A stretch of 64,000 nt of DNA from Butyricicoccus faecihominis (GTDB lineage Bacteria; Bacillota; Clostridia; Oscillospirales; Butyricicoccaceae), in NCBI RefSeq assembly GCF_024462775.1, contig NZ_JANGCE010000001.1, forward strand, positions 248,001-312,000, given 5' to 3'. The notes beneath the pieces are model-generated. The model ran no database searches, was not told where the DNA came from, and saw only the letters and a list, made by a program, of their open reading frames with translations. Each line of letters begins with the position of its first letter. The stretch's first letter is position 1. Both the position numbers and the translations under genes were made by a program. Positions 1 through 64,000 of the stretch are shown here, piece after piece.

Positions 1-815
1 CGGCGTGCGGACATGCCGTTCAGGGCATTGTTCAGTCTGTGCAGTCCTACGAGCAGGCTTGTGACGTGCTATTAGCCGCCTTTCTCAGCAGTGGTAACGC
101 CGACCTGACTCCGACCGATTTCGGGGAGATAAGCGAAACGTTTATCCCTATCGAGATCGGTGGTATTCTGCAGGCCATTCCTACTCTGAACAAGCGGCAG
201 ATCAAGCAGGAACTCGAACAATTTGAGCAATCCGTCCGCAATGCAGGACACAATTCCTATTTGTTTACACGTCTGGCAATCAGCCATGTCTACTCAGAAA
301 TTGTACATACACTGGTCACGTTGCATTTTCCGATAGGCAGGATTGTCAATGATCCGACTAGGCTGTATCAAGAAATTTTGCGCTGTCAAACCTTGTCGGA
401 CGCCGTAGCTTCTCTCTATGAGTTCGTGTCTCAGGTTTGTGACGCATTGTCCACCGATATCACGCCATCCAATCGGACGACTATCGCAGCGGCAAACGCC
501 TATCTGCAAGCAAATTATCAGAATCCCAAACTCTCACTGGAGCAGACCGCAGCAGCGGTTAACCTTTCACCAAATTATTTCAGTTCTCTTTACAAGCAGA
601 CAACCGGGCGTTCCTTTATCAGCAGCCTAACGCAGATCAGAATAGAGCGGGCAAAGCAGCTTCTGCTGACCGGACAGTTTCGCTCTTATGAGGTTGCCTA
701 TCAATGCGGTTACGACAATCCCGCATACTTCAGCACAATTTTCAAGCGCCATACCGGGCTTTCTCCATCCGATTACTGCGGTGCGCGCACTGGGGAGGGG
801 GGCGGGAGGCTATGA
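1..815 (+). CDS. YesN-type response regulator, C-terminal part (cut by window edge)
   Basis: The frame is open from base 3 with no stop, so the N-terminal receiver domain lies outside the window. What remains matches the second half of the regulator at 6513-8108: a middle segment, then an AraC-type double helix-turn-helix at about residues 155-250 of the visible part (LSLEQTAAAVNLSPNYFSSL, then EVAYQCGYDNPAYFS, ending GLSPSDY). Such proteins are DNA-binding regulators paired with YesM-type kinases. The stop TGA overlaps the ATG of the next gene (ATGA), so the two are translationally coupled. The first in-frame GTG, at base 39, is internal to the homologous region and is not a credible start. 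The partner kinase is presumably upstream of the window. Confidence 0.85.
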   Translation, partial: ACGHAVQGIVQSVQSYEQACDVLLAAFLSSGNADLTPTDFGEISETFIPIEIGGILQAIPTLNKRQIKQELEQFEQSVRNAGHNSYLFTRLAISHVYSEIVHTLVTLHFPIGRIVNDPTRLYQEILRCQTLSDAVASLYEFVSQVCDALSTDITPSNRTTIAAANAYLQANYQNPKLSLEQTAAAVNLSPNYFSSLYKQTTGRSFISSLTQIRIERAKQLLLTGQFRSYEVAYQCGYDNPAYFSTIFKRHTGLSPSDYCGARTGEGGGRL

Positions 816-1948
816 TGAAGCGGCTTTCTTACATTGCCGCAACCACGGCAGTGCTGCTGTTTACACTGTCTCGCCTCTATCGGGTGTGCGATGCAAAGAT
901 TGACATGGTTCGAATCGGATATATCAGTATTTCCGAACAGCAGGCTGATCTGTCACAACAGCGCGCTGCACAATGTGGACTTGGTGGTGTGGAGCTTATG
1001 GCTGAACAGGCGGAGCAAGCGGGTATCTTTGTTGGGCATAAAGTTGAGATACACGCCTTGCCTGTAGCAGGAGATGCCGGATGGCAAGATGTTTTACTGA
1101 AGACGGTTCGAGAAGAAAAGCTATCCGCGCTTTTTTTTGCCCCCGGTACGCCGCTGCCCGATGCTACGTTGCGTCTTGCATTGGAAACGAGAGGCTGCCC
1201 GTTTTTTATCGCAACGGATCAAAACTATCCCACGAACGTGTTCGGTCCTTTTCGCGTCGTAAGCACGAATCACGCTATGACCGAAGCGCTTGCCGGATAT
1301 GCGTTGTCACAGCACTATCGATGCGTTACCGTGCTTATGTCTGATGAAGCGTGCAGCAAAGAACAGGCAGAAGTTTTTTTGCAGTGCTTAAAAGATAGCC
1401 AGATATCAAGCAATACACAGCTATCAAACGACCAGTCGAAGTACCTCGCAATCGACGGTGAATTGGCAACGGAAGCGTTTGCCGTCTGGGGCGATCAGCA
1501 GTTTCTGATACAAACTATTCGTATGCTGCGTCATACAGGGTACTTAGGGCCTATTTTAGCTTCCTCGAACTGTGGAGAACCAGCGGTAATCAATGCTCTT
1601 GGTATTGCATCCAATAATGTCGTGTTTACGGCGCAGTACCGTGTACCGCGTTCGACTGAGGAGATTGAAAGCGAGGTATTAAGCGCTTTAACCGACTGTT
1701 ATGTCCGGCGCTATGGTGAATATCCTACGTCCCATGCGCTGTTTTCGGGTTACGATCAAATGCTACTTTTTTCGAAGGCTTTTGCTATTCGGACCGAACG
1801 ACCGGAACTCACGCTACAGCAGGCCGTCAGTTCGATCCAGAACGTGAAGGGAATGGCCGGTATTTTTAATTTTAATAATAGCGGCGACGGAATCGACTAT
1901 CCTCGCGTCTATACAGTCGAGAGTGGTACGGTCGTACCTGTTCTTTAA
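812..1948 (+). CDS. Orphan branched-chain-amino-acid-type substrate-binding protein
   Basis: About 378 residues. The chosen ATG overlaps the previous stop (ATGA); a second ATG follows immediately. A short hydrophobic N-terminal segment (IAATTAVLLFTLSRLY) looks like a signal or anchor, without a clear lipobox. The rest resembles the type I periplasmic binding fold of LivK/Peripla_BP_6: IGYISISEQQADLSQ near the start, GPFRVVSTNHAMTEALAGYA in the middle, and GMAGIFNFNNSGDGIDYPRV at the end, parallel to the LivK at 11662-12804. No permease or ATPase follows on this strand. Coupling to a response regulator suggests a ligand-sensing role rather than uptake, but that is inference. It could also share the LivHMGF transporter on the other strand. 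Confidence 0.75.
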   Translation: MMKRLSYIAATTAVLLFTLSRLYRVCDAKIDMVRIGYISISEQQADLSQQRAAQCGLGGVELMAEQAEQAGIFVGHKVEIHALPVAGDAGWQDVLLKTVREEKLSALFFAPGTPLPDATLRLALETRGCPFFIATDQNYPTNVFGPFRVVSTNHAMTEALAGYALSQHYRCVTVLMSDEACSKEQAEVFLQCLKDSQISSNTQLSNDQSKYLAIDGELATEAFAVWGDQQFLIQTIRMLRHTGYLGPILASSNCGEPAVINALGIASNNVVFTAQYRVPRSTEEIESEVLSALTDCYVRRYGEYPTSHALFSGYDQMLLFSKAFAIRTERPELTLQQAVSSIQNVKGMAGIFNFNNSGDGIDYPRVYTVESGTVVPVL

Positions 1949-2013
1949 AGGGGTCGTCCCAAACCATCATAAGAAAGTAGAACAGGTTGTGAAAAATGTG
2001 AAGTATTCTCATC

Positions 2014-2042
2014 TTGTTGCGATTCACCCGAGAACCTATAAT
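2014..2042 (+). promoter_or_regulatory. Candidate promoter of the sugar-alcohol operon
   Basis: TTGTTG at 2014-2019 and a perfect TATAAT at 2037-2042, separated by 17 bases. It lies about 134 bases before the start at 2176. The -35 box is weak, so an activator such as one of the AraC-type regulators may be needed (inference). Confidence 0.45.
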
Positions 2043-2175
2043 GAAAGCATAGAAAAGGTACGGTAAATAGGCGAGCCAAGTGTTTCGCAGATATACGGGG
2101 AGGGATTGAAACGTGGGCCAATAGAAGCGGCTTTTGACAGATTAGATTATGATAACCGATCGGGGAGGAATAACA

Positions 2176-3489
2176 ATGATTTCTGTGAGCAGTATGAAAA
2201 TCACGCTTGGCGCGCTTGTTGCGTCCGGAAAACTTAAAGTCGATCCCAATACGCCGGCGCAGAATTGGCGGCGTATCGAACAACTGGAGGTGGCCTTCGG
2301 AGAACTGGAGGTCTTAACCCGCTGTGTTGGCGTTATAGGGGTAACGCAGGAATTTGAGCATGTCATCGAAACCTTTCATCCAGCTGACGGCGTTATTCCG
2401 GCTGGTTTCCGCCCCGCATTTGAGTTTAGCGATGACGGAAGCGCAAGGGTGGACCTAATACGCGATATCTCCTATGGCGAAAACGGCCATAAGCGTCCGA
2501 CTCGCGTCCTCTTCTCTGCCGACAGTGCCAATCCCTACGAAGTTGCGCCAATCAAAAATTTTGTAGCCAATCTCACCTGCAATCCTGCAATCATTTATAA
2601 TAGCTTTATCAATAATCCAGCGGCAAATGTCGGCAATAAATTCAAGAACCGACAGGAGGTCATGCGCGAACTATGCAGTATTCTTGGACCCGGAGTGGAT
2701 ATCAGTGTAGAGATCGACAACCCCTTCGCACCGCGCAGCGAGATTCTGGAAGAGGTAGCCGAGTTCGAGGAGATTCTTACGCCGTACCGACTGGTCGTAA
2801 AGGTGCCGCACACCGGGCCGATCACCGCCGACAGCGCTGATAAACTGATCGCGGGAGCGTTTGAGAAGGGCTTTGAAGATGGAACGGTAGACAGCAATTT
2901 TTACGGACATAATCTGGCGTATTTTCTCGAACAGCACGGCTACCGCACTAACTTTACCCTTATGTTTGAGCCACACCAGACTGCGCTGGCCCTTCAGGCA
3001 AAGCCCTATTTCATCAATACCTTCCTGAAACAGAGGTTTTTCGCCACAGATGCGTTACGATCCATGCTGCATAATTATAGCTTGACGAATGATATGCGGT
3101 ACGCAGAGGCCATCCGAAATTATATGCGCAAGGAAGATATGCTCTCGCCGACGGAAGTAGCTGGACCGATTGCCTTCATTCTGGAAAAGGCTGAGCGCAC
3201 GATCGCTTACCGTCATGCGCAAGATAGTGAAGGGGCTGATGGTCTGGATGCCACTCGCCACAGCTTGCGTGTATTGCGTGCTTCTAACCTGCCGGATACA
3301 CGGCTGATCATTTGCTCAATGGGCGGCGAACTGCTTTATCCAAGTATTGACAAGATGCTGACAGAACCTGAGTTTGAAGATATGGTCCATCGCGTCGTCG
3401 TCACGGCACCGCCTGCATACCTATCACGTTTCGCCAGCGCTTCCGGCGTGCTCACTTATCAAAAACTATTCTTGAATGCAGCCAAATAA
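2176..3489 (+). CDS. Transaldolase-like aldolase of a sugar-alcohol operon
   Basis: 437 residues from the ATG at 2176, which has GGGGAGGAA six bases upstream; an in-frame ATG at 2149 lacks such a site. Three segments recall the transaldolase barrel: LTCNPAIIYN (about 133-142, like the TxNP strand), VVKVPHTGP with Lys209 in the position of a Schiff-base lysine, and NFTLMFEPHQTALAL followed by KPYFINTFLKQR (259-287, like the NxTLIFS..QA...SPFVGR region). It is longer than classical transaldolases (about 215-390), with an extra C-terminal part of roughly 130 residues. It is first in an operon with a polyol-phosphate dehydrogenase, a PfkB kinase and a class II aldolase. Fold call fairly firm; substrate unknown. 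Confidence 0.7.
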   Translation: MISVSSMKITLGALVASGKLKVDPNTPAQNWRRIEQLEVAFGELEVLTRCVGVIGVTQEFEHVIETFHPADGVIPAGFRPAFEFSDDGSARVDLIRDISYGENGHKRPTRVLFSADSANPYEVAPIKNFVANLTCNPAIIYNSFINNPAANVGNKFKNRQEVMRELCSILGPGVDISVEIDNPFAPRSEILEEVAEFEEILTPYRLVVKVPHTGPITADSADKLIAGAFEKGFEDGTVDSNFYGHNLAYFLEQHGYRTNFTLMFEPHQTALALQAKPYFINTFLKQRFFATDALRSMLHNYSLTNDMRYAEAIRNYMRKEDMLSPTEVAGPIAFILEKAERTIAYRHAQDSEGADGLDATRHSLRVLRASNLPDTRLIICSMGGELLYPSIDKMLTEPEFEDMVHRVVVTAPPAYLSRFASASGVLTYQKLFLNAAK

Positions 3490-3524
3490 CGTTCTACCAC
3501 CGTCCAAAGGAGGGACGCGAGGCC

Positions 3525-4607
3525 ATGAAAGCGTTAGTCTATTACGACAAAGAGGATCTGCGCTTGGAGGAATTCCCTACTCCTGTGATTGAAAAAGGGG
3601 ACGACGTGATCGTGAAGGTGCATTATGCCGGCGTATGTGGATCAGAGTTGGCGCGGATCATCGGTGACTATCCGATCCCGCTAGAGCATCCCGTGCCGCA
3701 CGGACATGAATTCGCCGGCACCGTTCAGGCGGTCGGGGCGGGGGTGACAAGCGTCAAGGTCGGAGACCGTGTCGCGATCGCGCCTAAAACCGTATGCGGC
3801 GTGTGTGAGGACTGCCGTAACGATCGTGTCGGTCAGTGCGCTAACACGCGTGGCTTCATTGGCGTTAAGCTGCCGGGCGGCTGGGCGGAATACTGCAAGG
3901 TAGACGAGATCAATATTGTCAAACTACCTGACGGCGTCTCTACTTTTGAAGGCGCTTTTCTCGAACCGCTGACCGTAGCTGTGCACGGTATCCGTATGGG
4001 AAATTTTGAACAGGGCAAAAGGACTGCTATTGTGGGGTGCGGCACAATCGGCGCTCTGACTCTGCAGGCTGCTGCCGCTATGGGTGCAGAATCCCTTTCG
4101 GTATTTGACATCAGCCCACATCAGCTGCAAGCTGCGCAAGGTCTGGGAGCGACCTACACTGTTAGTACCGCAGGAGACTGGTTTGGACAGGCCTGCGAGA
4201 TCACCGGTGGTCACTTGTTCGATTATGTGTTTGAAACCGGTGGCGTGGAATTTACAGAAAAGGCCGCTATATCCTTAACTGCAGCGCACGGCACGTTAGT
4301 CTATATCGGCACGCCGTTTTCGGATGTCCACTTTAAACCGCAGGAGTTTGAACAGATCAACCGTAAGGAAATCTGGATTCGCGGAGCATGGCAATCCTAT
4401 TCCACACCATTCCCTGGCAGTGAATGGCCAACTGCGGCTATACTGCTGAAAACGGTACAGGTCGGCGGATTAGTAGATCGGTTGATCGAACCTGAGCAGA
4501 TCTTCGACGCATTGGCGGATGCCCGTGCCAAAAAGGTACATGGAAAAATTATGTTGCGGTGGAACGCGGATGCGGACTTTCCGCCTGCATCCCTTGAGAA
4601 TGGATGA
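3525..4607 (+). CDS. Zinc-dependent MDR dehydrogenase, galactitol-1-phosphate 5-dehydrogenase-like
   Basis: 360 residues, cytoplasmic NAD(P)-dependent medium-chain dehydrogenase. Catalytic zinc ligands are visible as Cys38 (GVCGSE), His61-Glu62 (GHEFAG) and the Glu of FLEPL. Structural zinc ligands are Cys91, 94, 97 and 105. The nucleotide-binding loop is IVGCGTIGAL. The region RKEIWIRGAWQSYSTPFPGS closely recalls GatD. Together with the kinase and class II aldolase downstream, this suggests oxidation of a polyol phosphate to a ketose phosphate such as tagatose 6-phosphate. No PTS genes are in view, so the true substrate may be a free polyol. Start has AAAGGAGGGA upstream; the stop overlaps the next gene (ATGA). 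Confidence 0.85.
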   Translation: MKALVYYDKEDLRLEEFPTPVIEKGDDVIVKVHYAGVCGSELARIIGDYPIPLEHPVPHGHEFAGTVQAVGAGVTSVKVGDRVAIAPKTVCGVCEDCRNDRVGQCANTRGFIGVKLPGGWAEYCKVDEINIVKLPDGVSTFEGAFLEPLTVAVHGIRMGNFEQGKRTAIVGCGTIGALTLQAAAAMGAESLSVFDISPHQLQAAQGLGATYTVSTAGDWFGQACEITGGHLFDYVFETGGVEFTEKAAISLTAAHGTLVYIGTPFSDVHFKPQEFEQINRKEIWIRGAWQSYSTPFPGSEWPTAAILLKTVQVGGLVDRLIEPEQIFDALADARAKKVHGKIMLRWNADADFPPASLENG

Positions 4608-5563
4608 TTGTCATGAAAAAACTTGACGTTTTATGCGTGACCTTGTTGAATTTAAATATTCTCGTTAAGCCCGTCGACCGCGGTGTTTTCGACCGCGATG
4701 CCACGCTTGTATCGAATTATAATGTGGTCGTAGGCGGAGACGGCACCAATCAAGCGGTAACTTTATCTCGTCTCGGTCATAGCGTGGGTGTATGCGGCAG
4801 CATTGGAGAGGATCATTTCGGCCATCTCGCCATGGAACTGCTGCATGAGCGGGCGATCGATACCGTTCAAGTGGCGGTTAATCCACAGGCACAGACCGCC
4901 GTGTGTTTAGTCATGATCGGGCCGGACGGTGAACGGAACTTTATCGTCAAGCGTGGCGCCTGTGACAGTTTTACGCTTGCGGACATTGATCAGGATCTAT
5001 GCACTCGCGCCAAAATATTGAATATCGGCAGCGTATTTACTTTCAAGAAACTGTTCGGCAACGATCTCGCCGCATTGTTACGAAATGCGCAGCAACACGG
5101 CATCATCACCAGCGCGGATGCAATGTATGATTCCTACGGTATCGGTGCGGAAAATATGCTACCTGTTCTACAGCATCTGGATTATTTTCTACCAAGCTAC
5201 GATGAAGCGAAATATCTAACGCGGGAAGATGATCCGGAGCGCATGGCGGACAAGCTACTGTCCTACGGAGTTAAAAATGTCGTCATTAAGCTAGGCGCGT
5301 CGGGCTGCCTGCTGAAGAATGCCCGCGTGCAAATGCTTCAGCCGGCATTCCTTGCACCCGTAGTGGATACGACGGGTGCAGGTGATAATTTTATCGCCGG
5401 GTTTCTTCACGGCGTTTTGAACGGCTGGGACGAGCGCCGCTGCTTACTTGCTGCTTCGGCCACCGCGTCGATCAGTATTGGAGCGATCGGCGCGACTGGT
5501 GCGGTGCAGAGCGCAGATCAGATGCTTCAGTGGCTTTGGGAAAAACAAAATATTATTTTATAA
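4604..5563 (+). CDS. PfkB-family sugar kinase
   Basis: 319 residues with the two PfkB/ribokinase signatures: GGDGTNQAVTLSRLG near residue 44 and DTTGAGDNFIAGFLHG near residue 250, whose Asp is the catalytic base. In this operon it most likely phosphorylates the ketose or ketose phosphate made by the dehydrogenase, giving the substrate of the aldolase (inference). The start at 4604 overlaps the upstream stop by four bases; an alternative ATG lies at 4613. Confidence 0.85.
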   Translation: MIVMKKLDVLCVTLLNLNILVKPVDRGVFDRDATLVSNYNVVVGGDGTNQAVTLSRLGHSVGVCGSIGEDHFGHLAMELLHERAIDTVQVAVNPQAQTAVCLVMIGPDGERNFIVKRGACDSFTLADIDQDLCTRAKILNIGSVFTFKKLFGNDLAALLRNAQQHGIITSADAMYDSYGIGAENMLPVLQHLDYFLPSYDEAKYLTREDDPERMADKLLSYGVKNVVIKLGASGCLLKNARVQMLQPAFLAPVVDTTGAGDNFIAGFLHGVLNGWDERRCLLAASATASISIGAIGATGAVQSADQMLQWLWEKQNIIL

Positions 5564-5575
5564 AAGGAGCATGAA

Positions 5576-6421
5576 ATGTCCAAACTATTACCTATGCTTA
5601 AGAAAGCACAAAATGAGGGCTATGCGATCCCGGCTTTTAACTATGCCGACATCTGGGAGCTGGAAGCCATTATTGAAGCTGCGGAGCTGGAAAAATCTCC
5701 GGTGATGGTCGCCAGTATCCCCAAAGTGGTAGACGCACATGGCTGTTCGGTATTGGCTGGTATGGCACGGCCTATGATCGAAAGAGCTCAAGTGCCTGTC
5801 ATTTTGCATCTGGATCATTCCGTCAGCGTTGAGATGTGCAAGGAAGCGGTCGATTGTGGGTTTGATTCGGTTATGATTGACGGTTCTAAACTTCCGCTAG
5901 AGGAAAATATCGCATCTGTCAAATCTGTGGTCGATTATGCGCATGCGCGCGACATCTGCGTGGAAGGTGAGATCGGACAGATCATGGGGCGCGGCTATGA
6001 AGGCAATTTTGAAGGTGGGGACTATCTGGTACAGGTTCCGGAAGCAGTCAGGCTGGTAGAGGAGACCGGCGCCGATTCGCTTGCTGTGGGTATCGGCACG
6101 GCGCATGGTTTTTACAAGGGCGAACCCAAGCTTAATTTTGGGCGTTTGGCCCAAGTACGCGATCAGCTTGATATACCGCTTGTCTTGCACGGCGGCACTG
6201 GTATCCCGGAAGTCGACGTGCAGCATAGCATTCGGCTCGGCATGTGCAAGGTGAATGTTGGTACGGCAATTTGGCACGCCCATGTGCAAGCTCTGGAAAC
6301 AGTATTCCGCGAGCAAGGCTTGATCCATACGATCGATGCAAACGAATTTGCCAAGCAAAAAATTCGAGAAGTTGTTACAAACGCCATTCGCATGTGCATG
6401 TCATGCGGAAAGGCTGAATAA
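5576..6421 (+). CDS. Class II (zinc) ketose-bisphosphate aldolase
   Basis: 281 residues, typical length of the GatY/KbaY/Fba class II family. Zinc and catalytic motifs are in place: HLDH with Asp80 and His81, GTAHG with His177, LHGGTG with His205, and KVNVGT for phosphate binding. It should cleave a ketose 1,6-bisphosphate (tagatose or fructose type) to dihydroxyacetone phosphate and glyceraldehyde 3-phosphate. AGGAG lies six bases before the ATG. It is the last gene of the operon and ends just before a strong hairpin. Confidence 0.9.
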   Translation: MSKLLPMLKKAQNEGYAIPAFNYADIWELEAIIEAAELEKSPVMVASIPKVVDAHGCSVLAGMARPMIERAQVPVILHLDHSVSVEMCKEAVDCGFDSVMIDGSKLPLEENIASVKSVVDYAHARDICVEGEIGQIMGRGYEGNFEGGDYLVQVPEAVRLVEETGADSLAVGIGTAHGFYKGEPKLNFGRLAQVRDQLDIPLVLHGGTGIPEVDVQHSIRLGMCKVNVGTAIWHAHVQALETVFREQGLIHTIDANEFAKQKIREVVTNAIRMCMSCGKAE

Positions 6422-6457
6422 TTCAATAAAACCTCTCTTTTTTCTTCCTCTTCTTCT

Positions 6458-6510
6458 TTTTAAACAGGCATGGCGGCGTCTAATTGTGACGCCGCCATGC
6501 CTGTTTAAAA
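6458..6510. terminator. Bidirectional hairpin terminator with 23-bp perfect arms
   Basis: Arms 6458-6480 and 6488-6510 are exact reverse complements around the 7-base loop TAATTGT. Each arm ends in AAAA/TTTT, so either strand gives a hairpin followed by U. It separates the plus-strand sugar operon from the convergent minus-strand regulator. Confidence 0.9.
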
Positions 6511-6512
6511 TG

Positions 6513-8108
6513 TTACCCCGTCGTTAGACGACTAAATTGTTCCCGATACTCCTTAGGGGAGAGGCCAAAATGCTTTTTGAAAATCGTTGAAAAATACGTT
6601 GGATTTTCATATCCGCACCGGTAACTGATCTCATATGAGCGATAATCGCTTGATTCCAGCAATTTTTTTGCGTGTTCTAGCCGTAGGTCGGTCAGGTAAC
6701 TGACAAAGGACTGTCCCATCGTCTTCTTGAACAGCAGGCTAAAGTAGTTAGTCGATACGTTAACTTGCTTTGCCACAATCTCCAATGTTAGCTTTGGGTC
6801 TTGAAAATTCGCTCGAAGAAAAACCTTTGCCTGCTCGATCATCACGCTGGATGCATTGCGTTTTTCCTCGGCTAGAGCGTCGCAGATAGCCGCAACGAAT
6901 CGATAAAGCTCCTGCATCATGTCAGATAGCGTCGTGCAACTCAATATTTGTTTATACGCGGTCTCAGGTGATTCGCAAAGGTGTCCTAGCGGACGCCGAA
7001 TATCGCTGAGAAGGTGGATGATTTCCATAAATACGTTGCTCACCAGCATGCGCGTGAGCAAAAAGGAATTGACACCGGATTGGCGGATCGTTTGTTCAAC
7101 ACGGTCAAACTCTTCACGGATTTTCGTCTTGTCGAAGCTGGATATCGTCTGCAGGATCAAACCGTTATCAAAGCGACTCAATGCGTTATTTGAGAGTGGC
7201 TCGTGGTACATATAGTCACAGTTGCCGCCCTTCAAAAAGACCTGATACAACGCTTCAGAAGCTTCATTATATAATTGTGCACAAGCAGCAAGCCCCTTTT
7301 TGACCCCCGTGGTCGAGGTGACATAGGCGCATTCTTTCCAGTTCATTCGCAGACGGCGAATGGTAGCGTCTCGCAGCGCCGCCGTCTCTTGTTCCTCACC
7401 ACTCGTCCAAAGTAGAACGTATTTTCCTGCAGTTTCTTCGACCAATATTGGCGGACGAAGGCTGCTGTAGAAAATCATTTGCTCAAACCGCTCTGTCAGA
7501 TCGAAAATCTCCTCACCCTTCATACGGCGAGTCAGATCATCGAATCGCTCCAGCTGTACAATCACACCCGCGACATAGTCTTTGGAACGAATGTTCTCCG
7601 GCAGTACTTTTATCAGGCTATGCGCGTCTACTCCACCCAACATATAGCGCCGCAGCGCATTTTGCAGTTCCCAGTTGTTCGCCTCTTCGATGCGTTTGCG
7701 AAGCTCTTCCATTTTATCGTGCTCTGCCCGCTTTTGATCAAGCTGTGCCGCAATCTCAATAAGCAACTGCTCAAGTTCCATGATATCAATCGGCTTAGAA
7801 ATATAATCATAAACTCCAAGTTGTAATGCCTTTCTGGCATAACAGAATTCATTGTGTCCTGTAATAATAATGATGATCGGGTGATAGCATAGCTCGCTGA
7901 TTCGCTGCAACATTTGCAAGCCATCCATGCCAGGCATACGAATATCGGTCAGGATAACGTCAGGCCGCAGCTTTGCAACGCCCCGATAAGCGGAGCAGCC
8001 ATCCCGTGCCGTACCTACAATAGAAAACCCCAGCTTATCCCACCGAACGGTGGAGCATATCCCATCCAAAATGATATCTTCATCATCCGCTATAAAGACC
8101 TGATACAT
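6513..8108 (-). CDS. YesN-type response regulator with AraC DNA-binding domain
   Basis: 531 residues. An N-terminal receiver domain carries the acidic pair Asp8-Asp9, phospho-acceptor Asp55 (VILTDIRMPGMDG) and the conserved lysine in YISKPID. A long middle region with a predicted coiled-coil (QLDQKRAEHDKMEELRKRIE) follows, then a C-terminal AraC double helix-turn-helix (LTLEIVAKQVNVSTNYFSLL, EISYRCGYENPTYFS, GLSPKEYRE). It is the natural partner of the kinase at 12905-14680; together they flank the Liv transporter. It is a close paralogue in layout of the truncated regulator at 1-815. Confidence 0.92.
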   Translation of the reverse strand: MYQVFIADDEDIILDGICSTVRWDKLGFSIVGTARDGCSAYRGVAKLRPDVILTDIRMPGMDGLQMLQRISELCYHPIIIIITGHNEFCYARKALQLGVYDYISKPIDIMELEQLLIEIAAQLDQKRAEHDKMEELRKRIEEANNWELQNALRRYMLGGVDAHSLIKVLPENIRSKDYVAGVIVQLERFDDLTRRMKGEEIFDLTERFEQMIFYSSLRPPILVEETAGKYVLLWTSGEEQETAALRDATIRRLRMNWKECAYVTSTTGVKKGLAACAQLYNEASEALYQVFLKGGNCDYMYHEPLSNNALSRFDNGLILQTISSFDKTKIREEFDRVEQTIRQSGVNSFLLTRMLVSNVFMEIIHLLSDIRRPLGHLCESPETAYKQILSCTTLSDMMQELYRFVAAICDALAEEKRNASSVMIEQAKVFLRANFQDPKLTLEIVAKQVNVSTNYFSLLFKKTMGQSFVSYLTDLRLEHAKKLLESSDYRSYEISYRCGYENPTYFSTIFKKHFGLSPKEYREQFSRLTTG

Positions 8109-8150
8109 CTCTTAGTCTCCTTTACTCAGCTCGGTTCAGTGGAACGCACC

Positions 8151-8179
8151 AAAAGTCCTGTGGTGAACACAGGACTTTT
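8151..8179 (-). terminator. Hairpin terminator after livF
   Basis: Arms 8151-8162 and 8168-8179 (AAAAGTCCTGTG and its complement) around a 5-base loop, with T-rich flanks. It sits between livF and the regulator gene, so the regulator may be on a separate or attenuated transcript. Confidence 0.7.
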
Positions 8180-8202
8180 AGGTCAATCTGATCCATGTTT
8201 GC

Positions 8203-8910
8203 TTATTGTTCTCCAAGATAGCTCTTGCGCACCTCGTCGTTGTGAAGCAGATTTTGTCCCGTATCTGACAAGGTGATACGTCCGGTTTCCATTACATAGC
8301 CACGGTCTGCAATCGCCAACGCCATACTGGCGTTTTGCTCGACCAGTAATATCGTAGTTCCCATCCGCTGCAATCGCGGTATGATATGAAAGATTTCTTC
8401 AATAAAAATCGGTGCAAGGCCTAGAGATGGCTCGTCCAAAATTAATAGCGTCGGGTTTGCGATCATTGCGCGTACGATGACCAGCATTTGCTGTTCGCCA
8501 CCGGATAGCGTACCCGCTTTTTGATCCACGCGCTCGCGCAGCCGCGGAAAAATTTCGAATAACTCCTCAATATCATCCGGAATCTTTTTCTTATCCTTTC
8601 GCATAAAGGCGCCCATTTGGATATTTTCCATAACCGTCAGCTTGGGGAATACATGGCGCGATTCCAGAACCTGTGAAATACCTTTGTGCGCCACCTTATA
8701 GGAAGGCAGACCGTTAATCGCTTCGCCGCGATACAAGATATCGCCGCCACACGGCTTGAGAATACCCGAGATGCAGCGCAGTAACGTGGTCTTTCCTGCG
8801 CCGTTTGCCCCGATCAACGCGACAACTTCTCCCTCATTTACCTCCATGCTGACGCCCTTGAGTGAGACGATCGCACCGTATTTGTGATGCAGATCATTTA
8901 CTTTGAGCAT
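8203..8910 (-). CDS. livF: LivF-type ABC transporter ATPase
   Basis: 235 residues from the ATG at 8910, which has GGGAGG eight bases upstream; the GTG at 8919 would overlap that site. Walker A GANGAGKTT, signature LSGGEQQ and Walker B LLILDEPSLG are all intact, with the EHD-type LVEQNASMAL switch typical of LivF. It should power, with LivG, uptake through LivH/LivM. It overlaps livG by 17 bases. Confidence 0.92.
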   Translation of the reverse strand: MLKVNDLHHKYGAIVSLKGVSMEVNEGEVVALIGANGAGKTTLLRCISGILKPCGGDILYRGEAINGLPSYKVAHKGISQVLESRHVFPKLTVMENIQMGAFMRKDKKKIPDDIEELFEIFPRLRERVDQKAGTLSGGEQQMLVIVRAMIANPTLLILDEPSLGLAPIFIEEIFHIIPRLQRMGTTILLVEQNASMALAIADRGYVMETGRITLSDTGQNLLHNDEVRKSYLGEQ

Positions 8911-9676
8911 GCGGCGCACCTCCCTTACCCAAATAGGCTTCTATTACTGCAGGATTTGTTTGTATCACATGTGGCAGACCTTCAGCGATCTTTGCGCCAT
9001 GGTCGAGTACAGTGATTTCGTCTGAAAGTCCCATCGCAAGCTTCATATCATGTTCGATCATCAGGATCGTGATGCCCTGCGCACTAATCGCACGAATAAT
9101 GCGGATCAAGTTGTCCTTTTCCACCGAATTCATACCTGCGGAAGCTTCATCCAGCATTAGCAACTTGGGCGTGCTGGCCAGTCCGCGCGCAATCTCCAGA
9201 AGACGCTGCTCGCCATAGGGTAAATTGCACGCCTTTTCGCCTGCACGGTGCGCAAGTCCTACGAAATCCAACAGCTCATATGCTCTCGCAACGATACGCG
9301 CTTCCTCAGCTCGTTCCTCCTTTGTACGAAAGATCGCGCCGATAAATTCTTCTTTGGTGCGGCAGTGCTGTCCAACCATAATGTTGTCCAATACGCTCAT
9401 CTCACCAAACAGGCTGATATGTTGAAAAGTGCGGGCGATGCCCAAGCCGCTGATTTCATGTCTCTGATTGCCATTGATGCGATTACCCTCCAGCAACACC
9501 TCGCCTTGCGTCGGCTGATAGACGCCACTGATTACATTGAAACAGGTAGTTTTCCCCGAGCCGTTCGGACCAAGTAGCCCGTGGATCTCTCCCTTGCGAA
9601 CACACATGGTCAGCGCGTTGATCGCCTTCAAGCCGCCGAATTGCATGGTCACATTCTCCACTTTCAGCAGTTCCAT
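8894..9676 (-). CDS. livG: LivG-type ABC transporter ATPase
   Basis: 260 residues. Walker A GPNGSGKTT, the signature-region variant LPYGEQRLLEIARGL and Walker B LLMLDEASAGMN are typical of LivG, and the H-loop appears as MIEHDMKL. GGGAGG lies before the ATG. The gene starts five bases after the livM stop, consistent with one polycistronic transporter unit. Confidence 0.92.
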   Translation of the reverse strand: MELLKVENVTMQFGGLKAINALTMCVRKGEIHGLLGPNGSGKTTCFNVISGVYQPTQGEVLLEGNRINGNQRHEISGLGIARTFQHISLFGEMSVLDNIMVGQHCRTKEEFIGAIFRTKEERAEEARIVARAYELLDFVGLAHRAGEKACNLPYGEQRLLEIARGLASTPKLLMLDEASAGMNSVEKDNLIRIIRAISAQGITILMIEHDMKLAMGLSDEITVLDHGAKIAEGLPHVIQTNPAVIEAYLGKGGAPHAQSK

Positions 9677-9680
9677 CCGT

Positions 9681-10703
9681 TTATCCTCCCTCTGCGCTAT
9701 GGTTTGGCATCGTGTCTTCTTTCACACGAACAGGCACATGTACAAATTCATGATAAAACCGGTTGCGCAAGGTGCCCGCGATGCCGTTGGGCATGGCAAA
9801 GAGTACGAAGATAATAATCAAGCCATAGAGCAGCATCTGATAATTGCCGAACTTCTGCAAAAGTTCGGTCACCGTTATGATAATGCCGGAGCCTAGAATC
9901 GGACCGAGCAGTGTTCCCATACCGCCGATCAAGATCATGACGAGAAACATATTGGATTGTTCGGATGAAAAGGATTCTGGACTAATAAACCGTACCAAAT
10001 GCGCATAAAGAGCACCCCCGAAACCGGCATAAAACGCGGAAAGCGTAAATGCTCGCGATTTATACCGGGATAGTTTTAATCCAAACGCTTCGCTTGCCTC
10101 CGGGTTGTCGCGGATCGCGACAAACGCGCGACCAACACGGGAATTGACAATACGGGACTTGACGATAACGAATAGGAGTACCATGGCCAGTACAAAGTAA
10201 AAATATTTTCCATAGTCGCGCAACTCTATACCGAATAGACTGAGCGCCGGAATCCCGATTAGACCGTCCGGTCCACCGGTCACTGCGCCGCCATTCAAAA
10301 CAACTAGTCGAACAATCTCGCCAAAGCCGATCGTAACAATCGCCAAAAAGTGATGTACTAGCTTAACACAGGGTTTGGCGAGCACAAAGCCGACCAACGC
10401 CGCAACCCCTGCGCTAAGAAACAGCGAGAGAACGACCGGCACACCAGCGAAGCTTAAGAACGCAGTAGCGTATGCACCGATGGCGTAGAAGCCCGCTTGG
10501 CCCAACGAAATCTGTCCGGAATATCCAAACGCCAGATCAAAGCCTGTGTTGACGATAATGTAAATCCCAAACATGCACAGAAGAAACAGCATATAGGTTT
10601 CGCTGCTGAATAAGATTGGATATAACAGGGCTGCGGCGAGCGCCACAAATAAAATGTGTTTTTGCATCCGCTTTCCTGCAAGACAGCTCATTATTTTACG
10701 CAC
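9681..10703 (-). CDS. livM: LivM-type ABC transporter permease
   Basis: 340 residues, polytopic membrane protein. The GTG at 10703 is chosen because AAGGAGGT lies seven bases upstream; reading further upstream only runs out of frame through livH. Family motifs include FDLAFGYSGQISLGQAGFYA, VGRAFVAIRDNPEASEAFG and GGMGTLLGPILGS. It forms the translocation pore with LivH. Confidence 0.92.
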   Translation of the reverse strand: MRKIMSCLAGKRMQKHILFVALAAALLYPILFSSETYMLFLLCMFGIYIIVNTGFDLAFGYSGQISLGQAGFYAIGAYATAFLSFAGVPVVLSLFLSAGVAALVGFVLAKPCVKLVHHFLAIVTIGFGEIVRLVVLNGGAVTGGPDGLIGIPALSLFGIELRDYGKYFYFVLAMVLLFVIVKSRIVNSRVGRAFVAIRDNPEASEAFGLKLSRYKSRAFTLSAFYAGFGGALYAHLVRFISPESFSSEQSNMFLVMILIGGMGTLLGPILGSGIIITVTELLQKFGNYQMLLYGLIIIFVLFAMPNGIAGTLRNRFYHEFVHVPVRVKEDTMPNHSAEGG

Positions 10704-10720
10704 GGATAACACCTCCTTTA

Positions 10721-11587
10721 TCAATCCGCCTTCACCTTCAAAATACCGCTTGGCATAACAAACAGCACCACAATCAGTACTCCAAAGGAAATAATGTCTT
10801 TCAACGAAGAAGACAGGTAACCTGCCGCCATTGTTTCCACTACACCGAAGATTAATCCACCGATCATCGCACCGTACATATTGCCATAGCCGCCAAGTAC
10901 GGCCGCTGCAAAGCCCTTGGTGGACAAAAGTGCGCCCATTTTCGCATATACACCATAAATCGGCGCGAGCAGTATGCCTGCAATCGCAGAAAGCACCGCC
11001 GCCAAAGCCCATGCCAAACCGACCGTAAGCGGTACATTAATGCCGGCTACACCGGCAGCCATTGGTTCCTGCGCCGCAGCACGTAAACTGGTTCCCATTT
11101 TAGTGCGCGTCATGAAAAAATGGATACCGATCATGCATGCTATCGTCACAAAGATGATCGCGATCTGCTGGGGGATAATGGAGACTAGACCAATCCGTAT
11201 CGGCGTTTCACCAAACGCAGAAGGGAAGTTCTTGATATCTGTGCCCCATACCAGCATGGCAAAGTTCTGTAAAAAGATTGACAGACCGATCGTTGCCAGA
11301 ACGATATGGATCTGCTTGCTGCCTTTACGCAGCAACGGACCGATCATGCCGCGCTCCAACAGCATACCGAAAAGAAACATGACCAGCATGGACAGCACTG
11401 CCGCGATCGCAAAGGGAACCTCAAAAGATATGTGAATCGTAAACGCGACGAACGCGCCCAACATAAATATCTCGCCTTGAACAAAGCTCATCAAGCCGGA
11501 AGCGCTGTAAATCAGGTTGAATCCTAAACCGATTAGCGAATAGATGCAGCCGACGGCCAGCCCGCCGACCAGCAGTTGCCAAAACAT
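10721..11587 (-). CDS. livH: LivH-type ABC transporter permease
   Basis: 288 residues with about eight hydrophobic segments. Typical LivH features are GLGFNLIYSASGLMSFVQGE near the N-terminus and RAAAQEPMAAGVAGINV, followed by AVLGGYGNMYGAMIGGLIFG near the C-terminus. GGAGGT lies just before the ATG. First permease gene after livK, from which it is separated by a hairpin. Confidence 0.92.
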   Translation of the reverse strand: MFWQLLVGGLAVGCIYSLIGLGFNLIYSASGLMSFVQGEIFMLGAFVAFTIHISFEVPFAIAAVLSMLVMFLFGMLLERGMIGPLLRKGSKQIHIVLATIGLSIFLQNFAMLVWGTDIKNFPSAFGETPIRIGLVSIIPQQIAIIFVTIACMIGIHFFMTRTKMGTSLRAAAQEPMAAGVAGINVPLTVGLAWALAAVLSAIAGILLAPIYGVYAKMGALLSTKGFAAAVLGGYGNMYGAMIGGLIFGVVETMAAGYLSSSLKDIISFGVLIVVLFVMPSGILKVKAD

Positions 11588-11617
11588 AAGCTACCTCCTC
11601 ATACAAACGTCCTAAAA

Positions 11618-11652
11618 ATATAACCGGATTGCTCCGCACAACCCGGTTATAT
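11618..11652 (-). terminator. Intergenic hairpin between livK and livH (likely partial terminator)
   Basis: Arms 11643-11652 and 11618-11627 pair as ATATAACCGG/CCGGTTATAT, and the minus strand then reads TTTTTAGG. A leaky terminator here would give more binding protein than permease, a common arrangement. Confidence 0.7.
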
Positions 11653-11661
11653 CGCCGACCG

Positions 11662-12804
11662 TTAATTGGCTTCGATAAATTTGCCGCCCTGCATTTTATA
11701 GATGCGCATGGTATCAATACCCTCGCCATTTTTGCCTTTGTAGCTGAACGTACCGGCCAAGCCCTTATAACCATCAATATCATTATAAGCGTCACGCAGT
11801 TCCGGGCCGTTGGCCTTGCCACAGGTCTCCATTGCTAGAGCGATCATCTTCATGCCGTCATAAGCGCGGTAAGCATTGTCCGATGCGGGTGGTTCGTTAT
11901 AGGAATCCAGATAGGCTTGTAGAAATGCTTGCATCTGCGGATCTTCTGCGTCTTCCGGATTTGCATATACCAGATATTGTGCGGCAAAACAGACACCGTC
12001 CGTTGCATCGCCTGCGATCTCATAAATTTCCGGCAGCGTATAGCCTTCAGGCCCAAGAATCGGACCGGTATACCCGGACTGTCTTAGCTGCTTGGTCACC
12101 GCTCCCAACTCCTCGCCAACGCTCCAGACTAGTACGGCTTCCGGCTCTGCCGCATTAATCTTAGCAAACTGGCCGGTATAGTCCCGGTCGCCCACAGTAA
12201 ACGTTTCGTTCGCCACAAATTCTATGCCAAGCGGCGTGGCAGCCTGAATAAATCCCTGCCCGCCAGTGGAACCATACTCGTCGTTGCTAGTAAAGATAGC
12301 GATACGCTTAAAGTTCTGGCTCTGTGCGTATTTTGCGAGCTGTACCGCTGCCACATCGCTGTTCGCCAACGCACGGAACAAGTAGGTATAGCCTTGCTGC
12401 AGCCAGGTGGGGGAAGTGCCACCCGCAACAGTCAATGTTTTTGAGTCCTCGATCACAGGAGCCGCCGCCAAAACATTGCCGCTGTGCAGCGAACCGAAGA
12501 TAGCGTCAACCTTATCGACTTGTACCAGCTTTGTCGCTGCTCGTACCGCCTGTTCCGGCGAGGATTTGTCGTCATATTCGATCACATCAACCTGTCTGCC
12601 GAGTACGCCGCCGGCAGCGTTCAGCTCATCAACGGCAATTTGCAGACCGTTTCGCGCAGCTTGTCCAGATTGCGCGGTACCGCCTGTTAGCGGACCAAAA
12701 TAACCGATTTTAATCGGCGCTTCCTCTCCGCCTTTGCCGCAGCCTGCCAATGCCCCCAGCAGCATGGCACCGCATAACGCTAAACTAATTGTTCGCTTCA
12801 CCAT
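11662..12804 (-). CDS. livK: LivK-type substrate-binding lipoprotein
   Basis: 380 residues from the ATG at 12804, preceded by AAAGAAGG. The signal sequence ends in the lipobox LAGC, so the protein is lipid-anchored outside the membrane. The mature part begins IKIGYFGPLTGGTAQSG and has the type I periplasmic binding fold (DELNAAGGVLGRQVDVI, GSLHSGNVLAAAP). It delivers the ligand to LivHMGF. Branched-chain amino acids are the family's usual ligand, but other amino acids, amides or small polar solutes are possible. Confidence 0.92.
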   Translation of the reverse strand: MVKRTISLALCGAMLLGALAGCGKGGEEAPIKIGYFGPLTGGTAQSGQAARNGLQIAVDELNAAGGVLGRQVDVIEYDDKSSPEQAVRAATKLVQVDKVDAIFGSLHSGNVLAAAPVIEDSKTLTVAGGTSPTWLQQGYTYLFRALANSDVAAVQLAKYAQSQNFKRIAIFTSNDEYGSTGGQGFIQAATPLGIEFVANETFTVGDRDYTGQFAKINAAEPEAVLVWSVGEELGAVTKQLRQSGYTGPILGPEGYTLPEIYEIAGDATDGVCFAAQYLVYANPEDAEDPQMQAFLQAYLDSYNEPPASDNAYRAYDGMKMIALAMETCGKANGPELRDAYNDIDGYKGLAGTFSYKGKNGEGIDTMRIYKMQGGKFIEAN

Positions 12805-12904
12805 AATACCTTCTTTCATTTGATTTCTTCTGGTTTCCATGTATTTATGATATCCGTTGCGCACTACAAAAGAAATCAAGATATTCAAGATAATATTTCA
12901 CATT

Positions 12905-14680
12905 TTATTCATGCTGGCGCGGAGCCATTTTGCCAATCCGCAGTGTGACTAATGTACCCATACCGGAGTCACTGGCGATGGAAAGACCAAATTTACCGCC
13001 CGAAAAGCTTTGAATACGGTCGTTAACATTCACCATACCAAGACCGTGGCTCGGTGTGGTTTCACAATGTCTGAGCGCATCCTTGAGCTGAAGCAGCTTA
13101 TCCGGCGGAATACCGTTGCCGTCGTCCAGCACCTCAAATAGCAAACAATCCGGCTGGTCAAATATATTGATATGGATCATACAGTGCCGGCCGCTCGGTT
13201 TGATTCCGTGATATAGCGCATTCTCCACGATTGGTTGCAGTATCAGCTTGGGAATCAGATATTGTTCTGATGCCGGATCCACAAATATATCATAGTCAAA
13301 CAGGCTTTCATAACGAATTTTCTGAATTTTCAGATAACTGGTCACATGTTCCACCTCGACGGACACCGGAATAATGTCCGCACCGCGGCTTAGTGAGGTC
13401 CGAAAAAAATCTGTCAGCGCCATGACCATGTGAATTACTTTTTGGTTTTCCTGTTTACGTGACAACCAAACGATTGAATCGAGCGTGTTATACAGAAAAT
13501 GGGGCTGAATCTGCGCTTGTAAGGCGCGGAACTCCGCTTGTCGCAGCCGCTCCTGCTCTAGACGAATGTTTTCGTTGAGCTGCAGTACATGTGCGGTCAT
13601 TTGATTAAAGCTTGCAGCCATTGCACCAATTTCATCTCGCCTTACTACCTCGCAGCGCGCATGTAGATCATTTTTTTCGATTTTTTTAATGGTTTGCACA
13701 ATGATGCGGATCGGCTTCAGTTCATAACGACTTACCCTTGTCGCTGCAAAGCAAATCATTGCCCAAAAAAATATCGCCAGCACCGCAACAAGCAAGGAAA
13801 TAATCTTACCTTTTTCCCTTAGTGCGCTCTGCGGAATAAAACCAGCCACATACCAACCGTTCGCACTCAGTCGATGATAGACTAATATACCGTCCTTGAC
13901 GGACAGAGTGTTAGAATCCCCATCAAACTGTTCCTTCTGCAAGCTGGCAATCAATTTCTTTAAGTAATCTTCTTGGGGGGATTGTCGTGCCAGCGCCACG
14001 GTGTTCAGTTGCTGGTCCAACAGAAAAAGTTCTCCCCCCTTGCCGATATCCAACGCAAGCTTTTTCTGTAAAAGAAATTTACGCGCTTCCACCATGATGA
14101 TGCCGCGTGGCTCCCCGGTGATAATGTCTCTCATAGGCATACCGCAGGCGATAATAGGATCGCCCACTGTTTCTGCCAGCATGGAACCTTGATCAGGTGT
14201 GAACCATACCGGTCCTTCGGCCGCTCGTACGTTTTGGTATAGAGTGGAAGTTCGGAAATCCTCCATTTGGAAATCAAAATACCTAGATTTCATCGCAGCA
14301 CCATTGTCCATCAGCACATAAATCCCGTAAATATCAGGCTGAAACTCATTGAGTGATGCCAGTGTTGCCGTCCCTTTTGACTCATCGGTTACACGTGCGG
14401 TCTCACTTTGATATTCCGTGCGCAACATACGCTGGAAAGAGGCGTCGCTACGAATAATCAGGGGGAGGGAAGACATGCTGAGCATCAATTCATCCAGCTC
14501 TTTACCAGCAGAGTCTACAATTTGACGGCTTGAAGAAGCTGCCATATCAACAATATTATTTATTGAAACCTGATGAAGCAGTAGGCTGGTGATTAGTACA
14601 GGGATTAGTGTTAGCACATAGAAATAAATCGTCATTCGCGTTTGAAAGGAACTCTCAAATTTTTTCTTCATATTGACCAT
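12905..14680 (-). CDS. YesM-type sensor histidine kinase
   Basis: 591 residues. An N-terminal membrane segment (YFYVLTLIPVLITSLLL) and a second one near residue 300 (LLVAVLAIFFWAMICF) enclose an extracellular sensor region. A HAMP-like linker, the LytS/YesM histidine motif QIQPHFLYNTLDS, and an HATPase domain (PIVENALYHG, DDGNGIP, GLGMVNVNDRI) follow. GGGAGGG precedes the ATG. It lies directly upstream of livK and should phosphorylate the regulator at 6513-8108. The binding protein may be its ligand-presenting partner (inference). Confidence 0.92.
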   Translation of the reverse strand: MVNMKKKFESSFQTRMTIYFYVLTLIPVLITSLLLHQVSINNIVDMAASSSRQIVDSAGKELDELMLSMSSLPLIIRSDASFQRMLRTEYQSETARVTDESKGTATLASLNEFQPDIYGIYVLMDNGAAMKSRYFDFQMEDFRTSTLYQNVRAAEGPVWFTPDQGSMLAETVGDPIIACGMPMRDIITGEPRGIIMVEARKFLLQKKLALDIGKGGELFLLDQQLNTVALARQSPQEDYLKKLIASLQKEQFDGDSNTLSVKDGILVYHRLSANGWYVAGFIPQSALREKGKIISLLVAVLAIFFWAMICFAATRVSRYELKPIRIIVQTIKKIEKNDLHARCEVVRRDEIGAMAASFNQMTAHVLQLNENIRLEQERLRQAEFRALQAQIQPHFLYNTLDSIVWLSRKQENQKVIHMVMALTDFFRTSLSRGADIIPVSVEVEHVTSYLKIQKIRYESLFDYDIFVDPASEQYLIPKLILQPIVENALYHGIKPSGRHCMIHINIFDQPDCLLFEVLDDGNGIPPDKLLQLKDALRHCETTPSHGLGMVNVNDRIQSFSGGKFGLSIASDSGMGTLVTLRIGKMAPRQHE

Positions 14681-14816
14681 AATGTCCCTCCCGAATGTCG
14701 TTTACGCACACAAGAATCGGAATCAGACCACCGGAACGTCTGGGCGACACGCTTTAGCGGTCTCACCGTATTATTATAGTCGGAAGCGGTTTTTTACTCA
14801 ATGGAAAATTTGTGTA

Positions 14817-14863
14817 ATCAAACACCAGCCGCCGTCTAGGAGATACGGCGGCTGGTGTTTGAT
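14817..14863 (-). terminator. Strong hairpin, possible terminator of the MDR gene
   Basis: 19-base perfect arms 14817-14835 and 14845-14863 around a 9-base loop. It lies between the dehydrogenase stop (14890) and the kinase start. The T-run after it on the minus strand is poor, so it may instead process or stabilise the transcript. Confidence 0.55.
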
Positions 14864-14889
14864 CAAAAAGAATAATATCCGGGCGGCTA

Positions 14890-15930
14890 TTAATCCGTGA
14901 AAGTTAAAATGACCTTGAGAGCTTTTCGTTCGCGCACCATACGCAACGCCTCGTCCAGCTGTGTGTATGGAAACACATGTGAATAAAAATCTTTTGGGTC
15001 GACCCGACTGCTTTCAATCAACGCGATCGTTTCGTCCATAATTTTATATTCCCCATACGGGAAATTCAGCATATGCAGGGACGTGTTGCATTGTAGGCGT
15101 GCAGTATCCACAATACGATCGTCTTTCTTTAATACACCGAGCGAGCACACCTTTCCACCAGATTTCAGTCGACCGCTGCCTTCATATAAAATACTTGTTG
15201 AACCGACCGCATCGATGACCAAATCAAAATAACGGCCCGCTAATAAACGGTTTTTGTCATCTATTGAAAAGTTCACGGTTTGGTCTACTCCAGCTACACG
15301 AGTTGCTTGCTCCAACCGGTCGGCTACACCGTCAATCTGTACAATGGTTTTCGCGCCCCGCAGCTTACAAAACAGGGCCAGAGCTATCCCCATTGGTCCG
15401 GCACCATAAATTAATATTTCCATACCGGGTCCGGCTCCAAAGTTTTTTGCTGCGCTATGACATTCCGCCAGAGACAGCAAAACTCCCGCGTCTACATAGC
15501 TGATGCTGTCCGGGAAAGCGTGCTGCTTAGGAAATGGGATCTCAGATTCGTCAAATCCATCCTCTCGCATAGCTTGCCGGTCGCATACCAGTCCGAATTG
15601 CGCCATGCTGCCGTGAGTTTTGGAATAGCCATTACCAACATCGGTGTGGAGGTTAGGGTGAATAAAGCGCTCGCCAAGATGAATATGACGTACCTTTGGA
15701 CCGATCGAAACGACTTCGCCAGCTCCTTCGTGTCCCAGCACGGTAGGGAATCCGCCAAAACCGTTTTCCAACGTGCCTGCAATAATCTGCTGATCGGTTC
15801 CGCTGCATATGCCGCAAGCATGTACCCGAATTAATGCTTCATAATCACCCGGCACTGGCTTTGGAACATCATTCACCACGCGTACGTCGCCTGCGTTCAA
15901 CACTGCAACTGCCTTCATCATTTCCATCAT
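14890..15930 (-). CDS. MDR-family alcohol/polyol dehydrogenase lacking the structural zinc site
   Basis: 346 residues, NAD(P)-dependent medium-chain dehydrogenase. Catalytic-site motifs GICSGTD (Cys) and LGHEGAGE (His, Glu) are present and the cofactor loop is IYGAGPMGIAL. The four-cysteine structural zinc cluster seen in the other MDR at 3525 is absent. AAAGGAG lies seven bases before the ATG at 15930. It heads the minus-strand block with the kinase and Liv transporter, so it probably acts on the transported compound or a relative of it (inference). Confidence 0.8.
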   Translation of the reverse strand: MMEMMKAVAVLNAGDVRVVNDVPKPVPGDYEALIRVHACGICSGTDQQIIAGTLENGFGGFPTVLGHEGAGEVVSIGPKVRHIHLGERFIHPNLHTDVGNGYSKTHGSMAQFGLVCDRQAMREDGFDESEIPFPKQHAFPDSISYVDAGVLLSLAECHSAAKNFGAGPGMEILIYGAGPMGIALALFCKLRGAKTIVQIDGVADRLEQATRVAGVDQTVNFSIDDKNRLLAGRYFDLVIDAVGSTSILYEGSGRLKSGGKVCSLGVLKKDDRIVDTARLQCNTSLHMLNFPYGEYKIMDETIALIESSRVDPKDFYSHVFPYTQLDEALRMVRERKALKVILTFTD

Positions 15931-16074
15931 CTAAGTTCTCCTTTCGTCCTATCTATTTTAACGTTATCATGACGCTTCTTTGACTGCAATCGCAATATAC
16001 TTTACTATTTCAATAAACTCTTTCACATTTTTAAGCAGTCGTTCGTTTCAAGGACCGGATCCGAACACACAAAA

Positions 16075-16100
16075 AACGCCGCCTTTGAAAAAGCGACGTT
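16075..16100 (-). terminator. Second hairpin terminator downstream of the NlpC/P60 gene
   Basis: Arms 16093-16100 and 16075-16082 pair on the minus strand with one G-U, followed by TTTTTTGTG. Probably a backup to the hairpin at 16146-16177. Confidence 0.55.
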
Positions 16101-16145
16101 GATATGGCATAGGTATACTGGGGTGCGAGCGCTTCTTCGACAAAC

Positions 16146-16177
16146 AAAGAGCCTTCCTACGAATAGGAAGGCTCTTT
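16146..16177 (-). terminator. Hairpin terminator after the NlpC/P60 gene
   Basis: Perfect 14-base arms 16146-16159 and 16164-16177 around the 4-base loop CGAA. On the minus strand it is followed by TTTGTTTGTC, just after the stop at 16188. Confidence 0.75.
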
Positions 16178-16187
16178 GGTATGCCAT

Positions 16188-17108
16188 TTAATCGTTGATC
16201 ACGCGGCCGCCGCCTTGGAAACGGGAGGCATATGTACCGGAAAGCGATTCGTATTTGACAACGTCGCCGGTGTGGGGGGAGTGGATGAACTGATCGTCGC
16301 CCACATAGATGCCGACATGGCTGATCGAATATTCGCTTGCGCCAAAGAAGACTAGATCGCCAGGAAGCAGTTCTTCGCGTTCCACATGTGCAATCGCATC
16401 AAACTGGGACTGCGCGACGCGCGGGATCGATCCGACGGTGTTGTTAAAAACATAAGAGGTAAAGCCTGAGCAGTCAAAGCCGCTCGGTGTGGAGCCGCCG
16501 TAAACATAGGGCGTACCGAGGAACTGAGCCGCATAGTCTAGCACTTCGCCGCGCTGCGCGTTATCACCCGTATAGGATACTTTCGCTGCGGTGGGCTCGT
16601 TCGTTTTTGTTTCTTCCGGGTCCGAGGCAACCTGAGCGCCGCCAAAGGTTAGATAATCGGGGTGCACATAGCCTGTCCGCCCGTTAAAGCTTACTTTGTA
16701 CCAACCGCTGTACACGCCCAGCGCGCTGACCGTGCTGCCGTTTTTCATGGTGGTGAGCACTTTTGCGGACATGTTTGGCTGCTCGCGGAGATTAACCGTG
16801 GTATCGCACGCGATCCGGCCGGAGCCAAGGTTAAAATCGCTGTTCGGAGCGCCGGTCAGGAATTCGCCGCTGACATAGCCCTCTTTACCGCCGACAGCGA
16901 TCTTGAACCAGCTGTTGCTGTTATTGATAACGGCGACCTTGGTGCCGTTCGGAAGCGTGGTGATGATATCGCCGCCGGGGGCGGAACGCAGATAAAGCGA
17001 ATCCGCCTTTACCTGCGCGGGGTAGAGCGCAAACGCGCTCGGCAAAAGCATGGAAGCGGCAAGCGCCGCAGAAATCATCATGCGAGAAAGTCGTTTAGAA
17101 AATTTCAT
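16188..17108 (-). CDS. Secreted SH3-NlpC/P60 cell-wall hydrolase
   Basis: 306 residues from the ATG at 17108 with GGAGGT eight bases upstream. A signal peptide (MMISAALAASMLLPSAFA) is followed by two bacterial SH3 domains (about 35-85 and 95-150, each with an LYLRSAP/VNLREQP start and a GYVSGEFL or GYVHPDYL end). The C-terminal NlpC/P60 peptidase has the catalytic Cys in FDCSGFTSYVF and the His in SHVGIYVGDDQFIHSP. Such enzymes cut D-Glu-diaminopimelate-type bonds in peptidoglycan stem peptides. It follows the 99-residue gene by 32 bases, so the two are probably co-transcribed. Confidence 0.92.
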   Translation of the reverse strand: MKFSKRLSRMMISAALAASMLLPSAFALYPAQVKADSLYLRSAPGGDIITTLPNGTKVAVINNSNSWFKIAVGGKEGYVSGEFLTGAPNSDFNLGSGRIACDTTVNLREQPNMSAKVLTTMKNGSTVSALGVYSGWYKVSFNGRTGYVHPDYLTFGGAQVASDPEETKTNEPTAAKVSYTGDNAQRGEVLDYAAQFLGTPYVYGGSTPSGFDCSGFTSYVFNNTVGSIPRVAQSQFDAIAHVEREELLPGDLVFFGASEYSISHVGIYVGDDQFIHSPHTGDVVKYESLSGTYASRFQGGGRVIND

Positions 17109-17140
17109 TGGGTCAAACCTCCGTTTCGCGTACAGCCGGT

Positions 17141-17440
17141 TTACTTGCTGCCCAGAGCGCGGTTCAGCCAGATCGAGGCTATATCCATAGCGGCCCAAAG
17201 ACTGTCCTTCTCCGTTTTCTTCACGATCCGTTCCTTGATACGAACGTTGGGATCGGTCTGCTGCAGCTGCACGGAAACGCGCTTTGCAAGAGGCATACCC
17301 TTCATATCGCCGGATTCGAGGATCTGCATCATAATAATATGAGAATCGCTCATGCTGCCATAATAGATGATGTTTTCCTTGCGCATCAGCGGGTGGCCTT
17401 TATATTGAAGAAGATCGGTGTTCTTTGCAGTGGTCGGCAT
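17141..17440 (-). CDS. Small protein of unknown function
   Basis: 99 residues, ATG at 17440 with AAAGGAG seven bases upstream. No signal peptide, membrane segment or known motif was recognised; it is polar, with MRKENIIYYGSMSDSHIIMM and many Lys/Arg residues. It is read just before the NlpC/P60 gene and has its own good promoter. Reading frame and start are convincing, function unknown. Confidence 0.75.
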   Translation of the reverse strand: MPTTAKNTDLLQYKGHPLMRKENIIYYGSMSDSHIIMMQILESGDMKGMPLAKRVSVQLQQTDPNVRIKERIVKKTEKDSLWAAMDIASIWLNRALGSK

Positions 17441-17457
17441 ATTGGCACTCCTTTATA

Positions 17458-17487
17458 GTTACAAAACGGTTACATTTCAAAGTTACA
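17458..17487 (-). promoter_or_regulatory. Three TGTAAC direct repeats in the leader of the 17440 gene
   Basis: GTTACA (TGTAAC on the coding strand) begins at 17458, 17469 and 17482, spaced 11 and 13 bases, between the -10 box and the start codon. Regular spacing near one helical turn suggests a regulator-binding site; the regulator is unknown. Confidence 0.45.
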
Positions 17488-17497
17488 TTATGGAAAC

Positions 17498-17526
17498 AGT
17501 ATACCACGTGATGGGCGATTTGTCAA
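17498..17526 (-). promoter_or_regulatory. Promoter of the 17440 / NlpC-P60 operon
   Basis: On the minus strand TTGACA (17521-17526) and TATACT (17498-17503) are separated by exactly 17 bases, with an extended TGG before the -10. Confidence 0.75.
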
Positions 17527-17543
17527 ATTGTATTTCGGAAACA

Positions 17544-17572
17544 TTGGATTTTTGCGCATTTTGTGTTATAAT
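17544..17572 (+). promoter_or_regulatory. Promoter of mtaB
   Basis: TTGGAT (17544-17549), 17-base spacer, perfect TATAAT (17567-17572), about 43 bases before the start codon. It is divergent from the promoter at 17498-17526. Confidence 0.7.
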
Positions 17573-17614
17573 GCGATACAAAACACCAAGTTTCGTTATA
17601 TTGGGAGACATACC

Positions 17615-18898
17615 ATGAAATTTGCTTTCCACACGCTCGGCTGCAAAGTCAACTTATTTGAAACGCAGGCGCTGATGCAGCTTGCCGCCGAACGCGGGCA
17701 TGAGATCGTCGATCAGGGGGCGGACGCGGTAATCGTCAACACCTGCACGGTGACCGCTGTGTCCGATCATAAAAACATCCGAGCTTTTCATAAGCTGCGG
17801 CGCGATAATCCGGATGCCGTGATCGCCGCCTGCGGCTGCTTCGCCCAGCTTGAACCCGAGCGCGTACGCGCGAGCGGAGAGATCGATCTGATCTGCGGAA
17901 CGCGCGAGCGCGCGGCTATCCTCCGTCAGTGCGAGCAGGCGGTCTGCGGCCATGTGGAGCCTGCGGCCACGCATACAGATGAACGCTTTGAAGTTCTGCC
18001 GGCCGGCGTACCGCGCGGCAGAACGCGCGCCCTGTTAAAAATCGAGGATGGCTGCGATAACTTTTGCGCTTACTGTATCATTCCCTATGCGCGCGGCAGG
18101 GTGCGTTCGATGCCGCCGGAGCGGGTGGAAAGCGAGGTAAACCGGCTGCAAACTTTTGGCGTGCACGAGATCGTGCTCACCGGTATCGAGCTTTCCTCTT
18201 ATGGGCGTGACCTATCGCAGGATATATCGCTCGTACCATTGCTGCGCTCGCTTCTTGGGGCGCATCCCGGTCTGCGTTTTCGCCTTGGGTCGCTCGATCC
18301 ACGCACGGCAGATCAAGCTTTTTGCAACGAGCTTTCCGGGTACGACAATCTCGCCCGGCACTTCCATTTGTCCCTGCAAAGCGGCTGCGACAGCGTGCTG
18401 CAACGGATGAACCGGAAATATGATACGGCGCTTTTTCATCAAAACGTATCATCTCTGCGCCGCGCTTTTCCGGACTGCTCGATTACGACCGACCTGATCG
18501 TCGGCTTTCCCGGCGAGACCGAGGCGGAATTTCAAGAAACGCTGACTTTTTTGGAGCGCTGCGCCTTTGCCTCCGTGCACGTTTTCCCCTATTCACGCCG
18601 CGCCGGTACGCGTGCGGATCAAATGGAGGGGCAGGTGCCGCAGCCGGTCAAGGAAGCGCGCGCCGCACGCGCCAAAGCGCTGGCGGAGCATCTCAGCGAG
18701 CGTTACCGCGCGGGGTTTGTTGGGCGTGCGCTTTCCGTCCTGCCGGAGCATCCCGTTTCCGGTGGCCTGTGGGCCTGCCACAGCAGTTTTTTCTTTCCCG
18801 TCTATCTATCCGGCGGCGGGCTGTCCAAAAACACTCCGGTCTCGGCGCGTATCACCGAATTATACCGCGACGGCCTACGCGCAGAAAAAATATTATGA
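17615..18898 (+). CDS. mtaB: tRNA t6A37 methylthiotransferase MtaB
   Basis: 427 residues from the ATG at 17615 (GGGAGA upstream, standard start FAFHTLGCKVN). An N-terminal UPF0004 domain supplies cysteines for one iron-sulfur cluster (GCKVN, VNTCTVT, ACGCF). The radical SAM motif CDNFCAYCIIPYARG holds the CxxxCxxC of the second cluster. It converts t6A37 to ms2t6A37 in ANN-decoding tRNAs. The C-terminal TRAM-like region is short, ending TELYRDGLRAEKIL. It lies just upstream of the interrupted small-peptide gene. Confidence 0.93.
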   Translation: MKFAFHTLGCKVNLFETQALMQLAAERGHEIVDQGADAVIVNTCTVTAVSDHKNIRAFHKLRRDNPDAVIAACGCFAQLEPERVRASGEIDLICGTRERAAILRQCEQAVCGHVEPAATHTDERFEVLPAGVPRGRTRALLKIEDGCDNFCAYCIIPYARGRVRSMPPERVESEVNRLQTFGVHEIVLTGIELSSYGRDLSQDISLVPLLRSLLGAHPGLRFRLGSLDPRTADQAFCNELSGYDNLARHFHLSLQSGCDSVLQRMNRKYDTALFHQNVSSLRRAFPDCSITTDLIVGFPGETEAEFQETLTFLERCAFASVHVFPYSRRAGTRADQMEGQVPQPVKEARAARAKALAEHLSERYRAGFVGRALSVLPEHPVSGGLWACHSSFFFPVYLSGGGLSKNTPVSARITELYRDGLRAEKIL

Positions 18899-18967
18899 GC
18901 GATTAGGCACATATCTCTGTTTCCGACCATAGGATGAAGTGAAATCTTTGATAGGAGGAAATAACTT

Positions 18968-19012
18968 ATGTGTTCTTCTAATGGTCTTTGGGGCGAAAAT
19001 AACTGGTGGTGA
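18968..19012 (+). pseudogene. 5' part of a small hydrophobic Cys-rich peptide gene, split by an integrative element
   Basis: ATAGGAGGAA lies seven bases before the ATG. The frame reads MCSSNGLWGENNWW and then TGA, 14 residues. The last codons (AAC TGG TGG TGA) lie in the 11-base core repeat at 19001-19011. The same core in the same frame at 21204 continues as WWWIIIVIILIWICCC and a Cys/Gly/Asn-rich tail. Joining the two at the core restores a 57-residue reading frame. In the present arrangement only the 14-residue peptide can be made. Confidence 0.8.
19001..19011 (+). repeat. attL core of the integrative element
   Basis: AACTGGTGGTG, identical to 21204-21214. It marks the left junction between the peptide gene and the element. 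Confidence 0.75.
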
Positions 19013-19021
19013 ACTATAATC

Positions 19022-19074
19022 AAAAAGCGCGTAGAGCCTGCTCGGTCAAGGCTTACGCGCTTTTTCTTTTCATA
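19022..19074. terminator. Bidirectional terminator at the left end of the element
   Basis: AAAAAGCGCGTA...TACGCGCTTTTT arms surround an imperfect loop containing an inner GCC/GGC pair. T-runs on both strands allow termination of the integrase transcript and of reading from the peptide gene. Confidence 0.75.
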
Positions 19075-19078
19075 GGAT

Positions 19079-19087
19079 CGTACCAAA
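19079..19087 (+). repeat. Arm-type repeat, left end of element
   Basis: CGTACCAAA. An inverted copy lies at 21178-21186, close to the right core. Both sit about 20-70 bases from the cores, as arm-type sites of tyrosine integrases do. Confidence 0.4.
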
Positions 19088-19096
19088 TTCGTACGG

Positions 19097-20149
19097 TTAG
19101 GTGAGTGCGCTGAGTTGGGCGGCCACATCGGCCTGCTTGTTGGGGTAAAGATGGCTGTATATGCGAAGGGTGGTATCCACGCTGTCGTGGCCAAGGCGCT
19201 CGGCGATCAGGAGTGGCGAGCAGCCAATTTCGATCAGCATGGAAGCGTGACTATGCCGCAGGTCATGCACGCGAATGGCGGGCGTCTGCGCGCGCGCCGC
19301 ATAGCGTTTGATAGCGGCGGAAACGAAACCTGGCGAACGGTGAAACAGTTTATCCTTTTGGGAGGGCTTATATAAGCCCTCGATATAAGCGCGCAGCCCA
19401 TCGCAAAGCGGACCGGGCAGGGTGACGGTTCGGTTGCTGTTCTCCGTTTTGGGAGACGTTACGACGTCCAGTCCATGGCGGCGGTCGAGTGTTTTGGTGA
19501 TCGATACGGTCTTACGGTCGAGATCGATATCGGATACGGTCAGGGCGAGGCACTCGCCGCGACGCATACCCGTCCAAAACAAAATTTCATAGATCATACG
19601 AAGCTCGGGATCGTCCACGACGGCGATGACCTTGCGGTACTGCTCCAGCGTCCAAAATTGCATGACCTTAGCGTCGCGCTTGCCCATACGCGGTTCTTTG
19701 CGGCAAGGGTTAAGCGATAGGCCGTAATAGCGCTCGGCAAAGGTGAATAGCGCGGCCAGATCATTATTGATGGTGCGCAGATAGGTGCTGCTGAAGTTCT
19801 GCCGCATCATTTGGTTTTGCCACTGATGAATCATGAGCGGTGTGATCGATCCGACGGGGATATCGCCAAAGGTAGGTAAGATCTTATCCCTAAAAATATG
19901 CCGTTTTTTGATGATCGTTGCTTCCTTGAGGCGCGTTTCGCAGGAGGCAAGGTAAAGCTCATACATGCTGCGAAAGGTCATATTGCAGCTGCCGCTGTGC
20001 TGTTTGGCGTAGGCATCCTCGTATTTCTTAGCGTCCGACTGGCGGGCAAAGCCCTCCTTCTTTTTGCGGTGCACGGCGCCGAATGCGTCACGGTAATAAA
20101 AGGACGCATACCACCGGCCACTGCCGTCGGTCATTTTCTTTACGGACAT
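19097..20149 (-). CDS. int: Tyrosine recombinase (phage-type integrase)
   Basis: 350 residues. The N-terminal region (GRWYASFYYRDAFGAVHRKK) looks like the AP2-type arm-binding domain of Tn916/phage integrases, followed by a SAM-like core-binding domain. The catalytic domain has Arg in TGMRRGECLAL, His-x-x-Arg in HDLRHSHASMLIEIG, His in LGHDSVDTT and the nucleophilic Tyr in RIYSHLYP. It should recombine the 11-base core. GAGAGGGG precedes the ATG at 20149. The full set of catalytic residues suggests it is active. Confidence 0.93.
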   Translation of the reverse strand: MSVKKMTDGSGRWYASFYYRDAFGAVHRKKKEGFARQSDAKKYEDAYAKQHSGSCNMTFRSMYELYLASCETRLKEATIIKKRHIFRDKILPTFGDIPVGSITPLMIHQWQNQMMRQNFSSTYLRTINNDLAALFTFAERYYGLSLNPCRKEPRMGKRDAKVMQFWTLEQYRKVIAVVDDPELRMIYEILFWTGMRRGECLALTVSDIDLDRKTVSITKTLDRRHGLDVVTSPKTENSNRTVTLPGPLCDGLRAYIEGLYKPSQKDKLFHRSPGFVSAAIKRYAARAQTPAIRVHDLRHSHASMLIEIGCSPLLIAERLGHDSVDTTLRIYSHLYPNKQADVAAQLSALT

Positions 20150-20331
20150 ACGAAACCCCTCTCCATATCATAACTGTTCTGAAAATTGTATGATTGGGGC
20201 AGGGAAAAGTAGTCCGCAAGGATTTGCTTCCGCAGGATCTCGTCCGGCGGCAATGTAATTCTTTTTGCATACGCGTACGAAAAAGGACAACCCGCGACAG
20301 CATAAGATAAAACAAAGCAGGAGGCGATTGA

Positions 20332-20499
20332 ATGGAGCTGATCGATGTCAAAGAAGTTCAAAAAGTACTCGGCGGTATTGGAAAAAGCAAAGCGTATGAA
20401 ATTATGCAGCAGCTGAATCAGGAACTAGAGCAAAAAGGATACCTTGTCATTCGCGGCAAAGTGCCGCGCGGGTATTTGGAAGAGCGATTCCATAAATAG
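20332..20499 (+). CDS. Small excisionase-like DNA-binding protein
   Basis: 55 residues, with GCAGGAGG before the ATG. It begins MELIDVKEVQKVLGGIGKSK, continues with KAYEIMQQLNQELEQKGY and ends PRGYLEERFHK. This matches the pattern of small winged-helix excisionase-like proteins of ICEBs1-type and Clostridia elements. It is divergent from the integrase with a 182-base gap. It would direct the integrase toward excision. Confidence 0.75.
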   Translation: MELIDVKEVQKVLGGIGKSKAYEIMQQLNQELEQKGYLVIRGKVPRGYLEERFHK

Positions 20500-20559
20500 A
20501 TGGGAACGGCGGATCCGTATAAAGGTAAGAGCTACCCAAACGAAAATTTTCACCAAAAT

Positions 20560-20606
20560 AAAGCGCGCCGGACGCTCTGCTGTATGCGATGCGTCCGGCG
20601 CGCTTT
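20560..20606. terminator. Terminator after the excisionase-like gene
   Basis: Perfect 16-base arms 20560-20575 and 20591-20606, ending AAA/TTTT, with a 15-base loop. It separates the excisionase-like gene from the XRE gene. Confidence 0.8.
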
Positions 20607-20623
20607 TGGTACTATAAATAGCC

Positions 20624-20639
20624 AAGTATTTGGATACTT
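20624..20639. promoter_or_regulatory. Candidate operator upstream of the XRE gene
   Basis: Perfect inverted repeat AAGTAT-TTGG-ATACTT, 54 bases before the XRE start. It fits a dimeric helix-turn-helix repressor site; autoregulation is inferred. Confidence 0.45.
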
Positions 20640-20692
20640 AGCAATATTCTCCAAAATGCGATAAGATGCTCCTTACAAAAGGAGGTATCCCA

Positions 20693-21073
20693 ATGCTAGA
20701 AGAACTGATTTGCACATCGATGGCCAGAACCCGAAAAAGATTGGATCTGAAACAGAACCAGATCGAGGTCAAGGCGGAAATGGCGGAAGGGAATTATGGC
20801 AAGTATGAACGAGGAGAGATGAATCCGACGCTTTCTACCGTATGGAGGATCGAGCAGGCGCTTTCATTGCCGCGCTATACGCTATTTAATGAAAACGCCG
20901 GAATAGAGGGGGCGGAACCTTGCTATGAAACACTCAATCGCTTTGCCCGTCACAATATTTTTGTGGATGACGATACGCCGGATACCGAGCCGTCCCCGCT
21001 GCTAGACCTTGTGAGCGATGCGCTGATCGAAAAGTTTACGCTTGAGGCCATAGAGCTTATGGCCGAAGAATGA
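20693..21073 (+). CDS. XRE-family transcriptional regulator of the element
   Basis: 126 residues from the ATG at 20693 with AAAGGAGGT six bases upstream. Residues about 8-60 form an XRE helix-turn-helix (RTRKRLDLKQNQIEVKAEMA, EGNYGKYERGEMNPTLSTVW). The C-terminal half is acidic without a recognised domain and contains no visible LexA-type protease or metalloprotease motif. It probably represses int and/or the excisionase-like gene (inference). Confidence 0.85.
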   Translation: MLEELICTSMARTRKRLDLKQNQIEVKAEMAEGNYGKYERGEMNPTLSTVWRIEQALSLPRYTLFNENAGIEGAEPCYETLNRFARHNIFVDDDTPDTEPSPLLDLVSDALIEKFTLEAIELMAEE

Positions 21074-21177
21074 TCGACAGCGGGAACGTACCGTTACCGT
21101 ACTCCTCAAATAAGGAACGAGCGGTAAACTGCGTAAAAACATTTACTTATCGGCTGTTTTAGCACAAGTTACCGCAT

Positions 21178-21186
21178 TTTGGTACG
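21178..21186 (-). repeat. Arm-type repeat, right end of element
   Basis: Reverse complement of CGTACCAAA, matching 19079-19087. Confidence 0.4.
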
Positions 21187-21203
21187 GATCGGTATGTTTT
21201 TCA

Positions 21204-21214
21204 AACTGGTGGTG
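21204..21214 (+). repeat. attR core of the integrative element
   Basis: AACTGGTGGTG, identical to 19001-19011 and in the same codon phase. Confidence 0.75.
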
Positions 21215-21344
21215 GATCATCATCGTGATCATCCTTATCTGGATCTGCTGCTGTGATCAGGGTGGTAGCTGCGGCTCGAACAATAATAACTGTGGCTGCG
21301 GCGGTTGCTGCGACAATAATGGCTGCGGCTGTGGCTGCTGCTGA
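21204..21344 (+). pseudogene. 3' part of the small hydrophobic Cys-rich peptide gene
   Basis: From the core AACTGGTGGTG the frame reads NWWWIIIVIILIWICCC, then a Gly/Asn/Cys-rich tail ending CGCGCC and TGA. The frame is open upstream to 21114 but has no ATG, GTG or TTG, and no ribosome binding site fits, so this half is not translatable alone. Fused to 18968 at the core it gives 57 residues with one membrane segment and 13 cysteines. A good terminator follows. Confidence 0.8.
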
Positions 21345-21379
21345 TCATCCCCACATACCCAGGTAAATTTTCCTATGCG

Positions 21380-21418
21380 GCGGCGCGGCTTTTGGGCCGC
21401 GCCGCAGTTTTTTTTATT
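21380..21418 (+). terminator. Terminator of the small-peptide gene
   Basis: 10-base GC arms 21380-21389 and 21396-21405 (GCGGCGCGGC and complement), loop TTTTGG, then AGTTTTTTTTATTTTTTT. Confidence 0.85.
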
Positions 21419-21434
21419 TTTTTGAAATTTCCTC

Positions 21435-21463
21435 TTGCAAAAGTGAAAAAAATGGGTTAGAAT
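21435..21463 (+). promoter_or_regulatory. Promoter of efp
   Basis: TTGCAA (21435-21440), 17-base spacer, TAGAAT (21458-21463), 62 bases before the efp start. Confidence 0.65.
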
Positions 21464-21524
21464 AAATAAGCGCTGTTCAGGGGAACAGCTTAACGAAGGA
21501 TATTTCTTTTGGAGGAATTACGAT

Positions 21525-22088
21525 ATGATTTCCGCAGGTGATTTTCGCAACGGCGTGACCTTTGAGATGGACGGTCAGGTGCAGCAGGTTGTTGAGTTCC
21601 AGCACGTTAAGCCGGGCAAGGGTGCAGCTTTTGTTCGCGTAAAAATGAAGAACGTCATCACCGGCGCGGTAACCGAACGTTCCTTCAACCCTACCGATAA
21701 ATACGAGGAAGCTTTTGTGGAGCGCCGCGATATGCAGTACCTCTATAACGAAGGCGACCTGTACTACTTCATGGATAACGAATCCTACGAGCAGATCCCG
21801 ATTAACAAGTCTACACTTGGCGACGGTTTCCGCTTTGTTAAGGAAAACGAGAATGTCAAGGTTTGCTCCTATAAGGGCAGCGTGTTTGCCGTAGAGCCGC
21901 CGCTGTTCGTTGAACTTGAGATTACCGAGACCGATCCGGGCTTCAAGGGCAATACCGCGACTAACACACTCAAGCCCGCTATCGTTGAAACCGGCGCCAG
22001 CGTTCCGGTACCGCTTTTCCTCGAGACCGGCGACCGCATCAAAATTGATACCCGCACCGGCGAGTATCTTGAGCGCGCCAAGGGCTGA
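21525..22088 (+). CDS. efp: Translation elongation factor P
   Basis: 187 residues, the normal EF-P length, with three beta-barrel domains. It relieves ribosome stalling at polyproline. The loop [14 protein letters not shown] carries the lysine at the tip that is modified in many bacteria. The C-terminal OB domain ends [18 protein letters not shown], a family signature. TTGGAGG precedes the ATG. Confidence 0.97.
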
Positions 22089-22129
22089 TCCGCACAAAAT
22101 GGACGGTGTATTTTCGCCGTCCTTCCAAT

Positions 22130-22205
22130 GGACATTTAGCTCAGCTGGAAGAGCATCCGCTTGACGTGCGGAAGGTCGGCGGTTCGAACCCGTCAATGTC
22201 CACCA
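22130..22205 (+). tRNA. tRNA-Val (anticodon GAC)
   Basis: A 76-base cloverleaf: acceptor GGACATT pairs with AATGTCC, D-stem GCTC/GAGC, anticodon stem TCCGC/GCGGA with loop TTGACGT and anticodon GAC at 22163-22165. The T-arm is GGCGG-TTCGAAC-CCGTC with G-U tolerance. CCA is encoded at 22203-22205. It reads valine codons GUC and GUU. Confidence 0.95.
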
Positions 22206-22208
22206 TAC

Positions 22209-22236
22209 AAAAACCACCTCGTTTGAGGTGGTTTTT
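22209..22236 (+). terminator. Terminator after tRNA-Val
   Basis: Perfect arms AAAAACCACCTC (22209-22220) and GAGGTGGTTTTT (22225-22236), loop GTTT. It can also serve the minus-strand kinase gene ending at 22258. Confidence 0.85.
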
Positions 22237-22257
22237 CTGTTTTTGCGCGGTTCAGCG

Positions 22258-24705
22258 CTACAGGCACTTTTTAATTTCGTTCATCCATACCGATAGGTCA
22301 ATGGGCTTGGTGAGGTAGCCGTTCATGCCGGCTTCGGCAGCGGCGGCCATATCCTCGGCATAAGCGTTGGCGCTCATGGCTAGAATGGGTAGCGAGGTGT
22401 CGCTGCGCGCTAACGAGCGGATGTGTTTCGCGGCCTCATAGCCATTCATCCGCGGCATCTGTATATCCATTAAAATAAGGTCAAAGCTGCCTTCGGCGGA
22501 TGCGGTGAATATAGAAACACAATCCGCGCCATCCATGCCCCACATGACCGCGGCGCCTGCTTCGGTCAATACTGTTCGTGCAATTTCTAAGTTAAGTTCA
22601 TTATCGTCGATCAGCAAAATATTGGTGCCCGAAAGGTCGATTGCCGTTTCGTTGGACGCTTGCTCCGCCGTTGGTTCAGCCGCGTTTCTCAGCGCATGAC
22701 TAAGCGTGGCGCGCAGCAGCGGCTTTTGAATGAAATAACGAATACCGGCCTTTGTGGCCTCACGCCGAATGTCTTCCCAATCGTAAGCGGCGAGGAGCAG
22801 GACCGGGGGCGATTCGCCGGCACAACGAAGGGCAGCGATCCCTTTGGCGGAATAGACGGCGCGATCGACAAAGACCGCTTGGAAGGCTTCGCTCTGCAGC
22901 CGCTGTACGGCGGATACTATTTCTGGCACCCACGTAGCGGATACACCCATGGCTTTCAGTGTGCGTACGGTCTCGTCGCCTTCGTCTTCGTGCCCATCCA
23001 CCACCAGAACACGCCAATCCGGCGGTGAAAGTTCCTCTGGCGCAGCGCGGTCAACAAGGAAGGAGAGCGTCACCACAAAAACGCTTCCTTTTCCCTCCGC
23101 GCTTTTTACCTCGATGGAGCCGCCCATCAGTTCAACGATTCGTTTGGTGATGGTCATGCCTAGACCGCTGCCTTCGGTGCTGTCCACACGGCTGTTCCGC
23201 TCGCGGACAAAGGGCACAAACAGTTCTTTCAAGAACGCCGGTTTCATGCCAATCCCATTATCCGTAAAGGTGAAACGGAACCGCGCGGTGTCTGGCCTTT
23301 GCGCAGGTAGTTCTTCCACGTCAACGGTGATGCGGCCGCCCTCTGGCGTGAATTTCATGGCGTTTGTGAGAAGATTAATAAAGATTTGGCTGAGTCGGAG
23401 GCTGTCGCCTAGGAAAGAATCGCTTTTTACGTGGTGCGGCCGAACAGCGAAATGCTGTCCCTTGGCATGCATGTGGGGGAAAGTCATGTTTTCCACACTT
23501 TCCAGCACCGTGGAAAGGCAAAACGGCTCTTGTGATAGGGTCATCTTGCCGCTTTCGATTCGGGACATATCCAGCACATCGTTAATCAGGCCCAGTAAGT
23601 GCGAGCTGGAAAAGCCGATTTTGCGCATACAGTCCCGCACCGTGCCGGGCTCTTCAGCGTGTGTCTCGGCAATGGCAGTCATTCCTATAATGGCGTTCAT
23701 GGGGGTGCGCATATCATGGCTCATGTTGGCCAAAAAGTCCGACTTGGCGCGGTTGGTCCGCCGCCGGCTTTCCAAGCGGAGGAACAAAAGCCCGACAATA
23801 ATCAGCAGACCCAAAAACACCAGCGCGGCGAGCGTGCACATGATGATCAATTCCCGGGATAGCGCCGACGTGCGCGCTGTGACGACCCCCTTCGGTACGA
23901 AACTTACGACTGTCCAATCGTTAAAACGTAAGGGACGGTAGTAAGCATACTTTTCAACACCCAGATCGGAATAGGCCGTCATTCCGGAGCGGCAGGACGC
24001 GATATCTTCGCGCATCTTGTCTAAACTATAGCCTTTCTCAAAGGTCAAATTGGCCATAGACTGAAACAGATTATTATATACCATGCTGCGGGCGTGGAGC
24101 ACTTGGTTGCCATCCGCGTCGATAATGTAGGAAAAGCCGCTGCCGCCAAAGCTGTCCACCTGTATGTCCGCGCCAAGCTTAGCCGTGCTCAGCATCGCGA
24201 CTACCGCCGTACCGGTATCCTCCGGCGCGGGTATGGATAAAATTACGCCGCTTACCGCCCTATCCCAGAAAATCTGTCGTTTTAGACCGGTGATATAGGT
24301 TTCGCCGCCGCTTGCCGCCAGATAATAATCCTTCTGTGAAATATCCTGCGGCTCCGAAAAGGCCGTGGTATAAAGATGGCCGACCGAATCCGCGAGACCG
24401 ATATAGGTAAAATTCAGCTGGTCCGCCATTTGGCCGAGATAGTTCACGCGTGTTTCCAAATCGGGCAGGGACGAGGCCGCGGCCGCAGCGACGCGCAGCT
24501 CTTCCCACTGCTGCTCCACCGCCCGCTCCATGTAAACGGCTACATGCTCGGAAACCTCCTCCAAGCGGGAACGGTTTTCCTCCGTCAATGTCCGTTCAAA
24601 GCGCCGGGCATAGGCGGTAAAAAGCAGCGTGAAGATTACAGCGGCGCATATTAATGCCGCGACCGCGCATACCATGCGTGTCTGTTCCCGATGCAGCTTT
24701 TTCAC
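22258..24705 (-). CDS. Hybrid sensor histidine kinase with two receiver domains
   Basis: 815 residues from a GTG at 24705 with AAAGGAGGAAGC upstream. Membrane segment about 13-32, dCache-type extracellular sensor about 35-275, second membrane segment 285-310. The HisKA motif SHDMRTPMNAI has His330. The HATPase domain shows LLTNAMKFTPEGG, DNGIGM and GSGLGMTI. A first receiver domain (about 575-690) has the diverged acidic pocket VLVVDGHEDEGD, so its activity is uncertain. The second (695-810) is canonical, with LLIDDNELN and LILMDIQMPRMNG. No DNA-binding output domain. It follows a solute-binding protein gene by 24 bases. Confidence 0.93.
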   Translation of the reverse strand: MKKLHREQTRMVCAVAALICAAVIFTLLFTAYARRFERTLTEENRSRLEEVSEHVAVYMERAVEQQWEELRVAAAAASSLPDLETRVNYLGQMADQLNFTYIGLADSVGHLYTTAFSEPQDISQKDYYLAASGGETYITGLKRQIFWDRAVSGVILSIPAPEDTGTAVVAMLSTAKLGADIQVDSFGGSGFSYIIDADGNQVLHARSMVYNNLFQSMANLTFEKGYSLDKMREDIASCRSGMTAYSDLGVEKYAYYRPLRFNDWTVVSFVPKGVVTARTSALSRELIIMCTLAALVFLGLLIIVGLLFLRLESRRRTNRAKSDFLANMSHDMRTPMNAIIGMTAIAETHAEEPGTVRDCMRKIGFSSSHLLGLINDVLDMSRIESGKMTLSQEPFCLSTVLESVENMTFPHMHAKGQHFAVRPHHVKSDSFLGDSLRLSQIFINLLTNAMKFTPEGGRITVDVEELPAQRPDTARFRFTFTDNGIGMKPAFLKELFVPFVRERNSRVDSTEGSGLGMTITKRIVELMGGSIEVKSAEGKGSVFVVTLSFLVDRAAPEELSPPDWRVLVVDGHEDEGDETVRTLKAMGVSATWVPEIVSAVQRLQSEAFQAVFVDRAVYSAKGIAALRCAGESPPVLLLAAYDWEDIRREATKAGIRYFIQKPLLRATLSHALRNAAEPTAEQASNETAIDLSGTNILLIDDNELNLEIARTVLTEAGAAVMWGMDGADCVSIFTASAEGSFDLILMDIQMPRMNGYEAAKHIRSLARSDTSLPILAMSANAYAEDMAAAAEAGMNGYLTKPIDLSVWMNEIKKCL

Positions 24706-24729
24706 GCACGCTTCCTCCTTTGCCGTTTT

Positions 24730-26028
24730 CTATCGTTTATGAATACGCTCCGTCCGCAGCCTGTCCATATCCCGCAGGCACTGCTCCGCCGTGTATCCCT
24801 CGCGAGCCTGCATATAATGTAGGATACATGTGGCGTCCGACTGAGAGAAACCCTCGATGCGCAGCCAAGCGGTAGAATCCCGATAGTTTTCCTCGACCCA
24901 GCGCTCGGCTTCCACATATTGCGGCGTGGAAATTCCAGCTACCTGACGCTTAAAGACTGGTGCTGTGTAGATTCCCTCAAATGCAGCGTTATAATTGTAG
25001 GGATCGGCCATAAAGGTGATCAGATCCAGCGCCGCATCCATTTGCTCGCTATGCCGGTTGACCAGCATCAGCGATAGGTTGGGTCCTTCAAAGGTGCCGT
25101 TTTCGGGTATTCCGACAAAAGCCGGCATCAAACCGAAGCGAGAAGCGTCACCCTGAAAGTCGGTATAAAGCCAGGTATCCCAACAAAGCATCATCGCATA
25201 TTCGCCGCTCTCCAAAGCGTCGCTCATACCGTCCCAGTCGTTTGTCAGATAGCTTGCGCCCAGATAGCCTGACTCTGCCATCGTCCGGTACCAGTCCGCC
25301 ACTTGCTGCATGCCGGGTAGATCGGCGTAGCTCAGTTCGCCGTTATTCAGCTTCTCCAGCGTATCCGTTTGTTCTACCAGTGTATCCAGCGGCAGTTGAT
25401 AAAGCAGCATGGTGGGGGAGGCTGCTGGAAGATACAAGGGCGTTACACCGTTTTGCAGCAGGGTTTCACAAGCGGTAAGAAATTCCGCTTGCGTGCGCGG
25501 CGGCGTTAGGTCCAGCTTTTCAAATATCTCCTTGTTGTAGAGCGTGCCCGCGATTGAAGCTTCCCAATGGGGAAGGCCGATCACCTTGCCGTGGTAAATG
25601 GTCTGATTGATGGACACCTCGGTCAGATCATCCACCCATTCCGCCGCACTGAAATCATATAGGTTTTGATCAGGGTCCAAAGCGTCAATATTGGTACCGC
25701 CAAAGCTGAGTATCAGATCGGGCGTGTTGGAACCGCGTTGGAGCGCTTCCGCGGCGGCAGCTTCGAGCTGGTCCGGCGTATAGGCGACAGCATCAATCGT
25801 GTTGCCTGTAAGCTCTTCATAGCGCGCAAAGGCCCGCGTCATATAACTACGGCTCAGGTCGGTCTCACGCCCCCACACGGTCAGCGTGCGGCCCGTAATA
25901 TTGCCCCACGCATATTGCGGTTCCTCGTACGCAGGCGCGGGCGATTTTGGTTTTGCGGCCGAACAGCCGTAAAACAACAAAAGAAGGGCCGACAAGAGAA
26001 TACCGCCCGCAATGGCGCGTTTCATCAT
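24730..26028 (-). CDS. Family 1 extracellular solute-binding lipoprotein next to a sensor kinase
   Basis: 432 residues from the ATG at 26028 with AAAGGAGGG upstream. The signal ends in LFYGCSA (lipobox Cys). The body fits carbohydrate-type solute-binding proteins: RTLTVWGRETDLSRSYMTRA, LYNKEIFEKLDLTPPRTQAE, YAMMLCWDTWLYTDFQ. No permease or ATPase genes lie alongside; instead the hybrid kinase follows after 24 bases. The pair suggests a ligand-presenting sensor unit rather than a transporter (inference). Confidence 0.88.
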   Translation of the reverse strand: MMKRAIAGGILLSALLLLFYGCSAAKPKSPAPAYEEPQYAWGNITGRTLTVWGRETDLSRSYMTRAFARYEELTGNTIDAVAYTPDQLEAAAAEALQRGSNTPDLILSFGGTNIDALDPDQNLYDFSAAEWVDDLTEVSINQTIYHGKVIGLPHWEASIAGTLYNKEIFEKLDLTPPRTQAEFLTACETLLQNGVTPLYLPAASPTMLLYQLPLDTLVEQTDTLEKLNNGELSYADLPGMQQVADWYRTMAESGYLGASYLTNDWDGMSDALESGEYAMMLCWDTWLYTDFQGDASRFGLMPAFVGIPENGTFEGPNLSLMLVNRHSEQMDAALDLITFMADPYNYNAAFEGIYTAPVFKRQVAGISTPQYVEAERWVEENYRDSTAWLRIEGFSQSDATCILHYMQAREGYTAEQCLRDMDRLRTERIHKR

Positions 26029-26607
26029 CTCTGGCCCTCCTTTAAATGGAAACCATATGGACAATTACCTTTTGCCAGATGGTGTTTGATAGTTTATAGT
26101 ATAATCGAATTGCACAGAAAAAACCAGCCCTTTTGACACATATTTGTAAAAACGCGATAGATAGCGCTGCGGCTGAGAAAAAAATATAAAGGTTGCCACG
26201 CAAAAATGCCGACCGATTGTGCAATCTGCGCATTTTGCAACAGGCCTTGCTATTGCCCACCGCACACACGATGTGGTATGATAACACATAAAATATATTT
26301 TGTTCAGATTGGACGATACAGGAAGGAAGGAGTGATTTGCAGAAGCTTATACCAGCCATATCATGTAAGAAACGGATAACTGAAAATAAAAGGCAAATAG
26401 ACAAGGCGTTTTCGGATATACGGACCGAACCTTCTGAGAGCGTTGGGCTGTTCTCACCCGTCCTCGGTGCCGAAAGGCGCCAAGGGCGGGTGTTCCTTTA
26501 TGAAGAGGTAACGTGGGAACTGCTGCGGCAGTGTCGGCGTTTCATAAAATATATTGCAAAGGCTGCAAATCAAGCGCAGTGTGCATATGTTTCGGGAGGA
26601 AAGACAT
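26029..26607. other. Gene-poor stretch with a possible structured RNA
   Basis: No convincing protein is seen; the longest frame (26337-26660) has unlikely composition and no good start. The minus-strand part near 26040-26130 should hold the promoter of the binding-protein gene (TATACT and ATAAAC near 26095). The right part holds the nested hairpins described separately. Confidence 0.5.
26455..26548 (+). ncRNA. Candidate structured RNA or leader of the small operon
   Basis: CACCCG (26455-26460) pairs with CGGGTG (26487-26492) outside an inner hairpin GGTGCC-GAAA-GGCGCC, a stable GNRA-type tetraloop. Directly after, TTTATGAA (26497-26504) can pair with TTTCATAAA (26540-26548) around CTGC-TGCG-GCAG. 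It matches no riboswitch class that I recognise. It ends about 60 bases before the 26608 start, so it could be a 5' leader. Confidence 0.35.
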
Positions 26608-26736
26608 ATGATCACCTCATCCCAAGTCGCCACCTATGTCAATCATGTAAATTCTGTTAAAATAGGAACTCGAGATCGTTTTTTGAAAGTGTGGGTTGAT
26701 GTAAAATCTCATAAAGAGGGTTTTTATGTCGATTAA
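26608..26736 (+). CDS. Small 42-residue protein, unknown function
   Basis: ATG at 26608 with GGGAGGAAAGACAT upstream. The peptide starts MITSSQVATYVNHVNSV and ends KSHKEGFYVD; it is polar with no membrane segment. Its end overlaps the start of the XRE gene at 26726 by 11 bases, suggesting translational coupling. I recognise no family; support comes from the ribosome site and the overlap. Confidence 0.5.
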   Translation: MITSSQVATYVNHVNSVKIGTRDRFLKVWVDVKSHKEGFYVD

Positions 26737-26965
26737 ATCAAATTTTTCGGGGAAACTTTTTCAGTACCGCAAATGCAATGGCTTGACCCAGCAAAAAATG
26801 GCTGAGCTTTGCGGCGTTTCGCTGCGCCATTATCAGGATCTGGAAATGGGCCGGTCGCTGCCTAATTTGACCAATGCCGTATTGATAGCCGCCAAATTGG
26901 ATATCAGCTTGGATTCCTTGAAAAGCGAGGTGAATAGTGATTCGGTATCGGTATCTGTATATTAG
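26726..26965 (+). CDS. Small XRE-family helix-turn-helix regulator
   Basis: 79 residues. The helix-turn-helix is clear: YRKCNGLTQQKMAELCGVS (recognition region LRHYQDLEMGRSLPNLTNAV). AAAGAGG lies six bases before the ATG. It probably regulates its own small operon. The next gene overlaps its 3' end. Confidence 0.85.
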   Translation: MSIKSNFSGKLFQYRKCNGLTQQKMAELCGVSLRHYQDLEMGRSLPNLTNAVLIAAKLDISLDSLKSEVNSDSVSVSVY

Positions 26966-27173
26966 AGAGATCTGCTTTTTGGAAGATTATGGCTATTACC
27001 GTTCTTTTAGCATCCTCTGCTGGAAAGAGGGCGACGCCGGCAGACGCTTCATTACCAAACTATCGGATGTTTCAACGAATCAAGCGTGTGTTTCCGGACT
27101 CGTCAGGCTGCTGACGCAAATGCAGCTCCGTCCGGTCCATTTGCAGGATGCGGTCCTCAACGTACTGCCCTAG
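26937..27173 (+). CDS. Small protein resembling the DUF6514 type
   Basis: 78 residues from a GTG at 26937 with GAGG seven bases upstream, overlapping the XRE gene by 29 bases in another frame. The pattern YGYYRSFSILCWKEGD, then ITKLSDVSTNQ, then QLRPVHLQDAVLNVLP recalls a short Clostridia family of unknown function (DUF6514-like, from memory). Function unknown. Confidence 0.5.
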   Translation: MIRYRYLYIREICFLEDYGYYRSFSILCWKEGDAGRRFITKLSDVSTNQACVSGLVRLLTQMQLRPVHLQDAVLNVLP

Positions 27174-27505
27174 GGCTGTTGTAAGAGTCGATCGGCCAGT
27201 TTGCTTTCTATAAACCAGATCCTGTCATCGCGCATCCACATGGCTGCCGATATTCCACCAATACGAACGCCATACCGCAGCATATTCTGCCGCATACCAT
27301 CATACCGACAGCCGTATACCCGCGAAACAGAAAGTGCTTTTCCACCCGGCAGCTGCATACGTTCAGGCAGCAGCAGTCCTTGTTCGGTGCGGGTCACAAC
27401 CTGTATGCGAACCAACGCGCGGCGCTCGGCCGCGGCCGAGCGCCCTATTGTTTTTTTGTTGGAAACATTGCCGCTGGAAGGATCAAATGCGCACATAACT
27501 ATCAC
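27170..27505 (-). CDS. Hypothetical small protein, start uncertain
   Basis: Up to 111 residues from a GTG at 27505. The C-terminal 70 residues (RIQVVTRTEQGLLLPERMQL, SVSRVYGCRYDG, LRYGVRIGGI, DDRIWFIES) resemble a short Clostridia family with a strand-rich pattern ending in W-F-x-E. The N-terminal part is doubtful: it crosses a 24-base perfect palindrome with a T-run and its start lies in a long hairpin without a good ribosome site. It is convergent with the 26937 gene; the stops overlap. Confidence 0.45.
   Translation of the reverse strand: MIVMCAFDPSSGNVSNKKTIGRSAAAERRALVRIQVVTRTEQGLLLPERMQLPGGKALSVSRVYGCRYDGMRQNMLRYGVRIGGISAAMWMRDDRIWFIESKLADRLLQQP
27421..27455 (+). terminator. GC palindrome followed by a T-run
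   Basis: 27421-27444 is a perfect 24-base palindrome (GGCGCTCGGCCG and its complement), followed on the plus strand by CTATTGTTTTTTTG. It could end the small plus-strand operon, though it lies inside the opposing reading frame. Confidence 0.5.
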
Positions 27506-27532
27506 CCAAAAGATAGTATGTGCGCATTTGAT
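27484..27532. repeat. Long inverted repeat
   Basis: CAAATGCGCACATA-ACTATC (27484-27503) and GATAGTATGTGCGCATTTG (27512-27530) pair with one bulged A and an 8-base loop. It spans the possible start of the minus-strand frame. It may be a terminator or operator. Confidence 0.55.
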
Positions 27533-27572
27533 TCTTCGCTTGCATATTGCGTCTGATCACGGCCGCACATGT

Positions 27573-27592
27573 TTTGACCGTGAATGGTCAAA
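27573..27592. promoter_or_regulatory. Inverted repeat TTTGACC-N6-GGTCAAA
   Basis: Seven-base arms 27573-27579 and 27586-27592, 23 bases before the start of the 34-residue gene. Operator-like; no regulator assigned. Confidence 0.4.
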
Positions 27593-27614
27593 CTGAGGGC
27601 AGGAGGTGAAACGC

Positions 27615-27719
27615 ATGGGGTTCTTTAACGATTTGGTTACAGCGCGGGAGTACGAGCTGAAGGCGTTTATCATGAAATATCGCGTACCCAAAAGTAAGGA
27701 CAAGAAAACGCACAAATAA
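27615..27719 (+). CDS. 34-residue basic peptide, unknown function
   Basis: ATG at 27615 with a near-ideal AGGAGGTGAAACGC upstream. It starts MGFFNDLVTAREYELKAF and ends PKSKDKKTHK, amphipathic then strongly basic. No family recognised; support rests mainly on the ribosome site. Confidence 0.5.
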   Translation: MGFFNDLVTAREYELKAFIMKYRVPKSKDKKTHK

Positions 27720-27765
27720 AAGGAATACGCAGGGTAGGAGCGGCCGGTCTTTCCAAATTTTCGAC

Positions 27766-27782
27766 GCTGTGGTATAATAGCC
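27766..27782 (+). repeat. 17-base direct repeat, copy 1 (extended -10)
   Basis: GCTGTGGTATAATAGCC, identical to 27867-27883 and 101 bases upstream of it. It contains TGG-TATAAT, an extended -10. A weak -35 (TTTCCA) lies 17 bases upstream. Confidence 0.6.
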
Positions 27783-27801
27783 GTAAAACGGCTATTATAC
27801 C
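27771..27801. repeat. Perfect inverted repeat carrying opposed -10 boxes
   Basis: GGTATAATAGCCGT (27771-27784) and its complement (27788-27801) around AAA. Each arm carries TATAAT, so it forms a strong hairpin and could also act as a pair of opposed -10 elements. Confidence 0.6.
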
Positions 27802-27866
27802 CGGATTAAATTAATTATACCACCAGCGGCGCATAAGTGTATTTTAACACTTCGAAAATGCTTGCC

Positions 27867-27883
27867 GCTGTGGTATAATAGCC
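27867..27883 (+). promoter_or_regulatory. 17-base direct repeat, copy 2; likely promoter of the degV gene
   Basis: Second copy of GCTGTGGTATAATAGCC; TATAAT is at 27874-27879, about 60 bases before the DegV start. A related inverted copy (ATTATACCACCAGCGGCG) lies between the two at about 27815-27832. Confidence 0.6.
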
Positions 27884-27938
27884 CCATATAGAATGACCGC
27901 CGCACCGGCGGCGTATTTTAGAAGGGGAGTGTGCGTGG

Positions 27939-28826
27939 ATGCCGGATTATATGATCACCTGCTGTTCCACAGCGGATCTGTCGGCGGACTATTTTCGAGA
28001 AAAAGGCGTGCCATACGCCTGCTTTCATTTTCATTTAGAGGGAAAGGATTATCAGGACGACCTAGGGCAAAGTATTTCCTTTCCGGATTATTACGCGGCG
28101 ATCGCAGCGGGCGCCATGCCGACGACGTCGCAGGTCAACACCGAGGAGTACGAGGCGTTATTCGAGCCCCTGCTCAAGCGCGGCAAAGATATTTTACACC
28201 TGACGCTTTCCTCGGGTCTGTCGGGCACGTATACCTCGGCCTGCATCGCACGGGATGAACTAAAGGAGCGATACCCTGAACGCCGTATTTATGTGGTGGA
28301 CACGCTGGGCGCCTCTTCGGGCTACGGTCTGCTGGTCGATACCGCGTGCGAAAAACGCGACGCCGGCATGCCCATTGACGAGCTATACAACTGGCTGGAG
28401 CAGAACAAGCTGCGTCTGCATCACTGGTTTTTCTCGACAGATCTGACCAGCTATAAGCGCGGCGGCCGTATTTCACCCACCGCGGCGACCTTCGGCACGC
28501 TGCTGGGCATCTGCCCGCTGCTCAATATGGACAGGGAAGGGCACCTGATCCCACGCAAAAAAATCCGTGGCAAAAAGCAGGTCGTTCGTGAGATCGTACG
28601 GATGATGGAGGAGCATGCGGAAAACGGGCTGGGCTACAGCGGCAAATGTTTTATCTCCGAGTCCGCCTGCATGGAGGATGCGCGCGCGGTAGCCGATCAG
28701 GTGCAGGCGCAGTTCCCAAATCTAAACGGCAAGGTATGCATCAACAGTATTGGCACGGTGATCGGCGCACATACGGGCCCGGGGACGGTCGCGCTCTTTT
28801 TCTGGGGCGACGAACGATTCGATTGA
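27939..28826 (+). CDS. DegV family (fatty-acid-binding) protein
   Basis: 295 residues. Family signatures are visible: TTSQVNTEEYEALFEPLLKR, LTLSSGLSGTYTSACIARDE, VDTLGASSGYGLLVDTA, DLTSYKRGGRISPTAATFG and GTVIGAHTGPGTVALFF. DegV/FakB proteins bind a fatty acid and present it to the kinase FakA for phosphorylation. AAGGGGAG precedes the ATG. No FakA gene is in the window. Confidence 0.93.
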   Translation: MPDYMITCCSTADLSADYFREKGVPYACFHFHLEGKDYQDDLGQSISFPDYYAAIAAGAMPTTSQVNTEEYEALFEPLLKRGKDILHLTLSSGLSGTYTSACIARDELKERYPERRIYVVDTLGASSGYGLLVDTACEKRDAGMPIDELYNWLEQNKLRLHHWFFSTDLTSYKRGGRISPTAATFGTLLGICPLLNMDREGHLIPRKKIRGKKQVVREIVRMMEEHAENGLGYSGKCFISESACMEDARAVADQVQAQFPNLNGKVCINSIGTVIGAHTGPGTVALFFWGDERFD

Positions 28827-28863
28827 ACGCGGCCCGCTCAGGAACCGGCCTGATAAGGTATAA

Positions 28864-28900
28864 ACCTCCCTACTGCTTGGCAAAATAGCGGTAGGGAGGT
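28864..28900 (+). terminator. Hairpin between degV and the catalase gene that also covers its ribosome site
   Basis: ACCTCCCTAC (28864-28873) pairs with GTAGGGAGGT (28891-28900), then GTTTTAT. The right arm contains GGGAGGT, the ribosome site of the catalase gene. It may be a terminator, a translational control hairpin, or both. Confidence 0.6.
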
Positions 28901-28907
28901 GTTTTAT

Positions 28908-29573
28908 ATGTTTAAACATGAAAAACAGTATTTACAGCCGGTGCGCGTCGATCGCCCCAACCCCAATTATGCCGCGATGCTGCAGGAACAGCTTGGCGGC
29001 CCGCAGGGCGAACTGAAGGCTGCGCTGCAATATTTGTCGCAGTCCATGCGCATCAAGGACCCGGAGATCAAGGATTTGTTCCTCGACGTCGCTGCTGAGG
29101 AGTTATGCCATCTGGAAATGATCTCGGCAACAGTGAACATGCTCAACGGCCATCATTTAGACGCTGAAAACGCAACGGTAGGCAATGTGGAAGCGCATGT
29201 GCTGACCGGCCTTACCCCGATGCTGGCCAATGCGAGCGGTTTTCTATGGACGGCGGCCTATGTCAATGAGACGGGCGACGCCGCCGCCGATATTCTGTCC
29301 GATATCGCGGCGGAGCAACGCGCCAAGGTGGTTTATCAATACCTGTACCGCCAGATTGACGACAAGGGCGTGCGTGAAACGATCGATTTCCTGCTCAATC
29401 GCGAAGAGGCCCATAATACCATGTTCCGTGAAGCGTTCAACCGTATTCAGGATACGGGTTCGCAGAAGGATTGGGGCACGACGAAGGATGCGCGCATTTA
29501 TTTTGATCTGTCCACACCCGGCGGCCAAAGTTTTGATCCGGCGAAAAGCCAGCCGCCCTCTTTTAACATTTAG
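28908..29573 (+). CDS. Manganese catalase (CotJC-like)
   Basis: 221 residues from the ATG at 28908, eight bases after GGAGG; the GTG at 28899 overlaps that site. Dimanganese ligands are visible as Glu in GPQGELKAAL, Glu-x-x-His in AAEELCHLEM, Glu in AAEQRAKVVYQ, and Glu-His in NREEAHNTMF. It converts hydrogen peroxide to water and oxygen; relatives such as CotJC sit in the spore coat. Short ferritin-like form without the long C-terminal arm. Confidence 0.92.
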   Translation: MFKHEKQYLQPVRVDRPNPNYAAMLQEQLGGPQGELKAALQYLSQSMRIKDPEIKDLFLDVAAEELCHLEMISATVNMLNGHHLDAENATVGNVEAHVLTGLTPMLANASGFLWTAAYVNETGDAAADILSDIAAEQRAKVVYQYLYRQIDDKGVRETIDFLLNREEAHNTMFREAFNRIQDTGSQKDWGTTKDARIYFDLSTPGGQSFDPAKSQPPSFNI

Positions 29574-29574
29574 A

Positions 29575-29617
29575 TAAGAAAAAGTGCTGCACCAAAATGG
29601 TGCAGCACTTTTTCTTA
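29575..29617. terminator. Bidirectional terminator between catalase and SLH-hydrolase genes
   Basis: Perfect 20-base arms 29575-29594 and 29598-29617 with loop AAA and A/T-rich ends. The stop codon of the minus-strand gene lies in the arm. Confidence 0.9.
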
Positions 29618-31189
29618 TTGCGCTACGGCTGTTTGAAAAATGTCCTCAAACGCCTGAGAAATGCGCCCGGTCGGCGGATAAATGTTGTAAAGCAGGTTGT
29701 GATCATATCCTTCGTAGATATGAACGGTCAAATTGGTTTTTCCCTTGTCCGCAAAGCTCTTTTCGATCGCGCGCACCCCGGCCACATCGCAGTTCTGATC
29801 GGCTGTGCCGTGGAAAATGGTGATCGGCAGATCGAGCTTCGGCAAGGTTTCCCGGTTGGGCGCCAGCTTTTCATGCGCTTGGAACCACGCGCTGGTCAGG
29901 CGCACAGGATAGTTTTGAGCCAGCCATTCGTCGTCGCCGCGCTCGATCGCGTCATACAGCGCCTTTTTGCCGGGTTCCAGCATGATCGCCAGATCAGCGG
30001 TGGTGATTGTCCCATCCTGATTGAGATCGATAGCGGAAAAGTCGGTGTTTTGCAGCACGCTTGTAACGATCCCATAGGGATCGGCCTTGTATTCGGCTTC
30101 CGAGATCGCGCCGTCGCCGTCGGTATCGAAATATAGGCGATAGAAGATCATGCTCGATTCGCCGGATTGCTGCCATTCCAAGATTTCGTCCAGCCGGTCG
30201 TTACAGTACCCCGCAAGCAGCAAGCCGCTGATCTGGTCGCTGAACCGTTCGGCGGCAAGCGGCGCGATGATCGTACCCTCGCTCCAGCCCAGCAGATAGA
30301 TCTTCGCGTCTTTCAGACGAGGCTCCTGCCGCAAAACACCGATCCACTCGCCGATATCGCTGACGCTGGTTTCAGGCAGATACGTGCGGTAGACGTTCTC
30401 GTCGATCGAATCATACATAGGCGGCTGATCCCCAATGCTGACGCCGCGCGTATTATACCGGAAAAAACCGATCCGCCGCGCGCCGAACTGCTCGGCAAAC
30501 AGATCAAAGTATTTGGCGTCCAGCGTGCCTTCACTGCGCCGGTTATCATAGGTATTGGGGCCCGAACCGTTGACGAACAGCACAAGCTTATCGACTGCGC
30601 CGTCGCCAGCGGGCAGGTCCAGCTTGCCGGTGAGGGATACGCCGTCCGCCGCCGTATGTATTTTCACTTCGGCGTCGCGGCGCATTAGGTCTTGATCGAC
30701 TGTGGCGTAATAAACGGCGGCTTCGCCGCGTGTGATCGGGGCGTTGCTATCCTGTCCGTTTAGGGCAAGCCCTTTCTCGGGCAGACCCAGCCACGCGCGA
30801 TACCGCGTGAGCATGGCGGCAAGCTCTTTGTGGGTAACGGTGCGGTCCGGCTCGAACGTGGCGTCGGTCGCGACGCGCACCATGCCGTTCTGATGGGCCC
30901 ACCCGAGATCCTTCGTATAGTACGCATCGCCCCGCACATCGGTAAAGACGTCGGTCGGGACGCCGGGAGCGTGGGCCATGCGCGCGAGCACGGCAACGGC
31001 CTGCGCCCGGGTCAGCGGCGCGTCGGGTGAAAAGAGGTTCTCCTCGGTTCCGGAGAACAGTCCGTTTCCGGTCACATAGTCGATCGCTGCGCGGTCGGAG
31101 CGGCTTTGCGGCACATCGTCAAAGCTTGCGAAAGCACTGGGTAACAGCAAAGCGCCCAGCAGGGGCAATAAAATGAGCTTACGCTTCAT
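29615..31189 (-). CDS. Secreted SLH-domain alpha/beta hydrolase with EF-hand loops
   Basis: 524 residues. A signal peptide (LILLPLLGALLLPSAFA) is followed by SLH-type repeats at about 22-165 (FSPDAPLTRAQAVAVLARMA, FEPDRTVTHKELAAML, NAPITRGEAAVYYA) for wall attachment. The alpha/beta hydrolase domain (about 180-520) has the nucleophile Ser303 in GWSEG, Asp464 in HGTADQN and His497 in EGYDHN. Two calcium loops are inserted in the cap region: DTDGDGAISEAE (355-366) and DLNQDGTITTAD (388-399). Likely a cell-surface esterase or peptidase; substrate unknown. Its 3' neighbour on the transcript is the catalase, convergently read. Confidence 0.88.
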   Translation of the reverse strand: MKRKLILLPLLGALLLPSAFASFDDVPQSRSDRAAIDYVTGNGLFSGTEENLFSPDAPLTRAQAVAVLARMAHAPGVPTDVFTDVRGDAYYTKDLGWAHQNGMVRVATDATFEPDRTVTHKELAAMLTRYRAWLGLPEKGLALNGQDSNAPITRGEAAVYYATVDQDLMRRDAEVKIHTAADGVSLTGKLDLPAGDGAVDKLVLFVNGSGPNTYDNRRSEGTLDAKYFDLFAEQFGARRIGFFRYNTRGVSIGDQPPMYDSIDENVYRTYLPETSVSDIGEWIGVLRQEPRLKDAKIYLLGWSEGTIIAPLAAERFSDQISGLLLAGYCNDRLDEILEWQQSGESSMIFYRLYFDTDGDGAISEAEYKADPYGIVTSVLQNTDFSAIDLNQDGTITTADLAIMLEPGKKALYDAIERGDDEWLAQNYPVRLTSAWFQAHEKLAPNRETLPKLDLPITIFHGTADQNCDVAGVRAIEKSFADKGKTNLTVHIYEGYDHNLLYNIYPPTGRISQAFEDIFQTAVAQ

Positions 31190-31755
31190 ATGATACCTCT
31201 CGTTTCGTGGTTAATCACTATCATTTGCAGGCTGGCCATGACATCCAGCGCCTTATCGTGCAGCATCGGGTCAAAACTGCGGCAGAGCGCGGCGTCCACC
31301 GTAATGACGGCTTCCGGCCACTGCGCCTGCATCAGCACCGCGTTGGAAATGACGCACATGTTGGTGACCACGCCGACCACAAGGATCTCGCGCAGATCGG
31401 GCAGCTCTTTTCCAAGTCGTAACAACTCGGCGGGCGGCATACCGAAGGTGTGCTTATTGACGGTGTGGATCTGGCTGTTGCAGCACGTTTCGCAGCAAAG
31501 CTCCTGCGTTTTGCCGTACAGCCGCCAGCCGCTGTTCTTGGGGTTGCAATGGGGTATGGGTAGCGCGCGTCCCTCGCGCGTTTCTAAATATTCATCGTCG
31601 TGCGTATCGTAGGTGAACAGTACGTGATCGCCCTGCGCCAGATATTGCTGGGCCAAACGCGCGATGCCGCCGTCAATCGCGGCCGCGCCCTCAAAGCCGA
31701 GCGAACCCGTCACAAAGTCGTTTTGATAATCGATCACAGCAAGCAGCTTGGGCAT
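31186..31755 (-). CDS. Cysteine hydrolase of the isochorismatase/nicotinamidase family
   Basis: 189 residues with the Asp-Lys-Cys triad: Asp in AVIDYQNDFV, Lys in VNKHTFG, and Cys in VVTNMCVISNA with the preceding cis-peptide region. It could be a nicotinamidase or another amidohydrolase of this family; the metal-site motif (DTHDDEYLETREG) fits nicotinamidase-like enzymes. The stop overlaps the start of the SLH-hydrolase (ATGA), so they form an operon. Confidence 0.85.
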   Translation of the reverse strand: MPKLLAVIDYQNDFVTGSLGFEGAAAIDGGIARLAQQYLAQGDHVLFTYDTHDDEYLETREGRALPIPHCNPKNSGWRLYGKTQELCCETCCNSQIHTVNKHTFGMPPAELLRLGKELPDLREILVVGVVTNMCVISNAVLMQAQWPEAVITVDAALCRSFDPMLHDKALDVMASLQMIVINHETRGII

Positions 31756-31785
31756 TGCCGGTCACACTCCCTTTCATTTTTCTTA

Positions 31786-31814
31786 AGTGTACCATGATTT
31801 TGCACCGCGCACAA
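31786..31814 (-). promoter_or_regulatory. Promoter of the cysteine hydrolase operon
   Basis: Minus strand TTGTGC (31809-31814), 17-base spacer, TACACT (31786-31791), 30 bases before the start. Confidence 0.5.
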
Positions 31815-31822
31815 TGAATTTA

Positions 31823-31851
31823 TTGCGTCTGGAGCGAAAGCGGGATATAAT
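31823..31851 (+). promoter_or_regulatory. Promoter of the amidase-radA operon
   Basis: TTGCGT (31823-31828), 17-base spacer, TATAAT (31846-31851), 58 bases before the TTG start. Confidence 0.6.
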
Positions 31852-31908
31852 AAGTAACATAGCGCGCCCGGTACCGGCATAGGCTGGAAACCAAGGGGGT
31901 GCGCGGGT

Positions 31909-32613
31909 TTGAATCATAAATTTGGGAAGCGTCTGCTCGCGGGCGGCTTGGCCGTGCTCGCGGTGCTTGCCGCGCGCGGCGGGAGCCGGGCGGTCCGCGC
32001 CGCAGCGGAAGCGGCGGAAACGCCGCCGACATTGGTGATCGACGCCGGTCACGGCGGCTTTGACGGCGGCGCGATCGGCGCGACCGGTACGACCGAGCAG
32101 GATATCAACCTGTCGATCGCGCAGCGCGTACAGGCGCTCGCCGGCTTTTTCGGCGTGCGTACCGCGATGACGCGGGACAGCAGCGAGGCGCTTGATTATA
32201 ACGCGGGCCGGTCGGTGCGGGAAAATAAGGTGACGGATATCAAGGCGCGGGAAATGATTGTGGCGGACACGATAAATCCGGTCTTTTTGAGCATTCACCT
32301 CAACAAGTTCACCGATCCGCAGTATCATGGCGCGCAGGTGTTCTATTCGCCCAACCACGCGGACAGCAAGACACTGGCCGAACTGCTGCAAAACGATCTG
32401 ATCGCGGGCGCCGACCCGGAAAACCACCGGCAGGCCAAGCAGGCCGAAAAAACGATCTATTTAATGAAAAAACTCAACTGCCCGGCGGTGATCGTCGAAT
32501 GCGGCTTTTTATCCAATCCCGCGGAGGAAAAGCTGCTTGCGCAGGAGGAATACCATAAAAAACTCGCCGTTTGTATCGTCAGCGGATACCTGCACTATCA
32601 AAACGGCGCTTGA
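31909..32613 (+). CDS. N-acetylmuramoyl-L-alanine amidase (CwlD-like)
   Basis: 234 residues from a TTG start with AAGGGGGT upstream; no ATG fits. An N-terminal signal or anchor (RLLAGGLAVLAVLAA) is followed by a type 3 amidase domain with zinc ligands in IDAGHGGFDGGAIG, Glu in TEQDINLS, and His in FLSIHLNKF, and the catalytic Glu in VIVECGFLSNPAEE. Length and layout match CwlD, which makes muramic delta-lactam in spore cortex. Confidence 0.88.
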   Translation: MNHKFGKRLLAGGLAVLAVLAARGGSRAVRAAAEAAETPPTLVIDAGHGGFDGGAIGATGTTEQDINLSIAQRVQALAGFFGVRTAMTRDSSEALDYNAGRSVRENKVTDIKAREMIVADTINPVFLSIHLNKFTDPQYHGAQVFYSPNHADSKTLAELLQNDLIAGADPENHRQAKQAEKTIYLMKKLNCPAVIVECGFLSNPAEEKLLAQEEYHKKLAVCIVSGYLHYQNGA

Positions 32614-32623
32614 CGGAGGAATT

Positions 32624-33979
32624 ATGAAACAAAAAACGGTGTATTTATGCGGCGATTGCGGCTATGAAAGCGCAAAATGGTACGGCAAATGCCCAAGCTG
32701 CGGCGCATGGAATACGATGAGCGAATATAAGGTGCGGCCGGAACCCGCCACGCGCGGTGTGACCAGCTTTGCGCGCGGCGCGGCGCGCCCGGCGCTGCTT
32801 CAGGAGATCGCGGTCGACGACGAGGCGCGTTTTTATTCCGGCATCGGCGAGCTGGACCGCGTGCTCGGCGGCGGCGCGGTTCACGGCTCGTTCGTGCTGG
32901 TCGGCGGCGAACCCGGTATCGGCAAATCGACGCTCTTGCTGCAAATGTGTCAGGAGATGTGTAAAAACGCCAAGGTGCTATATGTTTCAGGCGAGGAATC
33001 GCTGCGGCAGATCAAGCTGCGCGCGTCGCGCCTTAAAATAGCCTCATCCAATCTGTTCGTGCTGGCTGAAACCGATATGGAGCAAATTCTCAGTGAAACC
33101 GAGATGCTTTCGCCCGATATCCTGATCGTCGACTCGATCCAGACCGTTTACAAGCGCGATCTGACCGCCGCGCCGGGCGGCACCACGCAGATCAAGGAAT
33201 GCGCGATGAGCCTGATGCAATATGCAAAGAATAAAAACGTGACGATCTTTATCGTCGGCCATGTCAATAAGGAGGGCACGCTCGCGGGCCCTAAAATCTT
33301 GGAACACATGGTCGATTGCGTGCTCTACTTCGAGGGGGAACAGGCGGGCCCGTTCCGTTGCCTGCGGGCGGCGAAAAACCGCTACGGCTCGACGAATGAG
33401 ATCGGCGTGTTTGAAATGAGCGACCACGGCCTGCTTGAGGTGCAGAATCCCTCCGCCGCCATGCTTGCCGGACACCCGAGCGGCGCTTCGGGCAACTGTA
33501 TCGCCTGCGTGATGGAGGGCAGCCGTCCCATGCTGGCGGAGGTGCAGGCCCTCGCGGCTAAAACACAGTTCGGTATGCCGCGACGCACGGCGGCGGGTGT
33601 GGATTACAACCGCATGGTGCTGCTGCTCGCCATTTTGGAAAAGCGGTGCGGGCTGTTCCTCTCTTCTTCGGATGTGTATGTCAACGTTGTCGGCGGTATG
33701 CGGCTCGACGAGCCCGCGGTCGATCTTCCCATGGTGCTCGCCATTGCATCGAGTTTTCGGGACAAGCCCTTGCCGGAGGGCGTGATGAGCTTTGGCGAGA
33801 TCGGACTGACCGGGGAGCTGCGCGCGGTATCGAACGCTTCCCAGCGCATTGGCGAAGCGTACCGGCTCGGCTTCCACACCTGTGTCATGCCTGATCAGGA
33901 GCTAAGCGATAAGCTGCCGGGCAAAATGAATATCGTGCGCGTCAAAACCGTGGGCGAGGCGATCAGCGCGGTGCTGTAA
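32624..33979 (+). CDS. radA: DNA repair protein RadA/Sms
   Basis: 451 residues from the ATG at 32624 with GGAGG upstream. A C4 zinc finger (CGDCGYES...CPSCGAWN) is followed by a RecA-like ATPase with Walker A GEPGIGKST, the RadA motif KNRYGSTNEIG, and a C-terminal Lon-protease-like domain (VGGMRLDEPAVDLPMVLAIA). RadA is a branch-migration helicase in recombination. It follows the amidase by ten bases. Confidence 0.96.
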   Translation: MKQKTVYLCGDCGYESAKWYGKCPSCGAWNTMSEYKVRPEPATRGVTSFARGAARPALLQEIAVDDEARFYSGIGELDRVLGGGAVHGSFVLVGGEPGIGKSTLLLQMCQEMCKNAKVLYVSGEESLRQIKLRASRLKIASSNLFVLAETDMEQILSETEMLSPDILIVDSIQTVYKRDLTAAPGGTTQIKECAMSLMQYAKNKNVTIFIVGHVNKEGTLAGPKILEHMVDCVLYFEGEQAGPFRCLRAAKNRYGSTNEIGVFEMSDHGLLEVQNPSAAMLAGHPSGASGNCIACVMEGSRPMLAEVQALAAKTQFGMPRRTAAGVDYNRMVLLLAILEKRCGLFLSSSDVYVNVVGGMRLDEPAVDLPMVLAIASSFRDKPLPEGVMSFGEIGLTGELRAVSNASQRIGEAYRLGFHTCVMPDQELSDKLPGKMNIVRVKTVGEAISAVL

Positions 33980-34054
33980 CTGAAATTTTCCAAGAGTAAA
34001 ATCGGCCTTTTGCTGCAAACTATGGATAGTTAGCAGCGGGAGGTCGGTTTTTAT

Positions 34055-35023
34055 ATGGATAAAAAAGCGCGCGCCGTGCTCGGATTGACCGCGGCGCTTT
34101 TGTCATGTGTGCTTGCTTGGGCGTGGATGCAGCGCCCGCCCGAGCCGCAGCGGGTGCGGGTTTCAAAGTCCTTTTCACAGGATATCTACAACAGCATTTC
34201 AGTGCCCGGCACGGTGGAAGCGGAAGCCTCGGCCGCCGTTGCGTCCGGTATAACGGGAGAGGTCGCCGCCCTGTGTGTGCAGGTGGGCGATACGGTGCGG
34301 GAAGGCGACGCGCTGTTTACCGTCGCACCGTCGGAGGAAAGCAACGCACCCGCCATATCGGCGGCGGGGCTGGAGCAGGCCGTGCAGGTGCTCGCGGGCG
34401 CGGACCAAGGCCGCACGGCTGTGAGCGGCGCGGACGGTGTGGTGCGCGCATCCTGCGCGGGCACGGTGCTCTCGCTGCCGGCGGAAGGGCAAACGGTGTA
34501 TCAGGGCCTGCCGGCGGCGCGTATCGCTGATTTGAGCAGCCTTTGCGTGCGTGCAAAGGTGCCCGAGACCTATGTGCAGCAGTTGAGCCTGAGCCAAAAC
34601 GCGAATGTGACCGCGACGGCGGCGGGGGACAGGGTATACGCGGCCACCGTGGGCTCGATCGCGCCGGTGGCGACGCGGGCGGTCAGCCTGACCGGAGAAA
34701 GCGGCACGGCCGAGGTGGAAGCGCTGCTTTCGCTGAACGGCAATCTGGACGGTTTGCGCCCCGGCTACTCCGTGACCGCAAAGATCTTTACCGATTATCA
34801 TCCCGCGGCGGTGGTCGTGCCTTATGAGGCCGTGTTCCAGCAGGGGGAGCAGGAATATGTGTTCACCATAGAAAACGGCCGTGCACGTCGTACCGCGATA
34901 AAGACCGGGTATTTGCTCGAACAGGCGACCGAGGTGACAGAGGGCTTGGAAGCAAACTGCGCGGTCATCCTGTCGCCGCCCGAAACGCTGGGGGACGGCG
35001 ACGCGGTGGAGGCGGCAGCGTGA
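34055..35023 (+). CDS. Membrane-fusion (HlyD/MacA-type) efflux adaptor
   Basis: 322 residues with an N-terminal anchor (LGLTAALLSCVLAWAWM). The lipoyl-like half-motif SGITGEVAALCVQVGDTVREGDALF is typical; its second half, VVRASCAGTVLSLPAEGQTV, follows without a long coiled-coil hairpin. A beta-barrel segment and the C-terminal PYEAVFQQGEQEYVF follow. It should link an ABC permease to the wall side or bind its substrate. The stop overlaps the next gene start (GTGA). Confidence 0.85.
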   Translation: MDKKARAVLGLTAALLSCVLAWAWMQRPPEPQRVRVSKSFSQDIYNSISVPGTVEAEASAAVASGITGEVAALCVQVGDTVREGDALFTVAPSEESNAPAISAAGLEQAVQVLAGADQGRTAVSGADGVVRASCAGTVLSLPAEGQTVYQGLPAARIADLSSLCVRAKVPETYVQQLSLSQNANVTATAAGDRVYAATVGSIAPVATRAVSLTGESGTAEVEALLSLNGNLDGLRPGYSVTAKIFTDYHPAAVVVPYEAVFQQGEQEYVFTIENGRARRTAIKTGYLLEQATEVTEGLEANCAVILSPPETLGDGDAVEAAA

Positions 35024-36195
35024 GGGCGGCGGACCAACTGCGTCTGGCCGCTTCTGGCCTGCGGCAAAATCCGGTTCGCACGCTGCTGTGCGCACTTTCC
35101 GTTGCGGTCGGCACGGGCGCACTGATGCTGATCGCGGCGCTCGGCCTGTACGGGCAGGCACAGGTAGAGACCAGTCTGCGCACGCTGGGCGTAAGCGGGC
35201 TGACCGTGTATCTGGATGATCACAAGGGAGGCAATACGATTTCCTCCGGCACGGCGGACGAGATAGAAAAGGCCCTTCCGCAGGTCGCGCGCGCCATGGC
35301 GATCAAAGCCAAGACCGGCTCGGTGCGCGCGGGGCACGGCAATGCGAACGCGGTGTTTCTCGGTGTGGACGAGAAGCTGGGCGAGGTGATGCAGCTAGAA
35401 CTAGTGGCGGGCTCGCTCCTTTCCGAACGGCAGGCTGCGTTTGGGGAAAACGCCGTGATCATAGACGACGGGCTGGCCCGTTCGCTTTATGGGCGGGATA
35501 ATATCGTGGGCCGGCAGGTGCGGCTGCGAATTGAGGGGCGCGACGCGTACTACACCGTGCAGGGCGTCGTCAAGGCGCAGACCGGCGCGCTTGGCGGCAC
35601 GCTCAGCGCGTTCGCGCCGCATTTGGTCTATTTGCCCTATGCATGCCTTGCCACGCCCGAGGATACGGCGGATCAGGTATTCGTCAAATGCACGGCCGAT
35701 GCCGCACCCGGTACGGTCAGCACGCAGGTGGAGCGGTATTTGACCGACCGCAAACAGGTGAGCGGCACGGTGCGCGTACAAAACATGACCGGCATGGTGG
35801 ATACCGTGCGCAGCCTTACGGGACTGGTCACGGCGCTTTTCATCGCGGTGGGCGGCATTACGCTATGCGTCGCGCTGATCGGCGTCACGTGCAGCATGTT
35901 GGCCGCCGCGCATGAAAAAACCGAGGAGATCGGCGTGTTTCTCGCTTTGGGCGCGCAGCGGGGCGATATCCTGCGTATTTTTCTGATACAGTCCGTCTTG
36001 CTCTGTCTGCTCGGCGGCCTGTGCGGGTTGGGACTGGCGGCGGGCCTTTTGTATTTCGGCGCGTCGATCCTGCCGCCGGGCCTTCCGCTTTGCGCGGCGC
36101 TCCTGCTGCTTTCCGCCGGGTGCGGCGCGCTGGCGGGGCTTTTGCCCGCGGTTCGGGCGGCCCGGCTCAGCCCCGTGGACGCGATGCGGAAATAG
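35020..36195 (+). CDS. MacB/FtsX-type ABC permease without its own ATPase
   Basis: 391 residues from a GTG overlapping the previous stop. The N-terminal membrane segment (LLCALSVAVGTGALMLIAAL) is followed by a MacB-type periplasmic domain and a C-terminal FtsX domain of three helices (LVTALFIAVGGITLCVALIG, EEIGVFLALGAQRGDILRIF, GLLPAVRAARLSPVDAMRK). There is no Walker motif and no ATPase gene on either side, unlike usual MacAB-type operons. Confidence 0.88.
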   Translation: MRAADQLRLAASGLRQNPVRTLLCALSVAVGTGALMLIAALGLYGQAQVETSLRTLGVSGLTVYLDDHKGGNTISSGTADEIEKALPQVARAMAIKAKTGSVRAGHGNANAVFLGVDEKLGEVMQLELVAGSLLSERQAAFGENAVIIDDGLARSLYGRDNIVGRQVRLRIEGRDAYYTVQGVVKAQTGALGGTLSAFAPHLVYLPYACLATPEDTADQVFVKCTADAAPGTVSTQVERYLTDRKQVSGTVRVQNMTGMVDTVRSLTGLVTALFIAVGGITLCVALIGVTCSMLAAAHEKTEEIGVFLALGAQRGDILRIFLIQSVLLCLLGGLCGLGLAAGLLYFGASILPPGLPLCAALLLLSAGCGALAGLLPAVRAARLSPVDAMRK

Positions 36196-36262
36196 CCCTT
36201 TCCTTCTCTTACCCATTGTGGTAGAATAAAACGAGAAAAAAGTAGAGAAAGGGCGACGCCAC

Positions 36263-37324
36263 ATGCGGCACATCATCGATCTAAGCGACCTGACGGAAAA
36301 GGAATTTTCCGATCTTTATAAGCTGACCACCAATATCATCGACCGTCCGGAGGGCTATACGGACGCTTGCCGCGGCAAGGTGCTGGGCAGTCTGTTTTAC
36401 GAGCCTTCGACCCGTACCAACCTTTCCTTTTCCACCGCGATGATGCGGCTGGGCGGCAGCGTGGTCGGCTTTTCCGATCCCGGCTCGTCCTCCACGGCCA
36501 AGGGCGAAACGCTCAAGGACACCATCCGCATGGTATCGAGCTACACCGACCTGATCGTGATGCGCAACCCGCGCGAGGGCGCGGCGGCGGCGGCTTCGCT
36601 GTATTCTCCGGTGCCGGTGATCAACGCGGGCGACGGCGGCCATCTGCACCCGACGCAGACGCTGACCGACATGGTCACCATTTTGCGTCTGCGCGGCTCG
36701 GCGGATCATATGAAGATCGGTCTGTGCGGGGATTTGAAATATGGGCGCACCGTGCATTCGCTGCTGCACTTTCTGGAACGCTACCGAGACGTGCAGATCT
36801 ATCTGATCGCGCCCGACGCTTTGCAGCTGCCGGATTACATGGTGCAGTTTTTAAAAGCGCGAAACATGCCGTTTTGCGAGGTCAAAAGTGTGGATGAAGC
36901 GTTGCCCGAGCTTGATGTGCTGTACATGACGCGCATTCAGCGCGAACGCTTTACCGACGCGCAGGAATATGAAAATCTTGAAGGCAATTATCAGCTGACC
37001 GCTGAAAAGCTAAAGCGGGCGAAAAAAGATCTGCTCGTGCTGCATCCGCTGCCGCGTGTGGACGAGATCGCGCAGGACGTGGACGACGATCCGCGCGCGG
37101 TCTACTTCCGTCAAGCGCGGTTCGGCATGTTTGGCCGCATGGCGCTGCTGCTGACGCTGTCCAAGCTGCCTTTTATCCACGCGGAACGGCAGCCGATCGG
37201 CGCGCAAGGCGTCAAATGTTCCAACTATAAGTGTATCACCCATACCGAGCCTTATTTGCCGCTCGCGGGCCGGGCGGGAGAGCGCTGCCCCTACTGCGAC
37301 GCCGCGCTGGAACTGCTTTTATAA
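36263..37324 (+). CDS. pyrB: Aspartate carbamoyltransferase with a PyrI-like zinc tail
   Basis: 353 residues. The catalytic part (1-305) has the carbamoyl-phosphate loop FYEPSTRTNLSF, the 80s loop region SSSTAKGETLKDT, HPTQTLTDM and the LHPLPRVDEI motif. It makes carbamoyl-aspartate in pyrimidine synthesis. The last 38 residues carry Cys319-x4-Cys324 and Cys342-x2-Cys345 within CSNYKCITHTEP and RCPYCDAAL, matching the zinc domain of the regulatory chain PyrI. The nucleotide-binding part of PyrI is absent. Confidence 0.93.
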   Translation: MRHIIDLSDLTEKEFSDLYKLTTNIIDRPEGYTDACRGKVLGSLFYEPSTRTNLSFSTAMMRLGGSVVGFSDPGSSSTAKGETLKDTIRMVSSYTDLIVMRNPREGAAAAASLYSPVPVINAGDGGHLHPTQTLTDMVTILRLRGSADHMKIGLCGDLKYGRTVHSLLHFLERYRDVQIYLIAPDALQLPDYMVQFLKARNMPFCEVKSVDEALPELDVLYMTRIQRERFTDAQEYENLEGNYQLTAEKLKRAKKDLLVLHPLPRVDEIAQDVDDDPRAVYFRQARFGMFGRMALLLTLSKLPFIHAERQPIGAQGVKCSNYKCITHTEPYLPLAGRAGERCPYCDAALELLL

Positions 37325-37329
37325 ACATT

Positions 37330-37364
37330 ACAGCCTGCCGAAAAACGGCAGGCTGTGTTGTTGT
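37330..37364. terminator. Terminator between pyrB and the Cdd1-like gene
   Basis: Perfect 11-base arms ACAGCCTGCCG (37330-37340) and complement (37346-37356), loop AAAAA, then GTTGTTGT. Confidence 0.7.
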
Positions 37365-37386
37365 ATCTTATGCGCGGAAGGCCGCA

Positions 37387-37638
37387 TCAAGCTTGATCTT
37401 TCCAGTTCCACCACTTGCATTTTTCGGGATCGGGGTTTTCCGTTTCCGCGAAATAGACCGCGCAGCGGTATACATAGAGCACGCATCGGTCGACCGGCTG
37501 CCCGCGAAGGATACATTCGCGCTGATACATCTCTTCCGGGTCCGCGCCGCGCAGGGAATCGATAGTCGTATAACCGAGCGCCAGTAAATCTTTTTCCGTT
37601 TGCTTGCCCACACTGGGGATCTTGCGAAGCTCGCCCAT
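37387..37638 (-). CDS. Pathogenicity-locus (Cdd1) family helix-hairpin-helix protein
   Basis: 83 residues from the ATG at 37638 with GGGAGGATTAGGC upstream. It begins MGELRKIPSVGKQTEKDLLA, a helix-hairpin-helix, continues GYTTIDSLRGADPEEMYQRE, and ends PEKCKWWNWKD, a pattern of the Cdd1 family. Function unknown; a nucleic-acid-binding role is likely. It starts just after the thiD stop, so it is in the same transcript. Confidence 0.8.
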   Translation of the reverse strand: MGELRKIPSVGKQTEKDLLALGYTTIDSLRGADPEEMYQRECILRGQPVDRCVLYVYRCAVYFAETENPDPEKCKWWNWKDQA

Positions 37639-37640
37639 GC

Positions 37641-38426
37641 CTAATCCTCCCACTCGATATGATGGCAAAGCGGGCCGGCGCCTTGCCCAAGGTCTAGTCC
37701 CGCGCGGATACACGCGGTCAGATAGCGTTTGGCGCTTTGCACACTGGCCGGTATCGAACGTCCGCTCGCCAGACCACAGGCGATGGCGGAGGACAAGGTG
37801 CAGCCGGTGCCATGCGTGTTGGGGTTTTCGATGCGCGGGGCGGCCAACCACTGGATCGCGCCGTTATAATACAGCAGATCATCCGCGCAGTCCGTCAAAT
37901 GGCCGCCCTTGACGAGTACCGCGCCCGGCGTTTTGACGCTGATCTCCTTGGCGGCCGATACCATTTGCTCGCGTGTTTCGACCGGGTGGCCGCATAGCGC
38001 GGCGGCTTCCGCCAGATTGGGCGTTACCACGTCGCAAAGGGGCAAAAGCGCGTCGACCAGCGCCCGCACCGCGTCCGGCGCGAGTAGCGCGCGGCCGCTG
38101 GTCGAGATCATGACAGGGTCTAAAACTATGTTTCGCGCCCTATACAGCCGCAGACGCTCCGCGACCGCGGCGATCGTATCCGCACCGTACAGCATGCCGA
38201 GCTTTACCGCGTCCGGCGGGATATCCTCGCACACACAGTCTATTTGCTCGGCTACAAACTTTGGCGGCACCGCATGCACGCCGCGCACGGCCAACGTGTT
38301 TTGCGCGGTAACCGCGGTGATCACGCTCATGCCGTACAGGCGGTGCGCCTCGATCGTTTTTAGATCGGCTTCGATTCCCGCGCCGCCGGAGGGATCGGAG
38401 CCCGCAATGGATAAAACGGTTTTCAT
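37641..38426 (-). CDS. thiD: Hydroxymethylpyrimidine (phosphate) kinase ThiD
   Basis: 261 residues, ribokinase fold. Signatures include SIAGSDPSGGAGIEADLKT at the N-terminus, DPVMISTSGRALL, VTPNLAEAAALCG, VLVKGGHL and the catalytic NTHGTGCTLSSAIA. It phosphorylates HMP and HMP-P in thiamine synthesis or salvage. The upstream gene's TAA directly abuts the ATG. Confidence 0.94.
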   Translation of the reverse strand: MKTVLSIAGSDPSGGAGIEADLKTIEAHRLYGMSVITAVTAQNTLAVRGVHAVPPKFVAEQIDCVCEDIPPDAVKLGMLYGADTIAAVAERLRLYRARNIVLDPVMISTSGRALLAPDAVRALVDALLPLCDVVTPNLAEAAALCGHPVETREQMVSAAKEISVKTPGAVLVKGGHLTDCADDLLYYNGAIQWLAAPRIENPNTHGTGCTLSSAIACGLASGRSIPASVQSAKRYLTACIRAGLDLGQGAGPLCHHIEWED

Positions 38427-39335
38427 TTATGGTTCTCCTCTCAGCCCGGTGCCGTCAAAAGCGGGGATAAAGCTTTCGCTGATCGCCTCGCCCTCTTGGA
38501 AAAAGCCGGTCAGGCCAAGCGCGAGAAAGCGCTCGCAGGCTTCGGCGTATTCCGCTTCGGTCACCGCGCGGTCAAGCTCGGGATAGTCCCGCATGTCAAA
38601 CGGGGTATACTGCCGCATCAGACTGACGAGTATGCTGTCGCCAAAGCAGCAAGCGAGGTCGCGCAGTACCTGCGCGGTATCGCCCGCAAGGCCGGGCAGC
38701 ATCAGATGACGCACCACCGTGCCGCGCAGCAGCAGGCCGTCCGCGCCGTACGCAGGCGCGCCGGTCTGGCGCGCCATTTCCGTTATCGCGGCAATGGCGA
38801 TCTCGTGATAGTCGGGCGCGGCCGAATAGCGGGCGGCATAATAGGAGCTGTAGTATTTATCATCCGGCAGATAGATATCGATATACCCCTCCAGCAGGCG
38901 CAAAGTCTCCAACGCTTCATAACCGCTGGAATTATACACGATAGGCACGGCCAGTCCCTTCTGCTTGGCAAGGGCAAGCGCCCGTACCACATGGGGCGCG
39001 TAATGCGCCGCCGTGACAAGGTTGATATTATGCGCGCCCTCCGCCTCAAGCGCGAGAAAGGTATCCGCGAGCGCGGCGGGGGAGATCGTCCGACCAAACG
39101 CCTCTCTCCGTGCGATCTCTCGGTTTTGACAGTAAACGCAGCCGAGCGTACAGTGTGAAAAAAACACCGCGCCCGAGCCGCGCGAACCCGAGATCGGCGG
39201 CTCCTCCCAAAAGTGCAGGGCGGCGCGCGCCGCGCGCATGGTATCGCTTGCCCCGCAAAAGCCGGTCTGCCCGCGCGTGCGGTCTACCCCGCAGGCGCGG
39301 GGACAAAGCGTACAATTTTCAAAAAGGGTGTGCAA
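38427..39335 (-). CDS. Radical SAM protein, PflA-like (COG1313 type)
   Basis: 302 residues. The radical SAM cluster motif is CTLGCVYCQN. An N-terminal cysteine set (CTLCPRACGVDRTRGQTGFC) and FWEEPPISGSRGSGAVFFS are typical of the uncharacterised PflA-like group. Its substrate protein or molecule is unknown. It directly precedes thiD, but a link to thiamine is not established. Confidence 0.88.
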   Translation of the reverse strand: MHTLFENCTLCPRACGVDRTRGQTGFCGASDTMRAARAALHFWEEPPISGSRGSGAVFFSHCTLGCVYCQNREIARREAFGRTISPAALADTFLALEAEGAHNINLVTAAHYAPHVVRALALAKQKGLAVPIVYNSSGYEALETLRLLEGYIDIYLPDDKYYSSYYAARYSAAPDYHEIAIAAITEMARQTGAPAYGADGLLLRGTVVRHLMLPGLAGDTAQVLRDLACCFGDSILVSLMRQYTPFDMRDYPELDRAVTEAEYAEACERFLALGLTGFFQEGEAISESFIPAFDGTGLRGEP

Positions 39336-39446
39336 AGCGATCCCTCCAATACGAATGATTATAGCGGATTTTTTGAGGAAAAGGAAGTGATTTTGAAGGG
39401 AGAATATGCTATACTAATGAAAAAGATTTTTTGAGGAGCAAGAAGG

Positions 39447-40307
39447 ATGAAGATTATCGATATCTTGCGGCAGGATAAAGTGACCCTGTCGTTTGAGGTT
39501 TTTCCGCCCAAGACAAGCGACACCTATGAGGCGGTCGCGCAGGCGACGCATGAGATCGCCGCGCTGAAACCGGATTTTATGAGCGTTACATACGGCGCGG
39601 GCGGCGGCACGAGCGCGCATACCGTGAACATTGCGTCGGAGCTGTCCGAACAGTACGGGGTAGACGCGCTGGCGCACCTGACCTGTGTCTCTTCCACCAA
39701 GGAGCATGTGAAAAATATGCTCGCGCAGCTAAAAGATAAAGGGATTCAGAACATTCTGGCTCTGCGCGGCGATATTCCGGAGGGCGGCGCGCCCGCGAGC
39801 GACTACCGCTACGCGGCAGAACTGGTGCGCGACATCAAGTCGCAGGGCGATTTCTGTGTAGGCGGCGCATGCTACCCGGAGGGGCATGTGGAATCCGCCA
39901 ACAAGGCCGAGGATATCCGCTACTTGAAGGAAAAAGTGGATGCCGGCTGCGAATTTTTGACCACGCAAATGTTTTTTGACAATCACATCCTTTACAATTT
40001 TCTGTACCGCATCCGCGAGCAGGGCATCACGGTGCCGGTCGTCGCGGGTATCATGCCGGTGACCAACGTCAAGCAGATCAAGCGCATCACATCGATGAGC
40101 GGCACCTATCTGCCCGAACGCTTCAAGGCGATCGTCGACCGGTTCGGCGACAACCCCGCCGCCATGCGGCAGGCGGGCGTGATCTATGCGACCGAGCAGA
40201 TCATCGATCTGATCGCGAACGGCGTAAACCACATCCATGTGTACTCCATGAACCGGCCCGAGATCGCCGCGGGCATTCAGGCCAGCCTGTCGGAGATACT
40301 GGGATGA
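39447..40307 (+). CDS. metF: 5,10-methylenetetrahydrofolate reductase
   Basis: 286 residues, FAD-dependent TIM barrel. Signatures include SFEVFPPK at the N-terminus, SVTYGAGGGTS, AHLTCVSST, NILALRGDIPEGG and TTQMFFDN. It makes 5-methyl-THF for MetH two genes downstream. The stop overlaps the next start (ATGA). Confidence 0.95.
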   Translation: MKIIDILRQDKVTLSFEVFPPKTSDTYEAVAQATHEIAALKPDFMSVTYGAGGGTSAHTVNIASELSEQYGVDALAHLTCVSSTKEHVKNMLAQLKDKGIQNILALRGDIPEGGAPASDYRYAAELVRDIKSQGDFCVGGACYPEGHVESANKAEDIRYLKEKVDAGCEFLTTQMFFDNHILYNFLYRIREQGITVPVVAGIMPVTNVKQIKRITSMSGTYLPERFKAIVDRFGDNPAAMRQAGVIYATEQIIDLIANGVNHIHVYSMNRPEIAAGIQASLSEILG

Positions 40308-40948
40308 CGGAGAACGAACAGCGGGAGATTTACCGCTATCTGGGTTACCATGGCGAAACGCCGACCGATGAGGTACAGCAATCGGTCGCCGAATGTGCGG
40401 AGGAAATTGGGCGTGTGGCCCGCCCGAAGTCTGTGTTCCGCGAGTTTTCGCTTGCCCTTCCGATCGAAGGCGTTGTACGGATCGATACGCTAAGCGTCAT
40501 CAGCCGCAATTTGGCACGCAACCTAAAGGGATGCAGCTGTGTATTTCTGATGGCGGCAACGCTCGGCGTGGAGGTCGACCGGTTGATCGCCCGCGCCAGT
40601 GCGGTGCGTATGAGTCAGGCCGTGGTCTATCAGGCGGCTGCCGCCGCCCGGATCGAAGCGTATTGCGACGAGATAAACGACGTGCTGCGTGAGGAAGCGA
40701 GAACACAGGGGCTATATTGCCGCCCGCGCTTCAGTCCGGGCTACGGCGATTTTGATATCAAGCACCAGCAGGACATCGTGCGGCTGCTGGATACGCCGCG
40801 CCAGATCGGCCTGACGGTGACCGACAGCCTGCTATTGGCGCCGGTCAAATCGGTCACGGCGGTGATCGGTCTGTCAAGCGAGCCGCAGCCCTGCCACAAG
40901 AACGGCTGCGAGGAATGCGGGAAGAAAAACTGCGAATACCGCAGGTAA
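40304..40948 (+). CDS. Stand-alone methionine-synthase activation-domain protein
   Basis: 214 residues. The AdoMet-binding signature RFSPGYGDFDIKHQQDIVRL is that of the MetH C-terminal reactivation domain. A cysteine-rich tail (CHKNGCEECGKKNC) could bind metal. It should help reactivate oxidised cobalamin in MetH, which here lacks this domain. It sits between metF and metH. Confidence 0.9.
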   Translation: MTENEQREIYRYLGYHGETPTDEVQQSVAECAEEIGRVARPKSVFREFSLALPIEGVVRIDTLSVISRNLARNLKGCSCVFLMAATLGVEVDRLIARASAVRMSQAVVYQAAAAARIEAYCDEINDVLREEARTQGLYCRPRFSPGYGDFDIKHQQDIVRLLDTPRQIGLTVTDSLLLAPVKSVTAVIGLSSEPQPCHKNGCEECGKKNCEYRR

Positions 40949-40990
40949 TAGAAACATTTCAGCCGCGCCGCGGCTTTTGGGGGATATACA

Positions 40991-43357
40991 ATGACCTTTC
41001 TTGAAGCAATGAGTAAAAAACGCCTTTTCTGCGACGGCGGCATGGGCACCATCCTGCAGGAACGCGGCCTGAAGGCCGGTGAGCTGCCGGAAACGTGGAA
41101 CCTGTCGCACCCGGATGCGATCACCGCGGTGCACCGCGCCTATCTGGAAGCGGGAAGCGATATCATTACCACCAACACCTTTGGCGCCAACGCGCTGAAA
41201 TATCCGGACGACCTGTGTCAGGTTGTCACGGCGGCGGTGCGGTGCGCCCAAACAGCCCGCGACAAGGCCGCTAGGCCGGATGCTTATATCGCGCTCGATC
41301 TGGGTCCAACGGGCAAACTGTTAAAACCCATGGGCGATCTGGACTTTGAAAAGGCGGTAGCGCTCTTCTCCGAGACCGCGCGTATCGGCGCGGAAGCGGG
41401 CGCGGACCTCATTTTGATCGAGACCATGAGCGACAGCTATGAGGCCAAAGCCGCCGTGTTGGGCGCCAAGGAAGGCTGCGATCTGCCCGTGCTCATCACG
41501 CTGATCTTTGACGAAAAGGGCAAACTGCTCACTGGCGGCACGGTGGATTCCGCATGCGCCATGCTGGAAGGACTGCGCGTGGACGCGCTTGGCGTGAACT
41601 GTGGGTTGGGTCCGAAGCAGATGCTGCCGATCGTTAAGCGTCTGCGAGAGATCAGTTCGCTGCCGCTGATCGTCAATCCCAACGCCGGACTGCCGCGCAG
41701 TGAAAACGGCAAGACCGTGTTCGATGTCAACCCGGCGGAATTTGCGGACTGTATGGCCGAACTCGCCTCGCTGGGCGTTTCTATCATGGGCGGCTGCTGT
41801 GGTACCACGCCCGAGCACATCCGCCACACCGTGGCGGCCTGTCGGGATCTCCCGTTTACGCAGCCCGTAAAAAAGCACCGCACCGTGGTTTGCTCCTTTT
41901 CGCAGGCGGTCGAGATCGGCGGCGCGCCGGTCATCATCGGCGAACGCATCAATCCCACGGGAAAAAGCAAATTTAAGGAAGCGCTGCGGGAAAACCGCAT
42001 GGAATATATTTTGAACGAGGGCCTGACGCAGGAGGATAACGGCGCGCACATTCTGGATGTCAACGTCGGCCTGCCCGGAATCGATGAGCCCGCGATGATG
42101 GAGCGGGTCGTTACCGGACTGCAAAGCGTCACCGCGCTGCCGCTGCAGATCGACACCTCGGATTATACCGCGATGGAACGCGGCATGCGCCTTTACAACG
42201 GCAAGCCCATGCTCAACTCGGTCAGCGGCAAGCGCGAGAGCATGGAGGCCGTACTCCCGCTGGTACGGAAATACGGCGGCGTGGTCGTCGGTTTGGCGCT
42301 GGACGAAAGCGGCATCCCGGATACCGCCGAAGGCCGCGTCGCGATCGCAAAGCGCATCTACGAGACCGCCGAGGCTTACGGAATTTCTCGGGACGATATC
42401 GTGATCGACGCGCTGGCGATGACCATCTCTTCGGACAGCGGCTCGGCGCTCGTCACGTTGGAAACGCTGCGCCGGATCCGTGATGAATTGCAGGGGCACA
42501 CGATTCTTGGCGTGTCCAACATCTCGTTCGGTCTGCCGCAGCGTGAAATCATCAACGCCAACTTTTATACCATGGCGCTGCAAAACGGATTGAGCTGCGC
42601 GATCATCAACCCAAACGCGGACGCAATGATGCGTTCCTACCGCGCCTTCCTAGCCCTTTCGGACCGCGATCCGCAGTGCGCCGAATATATCACGGCCTAC
42701 GGCGGGCAGGCGGCGGTAGAAAAGGCGCAGCCCGCCGGAGCGCCACTGCCACTCGGAGAGACCATTGAAAAGGGCCTGCGCGAGCATGCCGCAAAAGCGA
42801 CGGCGGAGCTGCTTCAAGCGATGGCGCCGCTTGAAGTTGTGAATACCGAATTGATCCCTGCGCTTGACCGCGTGGGCAAGGGCTTTGAAAAGGGCACGGT
42901 TTTCCTGCCACAGCTGCTGATGAGCGCGGAAGCCGCCAAAGCCGCTTTTGAAGTTGTGAAAGACGCAATGAAGGGCGAAGCCACGGAAAAGAAGGGCAAG
43001 ATCATTTTGGCGACGGTCAAGGGCGATATCCATGATATTGGCAAAAACATCGTCAAGGTGCTGCTCGAAAATTACGGTTATGAGGTCATGGATCTGGGCA
43101 AGGACGTGCCGCCTGAATCGATCGTTCTCGCGGCGGAGCAAAACGGCGTCGCACTCGTCGGCCTGAGCGCCTTGATGACGACGACGGTGGTTAGTATGGA
43201 GGCGACGATCCGGCTGCTGCGCGAGCGCTGCCCCAAAACGAAGATCGTGGTCGGCGGCGCGGTGCTGACGCCTGAGTACGCGGAATCGATCGACGCGGAC
43301 TTTTACGCGCGCGACGCCATGGCGACCGTTCATTGCGCACAAAAGGTACTGGGCTAA
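40991..43357 (+). CDS. metH: Cobalamin-dependent methionine synthase without activation domain
   Basis: 788 residues. Homocysteine-binding barrel (about 1-285) with zinc cysteines in GVNCGLG and MGGCCGTTPEH; pterin-binding barrel (about 310-560) with GERINPTGK and GVSNISFGLP; helical cap (about 590-655); B12-binding domain (665-788) with the signature KGDIHDIGKNIV. The C-terminal activation domain is absent and is encoded by the preceding gene. It transfers the methyl group of 5-methyl-THF to homocysteine. Confidence 0.95.
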   Translation: MTFLEAMSKKRLFCDGGMGTILQERGLKAGELPETWNLSHPDAITAVHRAYLEAGSDIITTNTFGANALKYPDDLCQVVTAAVRCAQTARDKAARPDAYIALDLGPTGKLLKPMGDLDFEKAVALFSETARIGAEAGADLILIETMSDSYEAKAAVLGAKEGCDLPVLITLIFDEKGKLLTGGTVDSACAMLEGLRVDALGVNCGLGPKQMLPIVKRLREISSLPLIVNPNAGLPRSENGKTVFDVNPAEFADCMAELASLGVSIMGGCCGTTPEHIRHTVAACRDLPFTQPVKKHRTVVCSFSQAVEIGGAPVIIGERINPTGKSKFKEALRENRMEYILNEGLTQEDNGAHILDVNVGLPGIDEPAMMERVVTGLQSVTALPLQIDTSDYTAMERGMRLYNGKPMLNSVSGKRESMEAVLPLVRKYGGVVVGLALDESGIPDTAEGRVAIAKRIYETAEAYGISRDDIVIDALAMTISSDSGSALVTLETLRRIRDELQGHTILGVSNISFGLPQREIINANFYTMALQNGLSCAIINPNADAMMRSYRAFLALSDRDPQCAEYITAYGGQAAVEKAQPAGAPLPLGETIEKGLREHAAKATAELLQAMAPLEVVNTELIPALDRVGKGFEKGTVFLPQLLMSAEAAKAAFEVVKDAMKGEATEKKGKIILATVKGDIHDIGKNIVKVLLENYGYEVMDLGKDVPPESIVLAAEQNGVALVGLSALMTTTVVSMEATIRLLRERCPKTKIVVGGAVLTPEYAESIDADFYARDAMATVHCAQKVLG

Positions 43358-43366
43358 CAACAAAGT

Positions 43367-43404
43367 CAGGGCGTGTTGCTTTTTATGCAACACGCCCTGT
43401 TTTT
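43367..43404. terminator. Terminator after metH
   Basis: Perfect 13-base arms CAGGGCGTGTTGC (43367-43379) and complement (43387-43399), then TTTTTC. Confidence 0.88.
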
Positions 43405-43409
43405 CAATT

Positions 43410-43526
43410 TTAAGCAGCGGCAAGCTCTTGCAGCGCTTCCTGTTTATTATCGGCGGAGAAGAGAAATGCGCCGGATGCGTCATACACCTCTACATGCCCG
43501 CCTACATACTCAATCGAATAGCTCAT
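43410..43526 (-). CDS. Small 38-residue protein, unknown function
   Basis: ATG at 43526 with AAAGGAGAACGAAAA upstream. It begins MSYSIEYVGGHVEVYDASG and ends with KQEALQELAAA; a short strand-strand-helix pattern. It lies between metH and the WYL regulator. No family recognised. Confidence 0.65.
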   Translation of the reverse strand: MSYSIEYVGGHVEVYDASGAFLFSADNKQEALQELAAA

Positions 43527-43588
43527 TTTTCGTTCTCCTTTCTTTTACTATCCTTAGTATAGCAAAGAAGGAGTCCAATAAACCGGAC

Positions 43589-44587
43589 TTAATCGAGCAT
43601 GGCGTAAAGTTGTTTTTGGAAATCAGCGCGTACTTCGGCGGGTTCAGCAATGGTGACCGCGCCGCCCAGCCCAAATACCCACGAGAAAAACTGCGGACTG
43701 ACCGCAACCGTGACGGAGATGGAAAAATGCGTGTCACTATGTCGGCGGATCATTACATCCGTACCAAACCGGTCGCGGATCACACCGATAAAACGGTTTT
43801 CACAAACAAGGGTCACAGCCTTTTCCTCGCCGGAAAACATACCGAACATTTTGCGGGAATAGGCGGCGATGTCAAAAGCGTCCTCAAAATGCCGCTGTCC
43901 CTCGCGAGGTTCAGGCAGCACCTCAAGCTGTTCCATCTTGTCCACGCGGTAATGGCGTATTTGATCGGCCGCGCTGTCAAAGCCGACGAGATAGTAGTTT
44001 TCGTCGTCCCAAGTGAGCGCCCATGGACTGATGCGGTAGGCCGCGCCATTCTTTCGGTATCTCTTTTGGATAGGCGGCTGCGCGTTGTAATCTAGCGCCC
44101 ATTCAAAATAGCGAAACGAGATCTTCATCCCGGCGGAAATCGCCTCATGCAGACGGTCGATGCTATAGTAGATACCCTCGTTCATGGTTTTGACTCGACC
44201 CGATATGTATACCTGACGCTGGAGCGCGCGGGCTTGCGGCTCGCTGGCGAGCGATTCCACCTTATGGATCAGCTCGCGCGATTTTTTCTCGGTGATGAAA
44301 CGCGAGCACTGTACCGCGTCCACGAGCAGCTTTAGCTCGGGCAGCTCAAAATCTCGCGAGGCCACATAATAACCGCCGTTTCGTCCCCGCTGCATCAGGA
44401 TATCCAGACCAAAATCCTGCAAAGCGGCAATATCGTCGTAAATACTTTTGCGCTCAGCCTCGATGCCTTGCTGGGCAAGGGCGGCAATCAGCTCGTCCAT
44501 GGTCAGCCGGTTGTTTTCGTCGGTCTTCTCGGTCAAAATCTTGGCCAAATAAAGCAGCTTTAACTTTTGATGCGCGTTTTTAGCCAT
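43589..44587 (-). CDS. WYL-domain transcriptional regulator
   Basis: 332 residues. An N-terminal winged helix-turn-helix (LTMDELIAALAQQGIEAERK, SIYDDIAALQDFGLDI) is followed by a WYL domain (KISFRYFEWAL, YRISPWALTWDDENYYLVGF) and a C-terminal WCX region. WYL proteins are ligand-responsive regulators, often of DNA-damage or phage-defence genes. It overlaps the macrodomain gene by eight bases, so they are coupled. Confidence 0.9.
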   Translation of the reverse strand: MAKNAHQKLKLLYLAKILTEKTDENNRLTMDELIAALAQQGIEAERKSIYDDIAALQDFGLDILMQRGRNGGYYVASRDFELPELKLLVDAVQCSRFITEKKSRELIHKVESLASEPQARALQRQVYISGRVKTMNEGIYYSIDRLHEAISAGMKISFRYFEWALDYNAQPPIQKRYRKNGAAYRISPWALTWDDENYYLVGFDSAADQIRHYRVDKMEQLEVLPEPREGQRHFEDAFDIAAYSRKMFGMFSGEEKAVTLVCENRFIGVIRDRFGTDVMIRRHSDTHFSISVTVAVSPQFFSWVFGLGGAVTIAEPAEVRADFQKQLYAMLD

Positions 44588-45104
44588 GGCCCGCCCCCCA
44601 ATCCGCCAGTGCGCTTTCGTAGGCCGCGCTGGTTACGGGGTCAAAGCAAACCATGGTCACGCGTTCGATCGCCGGGTGCGCGGCAAGCGCGGCCATGATC
44701 GTTTGAATGGCGATGGCCGCCGCGCGATCAAGCGGGAAATGGTATACCCCCGTACTGATCGACGGAAAGGCCACGGTTTTGCAGCCGAGAGACGCCGCGA
44801 CATCCAAACAATTCCGATAGCACGAAGCGAGCAGCTCATCTTCACCTTGGGCGCCGCCATGCCAAATAGGGCCCGGCGTATGGATGATATGTCGGCAGGG
44901 CAGACGGTAAGCCTTTGTCGACTTAGCCTGACCCGTTTGACAGCCATGAAGCGTGCGGCATTCCGCCAGCAGCTCCGGTCCCGCCGCACGGTGGATCGCC
45001 CCGTCCACACCGCCGCCGCCAAGCAGGCTGGTGTTGGCAGCATTGACGATCGCATCCGTCTGCATATGCGTAATATCGCCTTGGATCACCTGTAAACGTT
45101 CCAT
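44580..45104 (-). CDS. Macrodomain protein (O-acetyl-ADP-ribose deacetylase type)
   Basis: 174 residues. The macrodomain signatures DAIVNAANTSLLGGGGVDGA and FPSISTGVYHFPLDRAA are intact, as is HTPGPIW. It is expected to bind or hydrolyse ADP-ribose derivatives such as O-acetyl-ADP-ribose (MacroD/YmdB group). AGGAGG precedes the ATG. First gene of a two-gene operon with the WYL regulator. Confidence 0.92.
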   Translation of the reverse strand: MERLQVIQGDITHMQTDAIVNAANTSLLGGGGVDGAIHRAAGPELLAECRTLHGCQTGQAKSTKAYRLPCRHIIHTPGPIWHGGAQGEDELLASCYRNCLDVAASLGCKTVAFPSISTGVYHFPLDRAAAIAIQTIMAALAAHPAIERVTMVCFDPVTSAAYESALADWGAGHG

Positions 45105-45142
45105 TGTATACGCCTCCTGAAAAGGAAATTCTGGATGGGACC

Positions 45143-45171
45143 AGTATAAGCTATTTTGCTAAAAAAGGCAA
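45143..45171 (-). promoter_or_regulatory. Promoter of the macrodomain-WYL operon
   Basis: Minus strand TTGCCT (45166-45171), 17-base spacer, TATACT (45143-45148). Its -35 is two bases from the -35 of the divergent HxlR promoter. Confidence 0.6.
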
Positions 45172-45173
45172 GT

Positions 45174-45202
45174 TTGACGGCGGCGGCCAGCCGCGGTATA
45201 AT
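45174..45202 (+). promoter_or_regulatory. Promoter of the HxlR gene
   Basis: TTGACG (45174-45179), 17-base spacer, TATAAT (45197-45202). Back-to-back with the macrodomain promoter. Confidence 0.7.
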
Positions 45203-45259
45203 ACTAATAACGCGCTTCCGGCCGCATGAAACGCCGCGCTTATGTAGGAGAAAATAAAT

Positions 45260-45616
45260 ATGAAACTGCGAAGTGAATACACCTGTCCGCTGGAAATGAC
45301 GCATGACATGCTCAAGGGTAAATGGAAGCCCATTATCATATGGCAGCTCAGCCAAGGCGGCTGTTCCTTATCTGAAATGAAAAAGGCGATACAGGGCATC
45401 AGTCAAAAGATGCTGGTGCAGCATTTAAACGAACTGCTGGAATGCGGCATGATCGGCAAGACCGTCAGCGATGGTTATCCGCTGAAATCCGATTACTTTC
45501 TCACGGAGCGGGGGAGAAAGGTGTTTGAAGCGATCTCCATCATGCAAAGCATTGGGATAGAAATGATGTTGGAGGACGACAGGGAGGACTTTTTACGCGA
45601 AAAGGGCTTGCTTTAG
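45260..45616 (+). CDS. HxlR-family transcriptional regulator
   Basis: 118 residues, winged helix. HxlR signatures: CPLEMTHDMLKGKWKPIII, GISQKMLVQHLNELLECGMI and the wing YFLTERGRKVFEAI. Residues around Cys14 could sense redox or electrophiles, as in other HxlR proteins. TAGGAG precedes the ATG. It is divergent from the macrodomain operon and may control it. Confidence 0.9.
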   Translation: MKLRSEYTCPLEMTHDMLKGKWKPIIIWQLSQGGCSLSEMKKAIQGISQKMLVQHLNELLECGMIGKTVSDGYPLKSDYFLTERGRKVFEAISIMQSIGIEMMLEDDREDFLREKGLL

Positions 45617-45666
45617 GCGCTCCGAAGAAAATGGATATGAAATAGCAGGGAAAGGGGCAGGCGAGT

Positions 45667-46707
45667 TTGGATAAGCCAATGAGCGTATACGCCGCGGACG
45701 CACCGCGTGTTTTGCGCGATTTTTTGACCTATATTTCGACGATCCGCGGTAAATCCGCTAAAACAGCACACGAATACTATCTGGATCTGCGGCTGTTTTT
45801 TCGCGTACTCAAGCGTAACAAGGGCATGGTACCGGCGGACATGCCGATCGAGCAGATCCCGATAGAGGATATCGACGTGTCGTTTTTACAAGGCGTTACG
45901 CTGTCGGATGCATACGACTATTTGGAGTACATGTCCGGTGAACGGCCGACACAGCAAAACAGCACGGAAAGCGGCTATGGACTGAGCAGCACCTCGCGCG
46001 CGCGCAAGGTATCCTCCATCCGCGCTTTTTTTCGCTATGTGTGCGATAAGCAGCATTTACTCGAAACCAATCCAATGGCCGGTTTGGAATCTCCCAAGGT
46101 GCGCCACGCGCTGCCCGCATACCTGTCGACTGAGGATTCACTGCGCTTGCTCCAATCGGTGGAGGGGGAATACCGGGAACGGGATTATTGCATTCTGACG
46201 CTGTTCCTGAATTGCGGCATGCGTGTATCCGAGCTCGTCGGCCTTAATTTGCAGGACTTTCAGGGCGACACCGTACGTGTGACCGGCAAAGGCAATAAGC
46301 AGCGCACGGTCTATCTGAACGAGGCCTGCGCCGCCGCGCTTGCGGCTTATTTGCCCACGCGCCTGAAACCGCATGATAAGGATAAAAACGCACTATTCGT
46401 CAGCCGTAACCGCAATCGCATCAATGTGCAGACGGTCAAATGGCTGGTGAAAAAGTATCTGGGGCAGGCGGGGCTGGATACGCAGAAATACTCGGCTCAC
46501 AAGCTGCGCCACACCGCGGCCACGCTCATGTACCAGAATGGCGTTGATATTCGCACGCTGCAAAGCATTCTAGGCCATACAAGCGTGGATACGACCATGA
46601 TCTATACCCATATCGAAGATCAAAGCATCCGCGAGGCGGCACACAAAAATCCGCTGGCCTCGGTGCGCCCGCCGGACAACGATGAGCCGGACAGCGACGG
46701 GGAGTAA
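45667..46707 (+). CDS. Xer-type tyrosine recombinase
   Basis: 346 residues from a TTG; an ATG at 45679 is the alternative. SAM-like N-terminal domain (FLTYISTIRGKSAKTAHEYY), then the catalytic residues Arg in LNCGMRVSELVGL, Lys in TGKGNKQR, His-x-x-Arg in HKLRHTAATLMYQ, His in LGHTSVDTT and Tyr in MIYTHIE. Length and motifs match chromosomal XerC/XerD-type enzymes more than phage integrases. It is not part of the 19-21 kb element. Confidence 0.88.
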   Translation: MDKPMSVYAADAPRVLRDFLTYISTIRGKSAKTAHEYYLDLRLFFRVLKRNKGMVPADMPIEQIPIEDIDVSFLQGVTLSDAYDYLEYMSGERPTQQNSTESGYGLSSTSRARKVSSIRAFFRYVCDKQHLLETNPMAGLESPKVRHALPAYLSTEDSLRLLQSVEGEYRERDYCILTLFLNCGMRVSELVGLNLQDFQGDTVRVTGKGNKQRTVYLNEACAAALAAYLPTRLKPHDKDKNALFVSRNRNRINVQTVKWLVKKYLGQAGLDTQKYSAHKLRHTAATLMYQNGVDIRTLQSILGHTSVDTTMIYTHIEDQSIREAAHKNPLASVRPPDNDEPDSDGE

Positions 46708-46720
46708 AAACGGGAGATCG

Positions 46721-46750
46721 ACGGCATAGTCGATCGGCTATGCCGTTTTT
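46721..46750 (+). terminator. Terminator after the Xer-type gene
   Basis: Arms ACGGCATAG (46721-46729) and complement (46738-46746), then TTTTAT. Confidence 0.75.
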
Positions 46751-46798
46751 ATATAAGAAATACATTTGAAAAGGTACCTTTCTGCCGTGCTCTGAATA

Positions 46799-46847
46799 AA
46801 ACAAAAGACGGACGACCGGGATTTTACCGGCAGTCCGTCTTTTGTTT
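46799..46847. terminator. Terminator at the end of the dap operon
   Basis: 15-base arms 46799-46813 and 46833-46847, with inner CCGG pairing. The minus strand ends in a T-rich arm after the dapB stop. Confidence 0.8.
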
Positions 46848-47607
46848 ACTTGGAAGCGATCACGTCCGACATATCGTACATGCCGGGCTGGGTGCAGGTC
46901 GCCATGAAGGCGGCGGCGTCCACCGCGCCGACGGCGAATACCTCGCGCGAGAGTGCCGTGTGGCGAATCTCAATGACCTCGTCGCGGCCGCAGAACAATA
47001 CGCTGTGCTCGCCTACGATCGTACCGCCGCGGATCGCGGAAATACCGATCTCGTGCGCGGGCCGCTTTTCGCGACGCTCATGGCGGTCGTAGACGTACGC
47101 CGCATCATAGGGCAGCGCTTCGGAAACAGCGTCCGCCAGCATGAGTGCGGTACCGGAGGGAGCGTCAAGCTTTTGGTTGTGGTGCTTTTCTATGATCTCC
47201 ACATCAAAGCCTTCGCCAAGGACACCGGCGCTTTTTTTCAATAGATCAATCATCAAATTGATGCCGAGCGACATGTTGCCCGAACGGAACACCGGAAACT
47301 TTGCCGAAGCCGCGCGAATGTTTTGCAGCTGCTCGGCGGAATGGCCGGTGGTGCAGATAACGATCGGGACCTGATGCTTTTCGCAGTAGGAGAGCAGGTG
47401 CTCGGTGCTCGATGCATTGGAAAAATCGATGATCACATCGCAAACGCCCGTATACTCAAACGGATCGGCAAAAACAGGGAAGTCACCGGTTTTTGCGGCG
47501 TTCAGGTCAAAGCCCGCCGCAATGCGCATATCGCTCCGCTTGGAAACGATATCGGTCACGACATGGCCCATACGGCCGTTGCAGCCGGAAAGCGCAATAT
47601 TCAGCAT
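46846..47607 (-). CDS. dapB: 4-hydroxy-tetrahydrodipicolinate reductase
   Basis: 253 residues. Nucleotide-binding GCNGRMGHVV near the N-terminus, the catalytic region EIIEKHHNQKLDAPSGTA, and GEHSVLF in the C-terminal domain. It reduces the DapA product in lysine and diaminopimelate synthesis. AAGGAG precedes the ATG. Last gene of asd-dapA-dapB. Confidence 0.96.
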   Translation of the reverse strand: MLNIALSGCNGRMGHVVTDIVSKRSDMRIAAGFDLNAAKTGDFPVFADPFEYTGVCDVIIDFSNASSTEHLLSYCEKHQVPIVICTTGHSAEQLQNIRAASAKFPVFRSGNMSLGINLMIDLLKKSAGVLGEGFDVEIIEKHHNQKLDAPSGTALMLADAVSEALPYDAAYVYDRHERREKRPAHEIGISAIRGGTIVGEHSVLFCGRDEVIEIRHTALSREVFAVGAVDAAAFMATCTQPGMYDMSDVIASK

Positions 47608-47639
47608 TTTTCAAACTCCTTACTTTTCGGGCGGCAGCC

Positions 47640-48530
47640 TTAGATCTTGCAGCCCGCAGCCGCGAGTTCGCGGCGGATAAATTCCGTGTGCTCGTCGCTC
47701 GGATCGACCAGCGGCATACGCAGACCACCGACATCCCAGCCAAGCAGCGCCATGGCCTTCTTGACCGGAATGGGGTTGACCTCGCAGAACAGCGCGTCAA
47801 TCAGGTTATGCAGGCCAAGCTGTAGCTTTGCCGCTTCCGGATAGCGGTTTTCCAAACAAAGCTGGGTCAGATCGTGCGTTTCACGCGGGGCAACGTTGGA
47901 AAGTACCGAGATAACACCCTTTCCGCCGAGCGCCATCAAGGGAACGATCTGGTCGTCGTTGCCGGACCAAACGTTCAGTTCGTCGCCGCACTTGCTCATG
48001 ACCTCGGCCAGCAGCGTGAAGTTGCCTGAAGCCGCCTTCAGTCCGTTGATATTCGGATGCTTCGACAGCTCCAGAAGCGTATCCGCCGTAAAGCACACGC
48101 CGGTGCGGCTGGGCACGTTGTAAAGGATGATCGGCAGGTCCGAGCAGTCCGCGATCTCCGTAAAGTGTGCGACAAGGCCGCGCTGAGAGGTCTTATTGTA
48201 ATAGGGCGTGACCGAAAGACCGCCGTCGGCGCCGCAGGATGCGGCAAACTTTGTCAGTTCTACCGCGTAGTCGGTGTGGTTGGAGCCGACGCCCGCGACC
48301 ACGGGCACGCGGTGGTTGACGTATTCGCAGGTAAAGGAGAGCACTTCCTTGTGCTCCTTGTCGCGCAGCGCGGAGGCTTCGCCGGTCGTACCGCAAACGA
48401 TGATCGCATCCGTGCCGTTTTCGATCTGGTGGTCAAGGATCTTCTTAAAGGATTCGTAATTGACCGAACCGTCCGCATGGAACGGCGTAATGACGGCAAC
48501 GCCCGCACCTGTAAAAATGGGATTCTTCAT
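47640..48530 (-). CDS. dapA: 4-hydroxy-tetrahydrodipicolinate synthase
   Basis: 296 residues, class I aldolase barrel. Signatures include ITPFHADGSVN, GTTGEASALRDKEH, the Tyr in ILYNVPSRTG and the Schiff-base Lys in GLKAASGN. It condenses aspartate semialdehyde with pyruvate, the first committed step to diaminopimelate and lysine, and to dipicolinate in spores. Confidence 0.96.
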   Translation of the reverse strand: MKNPIFTGAGVAVITPFHADGSVNYESFKKILDHQIENGTDAIIVCGTTGEASALRDKEHKEVLSFTCEYVNHRVPVVAGVGSNHTDYAVELTKFAASCGADGGLSVTPYYNKTSQRGLVAHFTEIADCSDLPIILYNVPSRTGVCFTADTLLELSKHPNINGLKAASGNFTLLAEVMSKCGDELNVWSGNDDQIVPLMALGGKGVISVLSNVAPRETHDLTQLCLENRYPEAAKLQLGLHNLIDALFCEVNPIPVKKAMALLGWDVGGLRMPLVDPSDEHTEFIRRELAAAGCKI

Positions 48531-48545
48531 AGTAGTTTGGCCTCC

Positions 48546-49628
48546 TTAACGGTCCATATACCCTTCGGCGCAAAGCAACTCGGCCATCAGGACCGCGCCG
48601 CCCGCCGCACCGCGCAGGGTGTTGTGAGAAAGACTGACGAACTTGTAATCATAGAGGCTGTCCTCGCGCAGGCGGCCGATCGAAACGCCCATGCCGCCTT
48701 CCAGATCGCGGTCAAGCCGGGTCTGCGGCCGGTTATCCTCTTCAAAATAGGTAAGAAAGTGTTCCGGCGCGGAAGGAAGCTTCAGTTCCTGCGCCCGGCC
48801 GGAAAAGCTCTTCCAGCGCGCGATCATTTTCTCCTTCGAGGGTTTGTTTTTAAACTTTACAAAAGCGGCCGCCATATGTCCGTCCGACGCGGCGACACGC
48901 AGGCACTGCGCGGTAATCACGGGGCAAACAGCGGAAACGATCCGGTCGCCTTCGATATGGCCCCAAACCTTCATCGGCTCCTTTTCGCTCTTCTCTTCCT
49001 CGCCGCCGATGTAGGGAATCACGTTGTCGACCATCTCGGGCCACGATTCAAAGGTTTTGCCCGCGCCGGAGATCGCCTGATAGGTGCACACGGCGACCTC
49101 GGTCGGTTCAAAATCCATCAACGCGGAAAGGGCGGGGACATAGCTTTGGATCGAGCAGTTGGACTTGACCGCGATAAAGCCGCGCTTCGTGCCAAGGCGC
49201 TCCCGCTGCGCGGGGATGATCTTTGCATGGTCCGCGTTGATCTCCGGGATGATCATCGGAACGTCGGGGGTCATGCGGTGCGCAGAGTTGTTGGAACAGA
49301 CCGGGCACTCAAGCTTTGCGTAGCGCTCTTCCAAGGCGCGGATCTCTTCTTTTTTCATATCGACGGCGCAGAAAATGAAATCCACCTTAGCGGCGATCTC
49401 CTCCGCGTCGGCCGTTGCGTCGAACAGCACCATGTCTTTGTACCCTTCGGGCATTGGCTTCGCCATCTTCCAGCGGCCTTCGCAGGCTTCCGCATAGGTT
49501 TTGCCACGGTTGCGGCCGCTGGCCGCAAGCGCAACGACCTCGAACCAAGGGTGGTCTTCGAGCAGCAGGGAAAACCGCTGGCCCACCATGCCCGTCGCAC
49601 CGACTATGCCGACTTTGTAATGATTCAT
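48546..49628 (-). CDS. asd: Aspartate-semialdehyde dehydrogenase
   Basis: 360 residues. N-terminal cofactor motif [11 protein letters not shown], catalytic Cys in [14 protein letters not shown], and the C-terminal [17 protein letters not shown]. Length and SNCS region fit the archaeal/LysC-linked type rather than the E. coli type. It supplies aspartate semialdehyde to DapA. First gene of the operon, behind a lysine riboswitch. Confidence 0.95.
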
Positions 49629-49701
49629 TTCGTTCAGATCCTCCCAAAAGAATTAAAATCACACGGATTTCGGTAAAATCACGTGAAATAATGGCGGCAA
49701 A

Positions 49702-49728
49702 GAAAAATACCGGTTGAAAAACCGGTAT
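49702..49728 (-). terminator. Expression-platform terminator of the lysine riboswitch
   Basis: Minus-strand ATACCGGTT (49720-49728) and AACCGGTAT (49707-49715) with a 4-base loop, then TTTTTC. It lies between the aptamer and asd, as a lysine-induced terminator would. Confidence 0.8.
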
Positions 49729-49774
49729 GACCTATACTATAATAGAAGCTGCGAACATCGCATCGCTTCTAAAA

Positions 49775-49962
49775 AAGGATAGCTCTCCACCGGCATAACT
49801 GCTGATGACAGACGCTGGGATATTCTCCCCGGCATCCAGCACAGCTTGCCGTAACAAGGCTGCACTTCGGCGGGAGACCCTTTTTCGACTGCTCCTTGGG
49901 GTTAACGGCCCCTCCCAGACGATACTGATGAAACCCGCGCCTCTATCTTTGCGATCCACTTG
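49775..49962 (-). promoter_or_regulatory. Lysine riboswitch (L-box)
   Basis: The minus strand carries the L-box landmarks in order: AAGATAGAGGCGCG (near 49950), CATCAGTA, GAAAAAGGGTCTCCCGCCGAAG in parts, and the closing GGAGAGCTATCCTTTTT (near 49785). These match the B. subtilis lysC leader pattern. It precedes asd-dapA-dapB with a terminator downstream, so high lysine should switch the operon off. Confidence 0.9.
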
Positions 49963-49969
49963 TTCCTAT

Positions 49970-49998
49970 ATTGTAAAATAATGCAGGATATTTGTCAA
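49970..49998 (-). promoter_or_regulatory. Promoter of the riboswitch-asd-dapA-dapB transcript
   Basis: Minus strand TTGACA (49993-49998), 17-base spacer, TACAAT (49970-49975), ending just before the aptamer. Confidence 0.75.
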
Positions 49999-50032
49999 TA
50001 GAGCGCGCAAAATTAACTGGAGGACAAAAAAG

Positions 50033-51766
50033 ATGAAACGATTCCTTTCCATGCTGCTGTCGTGTACGCTGGCGGTCGGCCTGCTGAGCGCTGTGCCGGC
50101 TTCGGCCGTCGATACGGATATCACGCTCCGCGTCGGCCTGTTTTACGAATCTACCGCGCTGCCCGAGGCAAAGCTGGAAAACGTCGATACCGCGGGCTAC
50201 ACCGCCGGTAAGTACGATGGCATGACCTTTGTGCCCGATAAGACCATATCCAATAAAGAGCTGACGGTGAAGATCATTTCCGATGTTTTTACGGTGACCG
50301 ATACGATTTCCGGAGAAACGCTATATACGTCCGCCGCCGGGGCGGACAATCTGGCGATCCGCCCCAACAGCGAGCTGACATGGTGCAAGGGCTACAAATG
50401 GCGCGGCGATTTTGTTTACCGCAAGGCGTCCAATGGAAACGTCGCCGTTATAAACTATGTCGGCTTAGAAGATTATGTGAAGGGCGTGCTGCCCTACGAG
50501 GTCAGTGCGGATTGGCCGATCGAAGCGCTCAAGGCGCAGGCGGTCTGCGCGCGCTCCTTTGCGCTCGGCACACTGGACAAGCATGCTTCCTATGGGTTTG
50601 ACGTTTGTAACACGACCAACTGTCAGGTCTATAAAGGCGCGAACCTTGCCACGGATAATTCCGATAACGCGGTAGACCAGACCAAGGGCGAATATCTGAC
50701 ATACGGCGGCAAGCTTGCCGTGGGCTATTTCTTCTCCTCCGACGGCGGCGCGACAGAGGACGCTAAAAACGTTTGGGGCGGCGACTATCCGTACTTAAAG
50801 GGCAAGATCGATCCTTACGAGGATGTCAAGGGCGCGCAGAACGGCGTGTGGAGCGTAACGCTGACGCCTTCCGAGGTGCAGCAGAAGCTGATCGCCGCGG
50901 GCCATATGATCGGCGAGGTCGCGAGTGTCGCTGTGACCAAACGCACGGCGACCGACAATGTGAACGAAGTGACCGTGACGGATACGACGGGCAAGCAGGT
51001 CACGATCACCAAGGACGCGGTGCGCTCGGTCTTTGGGCTGAACAGCATCCGCTACACGATTACGCCCAATGTGGACGGGCGGCCGATCACGACCCAAACG
51101 CCGAACATCACCCAAACAGCAGACACGCTGCCCAAAACCGAGCCGATCAAGATCAGCGCGACCGATCAAAACATTACGCTGAACGGTAAGGCGGTCGCGC
51201 CGCAGGGCTACAATATCAATGATTACAACTATTTTAAGCTGCGCGATCTGGCCTATCTACTGAACGGCACCTCGGCGCAGTTCAACGTGGTCTGGAACAG
51301 TAAGGATAACCAGATCGAGCTTGCGAGCAAAACCAATTATGAAAAGGTTGGCGGCGAAATGACCCCGGCCGAGGGAACCGTAATAAAAAACTGCACGCCA
51401 TCCGATTCCACGATCCTGCTGGATGGCAAAACGATCGAGCTTGACGGCTACCGCGTCAACGGCAATAACTATTACAAGGTGCGCGACGTGGGCGAAAAGC
51501 TTGGCTTTGGCGTTGATTGGGACAAGCAAAGCCAGACCGTTTTGCTGTCAAGCACGATTCCCGGCGACCCGGAGAGCCCGGACGACGGCGGAACAACCAC
51601 GCCCGAGACCCCCACGGCCAAGGTGGACAGCTACACCTTCAACGGCACCGGCTGGGGCCACAGCGTGGGTATGAGCCAATACGGCGCGCTGGCCATGGCG
51701 AAAAAGGGCTTTGATTACGACGAGATCTTATCGTTCTACTTCACCGATATTGAGATCAAGAAATAA
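50033..51766 (+). CDS. Secreted SpoIID/LytB-domain protein with inserted stalk repeats
   Basis: 577 residues. Signal peptide ([19 protein letters not shown]). SpoIID-type core at about 130-340 ([52 protein letters not shown]). Two copper-amine-oxidase-like stalk repeats follow at about 372-435 and 455-508, each with a [11 protein letters not shown] or [11 protein letters not shown] core. After a Pro/Thr linker the last SpoIID motif appears, [19 protein letters not shown] (about 537-556). SpoIID enzymes are lytic transglycosylases acting on denuded glycans. Possibly a spore or wall enzyme. Confidence 0.88.
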
Positions 51767-51773
51767 GGAGGAC

Positions 51774-51805
51774 GGGGCGCTCCGTGCGGGCGCCCCTGCT
51801 TTTTG
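51774..51805 (+). terminator. Hairpin between the SpoIID-type gene and queA
   Basis: GGGGCGC (51774-51780) and GCGCCCC (51790-51796), then TGCTTTTTGAG. It lies between an AAGGAGG (51765-51771) and the queA ATG, so it may be an attenuator or affect translation. Confidence 0.5.
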
Positions 51806-51807
51806 AG

Positions 51808-52836
51808 ATGAAAAAAAGTGATTTTTATTACGACCTGCCCGAGCGCCTGATCGCGCAGCATCCGCTGGCTGAACGGGACTCCTCGCGCCTGTTGGTGCTA
51901 GACCGGCGGGACGGCTCGGTGCAGCACCGGCATTTTAGGGAGCTTTTGGAATATGTGCGGCCGGGCGATTGCATGGTCTTTAACAATTCCCGCGTCATTC
52001 CGGCGCGGTTGATGGGGCACGCGGTCGGCCATACAACACCGATCGAGGTCCTGCTTTTGAATGACCGGGGAGAAGGCCTTTGGGAATGCCTGACGCGCCC
52101 GGGCAGAAAAACGCGCGAGGGCGTCGAACTCACCTTTGGCGACGGCCTGCTCACCGCGACGGTGGAGAGCATCAATCCCAAAGACGGCAACCGCATGATC
52201 CGCTTTCACTACGAGGGCATTTTTCTGGAACTGCTAGATAAGCTTGGAACCATGCCGCTGCCGCCCTATATCCGTGAAAAGCTGGACGACCCCGAGCGCT
52301 ACCAGACGGTCTACTCCAAGACGCCCGGCTCGGCCGCCGCGCCGACGGCGGGCCTGCATTTCACCGAAGAACTGCTTCAACTGCTGCGCGACAAGGGGGT
52401 AAAGCTCGCCTTTGTAACGCTGCACGTCGGTCTTGGCACGTTCCGCCCGGTCAAGGAAGAAGAGATCACCGACCATGTGATGCATTCCGAATTCTATATT
52501 ATGGATGAGGACACCGCCCGTCTGATTAATGAAACAAGGGACGCGGGTGGAAGCGTTTGGGCGGTCGGCACCACGGCCTGCCGCACGATGGAGACCATCG
52601 CGGACGAGACCGGCCATGTGCGGGCTCAATCAGGTTGGACAGATATTTTTATCTATCCCGGCTACCGGTTTAAATCCATCGATCATTTGGTCACCAACTT
52701 CCATCTGCCCGAAAGCACGCTGATGATGCTGATCTCGGCCTTCGCGTCCCGCGAGATGGTGATGGAGGCTTACCGTCAGGCGGTCGAGGCCGAATACCGC
52801 TTTTTCTCGTTCGGCGATTCCATGCTGATATTATAA
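51808..52836 (+). CDS. queA: S-adenosylmethionine:tRNA ribosyltransferase-isomerase
   Basis: 342 residues from the ATG at 51808, the family start ([19 protein letters not shown]); a GTG at 51784 would add eight residues. Signatures include [35 protein letters not shown] and [18 protein letters not shown]. It adds the ribosyl-derived ring of epoxyqueuosine to tRNA. The other queuosine gene in view is tgt at the window end. Confidence 0.95.
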
Positions 52837-52949
52837 ACCCCATAGGTGTGTGATTCGGCGTAATATGCGAAGATCGGCGATTATCTGGTGTGAGGATGAC
52901 AAAGAGCGTCCACACGTATATCAAGAGCTAACAACAGGAGAGAAAAATA

Positions 52950-53144
52950 ATGAGCGGACAAAACAGGTCTGATGTGAAGGTCGGAGCGGCAGTCAAGGTT
53001 ATCCTGAAAGCAGACCAACGTACCGGCAAGTTGACAGAAGGTATTGTGGCGCGGATACTGACAAAGAGTAGCTGCCATCCTCACGGCATTAAAGTGATGC
53101 TTGCGGATGGGCAAGTCGGCCGGGTACAGGAAATCGTCGGATAG
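52950..53144 (+). CDS. ywbE: YwbE-family small protein
   Basis: 64 residues. The pattern VKVGAAVKVILKADQRTGKL, then GIVARILTKS and PHGIKVMLADGQVGRVQEI, matches YwbE/DUF2196, a KOW-like small barrel of unknown function. AGGAGAG precedes the ATG. Confidence 0.9.
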   Translation: MSGQNRSDVKVGAAVKVILKADQRTGKLTEGIVARILTKSSCHPHGIKVMLADGQVGRVQEIVG

Positions 53145-53310
53145 ATGTTGGCAAATGTGATATGAAGGAACCTTTAATAGCAAAGACAAATGACATGATT
53201 GTAGCTAGAATATGGAAACAATGAACGTTGAATAAGGTGAAATATTCAGTCAAATTATTGCATTATCAATACAATCAAGCAGATAATTTTGAGGATAGGG
53301 TTACTGTCAT

Positions 53311-56061
53311 ATGAATTTGAAAGAAATCATGGTGCTTGTAGATGGACAAGATAAAACACATGAAGTCCGCGTAATTCAACATGATGCAAAAAGCAATAAA
53401 ATGCTAATCAGTTATTTCAAAGGGGAAAAAGTATATCCTTATTCTTGCAGCCGTGTTCAAAAACTTGAGAATCCCAAGGTTATTGAATTAAACGAATGCG
53501 TTGCTTTTGTCGACGGTATGCCGGTTTTTGAACCGCAGGCTATCCTTGACTTTGGGGCGCGGATTCGGATAATTGGATACCGCGGCATAGCGGAAACCGT
53601 ACTTCCGAGCGCGTTTTGTTTAGTAGAAAACAGTGCTTGCAATAACGATGCAGCGAGTATTTTAAACTACTTGAAAGATATCTCTCAGTACACGTCAAAA
53701 GCGAAAGAAGAAAACGCATTTCTAAAGCGTGAAATGGATAAGCTTACTTTCGTTCATCCTGAAAGCGTTTTAAGCTGTTATTTGAATCGGTTGCCGATTC
53801 AGGAAAGAACTCCTGAAATGGACGGCGTTATATTCCCGTTTCGGTTTAATTTGAGTCAAAAGAAGGCCTTGGAGAATGCCCTCGCACATTCCGTTTCTGT
53901 AATCGAAGGACCTCCCGGCACAGGCAAAACGCAGACAATTTTGAATATTATTGCTAACCTCATAGCTGTTCAGAAAAAAAGTGTCGGTGTCGTATCAAAT
54001 AACAATGAAGCGGTCAAAAACGTCATTGAAAAGCTTTCAAAAGGTGGATACGGGTTCTTGACCGCTATGCTTGGAAAGAGCGAGAATCAGGACGCTTTTT
54101 TTGCAGATATGCCTGCTTCACAGGTAAAAGAATGGGATTGCGAAGAAGAGAAGAAAGCATTGATGGAGCAGCTTGCATCTATGAATGTGAAATTAGATCA
54201 TTTACTGCAAGCAGACCGAAAGAGAGCCCAGCTCAAGCAGGAGTTATTGGGCTGGAGACTTGAACAGGAACACTTTGAGATTTACTATGATCGGCAGGCT
54301 GTTGAGGAAATCGCAAAACTACCGCTTCTAAAGGCAAATCCAGATCAGATAATTTCATTTCTGGCGGAAACGACTCTGGCGCAAGAGCGTCAGCAATCAG
54401 ATAAAATATTCTATAAGTTAAAGCTGCTGATTAAGTATGGTATTTGGAATCAAAAAGTGTTGCGGCAGCATGAGACGTCAGTTTTGCTAGGATTGCAGAA
54501 AGCGTTTTATAAAAAGCAAATAAGTAAATTGGAAAAAGAAATTATCGATTATAATCATCAGCTGGAAGGAGCCTGCTTTGAAGATTTGCTAAAGGATCAT
54601 CAGCAGCTTTCAGAGAAATTCTTTCGCAAATGCCTCAATGAGAGTCATGGAAAGATGGCGGCGCCCAACTTTTCGAAAAAGAATTTTAAATTTCGCTTTC
54701 AGGAATTTATTAAAACTTTCCCCATCATTCTTAGCACGACACATGCTCTGCGGTTATCGATTCCGCAAAACTACCTTTTAGATTATGTGATTATAGATGA
54801 AGCATCTCAAGTCGATTTAATTACAGGTGTATTGGCCCTTTCCTGTTGCCGGAATGTCATCATTGTAGGCGATACAAAGCAACTACCCCAAATTACCAAT
54901 GATAAAATCAAAACCAAGCTAAAAACGGAGGCCGCTACTCCTATTTATGATTATTTCGCCCACAGTATCCTGTCCTCAGCCATAAACCTATATGGAGATC
55001 AACTGCCGCGTGAAATATTACGGGAGCATTATCGCTGTCATCCTCGAATTATTGAATTTTGCAATCAGAAATATTATGATGGTGAACTGATACCGTTCAC
55101 AGAGACAAGTTTGTCGGAGCATCCTCTGGTGCTCTATCGAACGGTAGAGGGCAATCATATGCGTCAGGTGACGCAGGGAAACCAAAAGGGTATATATAAT
55201 CAGAGAGAACTTGATGTTATTATTCAGGAGGTTTTGACTGCGCCAGAGTTTGCAATGGATCAGGGATCTATCGGAATTGTAACCCCGTATCGAAAGCAGG
55301 CGGATGAAGCTGGGAGAATAATTTCAGGTGGTGTTCAAAGCGATACTGTACATAAATATCAAGGGCGTGAAAAAGATACCATGATAATGTCCACGGTTCT
55401 GTCCGGAACCAGAGGCGAATATAGTTTAAATTTTGTGGATGACCCTCAAATGATCAATGTTGCTGTTTCTAGGGCCATTCGTCAGTTTATTCTGGTGACA
55501 GATCATGACTTGTTTTATAAAAAAGGAAAGGACATTGGTGACCTGATCCGGTATATACAATACAGCACATTGGATGAAAACGTGATTGAAAGTCAGGTTG
55601 TTTCTATTTTTGATCTACTGTATCAGAAGTACTCAAGTAAGCTGCTTCGGCTCAAAGCCAAAATGAAGTCTAGCGCGCCATACCAATCGGAAGAGGCTCT
55701 CCGCGTGCTGTTAGAGGATATCCTCAGCAAAGAAGAATTTCATCGGTTCAGTTATACGCAGCAGGTTCTGCTGCGAAATTTGCTCCATGATACAGGATTA
55801 TTAACGCCAGATGAATTGAGATATGTCAATAACAGAGCATCACTGGACTTTGTTGTGTTTTATAAGCAAGATAAAACTTGTGTTCTCGTCATTGAAGTGG
55901 ATGGCTTTGCGTTCCATGAAAATAAACCGGATCAGTTCATAAGAGATGAGCTGAAGGACAATATTTTAAAAAAATACGGAATTCGGGTTTTGCGGCTGCC
56001 GACGAATGGTAGCGGGGAAGATGAAAAAATTCGCAATGCGTTGAGAGATTGTATCGCCTGA
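53311..56061 (+). CDS. SF1 (Upf1-like) helicase fused to a PD-(D/E)XK-type nuclease
   Basis: 916 residues. Walker A EGPPGTGKTQT at 199-209; motif II DYVIIDEASQVDL near 490; motif III VGDTKQLPQI; then HYRCHPRIIEFCN, VHKYQGREKDTMIMS and NVAVSRAIRQFILVTD. A long insert with coiled-coil character lies at 270-450. The C-terminal 75 residues have D-x...EVDGF and RDELKDNILKKYGIRVLRL, the DUF559/DUF2726-type nuclease pattern. The gene is much richer in A/T than its neighbours and stands alone, suggesting transfer. A defence or DNA-repair role is likely but unproven. Confidence 0.85.
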   Translation: MNLKEIMVLVDGQDKTHEVRVIQHDAKSNKMLISYFKGEKVYPYSCSRVQKLENPKVIELNECVAFVDGMPVFEPQAILDFGARIRIIGYRGIAETVLPSAFCLVENSACNNDAASILNYLKDISQYTSKAKEENAFLKREMDKLTFVHPESVLSCYLNRLPIQERTPEMDGVIFPFRFNLSQKKALENALAHSVSVIEGPPGTGKTQTILNIIANLIAVQKKSVGVVSNNNEAVKNVIEKLSKGGYGFLTAMLGKSENQDAFFADMPASQVKEWDCEEEKKALMEQLASMNVKLDHLLQADRKRAQLKQELLGWRLEQEHFEIYYDRQAVEEIAKLPLLKANPDQIISFLAETTLAQERQQSDKIFYKLKLLIKYGIWNQKVLRQHETSVLLGLQKAFYKKQISKLEKEIIDYNHQLEGACFEDLLKDHQQLSEKFFRKCLNESHGKMAAPNFSKKNFKFRFQEFIKTFPIILSTTHALRLSIPQNYLLDYVIIDEASQVDLITGVLALSCCRNVIIVGDTKQLPQITNDKIKTKLKTEAATPIYDYFAHSILSSAINLYGDQLPREILREHYRCHPRIIEFCNQKYYDGELIPFTETSLSEHPLVLYRTVEGNHMRQVTQGNQKGIYNQRELDVIIQEVLTAPEFAMDQGSIGIVTPYRKQADEAGRIISGGVQSDTVHKYQGREKDTMIMSTVLSGTRGEYSLNFVDDPQMINVAVSRAIRQFILVTDHDLFYKKGKDIGDLIRYIQYSTLDENVIESQVVSIFDLLYQKYSSKLLRLKAKMKSSAPYQSEEALRVLLEDILSKEEFHRFSYTQQVLLRNLLHDTGLLTPDELRYVNNRASLDFVVFYKQDKTCVLVIEVDGFAFHENKPDQFIRDELKDNILKKYGIRVLRLPTNGSGEDEKIRNALRDCIA

Positions 56062-56189
56062 TAGTAGCAGATAATCATTGATTGGAGAATGTATCAAAAG
56101 AGAACATCGGAAAACAGGGAAGAAGTTTGTGTTTGAGATAAGGCAGATAGCCATGCTTTTGTACTAAAGACACTGGGAAGATGCTTAAA

Positions 56190-56235
56190 AAAGAAAGAAA
56201 CGCCCGTGCAGCAAGGGGGTGTTTCTTTCTTTTTG
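56190..56235. terminator. Terminator after the helicase-nuclease gene
   Basis: AAAGAAAGAAACGCCC and its near-complement GGGGTGTTTCTTTCTTT with one G-U pair, then TTTTTGTG. Confidence 0.7.
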
Positions 56236-56278
56236 TGCATAATCCACGGAAAAGCGACAAAAACATGGAGGCGTTCGG

Positions 56279-56307
56279 TTGATTATTTCGTGTGGGGATG
56301 ATAATAT
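56279..56307 (+). promoter_or_regulatory. Promoter of the Hpt / REC-HD-GYP-GGDEF operon
   Basis: TTGATT (56279-56284), 17-base spacer, TAATAT (56302-56307), about 113 bases before the Hpt start. Confidence 0.55.
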
Positions 56308-56419
56308 AAGGTAATAACGAGCTTTGCTGCCGTTCTAGAGATCGGCAGGCGCAAAAAGCTCTGTACACGGCTGGCCGTGGTGTGTCTTGGCGGGTTGTGT
56401 GCGGAAAGGAGCGATCGTC

Positions 56420-56773
56420 ATGGAGTTATTTACCGTATTACAACAGGCCGGCGTGGATGTGGAAACCACGCTGCACCGTTTTGTCGGAAACGCCGCGCTG
56501 CTGAATCGATTTGTGAAAAAGTTTGCGCAGGATCCCACTTATCAGCAGTTGCGCGACGCCGTTGCCGCCGGGGATGTCGAGCGGATTGAAACAAGCGCCC
56601 ATACGCTAAAAGGGACGGCGGCAAATTTGGGTTTCCAAAAGCTGAGCGACAATAGCGCCGCGTTGGTGTCAGCTATACGTGAACAGAAGGACGCGGAACA
56701 GGTCCGCCGGCTTTTTCAGGCGGTGCAAGAGGAATATCAAAAGCTTTTGAGCCTGATCGACCTGATCGACTAA
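56420..56773 (+). CDS. Stand-alone Hpt phosphotransfer protein
   Basis: 117 residues from the ATG at 56420 with AAAGGAG upstream. The phospho-histidine motif is AHTLKGTAANLGFQKLS within a four-helix bundle. It should relay phosphate to a receiver domain; the next gene, ten bases downstream, begins with one. The unpaired hybrid kinase at 22258-24705 is a possible donor (speculative). Confidence 0.9.
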   Translation: MELFTVLQQAGVDVETTLHRFVGNAALLNRFVKKFAQDPTYQQLRDAVAAGDVERIETSAHTLKGTAANLGFQKLSDNSAALVSAIREQKDAEQVRRLFQAVQEEYQKLLSLIDLID

Positions 56774-56782
56774 GGAGAGAAG

Positions 56783-58906
56783 ATGAGCGTTTTGGCTAAA
56801 CAGAAGACGATACTGATTGTTGACGACGTCGAGCTTAACCGAGCCATCCTCTGCGAGCTATTCCAGCACACCTATGCCATTTTGGAGGCGGAGAACGGAG
56901 AAGAAGCGCTGCGCGTCATCAAGCAGCATCAGGAGGAGCTTTCGATCGTGCTGCTCGACGTCGTCATGCCGGTGATGGACGGAATCGAGGTGTTGCGCCG
57001 CTTGCAGGGCAACGCCGCGCTGGAGCGTATCCCCGTCATCCTGATCACGGCGGAAAGCAGCGAGAGCACCGCGCTGAAGGGCTACAACCTAGGCGTGGCC
57101 GATATTGTCAACAAGCCGTTCAATCCGGAGATCGTCAGCCGCCGCGTTGAAAACGTCATGGAGCTGTACGAACATAAGCGACATTTGGAAAGCAAGCTGC
57201 AGGAGCAGTACGCCGCGCTGGAGGAACAGGCGAAGAAGCTGGCGCGCACCAGCGCGTTCGTGATCGATACGCTGTCCACCGTGGTCGAGTTCCGAAACGG
57301 CGAATCCGGCTCTCATATCCGCCGCATCCGGCAGATCACGCGCGTGCTGCTGGAAGCGCTGTCCGCGCAGTATGAGGAATACCGCTTTACCGACGCGCAA
57401 ATCAGCCTGATCACCGACGCTTCGGCCCTGCATGATATCGGTAAGATTGCCATTCCTGACTCGGTGCTTTTAAAGCCCGGCAAGCTGACCGAAAAAGAGT
57501 TCGAGGTGATGAAGTCTCACACCATCAAGGGCTGTGAAATTTTGCAGCGACTCGATCTCGGCCATCTGCAAAACGATGAGTTTTACCAGTACTGTTACGA
57601 GATCTGCCGCCACCACCATGAACGGTGGGACGGTCGCGGTTATCCCGACGGGCTGCAGGGGAGCGAGATCACGATCTGGGCGCAGGTCGTATCATTGGCC
57701 GATGTGTATGAGGCGCTGACCAACGAGCGCGTCTATAAGCCGCCGTACACACACAGCAGCGCGGTATCCATGATCCTGAACGGCGAATGCGGCTCGTTCA
57801 ACCCGCAGCTGCTCGACTGTTTTTTGCAGGCGTCCGACAAACTGCGTGAAATCACCGTTGTGCCGGCCCGTTCGGCTGGCGACGGCTCGGTGTCGCTCGA
57901 ATCCGAGCTGGTATCCCAGCAGCCGCCCACGCCTTCGGGCCCGGCCACACTGACCGAACGCACCCTGCGCCTTTTGGAATTGGAGCGTGAAAAGTATCAC
58001 GTGCTGGCCGAGCTTTCGGGCGAGATCACCTTTGACTACGACGTCAGCACCGACGTGCTGCAATTTTCAGAAAAGTTTGTTTCTGTTTTTAACGAAAGCT
58101 TCCGTATGATGCACGCGCGCGAAACGCTGTGCAACTCCACCATGATCTACGAAGCGGATAAAAAGATCATTGAGGAAAAGCTGGCCCAGCTGACGCCCGC
58201 CGACAACGTGCGGAAATTTGAGCTGCGGATCAAGACCAACACCGGGGAATACGAATGGTTTGAAATTTGGATTAACGGCATCTATATGGCGGATGAAAGC
58301 GATTCGTGCTCCAACCTGATCGGCAAGCTGACCAATGTAAACGAAACCAAGCTGGAAAACGCGCGGCTGCGGCGGCGGGCGGAGACCGATCCGCTAACCG
58401 GCCTTTATAACCGCTCGGCGGTCAAACGCATGGCCGAGGGCGAGGTCGGCGCGGTGTTTTTTATCGATGTGGACAATTTCAAAGGCATCAACGACCGCTT
58501 CGGCCATGCCAACGGAGACCGCGTTCTGCAGCAGATCGGCAGCGGACTTAAAGCGATGTTCCGGCATGACGATCTGGTCGGTCGGATCGGCGGGGATGAG
58601 TTCGCGGTGTTCCTGCACGGCCAAAACGATCGGAGCCTGCTGGAACGCAAGGCGCAGGATATTTGCCGGATGTTTCAGGAGGTCCGCATTCCGGAAGTGC
58701 GCGCGGCTTCGGTCTCGGGCAGCGTAGGCATCGCGCTCTGTCCGGAGGACGGCGCGGATTACGACGCTGCGATCGACTGCGCGGATCAGGCTCTTTACAG
58801 CGCGAAAAACGCGGGCAAAAACCGCTACGCTTTTTATGACCGCAACGCGAAAACGGCGGGCTTTCGCACCGTTCTTTCCGAGCCGGACAGCGATAAGCGC
58901 GAATAA
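56783..58906 (+). CDS. REC / HD-GYP / PAS-like / GGDEF cyclic-di-GMP protein
   Basis: 707 residues. Receiver domain (about 9-125) with LIVDDVELNRA and phospho-acceptor in VLLDVVMPVMDG. HD-GYP domain (about 165-350) with LHDIGKIAIPD and HHHERWDGRGYPDGL, which hydrolyses cyclic-di-GMP. A PAS-like middle (about 400-520). A GGDEF domain (about 530-690) with intact GRIGGDEFAVF, which makes cyclic-di-GMP. Having both makes it bifunctional or regulatory. It is coupled to an Hpt gene. Confidence 0.92.
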   Translation: MSVLAKQKTILIVDDVELNRAILCELFQHTYAILEAENGEEALRVIKQHQEELSIVLLDVVMPVMDGIEVLRRLQGNAALERIPVILITAESSESTALKGYNLGVADIVNKPFNPEIVSRRVENVMELYEHKRHLESKLQEQYAALEEQAKKLARTSAFVIDTLSTVVEFRNGESGSHIRRIRQITRVLLEALSAQYEEYRFTDAQISLITDASALHDIGKIAIPDSVLLKPGKLTEKEFEVMKSHTIKGCEILQRLDLGHLQNDEFYQYCYEICRHHHERWDGRGYPDGLQGSEITIWAQVVSLADVYEALTNERVYKPPYTHSSAVSMILNGECGSFNPQLLDCFLQASDKLREITVVPARSAGDGSVSLESELVSQQPPTPSGPATLTERTLRLLELEREKYHVLAELSGEITFDYDVSTDVLQFSEKFVSVFNESFRMMHARETLCNSTMIYEADKKIIEEKLAQLTPADNVRKFELRIKTNTGEYEWFEIWINGIYMADESDSCSNLIGKLTNVNETKLENARLRRRAETDPLTGLYNRSAVKRMAEGEVGAVFFIDVDNFKGINDRFGHANGDRVLQQIGSGLKAMFRHDDLVGRIGGDEFAVFLHGQNDRSLLERKAQDICRMFQEVRIPEVRAASVSGSVGIALCPEDGADYDAAIDCADQALYSAKNAGKNRYAFYDRNAKTAGFRTVLSEPDSDKRE

Positions 58907-58950
58907 GGCGGCGGCAAACGGAACACGATAACGGAAAAGAGGTGTGAGGC

Positions 58951-60684
58951 ATGGCCGAAAAACGAAAAGCCGATTTGTGCGTCCGGCACGTATCGGTGTT
59001 GAACAGCTATTTTAAAACCTTTGACCGCGCCGATGTATACATGAGGGACGGCAAGATCTTATATGTCGACCGCGCGGAAGAGCAGTGCTACGAAGCGGCG
59101 GAAGAGATCGATGCGGGCGGGGCCTATATGGCGCCCGGTCTGATCGATATCCATATGCACATCGAAAGCTCGATGATGACGCCCGCGGCCTTTTGCGAAA
59201 GGCTGGCACAGTGCGGGGTGACCACGATCGTATCCGAGCCGCACGAAATGGCGAACGTGGGCGGACTGAGCGGTGTGACCGAAATGATTGAAGCGGGACG
59301 CGGCGCGCCTATTGATGTGCGGTACGGCATACCGAGCTGTGTGCCTTCCACCTCGTCCCGCCTTGAGACGACGGGCGGGGAGATTGGCTGCGCGGATATG
59401 GAGGCGCTGTACGGCGACCCTGCCGTCGCTTGTGTCGGCGAGGTGATGAATTACCGCCAGATCATACATGAAAACGATTTGGAGATCACGAAGTTTCTGA
59501 AAAAACTGCGCGCCAGGGATACGATTTTTCCGATCGAGGGCCATTGTCCGGCGCTTATGGGGGCCGATCTGGCTGAATTTTTGTTTCTAGGGATCAACGG
59601 CGACCATACCGAGCACAGCGTGGCGGAGCTCAGGGCCCGCTTCGAGGGCGGTATGTTCGTGGAGATCCAGCAAAAGACGCTGTCCCCAGAGGTGCTTGCG
59701 CTCATCCGAGAAAATAATTTGTACGAATACTTTTGCTTTGTCACCGACGACGTCATGGCGGACAAGCTGGTGGAGGAAGGCCATCTGGACGCGCTGGTGC
59801 GCCGGGCGATCGCGCTTGGCCTTGCGCCGGCGCAGGCGATTTATAACGCCACCTTTACGCCGGCGCGGCGTATGAACCTGCTCGACCGGGGCGCGCTCGA
59901 TTCAGGCAAGCGCGCGGATTTTGTGCTGCTCTCCGATCTGGCGCGGTTCGAGGTGCAGGCGACCTACCGCGGCGGCAAATGTATTTATAAAAAGGGGGCG
60001 GCGAGGCACGAGGCAGCGCGCGCGAGGCCGTTCAGCGCGCCGTACTACAGCAGCATCCATTTAACGCCGCAGACGGAGCAGCGCTTTGCGGTGCAGGCGC
60101 CGGTACGGCAGGGCGTGGTACGCGTTCGCGCCATCGAGGTACGGGACGGCAGTACCCGGACGGAAGAGCGCGTTTTCGAGCTGCCCGTCCAGGACGGTCT
60201 GGTGCAGTGGGAGGGGAGCGGCCTGCTGCTCGCGGTCGTGCTGGAACGGTACGGAAAAAACGGCGGGGTAGGCTACGGCTTTATGACGGGCGACTGCCAT
60301 AAGCGCGGCGCGGTCGCGACCAGCTATGCGCACGATTGCCACAACCTGCTCGCGGCCGGCGCAACGGCGCGCGATCTAACGGCGGCGGTCAACCGCGTGA
60401 TCGCGCTGCAAGGCGGCTTCGTCTGCGCCGAGGACGGGGAGATATTGGCCGAGCTTAAGCTGGGTGTCGGCGGTATTTTGTCCGACCGCCCCGCGGAAGA
60501 GGTCGGCGCGGCCCTAGGCCGCGTGCGCGCGGCCATGACCGCGCTCGGTTACCGGCATTACAACCCGATCATGTCGTTCGGCACGATTACGCTGCCGGTC
60601 AGTCCGGCGCTCAAGCTGACGGATAAAGGCCTGATCGATGTCAAGGCGGCGCAGATCGTGCCGCTATTTGTTGACAGCGTTTGA
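58951..60684 (+). CDS. ade: Adenine deaminase
   Basis: 577 residues, amidohydrolase fold with metal ligands in GLIDIHMHIESSMMTPA, TTIVSEPHEMANV, FPIEGHCPALMG and GDHTEHSVAE, and CFVTDDVMADKL. The C-terminal family-specific domain has GDCHKRGAVATSYAHDCHNL. It deaminates adenine to hypoxanthine. It is next to a purine permease. Confidence 0.95.
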   Translation: MAEKRKADLCVRHVSVLNSYFKTFDRADVYMRDGKILYVDRAEEQCYEAAEEIDAGGAYMAPGLIDIHMHIESSMMTPAAFCERLAQCGVTTIVSEPHEMANVGGLSGVTEMIEAGRGAPIDVRYGIPSCVPSTSSRLETTGGEIGCADMEALYGDPAVACVGEVMNYRQIIHENDLEITKFLKKLRARDTIFPIEGHCPALMGADLAEFLFLGINGDHTEHSVAELRARFEGGMFVEIQQKTLSPEVLALIRENNLYEYFCFVTDDVMADKLVEEGHLDALVRRAIALGLAPAQAIYNATFTPARRMNLLDRGALDSGKRADFVLLSDLARFEVQATYRGGKCIYKKGAARHEAARARPFSAPYYSSIHLTPQTEQRFAVQAPVRQGVVRVRAIEVRDGSTRTEERVFELPVQDGLVQWEGSGLLLAVVLERYGKNGGVGYGFMTGDCHKRGAVATSYAHDCHNLLAAGATARDLTAAVNRVIALQGGFVCAEDGEILAELKLGVGGILSDRPAEEVGAALGRVRAAMTALGYRHYNPIMSFGTITLPVSPALKLTDKGLIDVKAAQIVPLFVDSV

Positions 60685-60714
60685 TTGAAGACATAAAAAT
60701 AGGGGGATTCTTTT

Positions 60715-62019
60715 ATGAACAACTGGATGGAAAAGCGGTTCCACCTTAGCGAATACAAGACGAGTGTGCGCACCGAGATCGTGGCGGGCATCACGACCTT
60801 TGTCACGATGGCGTACGTGCTGGGCACGATACCGAACATGATGGGCAATGCCGGTATGGATCGCGGCGTTATCCTAACTTCGATGATCCTGCTCATTATT
60901 TTGACCACCGTGGCTATGGCGCTTGTCACCAACCGGCCCTTCGCGCTCGCGCCCGGCCTTGGCAGCGTCGGCATCGTGGTGGGTATGATGGCGAACGACG
61001 GCGTTTCTCCGGCGGTAACGGCGGGCGTCATTTTCTGGAGCGGCATGATTTTTGTCGTCATCTCCTATATCGGCCTGCGCGACGCGGTCGTCAAGGCGAT
61101 CCCGCCCAGCCTCAAGCACGCGGTCAGCGCGGGCATCGGCCTGTTCATCGCGCTGCTCGGCTGCAAGAACGCCAAGCTCATCATCGCGGTAGAGGGCAAG
61201 AATAATCTGGGATGGGGCGAGCTGGCCAGCCCGACCGTGGTTTTGGCGCTCATTGGCTTTATTCTAATCCTTGTCACCAAAACCATGAAGGTGCCTGGCT
61301 ATATGATCGTTTCTATTTTGGTCACCACGCTGATCGGTATTCCGATGGGCATCACCAAGCTGCCGGAAACGCTGTTCACCGCGCCCGGCAACCCGCTCGG
61401 CAACTTTTTGAACATTGATCTGCTCGGCGCGCTGCGCTTCGCCTATATCCCGTTCCTGATCGCACTGTTCGTGCCTGATTTCTTTTCAACCTTTGGCACG
61501 GCGATCGGTGTGGGCGGCAAGGCAGGCTATCTGGATAAGGACGGCAACCTGCCCGGTATCGATCGTGTGTTCAAGGTAGACGCGGTCTCGACCGTGATCG
61601 GCTCGGCATTTTGCATGCCCTGTATGACCACCTATCTTGAATCCTCCGCGGGCGTCGAGGCGGGCGGCAAGACCGGTCTTACCGCCGTGTCCACCGCGGT
61701 ATGCTTCGCGTTTACGCTGCTGCTCACGCCGATTGCGCTGATGATCCCATCGGCCGCGACGGCGCCCGCGCTGATCATCATCGGCGTCGGCATGATGAGC
61801 GCGCTCAGAAACGTCGATTTCTCCGATTATACCGAGAGCTTTCCAGCGTTTATTTGTGTGGCGTTCACCGTTTTTGCGAACAATATTGCAAACGGCATCT
61901 GCGTGGCGCTGCCGATCTATCTGATCCTCAAGCTGGCCGCCGGCCGTATCCGCGAGATACCGAAGGTTATGTATGTGCTGATCGCGGTGTGCCTGCTGTA
62001 TTTCTGGACCATCTTATAA
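60715..62019 (+). CDS. AzgA-type (NCS2) purine permease
   Basis: 434 residues, polytopic. Signatures: EIVAGITTFVTMAYVLGTIP near the N-terminus, FALAPGLGSVG, ISAGIGLFIALLGCKNA-like VSAGIGLFIALLG, and VPDFFSTFGTAIGVGGKAG. The AzgA/PbuG group takes up hypoxanthine, guanine and adenine with protons. It follows adenine deaminase directly, fitting adenine salvage. Confidence 0.92.
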   Translation: MNNWMEKRFHLSEYKTSVRTEIVAGITTFVTMAYVLGTIPNMMGNAGMDRGVILTSMILLIILTTVAMALVTNRPFALAPGLGSVGIVVGMMANDGVSPAVTAGVIFWSGMIFVVISYIGLRDAVVKAIPPSLKHAVSAGIGLFIALLGCKNAKLIIAVEGKNNLGWGELASPTVVLALIGFILILVTKTMKVPGYMIVSILVTTLIGIPMGITKLPETLFTAPGNPLGNFLNIDLLGALRFAYIPFLIALFVPDFFSTFGTAIGVGGKAGYLDKDGNLPGIDRVFKVDAVSTVIGSAFCMPCMTTYLESSAGVEAGGKTGLTAVSTAVCFAFTLLLTPIALMIPSAATAPALIIIGVGMMSALRNVDFSDYTESFPAFICVAFTVFANNIANGICVALPIYLILKLAAGRIREIPKVMYVLIAVCLLYFWTIL

Positions 62020-62030
62020 TTGGCTTGAAG

Positions 62031-62064
62031 GGCTGCTCCGAAAGCATGCGGGGCAGCCTTTTTG
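62031..62064 (+). terminator. Terminator after the purine permease
   Basis: GGCTGCTCCG (62031-62040) and CGGGGCAGCC (62049-62058) with one T-G pair, then TTTTT. Confidence 0.8.
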
Positions 62065-62114
62065 ATTGAAGCGCACCCGTGCTGCGCAAACTGAAAATGA
62101 TAGGAGGGAACTGC

Positions 62115-63692
62115 ATGAAGCGGCTTTATCAAAACGGAACGATCCTGACCATGGAGAACGACGAGCTAGCGGAAGCGGTGCTTGTGGAGGATGGACGAAT
62201 CCGCTATGTAGGCACGCAGCGAAGCGCGCCGCGTGTGGCGCCGACTGAAACCGTTGATTTGAACGGTAAAGCGCTGCTGCCCGCTTTCATTGACGCGCAC
62301 AGCCATTTTTCCGCTGCGGCAAACGCCTTGCTGCAAGTACCGCTTGAGGAATGCGTGACCAAGGAAGAAATCACGGAGCGCGTCGGCGCGTTCATCAAGG
62401 AACGCCGGATCGCGCCCGGAGAATGGGTGACCGCGCGCGGATACGATCACAACCAGCTTGCCGGTGGACTGCACCCGGATCGCGACACGCTGGACCGTGT
62501 GGCGCCGACGAATCCGCTTGTGTTGCAGCACAGGTCCGGGCATGTGGGCGTGTTCAATACGCGGGCGCTTCAAAGGCTTGGCGTTACAGACGAGACCGTA
62601 CCGCCGCCGGGCGGACTGATCCAAAAGAAGGACGGACGTTTGACCGGCTATATGGAAGAGACCGCATTCCTTCAGTATTTAAAGCAGGTACCCACGCCGG
62701 AGCCGGCAGCGCTTTTAGACGCTTACCGGCTGGCGCAGCAAAAATACGCTTCCCACGGGATCACGACCGTGCAGGAAGGCATGATGGTTGATTTGATGGA
62801 GCCGATGCTGCGCGCGATGCTGGACGCCGGACTGCTGCGCCTTGATCTGGTCGGCTATGTGGACGCGGCAGGGGGCGAGCGCTTGCTCAATGCGTTCCGC
62901 GCGCACCTCCGCACGTATGTGGGTCATTTTAAGATCGGCGGCTATAAGATGTTTCTGGACGGCTCGCCGCAGGGGCGGACGGCTTGGATGCGCACGCCAT
63001 ACGTGGGCGGAGGCTGCGGCTATCCCACATTGACGGATGATGAGGCGCGGCGGTATTTGCAGCGAGCGCTGAAGGACGGTATGCAGCTGCTGGCCCATTG
63101 CAATGGGGACGCGGCGGCGGCGCAGTACTTGCGGCTTTGCCGCGAGGCCGCAGGGCAGGGCGCCGACCTTGCGGCGATTCGTCCGGTGATGATCCACGCG
63201 CAGCTATTGGGGCCGGACCAGCTGGACGAGGTGCGTGCGCTTTCCGTCATTCCTTCCTTTTTTGTCGCGCATGTATATCATTGGGGCGATACGCATATCA
63301 GAAACTTCGGCGCCGACCGCGCAAAGCTAATCAGCCCGACTGGATCGGCGCTGCATCAAGATATTTGTTTCACGTTTCATCAGGATACGCCGGTGCTCGA
63401 TCCGGACATGCTGGAAACGATCTGGTGCGCGGCTACGCGCCGCACCAAGGCCGGCGTGCTGCTCGGCGAAAACGAGCGCATCCCCGTATATGAAGCGCTG
63501 CGCGCGGTGACGGCGAACGCCGCTTATCAGTACTTTGAGGAAAACGAAAAGGGCAGTATCGCCGTGGGCAAACGGGCCGATCTGGTCGTGCTCGATCAAG
63601 ATCCGCTGGCCGTACCGCCGGAGGACCTACGCGGCGTACGTGTTGTCGAGACCATCAAGGACGGCGAGACGATTTATGCTGCGGATAGTTGA
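62115..63692 (+). CDS. YtcJ-like metal-dependent amidohydrolase
   Basis: 525 residues from the ATG at 62115 with AGGAGGG upstream. Metal-site motifs: LLPAFIDAHSHFSAAAN, LQHRSGHVGVFNT, LAHCNGDAAAAQ and VMIHAQLLGPDQL. The C-terminus (GSIAVGKRADLVVLDQDP) is typical of the Amidohydrolase_3 family. Substrate unknown; the neighbouring purine genes are suggestive only. Confidence 0.88.
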   Translation: MKRLYQNGTILTMENDELAEAVLVEDGRIRYVGTQRSAPRVAPTETVDLNGKALLPAFIDAHSHFSAAANALLQVPLEECVTKEEITERVGAFIKERRIAPGEWVTARGYDHNQLAGGLHPDRDTLDRVAPTNPLVLQHRSGHVGVFNTRALQRLGVTDETVPPPGGLIQKKDGRLTGYMEETAFLQYLKQVPTPEPAALLDAYRLAQQKYASHGITTVQEGMMVDLMEPMLRAMLDAGLLRLDLVGYVDAAGGERLLNAFRAHLRTYVGHFKIGGYKMFLDGSPQGRTAWMRTPYVGGGCGYPTLTDDEARRYLQRALKDGMQLLAHCNGDAAAAQYLRLCREAAGQGADLAAIRPVMIHAQLLGPDQLDEVRALSVIPSFFVAHVYHWGDTHIRNFGADRAKLISPTGSALHQDICFTFHQDTPVLDPDMLETIWCAATRRTKAGVLLGENERIPVYEALRAVTANAAYQYFEENEKGSIAVGKRADLVVLDQDPLAVPPEDLRGVRVVETIKDGETIYAADS

Positions 63693-63752
63693 ATCCCCCG
63701 TGTATTTGTGATAGAATAACTGCAATTATGAATTTTGCAGAGCGAGGGAATT

Positions 63753-64000
63753 ATGGAGATCGGAACATTTGAATTGTTAAAAACCGAAGAGCAGGCGCGT
63801 CGCGGCCGCTTTATGACCGCGCACGGCGAGGTGCAAACGCCGGTTTTTATGAACGTCGGCACGCAGGGAGCGATCAAGGGCGCGCTCGACGCGTTTGACC
63901 TGAAGGAGGTCGACTGCCAGATCGAGCTGTCCAACACCTACCATTTGCACGTGCGGCCGGGCGATCAGATCGTGCGGCAGATGGGCGGTCTGCACCGTTT
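63753..64000 (+). CDS. tgt: Queuine tRNA-guanine transglycosylase, N-terminal part (cut by window edge)
   Basis: The first 82 residues are visible, with GCGAGGG before the ATG. TEEQARRGRFMTAHGEVQTP, PVFMNVGTQGAIKG and LSNTYHLHVRPG are Tgt signatures. It exchanges guanine-34 for preQ1 in GUN-anticodon tRNAs, upstream of QueA in queuosine synthesis. Confidence 0.95.
   Translation, partial: MEIGTFELLKTEEQARRGRFMTAHGEVQTPVFMNVGTQGAIKGALDAFDLKEVDCQIELSNTYHLHVRPGDQIVRQMGGLHR

Follow-up and report, generated by a model that had tools for sequence, protein, structure and literature searches.

A 2.2-kb element, best read as a stripped prophage, divides a probable late mother-cell sporulation gene in Agathobaculum

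Introduction

The 64,000-nucleotide stretch of DNA analyzed here (the window) contains, in the interval from mtaB to efp, a gene of 57 codons that is split by a 2.2-kb element bounded by the direct repeat AACTGGTGGTG. What is this element, and could its removal serve the host? A preliminary description of the locus proposed a regulated gene switch comparable in principle to skin-type elements. We consider this reading plausible. Every precise integrative element preserves the reading frame across its core, so continuity of the frame is by itself no proof of a switch. Here, we describe the anatomy of the element, the promoter of the gene that it divides, and the state of the same site in related genomes.

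Results

Anatomy of the element and the split gene

The features of the locus, in window coordinates, are as follows.

17615 to 18898, + strand: mtaB, tRNA methylthiotransferase, upstream neighbor of the peptide gene (TIGR01579, 378 bits; cut-off 357)
18908 to 18936, + strand: putative promoter for the peptide gene, of sigma-K type, with CACA and CATAGGATG 16 bases apart (conserved motif with N16)
18953 to 18958, + strand: AGGAGG ribosome binding site of the peptide gene (sequence)
18968 to 19012, + strand: 5' part of the peptide gene, ATG at 18968, 14 codons, TGA created at the element border (sequence and relatives)
19001 to 19011, no strand: attL core AACTGGTGGTG (uninterrupted relatives diverge from here)
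19022 to 19065, no strand: terminator-like inverted repeat, A/T at its ends, lying between the stub and int (visual reading)
19097 to 20149, − strand: tyrosine integrase, 350 aa (PF00589, 77.6 bits against a cut-off of 27.1; PF14659; phrog_1; five-species alignment)
20332 to 20499, + strand: Xis-like directionality factor, 55 aa (NF047858, the ICEBs1 Xis model; phrog_989)
20693 to 21073, + strand: XRE-family regulator (PF01381, 30.7 bits; cut-off 23)
21204 to 21214, no strand: attR core AACTGGTGGTG (repeat search)
21204 to 21345, + strand: 3' part of the peptide gene, WWWIIIVIILIWICCC and then a Cys/Gly/Asn-rich tail (no ATG, GTG, or TTG start)
21525 to 22088, + strand: efp, elongation factor P, downstream neighbor (TIGR00038, 251 bits; cut-off 186)

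The preliminary description had drawn the element as an integrase, an excisionase-like protein, and an XRE regulator between two copies of an 11-base repeat at 19001 and 21204. Exactly two exact copies occur in the window; with one mismatch allowed there are three sites against 0.45 expected, a number reached by 1 of 100 shuffles. Profile matches agree with the integrase and XRE assignments; the Xis-like protein matches NF047858 (E 1.7e-15, 56.5 bits) under the cut-off of 100. The earlier gene layout was right in content, with two small corrections: mtaB and efp are on the plus strand and the integrase on the minus strand, and the end coordinate fell one base before the last base of the stop codon. 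The 14-residue stub behind a well-placed ribosome site was correctly described, as was the right half without a start codon: from the preceding in-frame stop to the attR core there are no ATG, GTG, or TTG codons and one CTG. Joining the halves at the core gives a frame of 57 residues, as had been claimed.

The reading frames of Int, the Xis-like protein, and the XRE regulator are all intact, and the integrase gene lies adjacent to the att border, 85 bases from the attL core. The Int of ICEBs1, the element for which the Xis model is named, is also tyrosine-type. Xis-like copies in the elements of genomes G019, G020, and G022 are 63% identical to that of the window. For the XRE regulator, the list of open reading frames gives a start at 20666, and 20693 was chosen by eye for its better ribosome site. 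The inverted repeat at the left end is absent from the scanner's own output, and similar left-end repeats were seen at L018 and L019. Apart from the att cores and these three genes, no other component was recognized in the 2.2 kb; no structural or packaging genes were among them, so the element is not a complete prophage. An integrative and conjugative element was rejected as a candidate, there being three genes only and no match to a relaxase, coupling protein, or type IV secretion system. The peptide itself had no match up to an E of 0.1 in Pfam, NCBIfam, or PHROG.

A sigma-K-type promoter upstream of the peptide gene

The motif [ACT]AC[AC]-N16-CATAnnnT lies upstream of the peptide gene in 18 of 18 loci of the genus. 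It resembles the published sigma-K consensus, KCACM / GCATANNNTA, in the cited section of PMC3416734, and AC serves as the −35 element of C. difficile sigma-K in that of PMC3789822; the last −10 base is G in the genus loci, where the consensus has A. Outside the genus, the same motif was present at 13 and absent at 5 of the 18 loci listed, these being drawn from 42 matching genomes. The 16-base spacing is kept although the spacers themselves have diverged between loci; 11 of the 18 genus loci also match the motif at other spacings. The two hits among 728 control upstream regions both fell on the peptide promoter itself and were excluded on that ground; 599,430 scanned bases held 16 matches. 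AGGAGG is also present in the aligned loci of relatives, but those loci were located by a pattern containing AGGAGG. A sigma-70 promoter scan of positions 18880–21540 found 3 candidates against 3.6 expected by chance.

The conservation of this sigma-K-type promoter points to a probable role of the split gene late in sporulation, in the mother cell; genes of that kind are the targets of skin-type elements. Within genome G000, no other copy of the peptide leader motif was found at up to 3 mismatches. Upstream of int there is no clear sporulation promoter: a perfect sigma-E-type −10 element occurs in four of five species without a −35, and a KCATANANT-type −10 is present in G000, G004, G011, G019, and G020 and absent in G022. 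A CATAnnnT upstream of xis is common to G000, G019, G020, and G022, without a consistent −35; for both int and xis these motifs remain a lead.

Some host homologues would fit a sporulation program. Spo0A scored 298 bits, over the cut-off of 200, and models for SigE (NF006158, 350 over 339) and SigK (NF004471, 265 over 252) were also exceeded, whereas the equivalog models TIGR02835 (SigE, 338/349) and TIGR02846 (SigK, 257/299) stayed below cut-off, as did SigF. Together with the promoter, these Spo0A, SigE, and SigK-family homologues put the comparison with skin on a better footing than it had before. The gene yabG, meant as an internal sigma-K control, was found in 0 of 25 genus genomes at E 1e-20. 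No report of spores in Agathobaculum is among the literature matches listed.

As a separate observation, 20 of 25 genus genomes have a sigG divided into two pieces that stand apart, the C-terminal piece lying behind a serine recombinase; nothing on a split or interrupted sigG is among the literature matches listed. With yabG and the models below cut-off, the divided sigG weighs against sporulation in the host.

The same site in related genomes

Among 25 Agathobaculum genomes, the order mtaB-peptide-efp is uninterrupted in 14, as the preliminary description had anticipated, and interrupted in 6 (5 species); in the other 5 the locus is missing from the assembly, and these were left out, with mtaB, peptide, and efp below the thresholds used. 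Homologues of 43–56 aa stand between mtaB and efp in relatives, in line with the earlier proposal that a small, hydrophobic, Cys-rich peptide gene serves as attB, is broken by the insertion, and could be restored at the core. Both borders of the element fall inside the 11-base repeats when judged from these relatives, as had been expected.

All 6 interrupted genomes use the same Trp-codon core, an att site common to related elements in five species, and their integrases are 68–99% identical. Across 87 family genomes, integrases at least 68% identical number six, that of the window included, and all six sit at this site; the next is 48% identical. The occupants differ in size. G020 carries a large structural prophage with a terminase, Mu-type portal, head morphogenesis protein, and baseplate J; G019 has a larger element, and G022 a second short one of ~3.7 kb with an in-frame ATG inside the element ahead of the right half. 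Because the G020 prophage lies at the same site, a prophage stripped of its other genes is the best reading of the 2.2-kb unit.

On the mtaB tree (19 rows, 5 of them interrupted; G022, which has no mtaB, was left off), the interrupted state requires at least 4 changes, 3 of them forced by well-supported branches. The label shows no clustering on the tree (values as low came from 158 of 500 shuffles), and gains are indistinguishable from losses. Between G000 and G004, which share the insertion, the codon changes in int are 10 synonymous against 4 of other kinds, and those in mtaB 7 against 8. The gene halves differ at 0 of 187 bases and the other segments by 0%–4.7% (mtaB 1.2%, int 1.3%, efp 0.5%), and the selection test is too weak at these values. 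A search for integrase relatives in viral_contigs gave 58 stretches that fit a pattern, none confirmed; in one 18-record search, 2 records (a Nitrospira and a Methanofilum) were taken as chance matches.

Discussion

In our best reading, site-specific recombination by the tyrosine recombinase placed the element in a run of Trp codons (TGGTGGTGG) of a small membrane-peptide gene, one that sigma-K RNA polymerase very probably transcribes in the mother cell during sporulation. Insertion would deprive growing cells of the peptide at small cost, because the gene would not be needed until late, and then in the mother cell alone. Int and Xis could then excise the element once released to do so by the XRE regulator or by some signal of sporulation, and excision would rebuild the 57-codon gene in the mother cell. 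The anatomy, origin, and sporulation-gene target of the element, taken jointly, we regard as highly probable, and the whole reading, with mother-cell excision of a prophage-derived element from a sigma-K-type peptide gene, as likely; for regulated excision in the mother cell by itself, we would put the chance at slightly under even.

It is a real possibility, though one we favor less than even chance, that the window copy is an ordinary cryptic prophage remnant, decaying and locked, with no host role, at a peptide gene that phages of the genus use as attB because its Trp codons fix the core sequence. The prophage in G020 and larger element in G019, the scattered occurrence on the tree, and the retention of TGGTGGTGGAT in 12 of the 14 uninterrupted genes would all fit, as would the assemblies, which hold no excised form and have the element in both genomes of the same species. 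An ordinary dispensable attB would equally account for the G020 prophage, for the dissimilar DNA that precedes efp in G011, and for a nonsense codon in the otherwise uninterrupted copy of G010. Decay is harder to reconcile with the three intact frames, with the preponderance of synonymous changes in int relative to mtaB, with the open frame that the right half of the peptide gene retains in G000, G004, and G022, and with a target whose sigma-K-type promoter means that excision in the mother cell would cost nothing. Because this explanation and the one we prefer both take the element as prophage-derived, the confidences placed in them overlap.

Two further explanations seem improbable to us. 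The compactness of a unit with just int, xis, and a regulator, and the second short element in G022, could suggest a satellite or a small element kept mobile by a helper phage, with an incidental effect on the peptide, but none of its three genes was recognized as serving packaging, relaxase, or interference functions, both same-species genomes have the same insertion, and viral_contigs yielded no confirmed relative. The peptide might instead have another role, for example as a metal-binding or stress peptide, with a coincidental sigma-K-type motif; its lack of a family-model match and the failure to find yabG in the genus are compatible with this. Coincidence would have to explain a 16-base spacing kept between divergent spacers at so many loci inside and outside the genus when the only control hits are the peptide promoter itself, as well as the position just upstream of efp at 6 of 7 loci (those of the 18 listed outside the genus that belong to the same family).

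The prophage-derived element in a mother-cell gene that we prefer resembles several known systems, as the cited sections of the following publications describe them. Excision has been demonstrated for skin in sigK of B. subtilis and skin-Cd of C. difficile (PMC5025042), in which the recombinase gene sits just inside the 5' part of the split gene (PMC10747680) and the recombinases are of the serine type (PMC5595907). The window element likewise divides a putative mother-cell gene and encodes a recombinase immediately after the 5' part, and excision would restore the frame; unlike skin, it has a tyrosine-type integrase and a small peptide as target. SP-beta in spsM (PMC4191935) and phi3T in kamA (PMC6957869) are phages in sporulation genes that are rebuilt through excision, and the large prophage of G020 sits in the same peptide gene in a comparable way, whereas the window copy is cut down to int, xis, and XRE. 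The gin element in gerE spans 28.6 kb, encodes three serine recombinases, and is excised in vivo and in vitro (PMC5595907). Its target is a very small late mother-cell gene (225 bp), as that of the window element probably is too, and both elements lack phage structural genes, but the window element is 2.2 kb with a single tyrosine integrase. For yin, a prophage-like element in the sigma-K-controlled yabG, the authors propose sigma-K-controlled restoration (PMC10747680). The window element is similarly prophage-derived and inside a gene with a sigma-K-type promoter; it is tyrosine-type and has no structural genes, whereas yin is a putatively functional prophage with a serine recombinase (PF00239; PMC10747680). 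The serine recombinase of the sporulation elements compared (PMC5595907, PMC10747680) is thus not what the window element carries.

Units of the form attL-int-rdf-attR are reported to be interchangeable, SP-beta included (PMC6957869). Like the minimal unit of ICEBs1, the window element has Int and a small directionality factor (Xis-like, below cut-off) between att sites; unlike ICEBs1, a conjugative element, it has no conjugation genes. No natural sporulation intervening element with a tyrosine recombinase is among the literature matches listed. We found no literature on the integration site of an Agathobaculum prophage, and the Agathobaculum prophage literature listed is not on this element.

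A stronger version of our reading, which we find rather doubtful, would make the 2.2-kb unit a domesticated developmental switch in which a tyrosine integrase works with a Xis of the ICEBs1 kind and excision, confined to the doomed mother cell, rebuilds a sigma-K-dependent membrane peptide. The genus, with its split sigG beside a conserved serine recombinase, might then rearrange DNA at two or more sporulation genes. On the same doubtful footing, the switch would be smaller than the sporulation intervening elements in the publications compared.

The predicted sigma-K-type promoter of the split gene is new in this analysis. It would add a new target to the sporulation genes occupied by excisable elements, a probable sigma-K-controlled family of small membrane peptides of the order, whose member in this genus falls outside all models of three libraries (Pfam, NCBIfam, and PHROG). 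If excision does take place, the sporulation program can adopt tyrosine-type units too, and about three genes suffice. With one att site in one genus that is empty or holds a large prophage or a minimal element, the path from phage to switch may be open to comparison.

Structure of the element

An exact-match search of the whole window found AACTGGTGGTG only at 19001 and 21204, and three recognisable genes lie between the copies, so that the repeat pair and the gene content given in the preliminary description are both borne out.

19001: left copy of AACTGGTGGTG
between the copies, minus strand: tyrosine integrase
between the copies: 55-residue Xis-like protein
between the copies: XRE regulator
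21204: right copy of AACTGGTGGTG

The left stub of the peptide gene has a strong ribosome site and closes with a TGA at the element border, and the right half is an open frame with no ATG, GTG, or TTG upstream of the core, as had also been described. The parts of the element and its target are thus observed directly. Perfect sigma-E-type −10 sequences lacking a −35 occur at window positions 20150–20190 and upstream of int in three other loci (L058, L056, and L057).

The mtaB–peptide–efp locus in relatives

The joined peptide, used as query, matched itself or a part of itself in 22 of the 25 genomes of the Agathobaculum genus set, with the weakest matches including other proteins, as seen on reading the loci. 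The uninterrupted order mtaB, peptide, efp, which the preliminary description proposed looking for, was read in 14 genomes, and the objection that relatives might have no joined peptide frame falls away.

State of the locus in the genus set
Uninterrupted: G001, G002, G003, G007, G009, G010, G013, G014, G015, G016, G017, G018, G021, G023
Interrupted (n = 6): G000 (window), G004 (same species), G011, G019, G020, G022
Uninformative, mtaB and efp both unmatched at the thresholds used (n = 5): G005, G006, G008, G012, G024

Thirteen of the 14 uninterrupted peptides are 43–56 residues long; in the uninterrupted gene of G010 (L007), position 10 is a nonsense codon. At the same thresholds, efp was unmatched in G019 and G020 and mtaB in G022, so that assembly gaps are common at this locus. 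Of the 18 records that a leader-pattern scan of named genomes gave, 14 are Agathobaculum, one is a Butyricicoccus, one is a Eubacteriales bacterium, and the remaining two look like chance matches.

Among 87 family genomes, six integrases (the window's own counted) are at least 68% identical, all at the peptide-gene site, and the next closest is 48% identical; five sequences entered the integrase alignment. The element of G020 is a large prophage, with terminase, Mu-type portal, head morphogenesis, and baseplate proteins 18–26 kb from the integrase on a contig that ends inside the element. That of G019 (~15 kb) encodes an AAA protein, a metallo-beta-lactamase-fold protein, a replication-type protein, and two DNA methylases. 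The right borders of the G019, G020, and G011 elements are missing from the assemblies, and in G011 efp sits on a separate contig, preceded by different DNA that by eye encodes an amylase-like protein. The G022 element measures ~3.7 kb. To the left of its left core (L059:1-90, G022:C53) stands sequence other than the peptide gene, perhaps a misassembly or another element arranged in tandem. An in-frame ATG within the G022 element, ahead of the right peptide half, opens a 58-residue frame (L059:3695-3871).

On the mtaB tree (19 rows, five interrupted), the interrupted state requires at least four changes, three of them forced by well-supported branches, and the label clusters no more than in shuffles. 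Repeated insertion is the simpler reading of this pattern, in which the tree leaves gains and losses indistinguishable. The core common to the related elements narrows to about GGTGGTG, which represents Trp codons, and TGGTGGTGGAT is kept in 12 of the 14 uninterrupted genes. Trp has a single codon, so the protein sequence of the peptide would hold the att core constant.

Promoter and family of the peptide gene

A strongly conserved block lies upstream of the peptide gene in the aligned loci. Within this block, the motif mACm, 16 bases, CATAnnnT is present in all 18 genus loci (14 uninterrupted and four interrupted) with a spacer of varying sequence, and in 11 of them it matches at a further spacing too. 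A table in PMC3416734 gives the sigma-K consensus as KCACM with GCATANNNTA, and PMC3789822 describes an AC −35 as separating sigma-K from sigma-E in C. difficile; the genus sites finish CATAnnnTG, not TA. As a control, the pattern was found in two of 728 regions upstream of ORFs of at least 100 aa, both being the peptide promoter itself reached through overlapping frames; its frequency was 16 in 599,430 scanned bases, or ~0.0015 per upstream window.

Within the order, 54 of 394 genomes gave a match to the peptide profile. Among the 18 matches listed outside the genus, which include other families (example peptide, MCKNSGFFGGGSCWWIIILVVILVCCCD), 13 have the N16 motif, one has an N15 motif, and four have none; in six of the seven same-family loci among them the peptide gene is directly upstream of efp. 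These peptides (L134–L152 except L139, from other genera and families) are hydrophobic, Cys-rich, and ~28–60 residues long. No model in Pfam, NCBIfam, or PHROG matched the genus peptide. We conclude that the peptide gene very probably belongs to the sigma-K regulon.

The host Spo0A homologue scores above its family cut-off. The SigE and SigK-family factors each pass one NCBIfam cut-off and miss the stricter TIGR equivalogs, and the SigF-like factor scores below cut-off. No yabG match was found at E 1e-20 in the 25 genus genomes.

A split sigG in the genus

In 20 of the 25 genus genomes, sigG is present as two separately placed pieces, N-terminal (profile positions 2 to ~96) and C-terminal (from ~92). 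The exceptions are G021 (N piece only), G012 and G013 (C piece only), and G002 and G016 (single frame, complete in G016 and joined with a different 3′ end in G002).

sigG pieces
G000: G000:C12:213380-213664 (L153) and G000:C36:26452-26892 (L211)
G004: G004:C1:2504338-2504622 and 1747354-1747842, ~757 kb apart on opposite strands
Further loci: L187–L206, L157–L181

The N piece (21 genomes read) stops within the common core GTGCCGATGA (GTGCCAATGA in G018), and the non-coding flank beyond it is largely conserved. The 21 C pieces listed start at ATGCCGATGA (ATCCCGATGA in G023), and the core shared by the two ends is TGCCGATGA. By eye, the outer flanks, conserved and non-coding, would form a near-palindrome if joined. 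Each of the 22 C-piece loci has, immediately ahead of the piece, a gene for a serine recombinase that is 78–100% identical to that of G001 and was confirmed by Pfam in two cases (PF00239, PF07508, PF13408); no such gene is present at any N-piece locus. In G001 the two pieces share a strand at a distance of 112 kb, so that, compared with G004, rejoining would need inversion in one genome and excision in the other, which argues against one simple rearrangement as the explanation. A programmed rearrangement and a two-part sigma factor are both possible. The 3′ end differs at the HISQ codons in G000, G002, G011, G017, G020, and G024 (L211, L214, L175–L178), a second break that is absent from G004 despite its being of the same species as G000. 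The split sigG merits separate study.

Proposed working and relation to known elements

Site-specific integration cuts off the rest of the peptide gene from its promoter, its ribosome site, and the first 14 codons, at no cost in growth if that gene serves the mother cell only. Int and the Xis-like factor would then excise the element and rebuild the gene; we infer both this excision and its timing. Because any precise recombination at the core keeps the frame, the restored frame that led the preliminary description to suggest a regulated switch is by itself no evidence for regulation. Between G000 and G004, int has 10 synonymous and four other changed codons, compared with seven and eight in mtaB; the int frame looks to be under constraint, which is compatible with mobility or a host role alike.

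In layout the element is similar to the minimal attL-int-rdf-attR unit of PMC6957869, with the XRE gene as an addition. It is of the tyrosine type, whereas gin (PMC5595907) and yin (PMC10747680) are described as using serine recombinases, as are skin, SP-beta, and vfbin according to the gin paper, and it is ~1/13 the size of gin. The skin-type class requires sporulation-specific excision, and the element is accordingly not assigned to it here, but it may well work as the skin type does.
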